This document shows positions 1 through 36,991 of a stretch of 36,991 nt of DNA, one piece after another. The DNA is from Phytoactinopolyspora halotolerans (GTDB taxonomy: Bacteria; Actinomycetota; Actinomycetes; Jiangellales; Jiangellaceae), in assembly GCF_010550675.1 (NCBI RefSeq), contig NZ_JAAGOA010000006.1, positions 298,341 to 335,331 on the forward strand, written 5' to 3'. Both the position numbers and the translations under genes were made by a program. The notes under the pieces are model-generated. The model was not told the DNA's origin and made no database searches. It worked only from the letters and a program-made list of their open reading frames with translations. Positions within the stretch are counted from its first letter, which is position 1. Each line of letters starts with the position of its first letter.

Positions 1-129
1 GGGGTCCTCCATTCGGTTGTGTTTTTCCTTCTGGGCCTCCTGGGTGGCTGTCCCCCCACGACGTTGCGCGTTCTCGGACTTAGCCGTCCCGGCGGCGGGA
101 CCTCATCGAGGCGAGTCCCACCACACACT

Positions 130-145
130 GACCGGTCGTTCGGTC
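130..145. promoter_or_regulatory. Inverted repeat upstream of hmgA, possible repressor site
   Basis: GACCG, six bases, then CGGTC forms an inverted repeat about 60 bp before the homogentisate dioxygenase start. Arms of this type (ACCG/CGGT) are common in operators of TetR-like regulators in actinomycetes, so this could be where the gene is controlled. No regulator gene lies next to it in the window. The rest of bases 1-204 shows no supported gene. Confidence 0.35.
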
Positions 146-204
146 GGGATGGCAGTATGGGTGGCATCAGTGCTCACTGCAACGTCGCCGTGAGGAGGCC
201 GAGG

Positions 205-1404
205 ATGGCGTATTACCGGCAGGTGGGCGAGGTCCCCCCGAAGCGTCACACGCAGCATCGCCGCCCGGATGGTGGGTTGTATTACGAGGAGTTGATGGGT
301 GAGGAGGGCTTCTCCAGCGATTCGTCCTTGCTGTACCACCGCCATATCCCGTCGGCGATCGCCGACGCCCAGCCGTGGGAGCTGCCGGATCTGTCGACGG
401 TGCCGAACCACCCGTTGACGCCGCGGCATCTGAAGCTGCACGAGCTGTTCGCGGACACGTCGGAGATGGCGTGGAAGTCGGTGGATGTGGTGACCGGTCG
501 GCGGCTGGTCCTGGGCAACGCCGACGTGCGGATCTCCTATGTGGTGGCGGGCGAGTCATCGCCGCTGTATCGGAACGCGATCGGCGATGAATGCGTCTAC
601 ATCGAGTCCGGCTCCGGGACGGTGGAGACCGTCTTCGGTGCGCTGCCGTTCCGGCAGGGTGATCACGTGCTGTTGCCACGGGCGACGACCCATCGCTGGC
701 TGCCCGGCGGAGACGAGCCGGTGCGCGCGTACGTGATCGAGGCGAACTCGCACATCACGCCGCCCAAACGGTACCTGTCCCGGTTCGGACAGCTGCTGGA
801 GCATTCGCCGTACTGCGAGCGCGACCTGCACGGTCCGGCTGAGCCGCTGCTGGCCGACGGCGAGGACGTGGAGGTGTTCGTCAAGCATCGCGGACCTCGG
901 GGAATCGCCGGGACCCGGTTCGTCTATCCCGCCCACCCGTTCGATGTCGTCGGCTGGGACGGCTGCCTGTACCCGTACACGTTCAACATCTCCGACTTCG
1001 AGCCGATCACCGGGCGGGTGCATCAGCCGCCGCCTGTGCATCAGGTCTTCGAGGGCTACAACTTCGTGGTCTGCGACTTCGTGCCGCGCAAGGTCGACTA
1101 CCACCCGTTGTCCATTCCGGTGCCGTACTACCACTCCAACGTGGACTCGGACGAGGTCATGTTCTACTGCGGCGGCAACTACGAGGCGCGCAAGGGCTCG
1201 GGGATCGGACAGGGGTCGATCTCGTTGCATCCGGGCGGGTGGGCACACGGTCCGCAGCCCGGCGCGTACGAGGGCAGCATCGGTATGGAGCGTTCGGACG
1301 AGCTCGCCGTCATGGTGGACACCTTCCGTCCGCTCGAGCTCGGCGAAGGCGGTCAGGCCTGCGACGACGGTGTGTACGCCTGGAGCTGGAACCAGCGCTC
1401 GTGA
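205..1404 (+). CDS. hmgA: Homogentisate 1,2-dioxygenase
   Basis: Cytosolic Fe(II) ring-cleaving dioxygenase converting homogentisate to maleylacetoacetate in tyrosine and phenylalanine breakdown. The 399-residue product starts MAYYRQVGEVPPKRHTQHR and has the double-cupin layout of the family. The C-terminal half carries the likely metal ligands in a YYHSNVDSDEVMFY segment (His and Glu) and a GGWAHGPQPG segment (His). The ATG at 205 was chosen because GAGGAGG (192-198) sits just upstream; the reading frame stays open further 5' but that part has no family similarity. The protein is somewhat shorter than the 430-440 residues of proteobacterial or human enzymes, as I recall for the actinobacterial branch. 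No other tyrosine-catabolic gene (maleylacetoacetate isomerase, fumarylacetoacetase, HPPD) is next to it, so it appears to be a single-gene unit. Confidence 0.9.
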   Translation: MAYYRQVGEVPPKRHTQHRRPDGGLYYEELMGEEGFSSDSSLLYHRHIPSAIADAQPWELPDLSTVPNHPLTPRHLKLHELFADTSEMAWKSVDVVTGRRLVLGNADVRISYVVAGESSPLYRNAIGDECVYIESGSGTVETVFGALPFRQGDHVLLPRATTHRWLPGGDEPVRAYVIEANSHITPPKRYLSRFGQLLEHSPYCERDLHGPAEPLLADGEDVEVFVKHRGPRGIAGTRFVYPAHPFDVVGWDGCLYPYTFNISDFEPITGRVHQPPPVHQVFEGYNFVVCDFVPRKVDYHPLSIPVPYYHSNVDSDEVMFYCGGNYEARKGSGIGQGSISLHPGGWAHGPQPGAYEGSIGMERSDELAVMVDTFRPLELGEGGQACDDGVYAWSWNQRS

Positions 1405-1578
1405 GGGACGGACACGCCGCCGACCACCGCCACCGCGAGACCGCCCTTGCCCCACCACGACCCCGGCGACGACCGCCGCCAGGGCCACCGGCCCTGAGCC
1501 GACGGGCGGGGGAAACCCTGAGGGCATGGCGGCGGCACATCCGGGATGTAACCCATCGTCGCCGGTGGTCGTCTCGAC

Positions 1579-1584
1579 TACGAT
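1579..1584 (+). promoter_or_regulatory. -10 box of a leaderless promoter for the DUF1707/TM2 gene
   Basis: TACGAT ends six bases before the ATG at 1591, and there is no Shine-Dalgarno sequence in between. This fits transcription starting at or next to the start codon. No good -35 hexamer is seen. Confidence 0.45.
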
Positions 1585-1590
1585 GATGAT

Positions 1591-2136
1591 ATGAGTGCCG
1601 CCGGTGCGGTAGGGCCGCCATATCACCCGCAGACCCGTCCTCCCCAGCTTCGATGCAGCGATTCTGAACGTGAGGCCGTCGCGGCGATGGTCCGCTCTGC
1701 CAGCGAGGACGGCCGGCTGGACCTGACTGAGCTGGACGAGCGACTCGGGGCGGTCTACGCGGCCAAGACCCACGGCGATCTGGCCCAGATCATCGTCGAC
1801 ATCGTGCCGCCGCCGATGCGGCCGATGCCACCGCGTCCTTCGGCGATGCCGCAGCCGGTCCCCGTGGTGCCGGTCATGCCGGTCATGCCGGTGCAGTGGC
1901 GTCCCGGCGTCAGCGACCGGACGATCCTGCCGGCGTTTCTGCTCTGCATCTTCCTTGGGGTCTTCGGTGCCCACCGGTTCTACGTCGGCAAGGTCGGTTC
2001 CGGGATCGGCATGCTCGTCGCCTGCCTGCTGAGCTTCGGCGTCGTGGCCGGAATCTGGGCGCTGATCGACCTCATCGTCCTGGCCACTCGTTCGTTCCGG
2101 GATCAGTACGGCAACATCCTGCGCAACTGGACCTAG
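1591..2136 (+). CDS. DUF1707 and TM2 domain membrane protein
   Basis: A 181-residue protein of unknown biochemical role. The N-terminal part (about residues 20-65, LRCSDSEREAVAAMVRSA then GRLDLTELDERLGAVYAAKT) is a DUF1707 domain, the SHOCT-like module common at the N terminus of actinobacterial membrane proteins. A proline-rich linker with repeated PVMPVMP-type units follows. The C-terminal part (about 112-181) is a TM2 domain: two hydrophobic segments around FLLCIFLGVFGAHRFYVGK and GMLVACLLSFGVVAGIWALI, with the usual GxxGxHRFY turn. It is probably a small inner-membrane protein with a cytoplasmic N terminus. The 186-bp gap upstream holds no other gene. It converges on the DUF385 gene with only 15 bp between the two stops. 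Confidence 0.8.
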   Translation: MSAAGAVGPPYHPQTRPPQLRCSDSEREAVAAMVRSASEDGRLDLTELDERLGAVYAAKTHGDLAQIIVDIVPPPMRPMPPRPSAMPQPVPVVPVMPVMPVQWRPGVSDRTILPAFLLCIFLGVFGAHRFYVGKVGSGIGMLVACLLSFGVVAGIWALIDLIVLATRSFRDQYGNILRNWT

Positions 2137-2151
2137 CCTCCGGCCTGGCCG

Positions 2152-2613
2152 CTACTCACCGGCTGTGGACTGGCCGCGCGGCGCGTCGACGATGCGGAAG
2201 ACCGGGTGGTGCTCGGACTCCGCGATGAACCGGTCGACCGGGTCGTCCACCTCGGCGTCGAAGTAGGGCCGGGTGATCGGCACCAGCCGGATGTACTCCT
2301 TCAGCACCGGGCCGGCTTCGTCCGGCCCGCATTCGACCAACCCCACGTGCTGGCGATCGCGGCCGCGGCTGAGCGTGGCGGTGCCGTCGGCACGGGCGTT
2401 GACGACCCACGGCACGGCACCGTACGGAGCGACCAGATAGCGCTTCTCCCGGTGGGTCACCGGACGGACCGGTGTGGAGCGAGCCTGGCCGGTGCGGCGG
2501 CCGGTGGTGGTGACCAGCACGTACGATCGTGGCGCCAGCCCGGCCGTCAACGCGGCCTTGATGAGGGAGTTCGCAATCCGGCGGCTGCGGCTTGAGCGGT
2601 ACGTGCGGGCCAT
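2152..2613 (-). CDS. DUF385 (deazaflavin-dependent nitroreductase family) protein
   Basis: A 153-residue split-barrel protein starting MARTYRSSRSRRIANSLIK. The stretch YVLVTTTGRRTGQARSTPV followed by KRYLVAPYGAVPWVVNARAD matches the Ddn/DUF385 family of F420-binding proteins of mycobacteria and relatives. In that family TTGRRTGxxRxTPV and the VAxxGxxPWxxNxRA segment line the cofactor and substrate site. The likely role is F420H2-dependent reduction of a quinone or nitro-type substrate; the real substrate cannot be read from the sequence. An upstream TTG could add 11 residues, but the ATG at 2613 matches family starts better. Divergent from the lipoprotein gene with 71 bp between the start codons. 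Confidence 0.75.
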   Translation of the reverse strand: MARTYRSSRSRRIANSLIKAALTAGLAPRSYVLVTTTGRRTGQARSTPVRPVTHREKRYLVAPYGAVPWVVNARADGTATLSRGRDRQHVGLVECGPDEAGPVLKEYIRLVPITRPYFDAEVDDPVDRFIAESEHHPVFRIVDAPRGQSTAGE

Positions 2614-2684
2614 GCTCTCAGCATCCCAGGCTGCCGCCCGGTCCAACAGGGTGTTCGACGGATCTGCGCGATGATGGAGATGTG

Positions 2685-3800
2685 ATGGTTTCTCGCCTTT
2701 GTCGCCTCGTCATCGCCGCCGTTGTGCTGCTGGCGGCCGGCTGTTCGGACAGCGCCGACGACGCACGCCCAGAGGCGTCCGCACCGACGGGCGGTTCCGC
2801 GGCGAGCGCCGACCGAGACGCACCGTCGTCGCCATCCGGAACGCCGGCACCGCCGGTGACGTCCGGGCCGACCACGGTGCCGGAGACGTCCGCCCCTGCC
2901 GCCACCTCGACGCCGACCCGGGAGCGACCGCACCCGGTGTCTCTCCCGGCGCTCATGGAGCGCGAATACGACGGACGTGGCCTGGAGCTCGGCGATGTGA
3001 TCGAGGAGACGGACGCGTACACCCGGTATGAGGTCAGTTACCGCAGCGGTGAGCTGACCATCTCCGGCATCATGAACGTGCCGGCGGGCGACGGGCCGTT
3101 CCCGGTGCTGATCCTGGCGCACGGGTACATCGACCCGGAGATCTACACGACCGGGCGAGGGCTCGCGCGCGAGCAGGACTACCTGGCCCGGCAGGGCTAC
3201 GCCGTGCTGCACACCGACTACCGCAACCATGCCGGTTCGGACGACGATCCGGACAATGAGGTGCGGCTGCGCCTCGGATACACCGCGGACGTCATCGACG
3301 CGGTGCTGGCCGTCCGGGAGTCGTCGTCGCCGTACCTCGACGGCGATCGGGTGGGCCTGCTGGGGCGGTCGATGGGCGGCGGCGTGGTGCTGAACGCGCT
3401 GGTGGTCGAGCCGGGTCTGGTGGACGCGGCCGTCATCTATGCCTCCGTCAGCTCCGACACCGTCGACAACTTCGATATGTGGATCCGCGGTGAGCCCGAG
3501 CGGGGGGAGCTGACGGAGCAGATCATCGACGCCTATGGGGCACCGGAGGACAACCCGCAGTTCTGGCGCAACGTCTCGCCGCGCACATTCTTCGACCGCG
3601 TCACCGAGCCGGTCCTCATCCACCACGGCACCGCCGACGACACCTGCCCCATCGACTGGGCGTACGAGACCCGTGATGCCCTCGACGAGGCGGGTGCCGA
3701 GGTGACCCTCGAGGTCTACGACGGCGAGCAACACGCATTCGAGCCGCAGTGGCAGGAGTCGATCGAACGGACGGCGGCGTTCTTCGACGACCACCTCTAG
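2685..3800 (+). CDS. Lipoprotein alpha/beta-hydrolase (prolyl-oligopeptidase-like)
   Basis: A 371-residue exported lipoprotein. The signal peptide MVSRLCRLVIAAVVLLAAGC ends in a lipobox (LAAGC, Cys20). A roughly 70-residue Ser/Thr/Pro/Ala-rich linker follows, probably spanning the cell wall. The rest is an S9/DLH-type alpha/beta hydrolase: oxyanion region LILAHGYIDPE, nucleophile elbow GRSMGGG, acid loop HHGTADDTCP and catalytic His in GEQHAFEP. It is likely a surface esterase or peptidase of unknown substrate. The ATG at 2685 has GGAG (2676-2679) five bases upstream. The last codon and stop (CTC TAG) include the CTAG at which the insertion sequence sits, so the gene is complete, with its stop codon inside the target site. 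Confidence 0.8.
   Translation: MVSRLCRLVIAAVVLLAAGCSDSADDARPEASAPTGGSAASADRDAPSSPSGTPAPPVTSGPTTVPETSAPAATSTPTRERPHPVSLPALMEREYDGRGLELGDVIEETDAYTRYEVSYRSGELTISGIMNVPAGDGPFPVLILAHGYIDPEIYTTGRGLAREQDYLARQGYAVLHTDYRNHAGSDDDPDNEVRLRLGYTADVIDAVLAVRESSSPYLDGDRVGLLGRSMGGGVVLNALVVEPGLVDAAVIYASVSSDTVDNFDMWIRGEPERGELTEQIIDAYGAPEDNPQFWRNVSPRTFFDRVTEPVLIHHGTADDTCPIDWAYETRDALDEAGAEVTLEVYDGEQHAFEPQWQESIERTAAFFDDHL
3797..3800. repeat. Left CTAG flank of the IS (probable target-site duplication)
   Basis: CTAG directly precedes the left inverted repeat and recurs at 5662-5665 directly after the right one, consistent with a 4-bp target duplication. Because CTAG is its own reverse complement, it could equally be counted as part of the terminal inverted repeats. 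Confidence 0.6.
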
Positions 3801-3815
3801 GAGACTGCTGAACAA
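3801..3815 (+). repeat. Left terminal inverted repeat of the IS
   Basis: GAGACTGCTGAACAA. Its reverse complement matches the right end (5647-5661) at 14 of 15 positions. Confidence 0.8.
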
Positions 3816-3996
3816 GGCGTCAGTGCGGCGCAGGCGATGGCGTTGGTGGCGGGCGGAACGCCGCCAAGGCCGTCGAGCGGCGAGTTTGAGTCAGCACTCT
3901 GGGTGCGACAACGGGGTCGTTCCGCCCGCCGGTGGCCATTCTCGGCCTGTTGTGGGCGGCTGGCAATGGTTGCAGATGGGGTTCCCAGCCCCCGGT

Positions 3997-5604
3997 TCAG
4001 GCTAGGGCCCAGGCTCCGTGGTGGATGGTGAGGCCCATGGCGAGGAGTCGCCGCAGGTTGAGGGCTGCAACACGGTGGTGGAGCCAGTTGTTGTTCTTCT
4101 CGATCCCGCGGTAAGGCACCCGTCGAGCGCCTCTGGTGAGCCAGGCGATGGACCGTTCGACCATCGGCCGGTGCCGCCGGTATACGGTCTGGAAGCTGTC
4201 GTCAGCGGCCCGTTGCCGGTGCTCGCGCATGAGCTGGTCGTGCTCATGCATCTTGACCGTGCGGCCGGAAGTCGATGAGGTGCAGTGTTCGGCGAGTGGG
4301 CATTCGCGGCAAGCGATGCCGAACACGGCGTTGTTCTTCGCGGTGATCTTCCTGGTCACGCCTGCTGGACAGGTCAGGGTTCGAGCAGCGGCGTCATGGA
4401 CGAAGTCATCGATGGTGAAGCCGCCCTCGACCGCGGGCCGCAGCGGCCACGGCTTGAGCAGCGGTGTCCACTTCTTGCCGTGCAGAGTGTGGAGCATGTC
4501 GCCGGTGGCGTAGGCAGAGTCACCGAGCACTTCCACCTGCTGATCCGCGGTGATGGTGGCATCGGCGACGACGAGCTCGGCGCCCACGTTCGCGTCGGAG
4601 TGCTCGGTGCCGTTGGTCTTGGTCAGTGCGCACACGGTAGTCAGCCCGGTCTCAGGCTCCACCACCACGTGGGCCTTGAACCCGTCCTGGCGCCGCTCCC
4701 GGGTCTTGTGCGCGTGCCGGGTGTCCGGGTCCACGGTCGAGATCACCCGGTCCGGCGCGGTCTTACGGGCGATGCGCCAGCGGCCGTCGGTGCCATCGGA
4801 GTCCTCGGCCGGCTCCACGTCTTGGCCGGCGACCAGCGCCAGCAACGCGACCGCGTCGGCCGGCTTCCCGCCGTCCTGGGAGATCTGCTCCAGCCCGATC
4901 TGGTCGTCCAGCGCAGCAAGCAAGGCCAGCGCGTCGCCGACCAGCGCGGACACCAGCTCGTCGCGGGCGGCCGGGTCGTCCCAGGCGATCGGAGGCTTCC
5001 CGGGCGAGTGGTAGTCCTGCCCGCTCCGCTCGGCCAGCCGGGTGCAGTACACCGCAATCAGGTCCTCGGCGCCGGGCACCTCCCGGCCCACTCGGCGGAT
5101 CTGGGCGATCAGCTGGGTGACGGTGTCCTGGCGGGCGACCGCGTCGTCGAGGATGGTGGAGTCCAGCGCCCGGCGCTGTTTACCGGCCACCGCACCGGTT
5201 TCGGTGATGACCTCGCGGACCACCTCGAAGATCCGCTGCGGCCGGTCGCTAGCGGCCAGCCGGCGCCTCCAGTAGGTCAACGTCGAGGGATCGAAGCCCT
5301 TCGCATCGATCGCGAACCCACACGCTGCCTTCCACCGCAGGTCGAAGGTCAGTGCGTCGACCGCTTCGCGGTCCGAATGCCCGTACAGCGCCTGAAGCAC
5401 GATCACCGAGGCGATCACCTCGCCCGGGATCGAGGGCCGACCCCGCCCCGAGGGGAACAAATCAGCAAACAACACGCCCGGGAACAGCCGATCGCGGTGC
5501 TCGGCGAGCAACGCGAACACACTGCCCGGCTCGAGTAAGTGCCCAGCCACCGACTCCACATCCAGCAGCTCCCGCTGCCGATCCGATTCACCCTGCACAC
5601 CCAC
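3997..5604 (-). CDS. IS1182-family DDE transposase
   Basis: A 535-residue transposase that cuts and joins the element's ends. The N-terminal DUF772-like region (about 30-120, with GVLFADLFPSGRGRPSIP and VIVLQALYGHSDREAVDAL) precedes an RNase-H-type DDE domain. The likely triad is Asp148 in ALDST, Asp362 in GDSAYATGD and Glu483 in RRHRPMVERSIAWL. A Cys cluster (432, 435, 441; ACRECPLAEHC) before the last catalytic residue is typical of IS1182 proteins. There is no frameshift or stop, so it may be active. The start at 5604 leaves 43 bp to the right inverted repeat, enough room only for a promoter overlapping the end. The left inverted repeat lies 181 bp beyond the stop. Confidence 0.9.
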   Translation of the reverse strand: MGVQGESDRQRELLDVESVAGHLLEPGSVFALLAEHRDRLFPGVLFADLFPSGRGRPSIPGEVIASVIVLQALYGHSDREAVDALTFDLRWKAACGFAIDAKGFDPSTLTYWRRRLAASDRPQRIFEVVREVITETGAVAGKQRRALDSTILDDAVARQDTVTQLIAQIRRVGREVPGAEDLIAVYCTRLAERSGQDYHSPGKPPIAWDDPAARDELVSALVGDALALLAALDDQIGLEQISQDGGKPADAVALLALVAGQDVEPAEDSDGTDGRWRIARKTAPDRVISTVDPDTRHAHKTRERRQDGFKAHVVVEPETGLTTVCALTKTNGTEHSDANVGAELVVADATITADQQVEVLGDSAYATGDMLHTLHGKKWTPLLKPWPLRPAVEGGFTIDDFVHDAAARTLTCPAGVTRKITAKNNAVFGIACRECPLAEHCTSSTSGRTVKMHEHDQLMREHRQRAADDSFQTVYRRHRPMVERSIAWLTRGARRVPYRGIEKNNNWLHHRVAALNLRRLLAMGLTIHHGAWALA

Positions 5605-5646
5605 AGGATTCCAGGCCAGCGCCGAAAGACATACCCGCCACGCGGA

Positions 5647-5661
5647 TTGTTCAGCAGCCTC
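5647..5661 (-). repeat. Right terminal inverted repeat of the IS
   Basis: TTGTTCAGCAGCCTC, followed by CTAG at 5662-5665. Confidence 0.8.
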
Positions 5662-5684
5662 CTAGGGCGCGAGCCGGTGCCGGC

Positions 5685-5701
5685 CGCGCGATATACGCGC
5701 G
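5685..5701. terminator. Short palindrome between convergent genes
   Basis: CGCGCG-ATATA-CGCGCG is a perfect 6-bp-arm hairpin in the 75-bp gap between the IS and the stop of the PPOX gene. It may be the end signal of the PPOX operon or, before the IS arrived, of both converging genes. No T-run follows. Confidence 0.3.
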
Positions 5702-5740
5702 ATACAGCGAGCGCGCCGCGCAGCGACGTGATGTGGTGAC

Positions 5741-6178
5741 CTAGAAGCCGCGCACGCGCGTGATCCGGATCCGGATCGGAGCCGAATACGTGGCGGCGAA
5801 CTGCTCCACGCTGCCGACGACACTGATCATGTCCTCGCGGTATTTCGCCAGGTACTGCGGTGACGCATCGGGAGCGGGAAGATCGTCGGCAAGCTCCGCG
5901 CGCCCGGTCATCACGATGATGTCGCCGCCGGTGCTGGTCCCGTTGAAGTGCAACGACACCTGCGGGTGCGCCTCGATGTGCGCGAGCCGGTGCGCCTTGT
6001 GATCGCTGTACGCGATGATCTCGTCGTCACCGGTCCAGAGGAACCAGACCGGGTTCGGTTGCGGAGTGCCGTCCTTGCTGACCGTGGTGAGCCAGATGAC
6101 CTGCTCTGCCTTCAGGCGTGTGCGCACGCGCTCGCCGAACGGGGTCTCTGGGCTGGGCAACACGTCTTCTGTCGTCAT
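5741..6178 (-). CDS. Pyridoxamine 5'-phosphate oxidase-like FMN/F420-binding protein
   Basis: A 145-residue split-beta-barrel protein of the PPOX class. The core WLTTVSKDGTPQPNPVWFLW, then EIIAYSDHKAHRLAHIEAHPQVSLHF, is typical of actinobacterial TIGR03667/Rv3369-type proteins that bind F420 or FMN. The substrate is not known. The start MTTEDVLPSPETPFGERV at 6178 gives the usual length. An in-frame ATG at 6211 would add 11 residues and overlap the sigma factor stop. It lies 29 bp behind the sigma factor gene on the same strand and is probably co-transcribed with it, making it a candidate member of the sigma-factor operon. Confidence 0.8.
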   Translation of the reverse strand: MTTEDVLPSPETPFGERVRTRLKAEQVIWLTTVSKDGTPQPNPVWFLWTGDDEIIAYSDHKAHRLAHIEAHPQVSLHFNGTSTGGDIIVMTGRAELADDLPAPDASPQYLAKYREDMISVVGSVEQFAATYSAPIRIRITRVRGF

Positions 6179-6207
6179 GTCACGGCAAACACTGTGTCGT
6201 GGCCGTG

Positions 6208-7476
6208 TCATCCCGGCTGAGCACGCGTCTGTGCGAGCTGGTCGCGGCGACGGGTGAGGTAGGCGATCTCGGCGGTGTTGCCGGACAGCTCGATGGCCCG
6301 GTCGTAGGCGGCGCGCGCCTGCCGGCCGCGGCCGAGCCGGCGCAGCAGGTCGGCGCGGGTCGCATGGTAAGCGTGGTATCCGGCCAGCGTGTCCTCGAGG
6401 CGGTCGACCGCCGTCAGCGCCACGTCGGGACCGTCCAGTTCGGCGACCGCGATGGCCCGGTTGAGGACGACGATCGGCGAGGCATCGATGCGGACAAGCT
6501 GGTCGTAGAGTGCGACGACCTGTGCCCAGTCGGTGTCGCGTACGTCCCGGGCGGACGTGTGCACGGCGTTGATGGCCGCGAGGATCTGGTAGCGACCCGG
6601 CGCCACTCCGGCAGCGGCGGCGGCGAGGCGCTCGCGCACCAGCCGATGACCCTCGGCGATCAGTGCCGCGTCCCAAGCGCCACGGTCTTGCTCGTCGATG
6701 GCGACCAGTTCGCCGCTCGCCGAGATCCGGGCGTCGCGCCGGGCTTCGATCAGCAGCATCAGCGCCAGTAGCCCGGCCACCTCGCCGTCCTCGGGCATCA
6801 GCGCACGGATCAGGCGGGTGAGCCGGATCGCCTCGGCGGTGAGGTCGGACCGGACGGGATCGGTTCCGGGCCCGGTGGCCAGGTAGCCCTCGTTGAAGAC
6901 GAGGTACAGCACGGCGAGGACACCGGAGAGGCGAGGTGAAAGATCGTCGGCGGACGGCACCCGGTACGGAATGCGCGCCGCCTTGATCTTGGCTTTCGCA
7001 CGGGTGATCCGCTGCCCCATGGCGCTCTCCTGCACCAGGAAGGCGCGCGCGATCTCTGCCACGGTCAGACCGCCGATCATGCGTAGCGTCAGCGCGACGC
7101 GGGATTCCATCGCCAACGCCGGGTGGCAGCAGGTGAAGATCAGCCGGAGCCGGTCGTCGTCGATGGCGCCGAGAGGCACAGACGGCACAGCCGGGTTGTC
7201 GTACAACATCTGAGCCTCCTTGTGTTTGTCGTCGCGCTTGCTCTCGCGCCGTATCCGGTCGATCGCCTTGCGGTTGGCCGTGGTGGTCAGCCAGGCCCCG
7301 GGGTTGGGAGGTATGCCGTCGGCGGGCCACCGCTCGACGGCGGTCGCGAACGCCTCGGCCGCCGCCTCCTCGGCAACGTCGAGGTCACCGAAACGGCGGG
7401 TCAGCGCGGCGACCACGCGGGCCCACTCCTGCTGGTGAGCCCGCGTGATCGCTTCCTGGACGTCGGCGAGGTTCAC
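6208..7476 (-). CDS. ECF sigma factor, ECF42 type (sigma with C-terminal TPR-like extension)
   Basis: A 422-residue RNA polymerase sigma factor. Region 2 lies at about residues 10-75 (AEEAAAEAFATAVERWP, GAWLTTTANRKAIDRIRRES) and region 4 at about 105-170 (LRLIFTCCHPALAMESRVAL, LTVAEIARAFLVQESAMGQR). A roughly 250-residue helical extension follows, with TPR-like repeats near the end (HATRADLLRRLGRGRQARAA). FTCCHPAL and the long extension are hallmarks of the ECF42 group. This group is known to be linked to a DGPF/YCII protein and appears to work without a classical anti-sigma factor. The GTG at 7476 was chosen because it overlaps the upstream YCII stop in GTGA, suggesting translational coupling. 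The frame is open for about 190 more codons upstream, but those lie across the YCII gene in another frame. Probably autoregulated from the element at 7871-7920. Confidence 0.88.
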   Translation of the reverse strand: MNLADVQEAITRAHQQEWARVVAALTRRFGDLDVAEEAAAEAFATAVERWPADGIPPNPGAWLTTTANRKAIDRIRRESKRDDKHKEAQMLYDNPAVPSVPLGAIDDDRLRLIFTCCHPALAMESRVALTLRMIGGLTVAEIARAFLVQESAMGQRITRAKAKIKAARIPYRVPSADDLSPRLSGVLAVLYLVFNEGYLATGPGTDPVRSDLTAEAIRLTRLIRALMPEDGEVAGLLALMLLIEARRDARISASGELVAIDEQDRGAWDAALIAEGHRLVRERLAAAAAGVAPGRYQILAAINAVHTSARDVRDTDWAQVVALYDQLVRIDASPIVVLNRAIAVAELDGPDVALTAVDRLEDTLAGYHAYHATRADLLRRLGRGRQARAAYDRAIELSGNTAEIAYLTRRRDQLAQTRAQPG

Positions 7477-7823
7477 AGGAACGGACGCACCTCCACCTTC
7501 CGGTTGCAGGCCTTCGATGCCTCGGCGGCAAGCTTGAGCGCGACGTCGAGGTCCGCGGCTTCGATGATCCAGAAGCCGCCGAGGTGCTCTTTGGACTCCA
7601 CGAACGGCCCGTCGGTGAACAACGCTTCCCCGCTCCGGTTGTCGATGACGGTGGCCGTGTCGGGTGCCGCGAGGCCACCGGCGAAGACCCAGTGGCCTTC
7701 CGACTGGAGCCCGTCGTTGAACGCGTTGATCGCCGCCATCTCGTCCGCGGTGGCGGAGCCGGTCTCGTCCTCCCTGACGCCGCCCGGAAGGAACTGTTCG
7801 ATCACGGAAACCAGGTACTGCAT
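7473..7823 (-). CDS. YCII-related DGPF-domain protein, partner of the ECF42 sigma factor
   Basis: A 116-residue protein starting MQYLVSVIEQFLPGG. The family signature LFTDGPFVESKEHLGGFWII (DGPF motif) and the final DLDVALKLAAEASKA helix are present. DGPF/YCII proteins are dimeric alpha-beta barrels of unclear chemistry. Their genes sit directly before ECF42 sigma genes and are the best-known targets of those factors. AGGAG lies seven bases before the ATG. The stop overlaps the sigma start by four bases (GTGA). The gene is preceded by a 48-bp leader and then by the conserved promoter element at 7871-7920. Confidence 0.88.
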   Translation of the reverse strand: MQYLVSVIEQFLPGGVREDETGSATADEMAAINAFNDGLQSEGHWVFAGGLAAPDTATVIDNRSGEALFTDGPFVESKEHLGGFWIIEAADLDVALKLAAEASKACNRKVEVRPFL

Positions 7824-7870
7824 GGTGGATCATCTCCTGTGGTACGCCGGACGCCCCGGCTGGGCGACCG

Positions 7871-7920
7871 TTCACCTCTGCCACGAACGTCGCTGCCCCG
7901 ATCCGACACCGCGCTCCGGA
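7871..7920 (-). promoter_or_regulatory. Candidate ECF42 promoter, copy 1 (before YCII-sigma operon)
   Basis: On the minus strand TGTCGG (7908-7903) and CGTGGC (7885-7880) are separated by 17 bases. The surrounding 50 bp match copy 2 (8621-8670) at 42 of 50 positions. TGTCGG is close to the TGTCGA -35 motif that I recall for ECF42 factors. This is the likely autoregulatory promoter of the sigma operon. Confidence 0.65.
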
Positions 7921-7957
7921 CTTTTTCAAGGACGTGCGTCGTCGATGCGGCGCGTCG

Positions 7958-8566
7958 TCAGCCGGTCGCATACTGCGGGCGCCCGGCCGGCCGGTAGACC
8001 TGGGCCGTGATCCCGTTCGGGAAGGCGCGCGATTCGGCCAGGTCAAGCGCCGCGTCCGGGCCGGAGTCGGGGAACAGCCGCGTGCCCTGGCCGACGATGA
8101 CGGGATAGGTGATCAGGACGATCTCGTCGACCAGCTGGTGATCCAGGAGCCGGCGGACCACGTCGCCGCTGCCGTGCACCTGCAGTTCCCCTTCCGGCTT
8201 GGCTTTCAGCTCGCCGACGGCGGTCGCGACGTCACCGGAGAGGACGGTCGTGTCCGCCCAGCGTGGTTCGGTGAGCGTGTTCGACGCCACGTACTTCGGT
8301 CGGGTGTTCAACGCGGTCCAGATGGGACTGTCGCCCGGATCGGCCCATGTTCCCCAGGAGCCGGCGAAGATCTCGTAGGTCCGCCGGCCGAACAGGAACG
8401 CGTCCGCGCGGCGGTAGATCTCGCCGAGAAACGTCTCGATTTCGTCGTGGAACAGAGGCAGGGCCCATCCGCCCCGCTCGAATCCGCCCCGGCGGTCCTC
8501 GCCGGGCCCGCCGAGTCCTTGCATCACACCGTCGACGGAGAGGTTCGTGATGGTCGTCAGTTTCAT
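7958..8566 (-). CDS. Dihydrofolate reductase-like (RibD C-terminal) protein
   Basis: A 202-residue protein of the DHFR/RibD-C superfamily, starting MKLTTITNLSVDGVMQGLGG. Family features seen: ADAFLFGRRTYEIFAGSWG, the NTRPKYVASNTL strand, GELQVHGSGDVVRRLLDH and DEIVLITYPVIVGQGTRLF near the end. Members are NADPH-dependent reductases of mostly unknown substrate and are not the essential folate enzyme. The ATG at 8566 has AAGAAGGG upstream. An ORF start further upstream (8659) would run through the conserved promoter element and was not used. The gene lies upstream of the YCII-sigma pair on the same strand, with its own copy of the element (8621-8670), so it is probably in the same regulon. Confidence 0.8.
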   Translation of the reverse strand: MKLTTITNLSVDGVMQGLGGPGEDRRGGFERGGWALPLFHDEIETFLGEIYRRADAFLFGRRTYEIFAGSWGTWADPGDSPIWTALNTRPKYVASNTLTEPRWADTTVLSGDVATAVGELKAKPEGELQVHGSGDVVRRLLDHQLVDEIVLITYPVIVGQGTRLFPDSGPDAALDLAESRAFPNGITAQVYRPAGRPQYATG

Positions 8567-8620
8567 GACTGTGCCCTTCTTTCTGGGTTGTGCCCATTGA
8601 GCCACCTCCGGTGGGCGGCC

Positions 8621-8670
8621 TTCACCTCTGCTACGAACAAGGCTGTCCCGATCCGACACCGCCTCCCGGA
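8621..8670 (-). promoter_or_regulatory. Candidate ECF42 promoter, copy 2 (before DHFR-like gene)
   Basis: On the minus strand TGTCGG (8658-8653), 17 bases, then CGTAGC (8635-8630). The 50-bp block is 84% identical to copy 1 and lies at a similar distance from its start codon (63 bases against 56, counted from the -10 box). The same sigma factor probably reads both. Confidence 0.65.
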
Positions 8671-8744
8671 CCTTCTCGGATTCGGCACCACGGTGAGCCG
8701 GACCCCCGGCCAGGCCGTCGCTGCCTCGGGCGACGATCGCCAGG

Positions 8745-8759
8745 CGAACCTACGTTCGA
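8745..8759. promoter_or_regulatory. SOS box (LexA operator) before alkB-like gene
   Basis: CGAAC-CTAC-GTTCGA matches the GAAC-N4-GTTC LexA site of actinobacteria and Bacillus. It covers where the -35 box would sit relative to the -10 box TATTGT (8768-8773), as expected for a repressor site. Confidence 0.7.
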
Positions 8760-8767
8760 TTGTGCGG

Positions 8768-8773
8768 TATTGT
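8768..8773 (+). promoter_or_regulatory. -10 box of the alkB-like gene
   Basis: TATTGT ends six bases before the ATG at 8780, so the transcript is probably leaderless. GAGG lies too close (one base) to that ATG to act as a normal ribosome site, though it could serve a second ATG at 8792. Confidence 0.5.
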
Positions 8774-8779
8774 TGAGGC

Positions 8780-9412
8780 ATGTCGATCGCGATGCAGGGG
8801 TCCCTGTTCGACAGCTCCGTGTCCGCGCCGGAACTGGGCGAGCTGGGAGCGACGGTGCGGCGAACCGAGCTGACGGCCGGTGCATGGATCGATGTCCGGC
8901 CCGGTTGGCTCGGCGGGGCGGACGAGCTGTTCACCCGCCTGGTGGACGTGGTGCCATGGCGTGCCGAGCGGCGGCAGATGTACGAGCGTGTCGTCGACGT
9001 GCCGCGCCTGGTCTGCTGGTACGGCGAGGAGGACCGGTTGCCGGATCCCGTACTCGAGCAGGCGAAGGCGGCCCTGAGCGCCCACTACCGGGATGAGCTG
9101 GGCGAGCCGTTCCTGACCGCAGGTTTGTGTTTCTATCGCGACGGGCGGGACAGCGTCGCCTGGCACGGCGACACCATCGGCCGCAGCAAAACGGAGGACA
9201 CGATGGTGGCGATCCTGTCCGTCGGCGAGCCCAGGTCGCTGCTACTGCGCCCGCGCAGCGGCGGCGAGTCGCTGCGTTTCCACCTCGGACACGGAGATCT
9301 GCTGGTGATGGGTGGGTCGTGCCAGCGGACCTGGGAGCACGCCGTACCGAAGACGGCACGGCCGGTGGGACCGCGGATCAGTATCCAGTTCCGGCCGCGC
9401 GGCGTGGCCTGA
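8780..9412 (+). CDS. AlkB-type 2-oxoglutarate/Fe(II) DNA repair dioxygenase
   Basis: A 210-residue cytosolic dioxygenase that oxidatively removes alkyl groups (1-methyladenine, 3-methylcytosine type lesions) from nucleic acid. The double-stranded beta-helix core is present: FYRDGRDSVAWHGD supplies the HxD pair (His129, Asp131), WEHAVPK the distal His187, and RISIQFR the two arginines (199 and 205) that hold 2-oxoglutarate and define AlkB. The PRLVCWYG segment is the usual substrate-side loop. The gene stands alone, behind a LexA-type site, so it appears to be damage-inducible through the SOS regulon rather than an Ada regulon. It converges on the anthranilate synthase gene, with a hairpin in the 132-bp gap. 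Confidence 0.88.
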   Translation: MSIAMQGSLFDSSVSAPELGELGATVRRTELTAGAWIDVRPGWLGGADELFTRLVDVVPWRAERRQMYERVVDVPRLVCWYGEEDRLPDPVLEQAKAALSAHYRDELGEPFLTAGLCFYRDGRDSVAWHGDTIGRSKTEDTMVAILSVGEPRSLLLRPRSGGESLRFHLGHGDLLVMGGSCQRTWEHAVPKTARPVGPRISIQFRPRGVA

Positions 9413-9491
9413 GAGGCGTCCACGCGGCCGCGCCACCCCGCCATGTCGCACGGGCAGTCCCGCCCCGCCATGTCCCACGGGTCGTGCCCGC

Positions 9492-9530
9492 CCTGCGGAT
9501 GCGGCCTCATGGCCGAGGCGCACCCGCAGG
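9492..9530. terminator. Compound hairpin between convergent genes
   Basis: CCTGCGG (9492-9498) pairs with CCGCAGG (9524-9530), and inside it CGGCC-TCAT-GGCCG forms a second stem. It lies between the 3' ends of the alkB-like gene and the anthranilate synthase gene and probably terminates both. No T-run is present. Confidence 0.45.
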
Positions 9531-9544
9531 ACTGACCAGAGCGT

Positions 9545-11593
9545 TCAGTGCTGAGCGCGCACCGGCGCCAGCACATCGCTGACCAGATCGTGCAGGAGAT
9601 CGATGCCGTCTGTGGACAGGATCGACTCCAGGTGGAACTGGACCGAGGCGAAGCCGTCGCCCCTCAATGCGTGCACGTCACCGGTGTCGGCATCGGCGGC
9701 GATCCGTAATCCTGCCGGGACGTCGGCGGATGTCGGGACGTCGACCGGTGCACGGGAGTCAAGCATCGTACGGGCGGTGTACGTGTTGTAGAAGCCGACG
9801 CGCGTCCGGCGTCCGAACAGATCGATCTCCCGCTGGGTGCCCTGGTACGGCTGGGCCAGCGGGACCACGGGAAACCCGAGAATGTCGGCGAGCATCTGAT
9901 GACTGAGGCAGACCGCCAGCAGCGGCCGCTGGTCGGCCAGCCTTCGTGTCACCAGGTACCGCATCCGCCTGATCCGCGGATCACTGGTGTCCCGCGGATC
10001 GCCCGGGCCGGGTCCGGCCACCATGAGGTCATGGCGGACCGTGTCGCCGACCTCGCTCCAGCGCCGCACCTCCGCGACCATGCCCAGGCGACGGAGCAGG
10101 TGTGCGAACATCGCCGTCCAGCCGTCCTCGACGTCGATCACGACGGCCGATCGTCCGTCGAGCGGCGGCCGTCCGTCCGGCGGCTGTGGCTCGTCGAACG
10201 AGGCCGATCCGTGGAGCGTGGCTGAGCCGCCGTCGCTGTGATCATGTAGCCAGAACGGCGCCAGCGTGGCGTTGCGCAGCGTCAACGCCTCGCCGACGCC
10301 CGGATACTCGAGCAACGGAGCCGCCGCCCGCCCGTCGTCGGTCGCCGGCTCGACCGGCTTCGCGTGCAGGCCCAGCGCGGTGAGTACGCCGGCGGCCTTG
10401 ACGTGCGTCTCGTGCACCTCGTGTCCGGAGATCGAATGCCGCACCAGCGTGGCACCCACCGGCACGCGGACCGTGCCGTCGGGGTCGATGTAGGCGGTGC
10501 GGATCAGGATGGGTGCGTCGAGCACCTGTCGTCCACCGGCGTCGTGCCCGATCAGGGCGGCGACACCGGCGTAGTAGCCGCGTCCGTTCTGCTCGTACCT
10601 GGTGATGATCCGCGCCGCGTTCTCCACCGGCGAGCCGGTGACCGTCGGCGCGAACATCGTCTCGCGGAGTACGTCCCGCACGTCCATCCGGGATCTGCCC
10701 TGCAGAAGGTACTCGGTGTGCACCAGATGGCCCATCTCCTTCAGGAACGGACCGACCACCTGGCCGCCCTCATGGCACACCCGGCTCATCATCTTCAGTT
10801 CCTCGTCGACCGCCATGAACAGCTCCTCGGTCTCCTTCGCGTCGGCGAGGAAGCGGAGCAGCCCGGCGCCGCTGGCACCTTCCCGGGGCGGTCGGTAGGT
10901 GCCGCTGATCGGGTTCATGACGACGGTGCCGTCGGCGACGCTGACGTGCCGTTCGGGCGTCGCGCCGACCATGGTCACGTCTCCCGCATGCACGACGAAG
11001 GTCCAGTATGCGTTGGGTTCGCCGAGCAGGAGCCGGCGGAACAGCCGCAGCGCGGCATGCGGCACCGAGCCGTGGAGTCGGGCCCGATAATCCCGCCGGA
11101 TGACGAAGTTCGCCCCTTCGCCGCGGCCGATCTCGTCGCGGATCACCGCCCCGACGATCTCGCCGTACGCGTCGTCGTCGATGTCGAATCCGTGCCCGGT
11201 GACCTCGACCGGTGTGTCCGGGATGGCGGCGAGCACGTCGTCCGGTGTGAGGACGGCATGCTCGCGGACCATCAGGCAGCGCAGCGGCGTCCCGTCGTCG
11301 TGACAGGCGAAGCCTCGTTCGGTGACCTGCCGGTACGGCACGAGCGCCAGTACCCGTGGAACCGCGAGGGAGGTGGGCGCGGTGGCGGGCGGGTCATCCG
11401 TGCGGTGACCGGGGCGATCGTCGGTGCTGTGGTGGGCAGAGGTGCGCGGCGGAGGGATCGGCACGTCGCCGAGGCGGTCGACGTCGATCGTCTCGCCGAG
11501 GAGCAGGTCGATTCCTGTGCCGTCGGCGCGGCGCAGCAGCGCGAACGGCTCAGGTGTGTCGCTCTCCACGACAGCGGTGAGCGGATCGGTCAT
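9545..11593 (-). CDS. Fused anthranilate / 2-amino-2-desoxyisochorismate synthase (TrpE-TrpG, PhzE-like)
   Basis: A 682-residue two-domain enzyme that aminates chorismate with ammonia from glutamine. The chorismate-binding domain (about 80-420) carries EGANFVIRRDYRARLHG, NAYWTFVVHAGD, the PISGTYRPPREGA loop, VDEELKMM and FAPTVTGSPVENAARII. The glutamine amidotransferase domain (about 480-680) has Cys562 in LLAVCLSHQ with His654 and Glu656 in QFHLES. The sequence is close to PhzE of phenazine producers, including AVCLSHQ and RVGFYNT(Y/F). It also matches what I know of fused TrpEG proteins of streptomycetes. The product could therefore be anthranilate (tryptophan) or ADIC (secondary metabolism). 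The trp attenuator upstream argues for a role tied to tryptophan supply. A low-complexity linker rich in Asp/His/Thr lies at about 50-75. No phz or other trp gene is beside it. Confidence 0.88.
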   Translation of the reverse strand: MTDPLTAVVESDTPEPFALLRRADGTGIDLLLGETIDVDRLGDVPIPPPRTSAHHSTDDRPGHRTDDPPATAPTSLAVPRVLALVPYRQVTERGFACHDDGTPLRCLMVREHAVLTPDDVLAAIPDTPVEVTGHGFDIDDDAYGEIVGAVIRDEIGRGEGANFVIRRDYRARLHGSVPHAALRLFRRLLLGEPNAYWTFVVHAGDVTMVGATPERHVSVADGTVVMNPISGTYRPPREGASGAGLLRFLADAKETEELFMAVDEELKMMSRVCHEGGQVVGPFLKEMGHLVHTEYLLQGRSRMDVRDVLRETMFAPTVTGSPVENAARIITRYEQNGRGYYAGVAALIGHDAGGRQVLDAPILIRTAYIDPDGTVRVPVGATLVRHSISGHEVHETHVKAAGVLTALGLHAKPVEPATDDGRAAAPLLEYPGVGEALTLRNATLAPFWLHDHSDGGSATLHGSASFDEPQPPDGRPPLDGRSAVVIDVEDGWTAMFAHLLRRLGMVAEVRRWSEVGDTVRHDLMVAGPGPGDPRDTSDPRIRRMRYLVTRRLADQRPLLAVCLSHQMLADILGFPVVPLAQPYQGTQREIDLFGRRTRVGFYNTYTARTMLDSRAPVDVPTSADVPAGLRIAADADTGDVHALRGDGFASVQFHLESILSTDGIDLLHDLVSDVLAPVRAQH

Positions 11594-11647
11594 GGTTGGC
11601 TTCCCTTCGGGTCTTCAGACCTCGCCCGAGGGAGCCGAAACGACGAC

Positions 11648-11669
11648 GACCGCCTTGAACGAGGCGGTC
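11648..11669 (-). terminator. Attenuator terminator hairpin
   Basis: On the minus strand GACCGCCT, a six-base loop, then AGGCGGTC form a perfect 8-bp stem followed by GTCGTCGTTT. It lies 54 bases upstream of the synthase ATG and downstream of the leader peptide. Its 5' arm (11662-11669) can instead pair with AGGCGG at 11705-11700, which overlaps the leader stop codon, giving the antiterminator. Confidence 0.7.
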
Positions 11670-11703
11670 GCAACGTCGGATGTACGCGTCGGGTGGGCGC
11701 CGC

Positions 11704-11745
11704 CTAACCGGCGCGCCACCAGGAACCGAGCATGTGTGCGTACAT
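11704..11745 (-). CDS. trpL: Tryptophan-sensing leader peptide
   Basis: A 13-residue ORF, MYAHMLGSWWRAG, with tandem Trp codons (TGG TGG at 11721-11716) four codons before the stop. Size, position and Trp-Trp pair are those of trp leader peptides that control downstream transcription by ribosome stalling. The ATG lies seven bases behind the -10 box TACAGT, so the message is probably leaderless. An internal ATG at 11733 is a possible second start. When charged tRNA-Trp is scarce the ribosome would stall at the Trp codons and leave the antiterminator free to form. When it is plentiful the ribosome would reach the stop codon and mask AGGCGG, so the terminator forms. Confidence 0.75.
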   Translation of the reverse strand: MYAHMLGSWWRAG

Positions 11746-11752
11746 AGCGAGC

Positions 11753-11781
11753 ACTGTAGCGTCCCGTGCGCTCCTTGTCAC
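11753..11781 (-). promoter_or_regulatory. Promoter of the attenuated synthase transcript
   Basis: On the minus strand GTGACA (11781-11776), a 17-base spacer and TACAGT (11758-11753) form a good housekeeping-type promoter. Start of transcription is predicted at or next to the leader ATG (11745). Confidence 0.65.
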
Positions 11782-11917
11782 GATCACCACGGTCAGGCCT
11801 TGTGCGAGGGCGGTGAAACGAGCTGTTGGCCGTGCGGTCGCGTGCGTGACACGCGGCTGGCATGCTGGTGTCATTTCCGGTGAGCACGTTGGTCATATCC
11901 AACCTCGGGAGGTCCAC

Positions 11918-12568
11918 GTGTCCGGTTCGCTGACTGCCCGTGTCCGTCTCTGTCTCGCCCTCGTCGCCGCCGCGCTGGTCGTCGCCGTTCTCGCCCTGGT
12001 GGTGGACCCGTCGGCCACGGCCACCGCCCCTCGGATCCCGACCAAGACCACCGCCCAGGCCGAGCTCAACGCGCTGACCGTCGCCGCGGAGCGATCCATG
12101 AGCGGGTACTCCCGCGACAAGTTCCCGCACTGGGACACCGTCTCCGGGACCTGCAACGCCCGGGAACAGGTGCTCAAGCGAGACGGCATCGACGTGTCGG
12201 TCAACGGCGACTGCTATCCCACGTCCGGCCGCTGGTACAGCCCGTACGACGGGGTCACGCTCCACTCGCCGTCCGACGTCGACATCGACCACGTGGTACC
12301 GCTGGCCGAGGCCTGGCGCTCCGGTGCGAACAGCTGGTCCACGAGCAAGCGCCGCGAGTTCGCCAACGACCTGTACTGGCCGCAGCTCCGGGCCGTCTCC
12401 GCGGCCTCCAACCGCGCCAAGGGAGATCGCGACCCGACGGCGTGGAAGCCGCGTTCCGCGTACCACTGCACGTACGCCAAGATGTGGATCCGGACCAAGT
12501 ACCAATGGAAGCTGACCGTCCAGTCCGCGGAGAAGAGCGAGCTCCAGCGGATGATCAACACCTGTTAG
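11918..12568 (+). CDS. Exported HNH-family nuclease (DUF1524-like)
   Basis: A 216-residue protein with an N-terminal hydrophobic segment (about residues 9-30, LCLALVAAALVVAVLALVV) that is either a signal peptide or a membrane anchor. The body carries the HNH core: DIDHVVPLAEAWRSGAN supplies the metal and catalytic His, and FANDLYWPQLRAVSAASNRAKG followed by RDPTAWKP the Asn and later residues. Cys pairs (CNAREQ, GDCYP, YHCTY, final Cys) suggest disulfides, fitting an extracellular location. The GTG start at 11918 has GGGAGG five bases upstream. It is probably a secreted or surface DNase used for nutrient scavenging or defence; its target is unknown. The next small gene begins nine bases after its stop. 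Confidence 0.75.
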   Translation: MSGSLTARVRLCLALVAAALVVAVLALVVDPSATATAPRIPTKTTAQAELNALTVAAERSMSGYSRDKFPHWDTVSGTCNAREQVLKRDGIDVSVNGDCYPTSGRWYSPYDGVTLHSPSDVDIDHVVPLAEAWRSGANSWSTSKRREFANDLYWPQLRAVSAASNRAKGDRDPTAWKPRSAYHCTYAKMWIRTKYQWKLTVQSAEKSELQRMINTC

Positions 12569-12577
12569 GGCCGCCTC

Positions 12578-12829
12578 GTGTCTGATCTGCGTTCCACCTT
12601 CGACGCCTCGCCCGACGGCGTGATGACCAACGAGGTGGGCGTGATCAGCGGGGAGCTGGAACTCCGTACGTCCTGCGCGGATGACGGTGTGTTGACGCTG
12701 GCGATCCGGTACGCCGGGGCCGACGAGTGGTACACGATCCAGGGGCACGATTACCGCGTGCATGACGTGCGCGATCACGAGGTCATCCACCGTCTCTTGG
12801 TCAACGTGCTGGAGCGTCCGAGGGCGTAG
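12578..12829 (+). CDS. Small acidic hypothetical protein downstream of HNH nuclease
   Basis: An 83-residue protein (MSDLRSTFDASPDGVMTNEV at the start) with no family I recognise. It has about 15 acidic against 8 basic residues, no lysine, no signal peptide and no membrane segment. Predicted strand-rich stretches are ELELRTSC, VLTLAIRY and EWYTIQGHDYRVHDV. It begins with GTG nine bases after the nuclease stop and is probably co-transcribed with it. A small acidic cytosolic protein next to an exported nuclease could be an inhibitor of that nuclease, but nothing in its sequence proves this. Confidence 0.55.
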   Translation: MSDLRSTFDASPDGVMTNEVGVISGELELRTSCADDGVLTLAIRYAGADEWYTIQGHDYRVHDVRDHEVIHRLLVNVLERPRA

Positions 12830-12854
12830 CCGACACGCCTCGCGTCGTGGGAGT

Positions 12855-12883
12855 TTGTGAGTGAGTTCTCACTCATTTAGAAT
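12855..12883 (+). promoter_or_regulatory. Promoter of the tetR gene (leaderless)
   Basis: TTGTGA (12855-12860), 17 bases, then TAGAAT (12878-12883). The GTG start codon follows six bases later, so the transcript is probably leaderless. The spacer holds the operator at 12858-12875. Confidence 0.6.
12858..12875. promoter_or_regulatory. TetR-type operator
   Basis: TGAGTGAGTTCTCACTCA is a perfect 18-bp palindrome lying between and partly over the -35 and -10 boxes of the regulator's own promoter. Binding there would block RNA polymerase, so autoregulation is very likely. The downstream ABC genes may be read from the same promoter. Confidence 0.75.
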
Positions 12884-12889
12884 CGGTGT

Positions 12890-13621
12890 GTGGCGCACGA
12901 TTCGCACGACAGAGAGCACGGCGCGGCCGCGCAGGACCATGCGGCCGCGGACGAGAAGACGGGAAAGCGTACACGAGCTGCGCGGATGTCTCCGGAGGAG
13001 CGCCGGGCCGCGATCATCGCCGCGACCGTCCCGCTTGTCCGCACGTCCGGGTTCGACGTCAGCACCCGGCAGATAGCCGAGGCCGCGGACATCGCCGAAG
13101 GCACCATCTTTCGTGTCTTCGAGACCAAGGAGGACCTGCTCAAGCGGGCCGTTCAGGCGGCGCTGGACCCTGGGGACATGGCGCAGCGCCTGCTGGTCAT
13201 CGACCTCACCTCGCCGCTGGCCGAGCGGCTGCGCTGGGCGGCGGAGCTGCTTCAGCAGCGAATGGCTCAGATGATCGAACTCGCGTCGACGGTCGGTCCT
13301 GGCAACTTTCCGGTCCAAAGCCGTGACCTGCAGAAGCAGCACGAGCAGCTGCACGAATTGCTGGTCAAGCTGTTCGAGCCCGACCGTGACCAGCTCCGGG
13401 TCGATCCCGCCCGGGCCGCCGGTCTGTTGCGGATGGTCGCCTTCGGCGGATCCAACCCGAGACTCGTCGACGGCCCGCTACTGACGCCGACGGAGATCGT
13501 CGACCTTCTGCTCGACGGCATCCGCGACCACGACGCCGCGCCATCGGACGGCCATGAACGTGCGGGCCACGAACGTAGCCGCGAATCCGGCCGCGAATCC
13601 GGCGGCGACGAGCCGTCGTAG
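12890..13621 (+). CDS. TetR/AcrR-family transcriptional repressor
   Basis: A 243-residue DNA-binding repressor. The helix-turn-helix lies at about residues 38-85 (RRAAIIAATVPLVRTSG, then VSTRQIAEAADIAEGTIFRV and FETKEDLLKRAV), the standard TetR N terminus. The C-terminal ligand domain is unlike any specific subgroup I know. Both ends are low-complexity: a His/Asp-rich 30-residue start and a Ser/Arg/Glu-rich tail (HERSRESGRESGG). The start is a GTG with no ribosome site but a -10 box six bases upstream. It sits 53 bp before the ABC exporter pair on the same strand. By analogy with similar pairs it probably represses the exporter until a toxic ligand binds. Confidence 0.85.
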   Translation: MAHDSHDREHGAAAQDHAAADEKTGKRTRAARMSPEERRAAIIAATVPLVRTSGFDVSTRQIAEAADIAEGTIFRVFETKEDLLKRAVQAALDPGDMAQRLLVIDLTSPLAERLRWAAELLQQRMAQMIELASTVGPGNFPVQSRDLQKQHEQLHELLVKLFEPDRDQLRVDPARAAGLLRMVAFGGSNPRLVDGPLLTPTEIVDLLLDGIRDHDAAPSDGHERAGHERSRESGRESGGDEPS

Positions 13622-13674
13622 CGGCGCGATGCCGTGTTGATGTCCACCCTGATCACCGTCACAGGAGAACTCTC

Positions 13675-15408
13675 ATGCTGATCCGGCTGCTGCGGACCTA
13701 TCTGCGTCCGTACCGGTCCTGGCTGGCAGGCGTGGTGGCGCTGCAGCTGCTCGGTACGCTGGCCGCGCTGTATCTGCCCAGCCTGAACGCCGACATCATC
13801 GACCACGGCATCGCCCAGGGCGACACCGACTACATCCTGTCCACCGGCGGGTGGATGCTGACGGTCACGGTGGTGCAGGTGGCGAGCATCATCGCGGCGG
13901 TGTACTACGGCGCCCGCGCGGCGATGGCGTTCGGCCGGGACGTGCGCGCCGGCGTCTTCCACCGTGTCGGCGAGTTCTCCGCCCGGGAGCTCGGGCAGTT
14001 CGGCGCGCCGTCGCTGATCACCCGTACCACCAATGACGTCCAGCAGGTGCAGATGCTGGTGATGATGACCTCCACCATGATGGTGATGGCGCCGATCATG
14101 GCGACCGGCGGCGTCATCATGGCGCTGCAGCAGGACGTCGAACTCTCCTGGCTGATGCTGGTGAGCGTGCCCGTGCTCATCACGGGCGTGCTGCTGATCG
14201 CGCGCCGGATGGTGCCGCAGTTCCGGGCGATGCAGGAACGGATCGACACTGTCAATCGGGTACTCCGGGAGCAGATCACCGGGATCCGGGTGGTGCGCGC
14301 GTTCGTCCGCGAGCCGCACGAGACAGAGCGGTTCGCGACGGCCAACGCCGCGTTGACCGACACCGCCCTGCGGGCCGGTCGGCTGATGGCGTTGATGTTC
14401 CCGTTCGTGATGCTGGTACTGAACGCGTCCAGCGTCGCCGTGCTGTGGTTCGGCAGCCTTCGGGTCGACGGCGGAGAGATGCAGGTGGGGGCGTTGACGG
14501 CGTTCCTGCAGTACCTGATGTACATCCTCATGTCGGCGATGATGGCTATGTTCATGGTGATCATGCTGCCGCGTGCCGCGGTGTCGGCGGAGCGGATCTC
14601 CGAGGTGCTGGACACCGCGTCGTCGGTGGTGACGTCCGCGCGGCCGGTCATGGAGCTGCCCGAGCGGGTGGTTCTGGAGCTGGATGGGGCGAGCTTCGCG
14701 TTTCCCGGGGCGGAGGAGCCGGTGTTGCGTGGGGTGAGTCTGCGGGCGGAGCCGGGGCAGACGATTGCGGTGGTGGGTGGTACGGGGGCGGGTAAGACCA
14801 CGCTGGTCAGCCTGATTCCGCGGTTGATCGATGCGACCTCGGGGTCGGTGCGCCTGGGTGGTGTGGATGTGCGGGATGTGGATCCGGTGGTGTTGCGCGA
14901 GCGGATCGGGTTGGTGCCGCAGAAGGCGTATCTGTTCTCCGGGACGGTGGCGAGCAATCTGCGTTATGGGCGGCCGGATGCCACGGATGAGCAGTTGTGG
15001 CAGGCGTTGGAGGTGGCGCAGGCGCGGGGGTTCGTGGCGGCGATGCCGGAGGGGCTGGATGCGCCGATTGCGCAGGGTGGGACGAATGTCTCGGGTGGGC
15101 AGCGGCAGCGGTTGGCGATCGCGCGGGCGTTGGTGCGTCGGGCGGATGTGTATCTGTTCGATGATTCGTTCTCGGCGTTGGATGTGGCGACGGATGCGCG
15201 GTTGCGGGCGGGGTTGGCGGAGTACACGGCGGGCGCGGTGGTGGTGATCGTGGCGCAGCGGGTGTCCACGGTGGTGGGTGCGGATCAGATTCTGGTGCTG
15301 GATGACGGGGCGGTGATGGGGCTGGGTACGCATGAGGAGTTGCTGGCCGGGTGCCCGACCTACGCCGAGATCGTCGAGTCCCAGCTCACGGCTGGGGAGG
15401 CGGCATGA
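13675..15408 (+). CDS. ABC exporter half-transporter, subunit with degenerate ATP site
   Basis: A 577-residue half-transporter: six-helix membrane domain (about 1-320), then a nucleotide-binding domain (about 335-577). Walker A is GGTGAGKTT (Lys374) and the signature is VSGGQRQ. Walker B is VYLFDDS with Asp497 where the catalytic Glu should be, and the switch His is replaced by Gln528 (VAQRVS). Such losses mark the non-hydrolysing partner of heterodimeric exporters. AGGAG lies seven bases before the ATG. Its stop overlaps the start of the second subunit by four bases (ATGA), so they are translationally coupled. Regulated, probably, by the TetR gene upstream. Substrate unknown; likely a drug or lipid-like compound. 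Confidence 0.9.
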   Translation: MLIRLLRTYLRPYRSWLAGVVALQLLGTLAALYLPSLNADIIDHGIAQGDTDYILSTGGWMLTVTVVQVASIIAAVYYGARAAMAFGRDVRAGVFHRVGEFSARELGQFGAPSLITRTTNDVQQVQMLVMMTSTMMVMAPIMATGGVIMALQQDVELSWLMLVSVPVLITGVLLIARRMVPQFRAMQERIDTVNRVLREQITGIRVVRAFVREPHETERFATANAALTDTALRAGRLMALMFPFVMLVLNASSVAVLWFGSLRVDGGEMQVGALTAFLQYLMYILMSAMMAMFMVIMLPRAAVSAERISEVLDTASSVVTSARPVMELPERVVLELDGASFAFPGAEEPVLRGVSLRAEPGQTIAVVGGTGAGKTTLVSLIPRLIDATSGSVRLGGVDVRDVDPVVLRERIGLVPQKAYLFSGTVASNLRYGRPDATDEQLWQALEVAQARGFVAAMPEGLDAPIAQGGTNVSGGQRQRLAIARALVRRADVYLFDDSFSALDVATDARLRAGLAEYTAGAVVVIVAQRVSTVVGADQILVLDDGAVMGLGTHEELLAGCPTYAEIVESQLTAGEAA

Positions 15409-17405
15409 GCACGACGAGGACGGACGCGGCCGGTACCTCGGGCGGGTCGGCACGTGGACCGGTAGCCGGCCGAGGTCCCGGCGGCGGTGGGCCGGGCGGG
15501 TTCGGCGGCATGGGAGCCCCGCCGCAGAAACCGATGAACTTCGGACCGTCGGCGAGGCGCCTTCTCGGCAGGCTGCGTCCGGAGCGGCGCGGCGTGCTCC
15601 TGGTGCTGGTGCTTGGTGTGGTGAGCGTGGCGCTGAACGTGAGCGGGCCACGCATCCTCGGGCACGCCACCGACCTGATCTTCTCCGGCGCGATCGGCCA
15701 CCGTCTGCCGGAGGGGGTATCGAAGCAGGAGGCCATCGAGCAGGCGCGGGCGCGTGGCGACGACACGTTCGCCGACATGCTCGGCGGCATGGATGTCATA
15801 CCGGGGCAGGGGATCGACTTCGATGCACTGCGGTGGGTCCTGCTCGGCGTGCTGGCGCTGTACCTGGGCGCGTCGCTGTTCGCCTGGTTGCAGGCGTACC
15901 TGCTGAACGAGGTCGTGCAGCGCACCATGTACCGGCTGCGCGAGGACGTGGAAACCAAGCTGAACCGGCTGCCGTTGCGGCATTTCGACACCAGCCCGCG
16001 CGGCGATGTGCTCAGCCGGGTCACCAATGACATCGACAACATCTCGCAGAGCATGACGCAGACGATGAGCCAGCTGCTGTCATCGGTGCTGTCGGTCCTG
16101 GGGGTGCTGGTGATGATGGTGATCATCTCGCCGGTGCTGGCCATCATCGCGCTGGTGACGGTCCCGCTGTCGGTCGTGGTGACGGCGCTGATCGCGAAAC
16201 GGTCGCAGAAGCAGTTCGTCGCCCAGTGGTCGCATACGGGTGGATTGAACGCGCAGGTGGAGGAGGCCTACACGGGGCACGCGCTGGTGAAGGTGTTCGG
16301 CCGGCAGCACGAGGTGGAGCAGGCGTTCGCGGAGAAGAACGAGCAGCTGTACGAGGCCGGTTTCAAGGCTCAGTTCATCTCCGGGATGATCCGTCCGATC
16401 ATGATGTTCATCGGCAGCCTGAACTATGTGGCGATCGCGGTGGTGGGCGGGTTGCGGGTGGCGTCGGGGTCGATGAGCCTGGGTGAGGTGCAGGCGTTCA
16501 TCCAGTACTCGCAGCAGTTCACTCAGCCGTTGACGCAGCTGGCGGCGATGGTGAATCTGTTGCAGTCCGGGGTGGCCTCGGCCGAGCGGGTCTTCGAGTT
16601 TCTGGACGCGCAGGAGCAGGAGCCCGATGCTGCGCGGCCGGTGCGGGTGGCCGATGCGCGAGGGCGGGTGGAGTTCGAGGATGTGTGGTTCAGCTACGAC
16701 CCGGATGAGCCGTTGATCGAGGGTCTGTCGTTGGTGGCCGAGCCGGGCACGACGGTGGCGATCGTGGGTCCGACGGGGGCGGGTAAGACCACGCTGGTGA
16801 ATCTGATCATGCGGTTCTATGAGTTGCGGGCCGGGCGGATCCTGCTGGACGGGGTGGACATCACCGAGGTGTCGCGGGCGCAGTTGCGGGCGCGGATCGC
16901 GATGGTGTTGCAGGATTCGTGGCTCTTCGGTGGCACGATCGCGGAGAACATCGCCTACGGCGATCCGGACGCTTCGCAGGAGCAGGTACTGGCGGCGGCG
17001 CGGGCGGCGTATGTGGATCGGTTCGTGCATTCGTTGCCGGATGGGTACGACACGGTGATCGATGAGGAGGGGGACAACCTCAGTGCGGGGGAGAAGCAGC
17101 TGATCACGATCGCGCGGGCGTTTCTGGCCGGGCGGGAGATCTTGATCCTGGACGAGGCGACCAGTTCGGTGGACACCCGGACCGAGGTGTTGGTGCAGCA
17201 GGCCATGGCCGATCTGCGGGCGAGCCGGACCAGTTTCGTGATCGCGCACCGGTTGTCCACCATCCGCGATGCCGACGTGATCGTGGTGATGGAACACGGC
17301 CGCATCGTCGAGCAGGGCTCACACACCGAGCTACTCGCCGCCCACGGCGCTTACCACCGCCTGTACACCAGCCAATTCACCGCACCAGCAGTCGAAGCTC
17401 CGTGA
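15405..17405 (+). CDS. ABC exporter half-transporter, subunit with intact catalytic Glu
   Basis: A 666-residue half-transporter with a Gly/Pro-rich N-terminal extension of about 45 residues, a membrane domain that includes a 45-residue loop (about 85-140, TDLIFSGAIGHRLPEGV) and a nucleotide-binding domain from about 420. Walker A is GPTGAGKTT. Walker B (LILDEATSS, Glu584) and the switch His615 (IAHRLS) are intact, but the signature is LSAGEKQ (559-565) rather than LSGGQ. Paired with the upstream subunit this gives one normal and one degenerate ATP site, as in TM287/288- or LmrCD-type exporters. Starts in the ATGA overlap. A strong hairpin begins over its stop codon. Confidence 0.9.
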   Translation: MSTTRTDAAGTSGGSARGPVAGRGPGGGGPGGFGGMGAPPQKPMNFGPSARRLLGRLRPERRGVLLVLVLGVVSVALNVSGPRILGHATDLIFSGAIGHRLPEGVSKQEAIEQARARGDDTFADMLGGMDVIPGQGIDFDALRWVLLGVLALYLGASLFAWLQAYLLNEVVQRTMYRLREDVETKLNRLPLRHFDTSPRGDVLSRVTNDIDNISQSMTQTMSQLLSSVLSVLGVLVMMVIISPVLAIIALVTVPLSVVVTALIAKRSQKQFVAQWSHTGGLNAQVEEAYTGHALVKVFGRQHEVEQAFAEKNEQLYEAGFKAQFISGMIRPIMMFIGSLNYVAIAVVGGLRVASGSMSLGEVQAFIQYSQQFTQPLTQLAAMVNLLQSGVASAERVFEFLDAQEQEPDAARPVRVADARGRVEFEDVWFSYDPDEPLIEGLSLVAEPGTTVAIVGPTGAGKTTLVNLIMRFYELRAGRILLDGVDITEVSRAQLRARIAMVLQDSWLFGGTIAENIAYGDPDASQEQVLAAARAAYVDRFVHSLPDGYDTVIDEEGDNLSAGEKQLITIARAFLAGREILILDEATSSVDTRTEVLVQQAMADLRASRTSFVIAHRLSTIRDADVIVVMEHGRIVEQGSHTELLAAHGAYHRLYTSQFTAPAVEAP

Positions 17406-17458
17406 TCATCAACCCCGCCGGCCGCACCAAGACCGGCTCAAGGGGTTGATGATCACGG
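17400..17458. terminator. Long inverted repeat after the ABC exporter
   Basis: A 17-bp arm CCGTGATCATCAACCCC (17400-17416) is repeated perfectly in inverse at 17442-17458. Inside the 25-base loop GCCGG and CCGGC can pair further. The arm overlaps the ABC stop codon. It is most likely a factor-independent terminator of the tetR-ABC unit; no T-run follows. Confidence 0.6.
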
Positions 17459-17539
17459 GAGCGGACGTGGGGCGGCGGGGCTGGTCACCAACTGGATCGG
17501 GCGAGTTCACCTGCACGCCTTCGGCGGCTTGATCACGTT

Positions 17540-17573
17540 CCTTACCGTGACGGCACCAGCCGTCACCGTAAGG
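17540..17573 (+). promoter_or_regulatory. Hairpin/operator overlapping the ribosome site of the phosphoesterase gene
   Basis: CCTTACCGTGACGGC, four bases, GCCGTCACCGTAAGG: 15-bp arms with one mismatch. The right arm ends in the AAGG of the AAGGAG ribosome site (17570-17575), eight bases from ATG 17581. It could be a protein-binding palindrome, or an RNA hairpin that hides the ribosome site. Confidence 0.5.
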
Positions 17574-17580
17574 AGCAGCG

Positions 17581-19827
17581 ATGACGACCCATCCGCAGGA
17601 AGCGACCGAACGTTCCTCCCATGCCGTGGTCAGTCGGCGCAGGCTGTTGGCGCTCGCCGGCGCGGGCACGATCGCGGGCATGACCGCGGCGACCGCCATC
17701 GACGCCGGTACGCGCCCCGCGCATGCCGCGACGGCGGTTCCCGGTGAGGACGAGCCTGGGCAGGGACCGACACCGACCTTCGCGGTGGTGACCGATACGC
17801 ACGCGAACGCGGATCAGCCCGCCCGTCTCGACCTGCTGGCACGGGTCTTCGACTCGATCGCCGAACGGGATCCGTCGTTCGTGCTCAACTGCGGCGACGT
17901 CGCGGACTACGGCGGTGAGGCGGCATACGGCGCGTATCTGGAGACGATCCCGGACAGCCTGCAGGACCGGATGCGACACGTACCCGGTAACCATGACGTC
18001 CGCTGGGATGTCAACGCGGCCCAGTTGTACCGCGAACTCTTCGGCCCGGCGCCGTACTCGTTCGACATGTCCGGGCTACACGTGGTCGGGCTGGATCCGA
18101 CGCAGCTGCTGCAGGAGCCGGGGAACTTCGGCCCCGGGCATCTGGACTGGATCGCCCGTGACCTGCGCGATGCGGCCCCGAGCGTGCTGTTCCTGCACTT
18201 TCCGCTCGGCGCCGACCACTATTACCTCAATGATCAGGACGCCTTGTTCGCCACTGTCGCCGATCTGCCGGTCCGGGCGATCTTCGCCGGCCACGTACAC
18301 CGCGAGACCGTCTACCGGTTCAACGGATTCACCCAGGTCACCGGTTCGGCGTCGCGTAACGAAGCGGTCTACTACTGGGTGGAACGGCACGTCGACGACG
18401 GTCACCCGGTGCTGCGCGTGACGTCCGTCCGGGTGGACGCCGCCGGTACGGAGACCGCCGAGGAGATGACCACCATCCCGCTCAGCGGCAACGGAGAGGG
18501 CCGTCTGCTGCGCCCCCGCCGTGTCGTCATCGACCGTTCCGGAGGCCCGGCCGTCACGGTGCGCGTCGACGCCGGCCGGGACGCGACCCCTGCCGGCGTG
18601 CACGCCCAGGTGTACCCGCAGCATGTCTTCGGCGGGCGCAGCGCCGGGTCGTGGATCGACCTGGCGGCCACCGGCAGGAGCCGGTGGTGGTCGGGTGAGG
18701 TCGCCGTCGCGGACCTACCGCCGGGTATGCACCGCATGCAGCTACGCGTCGTCGGCGGCGACGGCGCCACCTACGAGACCACCCAGAGGTTCGAGATCCC
18801 GCGGATCGACAGCACGCCGCACTCCCGGTGGACCGTGGAGCTCGCCGGCAGCATCCAGGGCGCGCTGGCGGAACGAGACGGCGTGGTGCTCGCCGCCAGC
18901 ACCGGAGGCGTGGTCGCCGCGGTGGACGCGGCGCGCGGCCGTACCGAGTGGCAACGGGAGCTGGGGCCGGTGTACCGGGCGGCCGCGTTCACCGACGACG
19001 GGTCGACGGTCTACCTGCCGTCGTCGGACCACCGGCTCTACGCGCTCGACGCGCAGAGCGGCGCGGACCGCTGGAGCCTGGACGTCGGCGATCCCGTGCT
19101 GAGCGCGCCGCAGGTGACCGCGATCGACGGCACCGAGACGGTGATCTTCTCGGCCGGGACTACGCTGCACGCGGTCGCCGCAGCGGACGGCACCCAGATC
19201 TGGGCGGCTGACCTGCGCGGATTCTTCGCCGGGCGGGTCGCTTGTGACGGGGAGCGGGTGTATGCCGGCAGCGGCGACGGCTACGCGCACGCCTTCGACG
19301 CGGGCACCGGGGAGCGGCTGTGGACGTTCAACACGACGACGCGCCAGGACACATATGGCCGGCTGTTGTACGGGCCGTGGGACGACACGGTCGAACTGCT
19401 CCCGGAGGGACTGGTCTTGTTCGCGACGGTGACGACGACGTTCGCCGTTGACCGGGCCAGCGGCGAGGAACGCTGGAGGGTGGCGGCGGGCTGCATGTAT
19501 CCGGCGTCCCGGCTGATTGACGACGGTGCGCTGCTGCTAGCAGACGAATGGGGCGCGTTCCACCTGGTCGATCCGGCAACCGGCGTCGCCGCCTGGCGCA
19601 CTGAACTCGGTGCCCGCACGCTCAACGCGGGGCCCGTCGTCGCCGGCGGGACGGCATGGACGGTCGCCACCACCGGGCTGATGGCCGGCGTCGATCTGGC
19701 GACCGGGGATATGGTGCACCAGCTGCAGGTCGGCCCGGCGAACACTTTCAGCACACCCGTCGTCGTCGATGGGACATTCGTCTTCGGCGACCAGGACGGC
19801 ATGCTGCACGGTATCGACCTCCCCTGA
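17581..19827 (+). CDS. Tat-exported metallophosphoesterase with PQQ-type beta-propeller
   Basis: A 748-residue exported protein. A Tat signal (SRRRLLALAGAGTIAG, cleavage probably after PAHA at about 48) leads into a calcineurin-like phosphoesterase domain (about 65-290). The metal-binding motifs are DTHAN, NCGDVADYGG, GNHD, LHFPLG and GHVH. A beta-sandwich-like middle part (about 300-405) follows. The C-terminal 330 residues are an outer-membrane-type PQQ/PQL beta-propeller with repeated blades such as YALDAQSGADRWSLDVG, HAVAAADGTQIWAADL and HAFDAGTGERLWTFN. The propeller probably binds a partner or ligand and is unlikely to be a quinoprotein dehydrogenase. Substrate unknown; phosphodiesters or phosphomonoesters outside the cell are likely. 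It has its own promoter region with a palindrome over the ribosome site. Confidence 0.85.
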   Translation: MTTHPQEATERSSHAVVSRRRLLALAGAGTIAGMTAATAIDAGTRPAHAATAVPGEDEPGQGPTPTFAVVTDTHANADQPARLDLLARVFDSIAERDPSFVLNCGDVADYGGEAAYGAYLETIPDSLQDRMRHVPGNHDVRWDVNAAQLYRELFGPAPYSFDMSGLHVVGLDPTQLLQEPGNFGPGHLDWIARDLRDAAPSVLFLHFPLGADHYYLNDQDALFATVADLPVRAIFAGHVHRETVYRFNGFTQVTGSASRNEAVYYWVERHVDDGHPVLRVTSVRVDAAGTETAEEMTTIPLSGNGEGRLLRPRRVVIDRSGGPAVTVRVDAGRDATPAGVHAQVYPQHVFGGRSAGSWIDLAATGRSRWWSGEVAVADLPPGMHRMQLRVVGGDGATYETTQRFEIPRIDSTPHSRWTVELAGSIQGALAERDGVVLAASTGGVVAAVDAARGRTEWQRELGPVYRAAAFTDDGSTVYLPSSDHRLYALDAQSGADRWSLDVGDPVLSAPQVTAIDGTETVIFSAGTTLHAVAAADGTQIWAADLRGFFAGRVACDGERVYAGSGDGYAHAFDAGTGERLWTFNTTTRQDTYGRLLYGPWDDTVELLPEGLVLFATVTTTFAVDRASGEERWRVAAGCMYPASRLIDDGALLLADEWGAFHLVDPATGVAAWRTELGARTLNAGPVVAGGTAWTVATTGLMAGVDLATGDMVHQLQVGPANTFSTPVVVDGTFVFGDQDGMLHGIDLP

Positions 19828-19844
19828 GTTCATCACCCGGCTCG

Positions 19845-19914
19845 GCATGGTGCGGCGAATGCGCGTGGGGAGGCGCTTTCCGCGATAATCTGGCGTGCAG
19901 CCGCCGCACCATGC
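19845..19914. repeat. Widely spaced inverted repeat around the ppk2 promoter
   Basis: GCATGGTGCGGC (19845-19856) recurs in inverse at 19903-19914, 46 bases apart. A possible -10 box GATAAT (19884-19889) lies between the arms. It may be two operator half sites or a terminator for the upstream gene. Confidence 0.35.
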
Positions 19915-19961
19915 ACGTGCACTCAGCGCACCACGCCCGGGTGTGGCCGGGAGGTACGACG

Positions 19962-20810
19962 GTGGAGACGATGAACGAGGGCGATTCCGGCGGCATGCCA
20001 CGCGCACCACGAATGAAGAAGAAGCTCTACGAGGCCGAGCTGTTCCGGCTCCAGGGCGAGCTGGTCAAGGTCCAGGAGTGGGTGCGGGCCGAGGGCGCAC
20101 GCGTCGTGGTCGTGTTCGAGGGGCGCGACGCGGCCGGAAAGGGCGGCGTGATCAAGCGGTTCCGGGAGTACCTCAACCCCAGGATCGCACGCGTCGTCGC
20201 ATTGCCCGCGCCGTCGGACCGGCAACGCACCCAGTGGTACTTCCAGCGTTACGTGGAACACCTGCCGGCGGCGGGAGAGATCGTCCTGTTCGACCGCAGT
20301 TGGTACAACCGCGCCGGCGTGGAACGGGTGATGGAGTTCTGCACGCGCGAGGAGTATCTGCGCTTCTACCGGGAGTGCCCGATCTTCGAGCGCCTCCTGG
20401 TCGATGACGGGATCCTGCTGCGCAAGTACTGGTTCTCGGTCAGTGACCAGGAGCAGGAACGGCGCTTCCGGTCCCGGCTGGAGGACCCGATGCGCCGCTG
20501 GAAGCTCTCCCCGATGGACGTGGAATCGATCAACCGCTGGGAGGAGTACTCGCGCGCCAAGGACGACATGATGCTGCACACGGACATCCCGGAGGCGCCA
20601 TGGTACGTCGTGGAAAGCGACGACAAGCGCAGTGCTCGGATCAACATGATCGCGCATTTCCTGTCCACCATCGCGTATACCGAGGTGGAACACGAGCCCA
20701 TCGCGTTACCGCCACGGCCGCCCGCCACCGGCTATGAGCGTCCGCCGCGAGACATGCAGACCCACGTGCCCGACCACGCCGCGAAGCTCAGCGCGGAAGA
20801 TGTGCTCTAA
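19962..20810 (+). CDS. ppk2: Polyphosphate kinase 2 (PPK2 family)
   Basis: A 282-residue P-loop kinase that transfers phosphate between polyphosphate and nucleoside diphosphates. Walker A is FEGRDAAGKGGVIKR, the lid module RQRTQWYFQRYVEHLP follows, and Walker B is FDRSWYNRAGVERVM, then the YRECPIFERLL and PMRRWKLSPMDVES segments. These are class I PPK2 features (one domain, ADP or GDP use). GTG 19962 has GGGAGG seven bases upstream; ATG 19971 is an alternative that would shorten the product by three residues. The last 23 bp overlap, tail to tail, the phosphotransferase gene on the other strand. Role: phosphate and energy storage. No ppk1 or ppx gene is nearby. Confidence 0.92.
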   Translation: METMNEGDSGGMPRAPRMKKKLYEAELFRLQGELVKVQEWVRAEGARVVVVFEGRDAAGKGGVIKRFREYLNPRIARVVALPAPSDRQRTQWYFQRYVEHLPAAGEIVLFDRSWYNRAGVERVMEFCTREEYLRFYRECPIFERLLVDDGILLRKYWFSVSDQEQERRFRSRLEDPMRRWKLSPMDVESINRWEEYSRAKDDMMLHTDIPEAPWYVVESDDKRSARINMIAHFLSTIAYTEVEHEPIALPPRPPATGYERPPRDMQTHVPDHAAKLSAEDVL

Positions 20811-21528
20811 CGAGCGACGCCGCCTCATCCAGGCCGTCCGACTCCGTCGCGTGGATGTTCGGGTCCGCCGCTCGATACGCCACCACTCGATCGAGTAACC
20901 GCCCCGGATCGCCGTCGACCTGGGCCAGGAACGACGTGAGCACATCCAGCGCGGCGGCGGCGAGGGCGCCGAGGTCCAGGCCCGGGATGGGGCCCAGGTT
21001 GCCCGACGCGGCTTGGCCGAGGATGAGCGCGGTGAGCGCCGTATCCAGATCACCCGGGCCATGACGCGCGTTGGTCCAATCGATGAGGACCGGGCCGCGC
21101 CCGGTGAGGAGCACGTTCTGCGGATGCAGATCGAGGTGGACGACGCAGCCGTCGGGATCGATCCGGCCCTGCGGATACGCCATGTCCAACCGGTCGGCGG
21201 CGCCGGGCTGGGGGCGGCTGCCGGTGGGCATCGGCGGTAGGGCGTGCAGTTGTCGGTGCAGGTCCACCAGGATGGCGGCGGCGTCGTCGGCGTCGAGAGT
21301 TCCGCCGAGCAGGACGGTCAGCATGGTCGGACCGTCCAGGCGTTCCAGCTCGAGGTCGGCACCGTCCACTCGGAACACCCGTGGTGCGGGGAAACCGTGC
21401 GCGCGCACGTGCGCCATGACCTCTGCCTCTGCGGCCGGACTGGAACCATCTCGATTGCGCCGGAGCACACGTCCCGGTGCGATCGCGTAGACGTCGGCGT
21501 CGCGCCCGGATGCCAGGAGCGGTGGCAT
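20788..21528 (-). CDS. Aminoglycoside phosphotransferase-like (APH) kinase
   Basis: A 246-residue small-molecule kinase of the APH/choline-kinase fold. N-terminal lobe: MPPLLASGRDADVYAIAPGR with VLRRNRD supplying the ATP-contacting basic residue. Catalytic loop: CVVHLDLHPQNVLLT (Asp and Asn), followed by LIDWTNARHGPGDLD, the DFG-like metal loop. The substrate is unknown; resistance is possible but most chromosomal members phosphorylate other compounds. The ATG at 21528 fits the family start; the -10-like TACGCT sits six bases upstream and there is no ribosome site, so it may be leaderless. Divergent from the beta-galactosidase gene (84 bp between starts), and overlaps the 3' end of ppk2. Confidence 0.8.
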   Translation of the reverse strand: MPPLLASGRDADVYAIAPGRVLRRNRDGSSPAAEAEVMAHVRAHGFPAPRVFRVDGADLELERLDGPTMLTVLLGGTLDADDAAAILVDLHRQLHALPPMPTGSRPQPGAADRLDMAYPQGRIDPDGCVVHLDLHPQNVLLTGRGPVLIDWTNARHGPGDLDTALTALILGQAASGNLGPIPGLDLGALAAAALDVLTSFLAQVDGDPGRLLDRVVAYRAADPNIHATESDGLDEAASLVRAHLPR

Positions 21529-21600
21529 GCGGCTAGCGTATGTGACGACACGTCGCGCGCCGGCGTCGCCCGAGGACGGCCGGTCGCTCCGAGACGATGA

Positions 21601-24882
<3,282 letters not shown>

Positions 24883-24919
24883 GCGCACAGGGCCCCGATC
24901 GTACGGCGAATCATCGTCG

Positions 24920-24965
24920 ATGAAGACGACTTCAGGGTGTTCTGGCGCCCTGAAGTCGTCTTCAT
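24920..24965. terminator. Perfect 18-bp-arm hairpin after lacZ
   Basis: ATGAAGACGACTTCAGGG (24920-24937) and its exact reverse complement (24948-24965) flank a 10-base loop, 38 bp after the lacZ stop. The stem is far stronger than needed for a terminator but has no T-run. Confidence 0.65.
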
Positions 24966-25105
24966 GATCGAGGGTCGGGTATCGAAAGGCGTGCGTCCGC
25001 CGCGGCTTGGCCCCGCCGCGCCTTCGCCCTTCTGCCGCTTCGCCCCTCGGCTGCTCGGCACCTTCGCCGGCGACGTCGGTGTGTGCGTAGGCTGCTTCGC
25101 TCGGG

Positions 25106-25111
25106 TAAGTT
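25106..25111 (+). promoter_or_regulatory. Possible -10 box of the thiamine operon
   Basis: TAAGTT lies 15 bases before the first stem of the riboswitch, the right distance for transcription to start just ahead of the aptamer. No convincing -35 box is seen. Confidence 0.35.
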
Positions 25112-25125
25112 AGGGAATGTACCGA

Positions 25126-25198
25126 TCGGCCGGGGTGCCTGAGGGCTGAGAACACACCCGCCGAACCTGATCCGGGTCATGCCGGCGCAGGGAGCCGA
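25126..25198 (+). promoter_or_regulatory. TPP riboswitch (THI element)
   Basis: The aptamer closes with TCGGC (25126-25130) pairing GCCGA (25194-25198). The conserved GGGGTGCC, GGGCTGAGA and GAACCTGATCCGGGTCATGCC-type segments and the final GCAGGGAG are all present in the right order. It binds thiamine pyrophosphate. It lies 70 bp before thiM. A CTCC in CGCCTCCC could pair with the GGAG of the thiM ribosome site, so control of translation is plausible. Confidence 0.93.
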
Positions 25199-25268
25199 CA
25201 CGGTAGTGCGGATACCCAGCAACATCTCCGCCGCCGACCGCCTCCCACCCCGGCAGGGAAGGAGCGCG

Positions 25269-26072
25269 ATGGCCGCCATGCCGACGCCCGCCGACGTGTG
25301 GGCGGCGTTCGACGCGATGCGGCAGCAAGGCCCGCTGGTGCAGAACATCACCAACTACGTCGCGATGGATCTCTCGGCTAATGCGCTGCTGGCGGCAGGG
25401 GCCTCGCCGGCTATGGTGCATGCTCGCGAAGAGGCCGCCGATTTCGCCGGAATCGCCGGAGCGGTGGTGGTGAACATCGGGACCTTGTCTCCGTCCTGGG
25501 TCGAGTCGATGCACGATGCGGCCCGGGTCGCCCGGGAACGCGGCACCCCGTGGGTGCTCGATCCGGTGGCTGCCGGCGCGACGTCGTACCGGACCAAGAC
25601 CGCGGCCGAACTGCTCGAGCTGAACCCGACCGTGGTGCGCGGAAACGCGAGCGAGATCCTGGCGCTCGCCGGCGCGGCGGGCAGCGGCAAGGGCGTGGAT
25701 TCGACCGACGCCTCGTCGGCCGCCGTCGACGCCGCCGCCGACCTGGCCGGTCGGACGGGCGGGGTGGTCGCGGTGACCGGGGATGTCGACGTGGTCACCG
25801 ACGGCACCCGCACCGTGCGTGTCACCGGCGGAGACCCGATGATGGCCAAGGTCACCGCGATGGGCTGCGCGGCCAGCGCGATCGTCGGGGCGTTCCTCGC
25901 CACCGCCGACGAGCCGCTGCTCGCTACCGTGTGCGCCCTCGCGGTGTTCGGCCTGGCCGGCGAGCGGGCGGCGGTGGGATCGCCAGGGCCCGGCACGCTG
26001 CGGTGGAGGCTGCTCGACGAGTTGTACACGCTCAATGAACGGGCGGTTATCTCCGGGGTCCGGCTCTCATGA
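25269..26072 (+). CDS. thiM: Hydroxyethylthiazole kinase
   Basis: A 267-residue kinase that phosphorylates 4-methyl-5-(2-hydroxyethyl)thiazole (salvage). Motifs: GPLVQNITNYVAMDLSANA and LLAAGASPAMV at the substrate site, WVLDPVAAGAT, VVRGNASEILALAG, and the C-terminal GGDPMMAKVTAMGCAASAIV anion hole with the catalytic Cys typical of ThiM. ATG 25269 follows AAGGAG and comes right after the TPP riboswitch. The stop overlaps thiE by four bases (ATGA). Expression should fall when TPP is plentiful. Confidence 0.94.
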   Translation: MAAMPTPADVWAAFDAMRQQGPLVQNITNYVAMDLSANALLAAGASPAMVHAREEAADFAGIAGAVVVNIGTLSPSWVESMHDAARVARERGTPWVLDPVAAGATSYRTKTAAELLELNPTVVRGNASEILALAGAAGSGKGVDSTDASSAAVDAAADLAGRTGGVVAVTGDVDVVTDGTRTVRVTGGDPMMAKVTAMGCAASAIVGAFLATADEPLLATVCALAVFGLAGERAAVGSPGPGTLRWRLLDELYTLNERAVISGVRLS

Positions 26073-26899
26073 TCGTCAGGCAGCGGCCACCCGGCGAGGA
26101 GCTGCCGGACCGATCCGGACTGGACGTGCGGCTCTACGTGGTGACCGACCCGTCGCTGGCGCCGGCCGACCGGCTGGTCGAGATGTGCTTGGCCGCCGTG
26201 GCCGGCGGCGCCACGCTGGTCCAGCTCAGGGATAAGCAGGCAAGCGACGATGAGCTACTGCGGCAGGCGGAGGCGCTGATGGACGCGCTGCGTCCGTCCG
26301 GTGTCCCGCTGGTGGTGAACGACCGCCTGGACGTCGCGCGACACGTCGGCGCCGGGCTGCACGTCGGCGTCCGGGATGCCCCGCCGTCGGCCGTCCGCCG
26401 CGAGCTGGGCGAGCAGGCGATCATCGGCTGGTCGGTCGAGACTCTCGAGCAGCTGTCGCCGTCCCTGGAGACGCTTCCCGAGCAGCGTGCGGCGGAGGAA
26501 TCCTCGGTGGGCGAATCGTCGGTGGCGCAGCGCCCGCCGGGTGAGACCGAGGCGTGCTCGTACCTGGCGGCCAGTCCGGTGTGGCGCACGCCCACCAAGA
26601 CGGACACCGCCGACGCCCTCGGCCCGCCCGGTGTCGCCGCCTTGCGCCGACGGACCTCGCTTCCGCTGGTCGGCATCGGCGGTATCAACACGCCGGAGCG
26701 AGCAGCTGAGGTGATCGCCGCCGGTGCCGACGGCGTCGCCGTGGTGTCCGGCGTCTTCGGCGCGGACGATCCCGAGGCCGCCGCGGCCGGGCTGCGCGCC
26801 GCGGTCGACGACGCGCTGCGCGCGCGGCGCTCGGATCCGCGGCAGCCACGCGGCCTCGAGCCACATGACCCCGAACAGCGAGGAGTGACGACCAGATGA
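26069..26899 (+). CDS. thiE: Thiamine-phosphate synthase
   Basis: A 276-residue TIM-barrel enzyme joining HMP-pyrophosphate and thiazole phosphate to make TMP. Motifs: LYVVTDPSLAP, GGATLVQLRDKQASDDELL, VPLVVNDRLDVARHVGAGLHVG, LVGIGGINTPERAAEVIAAG and DGVAVVSGVFGADDP. It is longer than the usual 210-220 residues because of an insertion of about 25 residues (about 137-167) rich in Glu/Ser/Ala between the IIGWSVET strand and YLAASPVWRTPTKTD, plus a charged tail of about 25 residues. It overlaps both neighbours by four bases (ATGA each), so thiM-thiE-thiD is translated as a coupled unit. Confidence 0.93.
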   Translation: MIVRQRPPGEELPDRSGLDVRLYVVTDPSLAPADRLVEMCLAAVAGGATLVQLRDKQASDDELLRQAEALMDALRPSGVPLVVNDRLDVARHVGAGLHVGVRDAPPSAVRRELGEQAIIGWSVETLEQLSPSLETLPEQRAAEESSVGESSVAQRPPGETEACSYLAASPVWRTPTKTDTADALGPPGVAALRRRTSLPLVGIGGINTPERAAEVIAAGADGVAVVSGVFGADDPEAAAAGLRAAVDDALRARRSDPRQPRGLEPHDPEQRGVTTR

Positions 26900-27693
26900 T
26901 CCCGACGGTTCTCTCGGTCGCCGGCTCGGACCCGTCCGGTGGTGCGGGCATACAGGCCGACCTGAAGACCTTCTCCGCGCTCGGGGCATACGGGGCCGCG
27001 GCGCTTACCGCTCTGACCGCGCAGAACACGCGCGGCGTGACCGGCGTCATGCCGGTGTCGGGCGAGTTCGTCGCGCAGCAGCTCTCCGCGCTCTTCGAGG
27101 ATTTGGACGTGCGGGCGGTGAAGACCGGGATGCTCGGCGATCCGGACGTCGTCGACGCGGTCGCGGCGGCGGTGCGGAAGTACTCGGTGCGCAACCTGGT
27201 GGTCGATCCGGTGATGGTGGCCACGTCGGGTGACCGGCTCGTCTCGGACGAGACGGTGGTCGCGATCCGGGATCGGTTGCTCCCGTTGGCCACCGTCCTC
27301 ACGCCGAACCTGCCGGAGACGGCGACGCTGCTCGGCTGGCCGGAGGTCGGCGCGGACCGGATGGCGGAGGCCGGCGCGGAACTGCGCGACCGGGGTGCCT
27401 CGGCCGTCGTCGTCAAGGGTGGGCATGGCGGCGGAGCGGAGGCGATCGATGTCCTGGTCGACGCCGACGGTGTGCACGAGCTGCGGGCGCCCCGCGTGGC
27501 CACCAAGAACACCCACGGCACGGGGTGCACGTTCTCGTCGGCGATCGCCGTCGGACTGGCGCACGGCAAACCGCTGCGCGACGCGGTCGAGGAGGCGAAG
27601 CGTTACCTCACCGACGCGCTGCGCGCGGCTGACACGCTGAGCGTCGGCGGGGGATACGGGCCGGTGCACCACTTCCACGCGATGTGGAGCTGA
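26896..27693 (+). CDS. thiD: Hydroxymethylpyrimidine / phosphomethylpyrimidine kinase
   Basis: A 265-residue ribokinase-fold enzyme that phosphorylates HMP and HMP-P to give HMP-PP. The N terminus VLSVAGSDPSGGAGIQADLK is diagnostic, followed by FSALGAYGAAALTALTAQNT, VVDPVMVATSGDRLV, LTPNLPETATLLG and the catalytic GTGCTFSSAIA motif (as HGTGCTFSS). It starts inside the thiE stop (ATGA). With thiM and thiE it forms the complete route from salvaged pyrimidine and thiazole to TMP. Confidence 0.95.
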   Translation: MIPTVLSVAGSDPSGGAGIQADLKTFSALGAYGAAALTALTAQNTRGVTGVMPVSGEFVAQQLSALFEDLDVRAVKTGMLGDPDVVDAVAAAVRKYSVRNLVVDPVMVATSGDRLVSDETVVAIRDRLLPLATVLTPNLPETATLLGWPEVGADRMAEAGAELRDRGASAVVVKGGHGGGAEAIDVLVDADGVHELRAPRVATKNTHGTGCTFSSAIAVGLAHGKPLRDAVEEAKRYLTDALRAADTLSVGGGYGPVHHFHAMWS

Positions 27694-27793
27694 CGGCCAT
27701 CGCACGAACGGCCACGACACGATCAGCGCCGTGCTGGTCGGCAGGACATCCACAAGAGACATGACCGGCATGAGACAAGGAGCGATACGAGAC

Positions 27794-28459
27794 ATGGGAT
27801 TCTCCGCCGACGCATGGCAGCGCGCGAAGCCCTGGTACGACGCGATTCTGGACCATCCGTTCGTCCGGGAACTGGGGGACGGCAGCCTGGACCGGGAGGT
27901 GTTCCTCCGCTACATCGTCGACGACGCGCACTATCTCGCCCGGTACTCGCGTGCGCTGGCGACCACGGCCGCCCGGTGGCCGGAGCCCGAGGGCGCGGCG
28001 TCGATCGCCAAGTTCGCCGCCGGCGCCATCGAAGCGGAACGCATGTTGCACTCGTCGTTGCTGGGAGAGGCGGGCGTCGACATCGACCGGATGACGTCGG
28101 AGCCGACGCCGACCTGTCTGGCCTACGTGCACACACTTCTGGCCGATGCGATGGTCGCTCCGGCTCCGGTGGCGCTGGCCGGATTGCTGCCATGTTTCCG
28201 CATCTACGCCGAGGTCGGTCAGCATTTCGCCGGGGTGCTGGCGGAGAATCCGGACCATCCGTACGCGGCATGGCTGTCCACCTACGGTGATCCGGCGTTC
28301 GCGGAGGACACCAGGCGCGCGGAGGAGATCGCCGACGAGCAGGCGCCCGGCCATGGGCCGCAGCTGGAGGCGATGCATGCGGCGTACGCTCGGGCTTCGC
28401 GGTTCGAGTGGATGTTCTGGGACGCGTCGTACCGGGGTGAGTCGTGGCCGGTTCCGTGA
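27794..28459 (+). CDS. tenA: TenA/thiaminase II family protein
   Basis: A 221-residue all-helical TenA protein that hydrolyses aminopyrimidine breakdown products of thiamine to HMP, feeding ThiD. Seen: RYIVDDAHYLARYSRALATT, AGLLPCFRIYAEVG with the likely catalytic Cys of the TenA_C branch, and the C-terminal RASRFEWMFWDASY carrying the conserved Glu. ATG 27794 has AAGGAG 11 bases upstream. Earlier in-frame starts (27770, 27731) exist but add sequence without family match. It follows thiD by 100 bp on the same strand and is probably part of the riboswitch-controlled operon or linked to it. Confidence 0.88.
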   Translation: MGFSADAWQRAKPWYDAILDHPFVRELGDGSLDREVFLRYIVDDAHYLARYSRALATTAARWPEPEGAASIAKFAAGAIEAERMLHSSLLGEAGVDIDRMTSEPTPTCLAYVHTLLADAMVAPAPVALAGLLPCFRIYAEVGQHFAGVLAENPDHPYAAWLSTYGDPAFAEDTRRAEEIADEQAPGHGPQLEAMHAAYARASRFEWMFWDASYRGESWPVP

Positions 28460-28514
28460 GCCGGAACGGTGGCGCACGGGAGGAGTCGGCCGGGCCGCGT
28501 ATTGTTGGGATCGC

Positions 28515-28543
28515 TTTCGAGTAGGACACATAGACGTTACAAT
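28515..28543 (+). promoter_or_regulatory. Candidate serA promoter
   Basis: TACAAT (28538-28543) is a good -10 box; TTTCGA 17 bases upstream is a weak -35. It would give an mRNA leader of about 75 bases. Confidence 0.4.
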
Positions 28544-28624
28544 CGTCAGCCATCGGGCCCAGTGTCGCGCTCGCCCACATGTACCCACCGAGGTCGCACG
28601 ACACTAGAAGAGGGTGTAAACCAC

Positions 28625-30214
28625 GTGAGCAAGCCCGTCGTACTGATCGCTGAGGAACTCTCGCCAGCCACTGTCGATGCGCTTGGACCGGACTTCGAGA
28701 TCCGTCGCGCCAATGGAGCCGATCGGGCGGAGTTGCTCCCGGCCATCGCCGACGTGGACGCGATCCTGGTCCGCAGCGCGACGAAGGTGGACGCCGAGGC
28801 CATCGAGGCCGCGAAGAACCTCAAGGTCATCGCCCGCGCCGGTGTGGGCTTGGACAACGTCGACGTGAAGGCGGCCACTCAGGCCGGCGTCATGGTCGTC
28901 AACGCACCTACCTCCAACATCACCAGTGCCGCGGAGCTGGCGGTCGGGTTGCTGCTGGCCACGGCACGCAACATCGCGCCGGCGAACCAGGCGCTCAAGG
29001 GTGGAGAGTGGAAGCGGAGCAAGTACTCCGGAACCGAGCTTCTGGAGAAGACCGTCGGCATTGTGGGGCTGGGCCGTATCGGTGCGCTGGTCGCGGAGCG
29101 GCTGGCGGCGTTCGGCGTCGAACTCGTCGCGTACGACCCCTACGTGTCGGCCGCGCGTGGTGCCCAGATGGGCGTCGAGATGATGTCGCTGGATGAACTG
29201 CTCGCGAAGAGCGACTTCATCACCGTTCATCTGCCGAAGACGCCGGAGACGGCGGGCTTGATCGGCGAAGAGGCACTGCGGAAGGTCAAGCCCACCGTGC
29301 GGATCATCAACGCCGCGCGTGGTGGGATCGTCGATGAGCACGCGCTCGCGGTTGCGCTGAAGGAAGGCCGCGTCGCCGGCGCCGGTATCGACGTGTTCGC
29401 CTCTGAGCCCTGCACCGAGTCGCCGCTGTTCGACTTCGAATCGGTCGTCGTCACACCGCACCTGGGCGCCTCCACGGCCGAGGCGCAGGAGAAGGCCGGT
29501 ATCTCGGTGGCCAAGTCGGTGCGCCTGGCGCTCGCCGGTGAGCTGGTGCCGGACGCGGTCAACGTCAAGGGCGGCGCCATCGCGGAGGAGGTGCGGCCTG
29601 GGATTCCGCTCGCCGAGAAGCTCGGCCGGATCTTCACCGGTCTGGCCGGCGGCGCGGCGAGCCAGCTCGATGTCGTCGTCCGTGGCGAGATCGCCAGCCA
29701 GGACGTGAAGGTGCTGGAGCTCGCGGCTCTGAAGGGTGTCTTCATGGACGTCGTCGAGGAGCAGGTCTCCTACGTCAACGCTCCGGTCATCGCCGCCGAC
29801 CGTGGCGTCGAGGTCCAGCTGAAGACCTACGAGGAGTCGCCGGACTACCGCAACCTGGTGACGGTGCGCGGGACCCTTCCTGACGGCCGGAAGGTGTCGG
29901 TGTCCGGGACGTTGTCGGGCCCGAAGCACGTCGAGAAGATCGTCGAGGTGCTGGGCTACGACATCGAGGCGTTCCCGGCCGAGCACATGGCGTTCTTCCG
30001 CTACGTCGACAAGCCGGGCGTCGTCGGCACGGTCGGGCGGGTGCTCGGCGAGGCCGGTGTGAACATCGCCGGTATGCAGGTCAGCCGGGACACCAAGGGC
30101 GGACACGCACTCGTGGCCATGACCGTGGACCAGGCGATTCCGACGCCCGCGCTGGACAACATCGTGCAGGCGATCGGTGCCGAGTGGGGCCGTACCGTCG
30201 ACCTGGACGAGTAG
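28625..30214 (+). CDS. serA: D-3-phosphoglycerate dehydrogenase
   Basis: A 529-residue cytosolic enzyme making 3-phosphohydroxypyruvate, the first step to serine. Substrate and NAD domains carry ILVRSATKVDAEAIE, ARAGVGLDNVD, VGIVGLGRIGALVAERL (dinucleotide loop), INAARGGIVDE (Arg), the Glu of DVFASEPC and VVTPHLGAST (His). An intervening ASB domain (about 315-450) and a C-terminal ACT domain (about 455-529, FFRYVDKPGVVGTVGRVLGE) make it the long form found in mycobacteria, in which serine inhibits through the ACT domain. The GTG at 28625 starts VSKPVVLIAEEL; GAGGG lies about 12 bases upstream. A strong terminator follows at 30318. Confidence 0.95.
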   Translation: MSKPVVLIAEELSPATVDALGPDFEIRRANGADRAELLPAIADVDAILVRSATKVDAEAIEAAKNLKVIARAGVGLDNVDVKAATQAGVMVVNAPTSNITSAAELAVGLLLATARNIAPANQALKGGEWKRSKYSGTELLEKTVGIVGLGRIGALVAERLAAFGVELVAYDPYVSAARGAQMGVEMMSLDELLAKSDFITVHLPKTPETAGLIGEEALRKVKPTVRIINAARGGIVDEHALAVALKEGRVAGAGIDVFASEPCTESPLFDFESVVVTPHLGASTAEAQEKAGISVAKSVRLALAGELVPDAVNVKGGAIAEEVRPGIPLAEKLGRIFTGLAGGAASQLDVVVRGEIASQDVKVLELAALKGVFMDVVEEQVSYVNAPVIAADRGVEVQLKTYEESPDYRNLVTVRGTLPDGRKVSVSGTLSGPKHVEKIVEVLGYDIEAFPAEHMAFFRYVDKPGVVGTVGRVLGEAGVNIAGMQVSRDTKGGHALVAMTVDQAIPTPALDNIVQAIGAEWGRTVDLDE

Positions 30215-30317
30215 GCCGTCCGAGTAGTAGCTCGCCCGAGCAGTAGCAGCACGAGCAGCAGCATGAGTAGTGGCGGCGCAAGTCGTACCGCCCTGACTTG
30301 ACGGCGAGCGCGCGAAT

Positions 30318-30344
30318 GGCCCGCACCCTGGATGGGTGCGGGCC
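30318..30344 (+). terminator. Terminator after serA
   Basis: GGCCCGCACCC, five-base loop, GGGTGCGGGCC: a perfect 11-bp GC-rich stem followed by GTTCCGTGCGTT. It lies 104 bp after the serA stop. Confidence 0.7.
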
Positions 30345-30394
30345 GTTCCGTGCGTTGTGGCGCGTCCTGCCTGCTGCGAGAAGCTCAGCGACAG

Positions 30395-30462
30395 GCTGAA
30401 CTCAGTGACGGGCCGAACTCAGTGACCGCCCGAACTCAGCGGCCGCCCGAACTCAGCGGCCG
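30395..30462. repeat. Four 17-bp tandem repeats between serA and leuB
   Basis: Units (G/C)C(T/C)GAACTCAG(T/C)G(A/G)C(G/C)G at 30395, 30412, 30429 and 30446; the last two are identical. 17 bp is not a multiple of three, so the array is unlikely to be coding throughout, yet the fourth unit holds the stop codon of the small minus-strand ORF. Confidence 0.75.
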
Positions 30463-30542
30463 GCCTCGCCGCCGTTGTCGCGTCGGTCGATCGCTTCCTG
30501 CAGGGCTTGCCGCGCCTGTTGTGTCTCTTGTTCTTCGGTCAT
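30453..30542 (-). CDS. Possible 29-residue microprotein
   Basis: MTEEQETQQARQALQEAIDR and nine more residues ending EAGR, then TGA. It would form a single charged, Gln/Glu-rich amphipathic helix. GAGG and GGA lie nine and four bases before the ATG; an in-frame ATG at 30560 would add six residues. The frame is open further upstream without a good start, so a longer coding region cannot be excluded. The 3' end and stop lie in the tandem repeat array. No family recognised. It is the only coding candidate in the 745-bp gap between serA and leuB. Confidence 0.35.
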   Translation of the reverse strand: MTEEQETQQARQALQEAIDRRDNGGEAGR

Positions 30543-30878
30543 CTTTCCAACCTCTGACATGCTCCTGGATGGAACCCGCGTCGACGGGCGTGACCACAGG
30601 GCTCGTCCGCACGTACAGGTGGATCTCACCGGTGTCGCCGGGGCAGTGCTTGTGGCGTCTGTTCCGACGGGCTTGTCGTGTGGTTCGAACTCCGCGCCCG
30701 GATTGCGGGTGCTGCAGTGGTCGTCGCTACGGGTGGGCCAGCGGGTACACCGAACTCCGCGACGAGGGGCCAGCCTTATCGGGCCTCGTCGCGGCGGCTA
30801 AGAATGCGTACCGACCACTGCATGACACTCAGCACGGTACGCCTGGATCCGGCGTGTTGTCTCGTAGGATGACCTAGT

Positions 30879-30895
30879 ATCTCGTATAGCGAGAT
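30879..30895. promoter_or_regulatory. Palindrome upstream of leuB
   Basis: ATCTCG-TATAG-CGAGAT, 64 bp before the leuB ATG in the most AT-rich stretch of the gap. It may be an operator for an amino-acid-responsive regulator. The region 30560-30878 shows nothing else I can support. Confidence 0.35.
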
Positions 30896-30959
30896 CAATG
30901 ATCAGTCCGAATGGTGAGCTACCGGTACCGCCATGCGGACGCCGCGATACCGTATCCGC

Positions 30960-31997
30960 ATGGCGCAGAACATCAATCTTGCCGTCATTCCGGGCGACGG
31001 CATCGGGCCCGAAGTCGTGGCCGAGGGTCTCAAGGTACTGGACGTCGCCTTGGGTGACATCAAGGTGTCCCCGACCGAATATGACCTGGGTGCTCGTCGT
31101 TGGCACGCCACCGGTGAGACTCTCCCGGATTCCGTCCTGGAGGAGCTTCGCGAGCACGACGTGATCTTGCTCGGCGCCATCGGTGATCCGACTGTGCCCA
31201 GCGGCGTCCTCGAGCGCGGTCTGCTGCTCAAGCTGCGCTTCGCGTTCGATCACTATGTCAACCTGCGTCCATCGCGGATCGTGCCCGGTGTGCAGACGCC
31301 GCTGGCCGACCCGGGCGAAGTCGACTTCGTCGTGGTGCGGGAGGGCACCGAAGGGCCGTACGTCGGCAACGGCGGCGCACTCCGCGTCGACACACCGCAC
31401 GAGATCGCCAACGAGGTCAGCGTCAACACCGCCTTCGGTGTGGAGCGGGTCGTCCGTGACGCCTTCCGCCGGGCGCAGGCCCGGCCGCGTCGCAAACTGA
31501 CCTACATCCACAAGCACAACGTGCTCGTGCACGCAGGCCACCTCTGGCGGCGCACCGTCGAACGGGTCGGGCAGGAGTATCCCGACGTGTCGGTCGATTA
31601 CCTGCACATCGACGCCGCGACGATCTTCATGGTGACCGATCCGTCGCGGTTCGACGTCATCGTCACCGATAACCTCTTCGGCGACATCATCACTGACCTC
31701 GCGGCTGCCATCTCCGGTGGTATCGGACTCGCCGCCAGCGGGAACGTCAACCCGGACCGGAGCGCGCCGTCGATGTTCGAACCGGTGCACGGGTCGGCGC
31801 CGGATATCGCCGGGCAGGGGATCGCCGATCCGACGGCGACCGTGTCGTCCGTCGGCCTGCTCCTCGAGCACCTCGGACACGCGGATGCGGCACGGCGGAT
31901 CAGCGACGCGGTGGTGGCGGACCTGGCGAGCCGGGGCGACGCCAAGCGCCGCACCTCGGAGATCGGCGACGCATTGGCCGCCCGCGTCTCCGGGTGA
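30960..31997 (+). CDS. leuB: 3-isopropylmalate dehydrogenase
   Basis: A 345-residue NAD-dependent decarboxylating dehydrogenase of leucine synthesis. Motifs: [50 protein letters not shown], the [10 protein letters not shown] segment, [15 protein letters not shown] with the metal-binding aspartates, and [20 protein letters not shown]. The ATG at 30960 gives the canonical length; an ATG at 30933 would add nine residues. There is no ribosome site before 30960, but TACCGT ends six bases upstream, so it may be leaderless. It stands apart from leuC/leuD, which are not in the window. Confidence 0.95.
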
Positions 31998-32212
31998 CGG
32001 AAGGGCCACTGAGCGAAGGCGTAGGCGAGTTGCGCCATGGCGGCATGAATCGGACGTGGTCGGGAACCGTCGGTCGTCGTGAATCTCGCTGGCACGTGGC
32101 ACACGCACGTAGATCGCGATGAAGGGCCAGCGTGCGCTCCTGTATCTGTCGTTCCTCCGTGCGGGCGGCCATCGTCGCTGGTGAACGAGCAATGAACCTT
32201 CGGGGGAGATCG

Positions 32213-32218
32213 TATACT
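32213..32218 (+). promoter_or_regulatory. -10 box before the GDPD gene
   Basis: TATACT is a strong -10 box eight bases before the ATG of a short upstream ORF (32227). The 215 bp between leuB and this box show no supported gene. Confidence 0.5.
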
Positions 32219-32226
32219 CGGGCCGC

Positions 32227-32262
32227 ATGGGTGGGCGATCGATGCGACGATATGAGCCGTGA
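32227..32262 (+). CDS. Short upstream ORF coupled to the GDPD gene
   Basis: Eleven codons, MGGRSMRRYEP, whose stop TGA overlaps the GTG of the next gene in GTGA. With no ribosome site at the GTG, translation of the phosphodiesterase probably depends on ribosomes finishing this short ORF. Confidence 0.4.
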   Translation: MGGRSMRRYEP

Positions 32263-33068
32263 CCGCGCCACGGTACGGCAGTGACGATGGATTCCTGGCG
32301 ATCGCCCACCGGGGCGGCGCCGGGCTGGCTCCAGAGAACACGGTGGCGGCGTTCAGCCGGGCCTACGCGCTGGGCTACCGCTATCTCGAGACCGACGTCA
32401 GGGTGACCGCCGACGGCGTCTGTCTGGCGTTCCACGACGCCAAGCTCGGGCGTGTCACGGATGGGCGCGGGCAGGTGGTCCGCCACACGTGGGACGACGT
32501 CCGCCGGCTGGCGGTCGGCGGCACCGAGCCGGTGGCACGCCTGGATGATGTCCTGCTCGCCTTCCCCGACGCGTGTTTCATCATCGATGTCAAGGACGAG
32601 GCCGCCATCGAGCCATTGGCCGACGTGCTGCGGAGGACCGGCGCGGCGGCGCGGGTGTGTCTCGCAGGCGCCTGGGACGGGTGGCTGACGCAACTCCGCG
32701 CGGCTGTGGGTCCAGAGCTGACCTGCGCTCTCGGATGGCGTGCGCTCGTTTCCTGGCTCGGCTGCGCGCGGCTGCGGGTCGCCGCCCCCAGGCGCGTGAT
32801 GACGGGGGAGTTCGCCCATGTTCCGCTGCGACTGGGCCGGGTACCGGTCTTCATGGACCGTCTGGTCACCCGTGCGCACCAGCGTGGCCTGCGGCTCGTG
32901 GTCTGGACGGTGGACGATCCGGACGTCATGCGGCGGCTGATCGCCGCGGGCGTCGACGGCATCATCACGGATCGGCCGGACGTGCTGCGCGAGGTCATGA
33001 TCGCCGAAGGCATCTGGCACGCTCCGACGCCGTCCGTCCACTTCCCGGCTACCGACTCCGCCCGGTGA
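32259..33068 (+). CDS. Glycerophosphodiester phosphodiesterase
   Basis: A 269-residue TIM-barrel phosphodiesterase that hydrolyses glycerophosphodiesters to glycerol-3-phosphate and an alcohol. Catalytic His pair in AIAHRGGAGLAPENT and CLAFHDAKLGR; metal ligands in ETDVRVTADG (Glu, Asp) and FIIDVKDE; C-terminal VVWTVDDPDVMRRLIAAGVD and IITDRPD. No signal peptide, so probably cytosolic. GTG start at 32259 overlaps the stop of the short upstream ORF. It lies alone between leuB and ilvE. Confidence 0.9.
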   Translation: MTAPRYGSDDGFLAIAHRGGAGLAPENTVAAFSRAYALGYRYLETDVRVTADGVCLAFHDAKLGRVTDGRGQVVRHTWDDVRRLAVGGTEPVARLDDVLLAFPDACFIIDVKDEAAIEPLADVLRRTGAAARVCLAGAWDGWLTQLRAAVGPELTCALGWRALVSWLGCARLRVAAPRRVMTGEFAHVPLRLGRVPVFMDRLVTRAHQRGLRLVVWTVDDPDVMRRLIAAGVDGIITDRPDVLREVMIAEGIWHAPTPSVHFPATDSAR

Positions 33069-33272
33069 TAGCGCATCCATGACGCCGCTCGGTGACTCCG
33101 CTGCGTGATTCCGCCCTGTGACTCGGCTGCATGATTCGCTACGCGTCCGGACGCGAATTTCCGGGGGCGGCGTGCTGGCTTCTTCTTGGACGTCCTACTA
33201 TCTTTGGACCATCGACAGAGTTCGACGTCGCGTTATGTCGGACCACTATCAACTTGGTGAAGGGACCACGCC

Positions 33273-34370
33273 ATGACTGCGACCGCGCCGGCACTGGAGT
33301 TCTCGACGACCTTTTCGTCGAGTCCGGTACCGGCTGAGCGTCGGGCGGAGATCCTGGCGAATCCAGGATTCGGGACGTCGTTCACCGATCACATGATCAT
33401 GGCGACGTGGACGCCGGATGCCGGCTGGCACGACGCCGGCCTGCGCCCGTATGGTCCGCTGTCGCTCGATCCCGCCACCGCTACTTTGCACTACGCCCAG
33501 TCGATCTTCGAAGGGCTCAAAGCTTATCGGCACGAGGACGGGTCGATCTGGACGTTCCGGCCGGACGCGAACGGCACTCGATTCCAGCGTAGTGCCGCGC
33601 GTATGGCGCTGCCGGAGCTTCCGGTCGAGTCATTTGTGGAGTCGCTGGACCTGCTGGTCCGGACTGACTCGGAGTGGGTTCCTTCGGGCGGCGAGACCAG
33701 CCTCTATCTGCGGCCGTTCATGTTCGCTTCCGAGGTCTTCCTTGGAGTCCGGCCGGCCAAGCACGTGACGTACAGCGTCATCGCGTCCCCGGCCGGTGCC
33801 TACTTCGCATCCGGTGTGAAGCCGGTGAGCATCTGGCTCTCGTCCGAGTACACGCGTGCTGCTCCCGGCGGTACCGGGGCCGCGAAGTGTGCCGGGAACT
33901 ACGCGGCCAGCCTGGTTGCTCAGCAGGAGGCGCTCGTCAACGGGTGTGACCAGGTGTGCTTCCTGGATGCGCAGGAGCGCAAGTGGGTCGAAGAACTCGG
34001 CGGCATGAACCTCTACTTCGTCCGTGCTGACGGGTCGATCACGACTCCATCGTTGACCGGGACGATCCTTGAGGGCATCACCAGGGACTCGATCCTGACC
34101 CTTGCTGCCGATCTCCAGCACAAGGTGGAGGAGCGCGCCGTCTCGATCGACGAGTGGCGCGAGGGCGTCGCCTCCGGGGAGATCACCGAGGTGTTCGCCT
34201 GCGGCACCGCCGCGGTCGTCACGCCGCTGGGCCGGCTGGCGTGGAACGGCGGGGAATTGCGGATGGGGGATGAACCCGGCCCCGTCACGCAGGAGATCCG
34301 TACCGCGCTGCTCGATATCCAGTACGGCCGCGCCCAGGACAGGCACGGGTGGATGCATCGCATCATGTGA
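33273..34370 (+). CDS. ilvE: Branched-chain amino acid aminotransferase
   Basis: A 365-residue PLP-dependent class IV aminotransferase for the last step of valine, isoleucine and leucine synthesis. Seen: GPLSLDPATATLHYAQSIFE and GLKAYRHEDGSI, TSLYLRPFMFASE, the PLP lysine in GTGAAKCAGNYAASL, KWVEELGGMNLYFV, TILEGITRDSIL and VFACGTAAVVTPLG for phosphate binding. The ATG at 33273 follows GAAGGGA. The gap upstream (33069-33272) holds repeated GACTC-type short motifs and no gene; I see no T-box or leader peptide. Confidence 0.95.
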   Translation: MTATAPALEFSTTFSSSPVPAERRAEILANPGFGTSFTDHMIMATWTPDAGWHDAGLRPYGPLSLDPATATLHYAQSIFEGLKAYRHEDGSIWTFRPDANGTRFQRSAARMALPELPVESFVESLDLLVRTDSEWVPSGGETSLYLRPFMFASEVFLGVRPAKHVTYSVIASPAGAYFASGVKPVSIWLSSEYTRAAPGGTGAAKCAGNYAASLVAQQEALVNGCDQVCFLDAQERKWVEELGGMNLYFVRADGSITTPSLTGTILEGITRDSILTLAADLQHKVEERAVSIDEWREGVASGEITEVFACGTAAVVTPLGRLAWNGGELRMGDEPGPVTQEIRTALLDIQYGRAQDRHGWMHRIM

Positions 34371-34414
34371 CGCGGCCGAGGGTCGGCGTCCGCACTACAG
34401 ACCTTCTGTGGCGA

Positions 34415-34420
34415 TAGCGT
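34415..34420 (+). promoter_or_regulatory. -10 box of the GNAT gene (leaderless)
   Basis: TAGCGT ends seven bases before the GTG start. AAGGA lies only two bases from the GTG, too close for normal use. Confidence 0.4.
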
Positions 34421-34427
34421 AAGGATC

Positions 34428-35099
34428 GTGCACACTGAGCCGCGTAGCTGGGACGGGTCTGTTTCTTCTGTTCGGATGGTGCGAGCCTTGCTTGCGCGGG
34501 CGTACGATTCGGATCCGCTGATGGCCTGGATCTTCCCGGATCGACGGAGTCGGCAGAGCGCGGCGGCGGCATGGCTGGGCTTGTTCGTCGAGCATTACGT
34601 GGAAAGCGGATACGTGGATGTCGTCGGCGACGACAGTGTCGATGCCGTTGCGGTGTGGCGGATGCCCGACGGATCGGCGTCCAGATCTTCGGATCCGTCG
34701 TCGGCACGGCCGCTGCTACCGACCGTCTCTGGTCTCCTTTCTGCACTCGTCGACGCCGAACATGCGGCATCGGTGGCACAAGGGCTGGCGGGTATCAGAG
34801 ATGTCACGCCGGCCGAACCACATGCCTATCTGCATTTCCTCGCGGTCGAGCCCGACCTGCAGCGTCGAGGAGTTGGACGAGCGGTGTTGGCGCCTGGGCT
34901 CGAGCGTGCCGAGAAGGCTGGGCTCGGGATTCATCTTGAGACCACCAACGCGGACAACCACGCCTTCTATCAGCGCCTCGGCTTCGAGTTCACGGCCGAG
35001 CGCCATTTGGGAACCGGCGGTCCTACGTTGTGGGCGATGTGGCGGCCCCCGGCAGGTGCGACGACCGGCATGGATGCCAATACCGGCACGGACGCATGA
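34428..35099 (+). CDS. GNAT-family N-acetyltransferase
   Basis: A 223-residue acetyl-CoA-dependent acetyltransferase. The core is in the C-terminal half: AYLHFLAVEPDLQRRGVGRA (acetyl-CoA loop Q/RxxGxG/A as QRRGVG), VLAPGLERAEKAGLGIHLET and NADNHAFYQRLGFEF. The N-terminal half (ALLARAYDSDPLMAWIFPDR) resembles the puromycin-acetyltransferase-like subgroup; the acceptor is unknown. A Ser/Ala/Pro linker lies at about 85-100 and a Thr/Gly/Ala tail at the end. Converges on the HNH gene with a strong hairpin between them. Confidence 0.85.
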   Translation: MHTEPRSWDGSVSSVRMVRALLARAYDSDPLMAWIFPDRRSRQSAAAAWLGLFVEHYVESGYVDVVGDDSVDAVAVWRMPDGSASRSSDPSSARPLLPTVSGLLSALVDAEHAASVAQGLAGIRDVTPAEPHAYLHFLAVEPDLQRRGVGRAVLAPGLERAEKAGLGIHLETTNADNHAFYQRLGFEFTAERHLGTGGPTLWAMWRPPAGATTGMDANTGTDA

Positions 35100-35100
35100 C

Positions 35101-35137
35101 GAGCTGCGCCAGGGCGTAGCTTGTCCTGGCGCAGCTC
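35101..35137. terminator. Bidirectional terminator
   Basis: GAGCTGCGCCAGG, 11-base loop, CCTGGCGCAGCTC: perfect 13-bp stem in the 50-bp gap between the stops of two convergent genes, so it probably ends both. Confidence 0.8.
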
Positions 35138-35149
35138 AGATGTCTGCCG

Positions 35150-36991
35150 TCAGAAGGGCGGGATTTCGTCGTCTTCGGGGCGGACGCTGAGGCGTTGTTC
35201 GCTGGTGCTTGTCGTCGTGTCCTCCTCTGCGGTGCGGTTCGTGCCATCATCGGGCTCCGTAGTGCCATCGGGGTCTGTGGTTTCGCCGGGGTCTGTGGTT
35301 TCTCCCGTGTGATCGGCGCTATCGGCGTGGCGATCATGTTGGTCGGCGGTCGCGGTGGCTTGGCGGATGCGGCGTAGTTTCTCGGCCACACGCGCCTTAC
35401 TGCCGTGCCCGTCGTCGCCGGCTCCGTCGTCGTCGTTGGTGTGGTGGTCGTTCCTGGTGGTTGCGGGGTGGGGGTTGGGCAGGGTGGGGATGATCGCTGG
35501 GGCGCGGTTGGTGTAGCGGTGTCCGAGCGGGCTGTGCCAGATGGTGGTGCCGGTGTCGGGGCGGTGGGCTTTCCAGCCGCCGTCGTGGCGTAGGCGGTGG
35601 TCGTGGCGGCATAGGCAGGCCAGGTTGCCCGCGACGGTGAGCCCGCCGAGGCAGAACTCGTGTTCGTGGTCCTGATCCGCCCGTACGGCGGGCATACGAC
35701 ACGTCGGATGCGTGCAGCAGCGGTCCCGGATCTGGATATGCCGGCGCAGCCCCGCCCCGGCCCGACGCCGACGCACCCCCGCGTCCGCGTCGTCATCCGA
35801 GCCTGTCCCCGCGCCGGACCCGGAGCGTGAACCCGCCCCCGCGCCGGAACCCATCTCGGAACCGTTACCCGAGCTCGTCTCGGTGCCGGGGCCCGTCGCG
35901 GTGTCGGAACCGTTACTCGAACCCGTTTCGGTGCCGGTGGTGGTCTCGCCGGCGGTGGCATCGGCGTGTTGGCGGGCGAGGTCGGTGATGACCGCGGCCC
36001 AACGGGCACACTCCTGCACCGGTATCTGGGCGTGGGCAGGCTCGTCCGCCGCCCGGGTGTCCGGGTCCGCGTCCGCGTCCGTGTGCACCAGGGTGGCCAG
36101 GCGGGCCAGCATCGAGATGGTGACATGCAGTTCGAGGATCCCGCCACGGCGGGTATCCCGACGCACGGTTTGTTCGTCGGGTGAGCGGGGCCGGGCGGTG
36201 GTGATCCCGGTCTGGATCAACTGCCCGTCGTCGTTGCAGATGGCGAACCGCCACTGCGCGGAGTGCATCCGTGCGGCGATCCGGCGGGCGACGGCGGCGG
36301 GGACGAAGTCCCAGGCGGGGATCTCACCGGGGTGCTCGTCCACACCGAGCAGGCTCGCCAACCCGATACGCAACTCCGGCACCGACCAACCACCCACACC
36401 AGGGCACGACGATGACACACCCGCACCATGCGCATCAGCCGCGGCTGTGTTGTCGCCGGCGGGAGAGCTGGTCACACCGCTACCGCCCGCGCCTGCGCCG
36501 GGCGTGCCCGTGCCAGCCGCACCTGCGCCAACAGTGCCCGTGCCGGGCGTATCGGTCTGGCCGGCAGGGCCAGTCGTGCCCGCGTCATCGTGAGGACCGG
36601 ACGTGTTCGTGCTCGTGGTGCGAGCGCTGGAGGAACCATCCTTGCCGCCGCGCCGGCCGGAGTCACGGCTCGCAGGGCCGCCGCCAGAGCCAGGGCCACC
36701 GTCGCCGGCGGCGTCACCGCCGCCGGAGCCGTCGTCACCGGGGCTGTCGTCGTCGGGTGCGTCAGGCCCGCTACCGCCACCCGGACCGTCGGAACCGCCC
36801 GAACCGTCAGGGTCGCTGCCGTCGCCGGAACCACCAGGCCCGTCGCCGCCGTCGTCGTCGCCGTCGTCGTCGCCGCCGTCGTCGTCGCCGTCGGGGTCGC
36901 TGCCGTTGCCCTGGTCGTCGGAACCACCGGGGCTGTCGGGGTCGTCACCGTGGCCGTGGTCGTCGCCGGTGCCGTTGTCGGGGTCGTTGGT
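35150..36991 (-). CDS. DUF222 / HNH endonuclease-domain protein, 5' end outside the window
   Basis: The frame is open from the right edge to the stop at 35150 (613 residues), so the gene starts beyond the window. The first 172 residues are almost only Asp, Gly, Ser, Pro, Thr and Ala. Then comes the end of a DUF222 domain (WSVPELRIGLASLLGVDEHP, ISMLARLATLVHTDAD), a second Gly/Ser/Thr linker, and the HNH domain: RRHIQIRDRCCTHPTCRMPA, DQDHEHEFCLGG, LTVAGNLACLCRHDHRLRHDGGW (His, Asn, His with Cys pairs). A charged Thr/Asp-rich tail ends it. DUF222-HNH proteins are multicopy in actinobacteria and their function is unresolved. A GTG at 36475 could start a shorter form, but that would cut DUF222. 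Confidence 0.8.
   Translation of the reverse strand, partial: TNDPDNGTGDDHGHGDDPDSPGGSDDQGNGSDPDGDDDGGDDDGDDDGGDGPGGSGDGSDPDGSGGSDGPGGGSGPDAPDDDSPGDDGSGGGDAAGDGGPGSGGGPASRDSGRRGGKDGSSSARTTSTNTSGPHDDAGTTGPAGQTDTPGTGTVGAGAAGTGTPGAGAGGSGVTSSPAGDNTAAADAHGAGVSSSCPGVGGWSVPELRIGLASLLGVDEHPGEIPAWDFVPAAVARRIAARMHSAQWRFAICNDDGQLIQTGITTARPRSPDEQTVRRDTRRGGILELHVTISMLARLATLVHTDADADPDTRAADEPAHAQIPVQECARWAAVITDLARQHADATAGETTTGTETGSSNGSDTATGPGTETSSGNGSEMGSGAGAGSRSGSGAGTGSDDDADAGVRRRRAGAGLRRHIQIRDRCCTHPTCRMPAVRADQDHEHEFCLGGLTVAGNLACLCRHDHRLRHDGGWKAHRPDTGTTIWHSPLGHRYTNRAPAIIPTLPNPHPATTRNDHHTNDDDGAGDDGHGSKARVAEKLRRIRQATATADQHDRHADSADHTGETTDPGETTDPDGTTEPDDGTNRTAEEDTTTSTSEQRLSVRPEDDEIPPF

Follow-up and report, generated by a model that had tools for sequence, protein, structure and literature searches.

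Results of our analysis indicate that trpEG of Phytoactinopolyspora halotolerans, a gene of the tryptophan pathway encoding a fused anthranilate synthase, is very probably controlled by a classical, ribosome-mediated trp attenuator. Judging from the arrangement of the leader, trpEG would most likely be switched on when tryptophan is short. The window referred to below is the whole stretch of DNA that was analysed (36,991 nt).

Organization of the trpEG leader region

The whole arrangement lies on the minus strand between positions 11781 and 11634 of the window and includes four RNA segments that can form the pairings 1:2, 2:3 or 3:4. Its parts, the elements that follow it, and trpEG itself are listed below.

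11776-11781, minus strand: -35 box GTGACA, present also in the same-genus genome G002 and not conserved across Jiangellaceae
11753-11758, minus strand: -10 box TACAGT, separated from the -35 box by a 17-nt spacer and ending 7 nt before the leader ATG
11745-11704, minus strand: leader ORF of 13 codons encoding MYAHMLGSWWRAG, with ATG at 11745 and a TAG stop, predicted to be leaderless
11716-11721, minus strand: tandem Trp codons TGGTGG, the putative sensor
11710-11715, minus strand: segment 1, CGCGCC (Arg-Ala codons), able to pair with segment 2 if ribosome-free
11700-11705, minus strand: segment 2, AGGCGG, overlapping the leader stop; its GGCGG begins 11 nt past the last Trp codon
11680-11687, minus strand: 3' side of the 5' stem, GCGTACAT, the partner of which, ATGTACGC, lies at 11738-11745
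11662-11671, minus strand: segment 3, 5' arm of the putative terminator, GCGACCGCCT; CCGCCT inside it is the antiterminator partner
11646-11655, minus strand: segment 4, 3' arm of the putative terminator, AGGCGGTCGT
11634-11645, minus strand: poor U-tract CGTCGTTTCGGC (4 T in 12)
11608-11628, minus strand: second hairpin, directly 5' of the Shine-Dalgarno sequence, kept in most of 17 aligned family leaders
11602-11608, minus strand: Shine-Dalgarno-like sequence GAAGGGA of trpEG
9545-11593, minus strand: trpEG, encoding the 682 aa fused anthranilate synthase P0001 with Chorismate_bind and GATase domains

The promoter that an earlier note on this DNA had proposed is present at its place and is the sole promoter-like site between 11500 and 12000 (mean number in shuffled sequences 0.0). 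As the -10 box lies 7 nt ahead of the ATG, the transcript most likely starts at the start codon (11745) or next to it. The short ORF with two adjacent Trp codons directly follows the promoter, as expected of an attenuator. This 13-codon leader and the ability of AGGCGG at its stop to pair with the 5' arm of the terminator stem had been claimed as well and were both found, the partner being CCGCCT of segment 3. The terminator stem, described previously as a perfect one of 8 bp, comprises 10 pairs, nine of which are Watson-Crick pairs and one a G-U pair, and two further parts that had gone unmentioned, segment 1 (CGCGCC) and the 5' stem (11738-11745/11680-11687), were added by our analysis. Since segments 1 and 3 are alike (CGCC, CCGCC) and segments 2 and 4 are alike (AGGCGG), the pairings 1:2, 2:3, and 3:4 are mutually alternative; the same alternative pairings characterize the textbook trp attenuator.

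Folding of the 157-nt leader region, which had been suggested as a check, gave -78.8 kcal/mol (z = -4.26), and none of 200 shuffled sequences was as low. A scan for consensus terminators detected none at the 3:4 stem. At Rfam gathering scores the leader was unmatched, the sole match in the window being a TPP riboswitch located elsewhere.

Conservation of the leader and its spacing

Of 22 Jiangellaceae genomes, 19 encode a relative of the enzyme (E up to 1e-60). The regions upstream of 19 family loci were scanned, and the leader, often MYATVLGxWW[RP]AS, was found at 18 of them; the one locus of this set without a leader is that of the P. limicola copy (L007, 53% identical). A covariance model of 40 leaders detected the leader RNA in 18 of the 22 family genomes, each time immediately before trpEG, with one match in the genome of the window. 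Second, weaker matches to this model were present in genomes G004 (39.8 bits) and G005 (31.7 bits), the former preceding trpS, as identified with NCBIfam, and the latter preceding a homologue of this trpS. The peptides encoded by these trpS leaders are MLASWWWLP (L155 1501-1592, minus strand) and MTSVVFAWWPPLQAA (L156 1501-1584, minus strand). Both leaders have the same 11-nt spacing as the trpEG leaders, and the one of G004 is devoid of a -10 box at the spacing typical of the latter.

A leader with adjacent Trp codons is present within 600 bp upstream in 60 of the 80 best relatives listed, a set rich in Microbacterium, and a search of the phylum with stricter filters revealed the leader RNA in 14 of 296 genomes, including that of the window. 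The motif TANNNT occurs 6-8 nt ahead of the leader start in every one of the 83 trpEG leaders studied, 79 of which are distinct, as compared to 154 of 20304 ATG and GTG codons of this DNA; the figure of 83/83 is inflated, since the -10 spacing guided the choice of leader starts. Among these loci, conservation does not extend to the -35 box.

The distance between the last Trp codon and the antiterminator is nearly fixed. In a scan of 79 leaders, made without an RNA model, the first GGCGG past the last Trp codon was found at 11 nt in 66 leaders and at 12 nt in six; exact GGCGG is missing from the remaining seven, six of which have a variant at 10-12 nt, while in the seventh, Rhodococcus L029, GGCG lies 8 nt away. 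The end of the stop codon in the same leaders ranges between positions 2 nt ahead of GGCGG and 28 nt past its start. Twenty further matches to the model include 18 readable leaders with GGCG in range, at 11 nt in 15 and at 10 nt in three, and although none of the 18 contains an exact copy of a model row, they are supportive only and not an independent test, since the rows of the covariance model (R1) are nearly all 11-nt spaced. The stop codon of these 18 leaders, those of trpS included, ends between 2 nt before and 31 nt after the start of GGCG. Since a ribosome extends some 10 nt beyond the codon in its A site, segment 2 would lie just outside one stalled at Trp. The near-fixed distance, which is independent of the stop codon and is found also in the trpS leaders, may serve as a measure of the reach of the stalled ribosome.

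Competing pairings and the proposed mechanism

Covariation was evaluated in an alignment of 40 diverse leaders (A2), the structures being taken from the window's own sequence. The predicted terminator 3:4 is well supported by it: 93.7% of cells are paired, both sides are changed in five of ten pairs, and the score is 0.301 as compared to 0.149 for shuffled and at most 0.187 for slid versions, with no excess in the number of pair types over shuffles. Support for the predicted 5' stem is moderate (74.3% of cells paired, four of eight pairs changed on both sides, score of 0.147 vs. 0.102 shuffled and at most 0.103 slid). The putative antiterminator 2:3 is weakly supported. It is paired in 81.8% of cells, with two of eight pairs changed on both sides and a score of 0.088 (0.064 shuffled, at most 0.073 slid); 352 of 500 shuffles have as many covarying pairs and 496 of 500 as many pair types, and one slid version has a similar number of doubly changed cells (14 vs. 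13). The predicted 1:2 hairpin is supported by its conservation (91.2% of cells paired), with no covariation above that of shuffles. At the Kutzneria locus L084, segments 1, 2, and 3 are altered together (CCCGTC, AGACGG, and CCGTCT).

Folding in the presence of ribosomes could be followed for 70 of the 79 leaders; in the other nine, the hairpin chosen automatically was not suitable. The ribosome was assumed to extend 10 nt beyond the A site, a setting that by itself keeps segment 2 barely uncovered and thus favours the following result: as long as the RNA does not include segment 4, 2:3 has a probability above 0.5 in 67 of the 70 leaders if a ribosome is stalled with the last Trp codon in its A site, in none if it is located at the stop codon, and in 22 if there is no ribosome. 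The relevant probabilities for the window are 1.00, 0.00, and 0.00. When the A site was moved codon by codon, the mean probability of 2:3 was 0.28-0.45 at positions -7 to -4 relative to the last Trp codon, 0.80-0.95 at positions -3 to 0, 0.30 at position +1, and 0.00 beyond; the values for the window are 0.35, 1.00, 0.83, and 1.00 at positions -3 to 0, followed by 0.16 and 0.00. Once segment 4 is present, the probability of 3:4 exceeds 0.5 at equilibrium in 68 of 70 leaders, including that of the window, despite the stalled ribosome. Since 3:4 wins at equilibrium, antitermination would have to be kinetic, i.e., the polymerase would have to pass before 2:3 yields. Within this kinetic regime and with the assumed reach, the computed antiterminator and terminator are mutually exclusive and a stall at Trp selects the antiterminator. 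The logic of Trp-codon attenuation that had been proposed from the sequence is thus favoured by conservation, by folding, and by covariation, which is strong for the terminator and weak for the antiterminator; the Trp-Trp ORF and the stem, the conservation of which in relatives had been named as a check, are kept at 18 of 19 family loci (the leader) and covary in the 40 diverse leaders (the terminator).

We propose the following course of events. RNA polymerase would start at the leader ATG or next to it, and ribosomes would load on the leaderless transcript. If charged tRNA-Trp is scarce, a ribosome would stall with a Trp codon in its A site and with its leading edge over segment 1, ending just short of segment 2. 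The AGGCGG of segment 2 could then pair with CCGCCU in segment 3 while segment 4 is still to be transcribed, and the polymerase would enter trpEG. If tryptophan is plentiful, the ribosome would move to the stop codon and cover segment 2, which would permit the formation of 3:4 and end transcription. In a transcript with no ribosome, segment 2 would be held by segment 1 and the 5' stem, and 3:4 would end transcription as well.

The way in which transcription would end at 3:4 may differ from the classical one. Like that of the window, the U-tracts of the other family members are poor (1 to 5 T in 12), which would be consistent with termination that depends on Rho or on a pausing factor, while clear U-tracts in relatives of the same layout (several Microbacterium, Rhodococcus L029, and Embleya L033) argue against it. 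We consider such a dependence possible but rather unlikely; it would be a variant of the attenuation proposed here and not exclusive of it.

One might also suppose that the control is mainly translational, with the hairpin 11608-11628 hiding the Shine-Dalgarno sequence and the leader being merely an entry point. A stem beside the Shine-Dalgarno sequence is conserved in the majority of the 17 family leaders that were aligned, which fits this supposition, as do the two hairpins described between trpL1 and trpE of S. lividans in excerpts of PMC8079986 and the pairing of the Shine-Dalgarno sequence at two of 23 loci (L129 and L086), where it is clearly above that in shuffles. However, the mean pairing of this sequence over the 23 loci is 0.69 vs. 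0.60 with shuffled upstream sequence, the value of 0.80 for the window was reached by 15 of 100 shuffles, and the conserved spacing of the Trp codons and the covarying segments are located upstream of this hairpin. Mainly translational control is therefore highly improbable in our opinion. A role of the same hairpin as a second layer of control on top of attenuation was dropped as well, since the pairing hardly exceeds that in shuffles. We also rejected the opening of the second hairpin by a freed segment 4, as CCGCC, which it would require, occurs in Jiangella-like loci and is missing from the window, as judged by eye.

Relationship of the enzyme to TrpEG and PhzE

P0001 carries the TrpE and TrpG domains in one chain, like the enzymes of the SvTrpEG type. 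As the earlier note had stated, it looks most like PhzE: by sequence, its nearest solved structures are those of the set 3r74/3r75/3r76, which we take to be Burkholderia PhzE, with 563 bits as compared to 71 for the next one. The NCBIfam anthranilate synthase models score far under their cut-offs, TIGR01815 (rhizobial TrpE(G)) giving 141 bits, or 144 for the whole protein, vs. the cut-off of 739. Two options had been left open, namely that P0001 is the tryptophan pathway anthranilate synthase with a PhzE-like sequence or that it is a PhzE-type ADIC synthase of secondary metabolism whose gene has acquired Trp control. The likeness to PhzE, the low NCBIfam scores, and the presence of genes for a TetR-like regulator and two ABC transporters 1.3-6 kb upstream can all be taken in favour of the second option.

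The distribution of neighbouring genes and the phylogeny of the enzymes point to the first one. An isochorismatase gene of the PhzD type is the immediate upstream neighbour at the five annotated plasmid loci of PhzE-like enzymes that we inspected. A tblastn search with the five PhzD proteins of these loci (E up to 1e-15) revealed PhzD just upstream in 16 of the 80 best relatives listed, and in none of the 80 do the leader and PhzD occur together; two relatives (L065 and L088) have neither, and the upstream regions of two others (L080 and L093) are too short to judge. Extra copies were searched for in ten genomes. Five have more than one copy, exactly one of them leader-bearing in each case. 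The remaining copies are linked to PhzD; only L127 lacks both PhzD and a leader.

A quick tree was built from 77 of 119 rows, after removal of 14 duplicates and of 28 Microbacterium rows, and gave a long-branch warning. One of its branches, with a support of 96, has all 53 leader-bearing enzymes on the same side, and three label changes suffice, as compared to a mean of 21.6 for shuffled labels. A more careful tree comprised 55 rows, further close Microbacterium, Jiangella, and Streptomyces rows and the long branches L113 and L115 having been removed; the split of leader-bearing enzymes has a support of 85/53 in it and is present in 82% of 200 bootstrap trees. In both trees the enzyme of the window shares a clade with leader-bearing fused enzymes from Streptomyces, and PhzD-linked enzymes are placed elsewhere. 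Forcing it into a group with the 16 PhzD-linked rows was rejected (p-AU 4.6e-41), the group having been defined with knowledge of the quick tree. A search of the window with 11 phenazine-neighbour proteins (PhzB, PhzD, PhzF, PhzG, and DAHP synthases, the PhzC type included) gave no match at E up to 0.01, and the PNPOx-domain ORF located nearby encodes a member of an F420-dependent PPOX family (TIGR03667).

Among relatives, TrpEG of S. venezuelae is said to act as an anthranilate synthase rather than as an ADIC synthase, although it resembles PhzE (an excerpt of PMC3111181, which cites Ashenafi 2008 and is thus a second-hand source). Lim6, a PhzE-like enzyme of a gene cluster, forms mostly ADIC and little anthranilate, according to an excerpt of PMC5958127, which indicates that the activity is not readable from sequence alone. 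As P0001 groups with leader-bearing enzymes, away from the PhzD-linked ones, and no phenazine neighbours were found in the window, the reading of P0001 as a tryptophan pathway enzyme that resembles PhzE is supported, its activity being suggested by analogy to S. venezuelae TrpEG. That it is an ADIC synthase brought under Trp control seems very hard to reconcile with these results. The gene is thereby placed, as far as sequence allows, within the PhzE-like 'anthranilate synthase family proteins', and a rule for the annotation of the latter may be suggested, according to which a Trp-Trp leader would indicate an enzyme of the tryptophan pathway and a PhzD neighbour the ADIC branch.

Genomic context

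The genome (7.3 Mb, 65 contigs) encodes a second, ordinary TrpE of 513 aa on contig 11, found in the search for another trpE that had been proposed for this genome. It scores over the NCBIfam cut-off and is encoded just 3' of a phosphoribosyl-AMP cyclohydrolase ORF, and no Trp leader was found in the 1.5 kb upstream of its gene. A match to the amidotransferase part is on contig 1 and trpA is on contig 5. The TrpE of contig 11 has the motif LLES, presumably a part of the Trp feedback site; the exact motif is missing from P0001 and from 75 of the 77 tree rows, which is a rough count as many rows were trimmed at the match start. A division of labour, with one enzyme under feedback and the other under attenuation, is plausible.

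The following ORFs are located in the vicinity of trpEG.

8780-9412: AlkB-type oxygenase, beside trpEG
11732-12568, plus strand: divergent ORF with a GmrSD_C domain, the listed start of which is within the leader
5741-7330: PNPOx-domain ORF of the TIGR03667 family mentioned above

A likelier start of the divergent ORF, as judged by eye, is a GTG after GGGAGG near 11910. The genes of the TetR-like regulator and the two ABC transporters are also beside trpEG, and relatives of the oxygenase, the regulator or the first transporter occur near trpEG in several family loci. The product of the PNPOx-domain ORF has no likeness to PhzG at E up to 0.01. An ORF at 3997-5604 (minus strand) contains transposase DDE and DUF772 domains. 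SerA-, LeuB-, and IlvE-like genes and thiamine genes are located 14-25 kb off trpEG; the TPP riboswitch (25121-25210, plus strand) lies ahead of ORFs at 25179-27693, which contain hydroxyethylthiazole kinase, TMP synthase, and phosphomethylpyrimidine kinase domains.

Both a leader and PhzD are missing from the P. limicola copy (L007/L088), which is placed in the quick tree just outside the leader-bearing rows. In its region (L134 3363-9414), the neighbouring genes encode a phosphatidylserine decarboxylase-like protein, a sodium symporter, an FAD aromatic hydroxylase, and a dehydrogenase. Judging from them, this copy looks like one of a different pathway context, and the region may possibly be a biosynthetic cluster.

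Comparison with known systems

A trp attenuator of Streptomyces venezuelae trpEG was reportedly described by Lin, Paradkar and Vining in 1998. Like the one proposed here, it would act by Trp-dependent attenuation of a fused anthranilate synthase gene; the link between the two runs via other Streptomyces loci with the published leader type. The Streptomyces-type leaders that we examined have three Trp codons and a stop that ends 13 nt past the start of GGCGG, whereas the leader of the window has two Trp codons and a stop that overlaps segment 2.

Homology to rhizobial rnTrpL was considered and dropped. We take RcsR1 (RF02552) and rnTrpL to be two names of the same RNA. The Rfam match of RcsR1 at the leader has 27.5 bits, far below the gathering score of 60, and three related leaders, in stretches of the same length (311 bases), gave no match at E up to 1. 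A search of ten loci (68 kb) at E up to 0.1 revealed none either, at which threshold a match as weak as that of the window would be missed. Moreover, rhizobial TrpE(G) belongs to another fusion family, as the TIGR01815 score of P0001 (141 vs. the cut-off of 739) illustrates. What the two systems would share is a transcript that starts from the trpL ATG and Trp attenuation of a fused trpE(G), as described for rnTrpL in excerpts of PMC7298713. By analogy, the terminated leader RNA of about 100 nt, itself leaderless and expected whenever tryptophan is plentiful, might act in trans as an sRNA or via the 13 aa peptide. We regard this as very doubtful; if true, a trans role like that of rhizobial rnTrpL/peTrpL would have arisen separately in Actinobacteria.

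The actinobacterial trp attenuators of Seliverstov 2005 (excerpts of PMC1262725) have double or triple UGG codons and GC-rich complementary triples common to the antiterminator and the terminator, as does the leader of the window. They concern Corynebacterium and Streptomyces, with no Jiangellaceae among the genomes listed in these excerpts, and all their terminators are said there to have poly-U tracts, while the tract of the window is poor. The literature that we searched, in which subscription papers are thinly covered, contained no description of such a leader for Jiangellaceae nor of the fixed spacing, which is weak evidence of absence.

The closest published counterpart with regard to the leader is that of S. 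lividans TK24, where a leaderless trpL1 before trpE has been published. According to excerpts of PMC8079986, it shares with the system described here the leaderless leader, a predicted one in the window, tandem Trp codons, two downstream hairpins, and a monocistronic trpE; it differs in the peptide (MFAHSTRNWWWTAHPAAH vs. MYAHMLGSWWRAG in the window) and in having a uridine-enriched stretch where that of the window is poor. In S. werraensis (L130), the peptide MFAHSTRTWWWTAHPAAH, which differs by one residue from trpL1 of S. lividans as given in the same excerpts, is encoded before a relative of our enzyme. The layout of the attenuator of P. halotolerans thus matches those of the published Streptomyces cases, and the switch is of a known kind.
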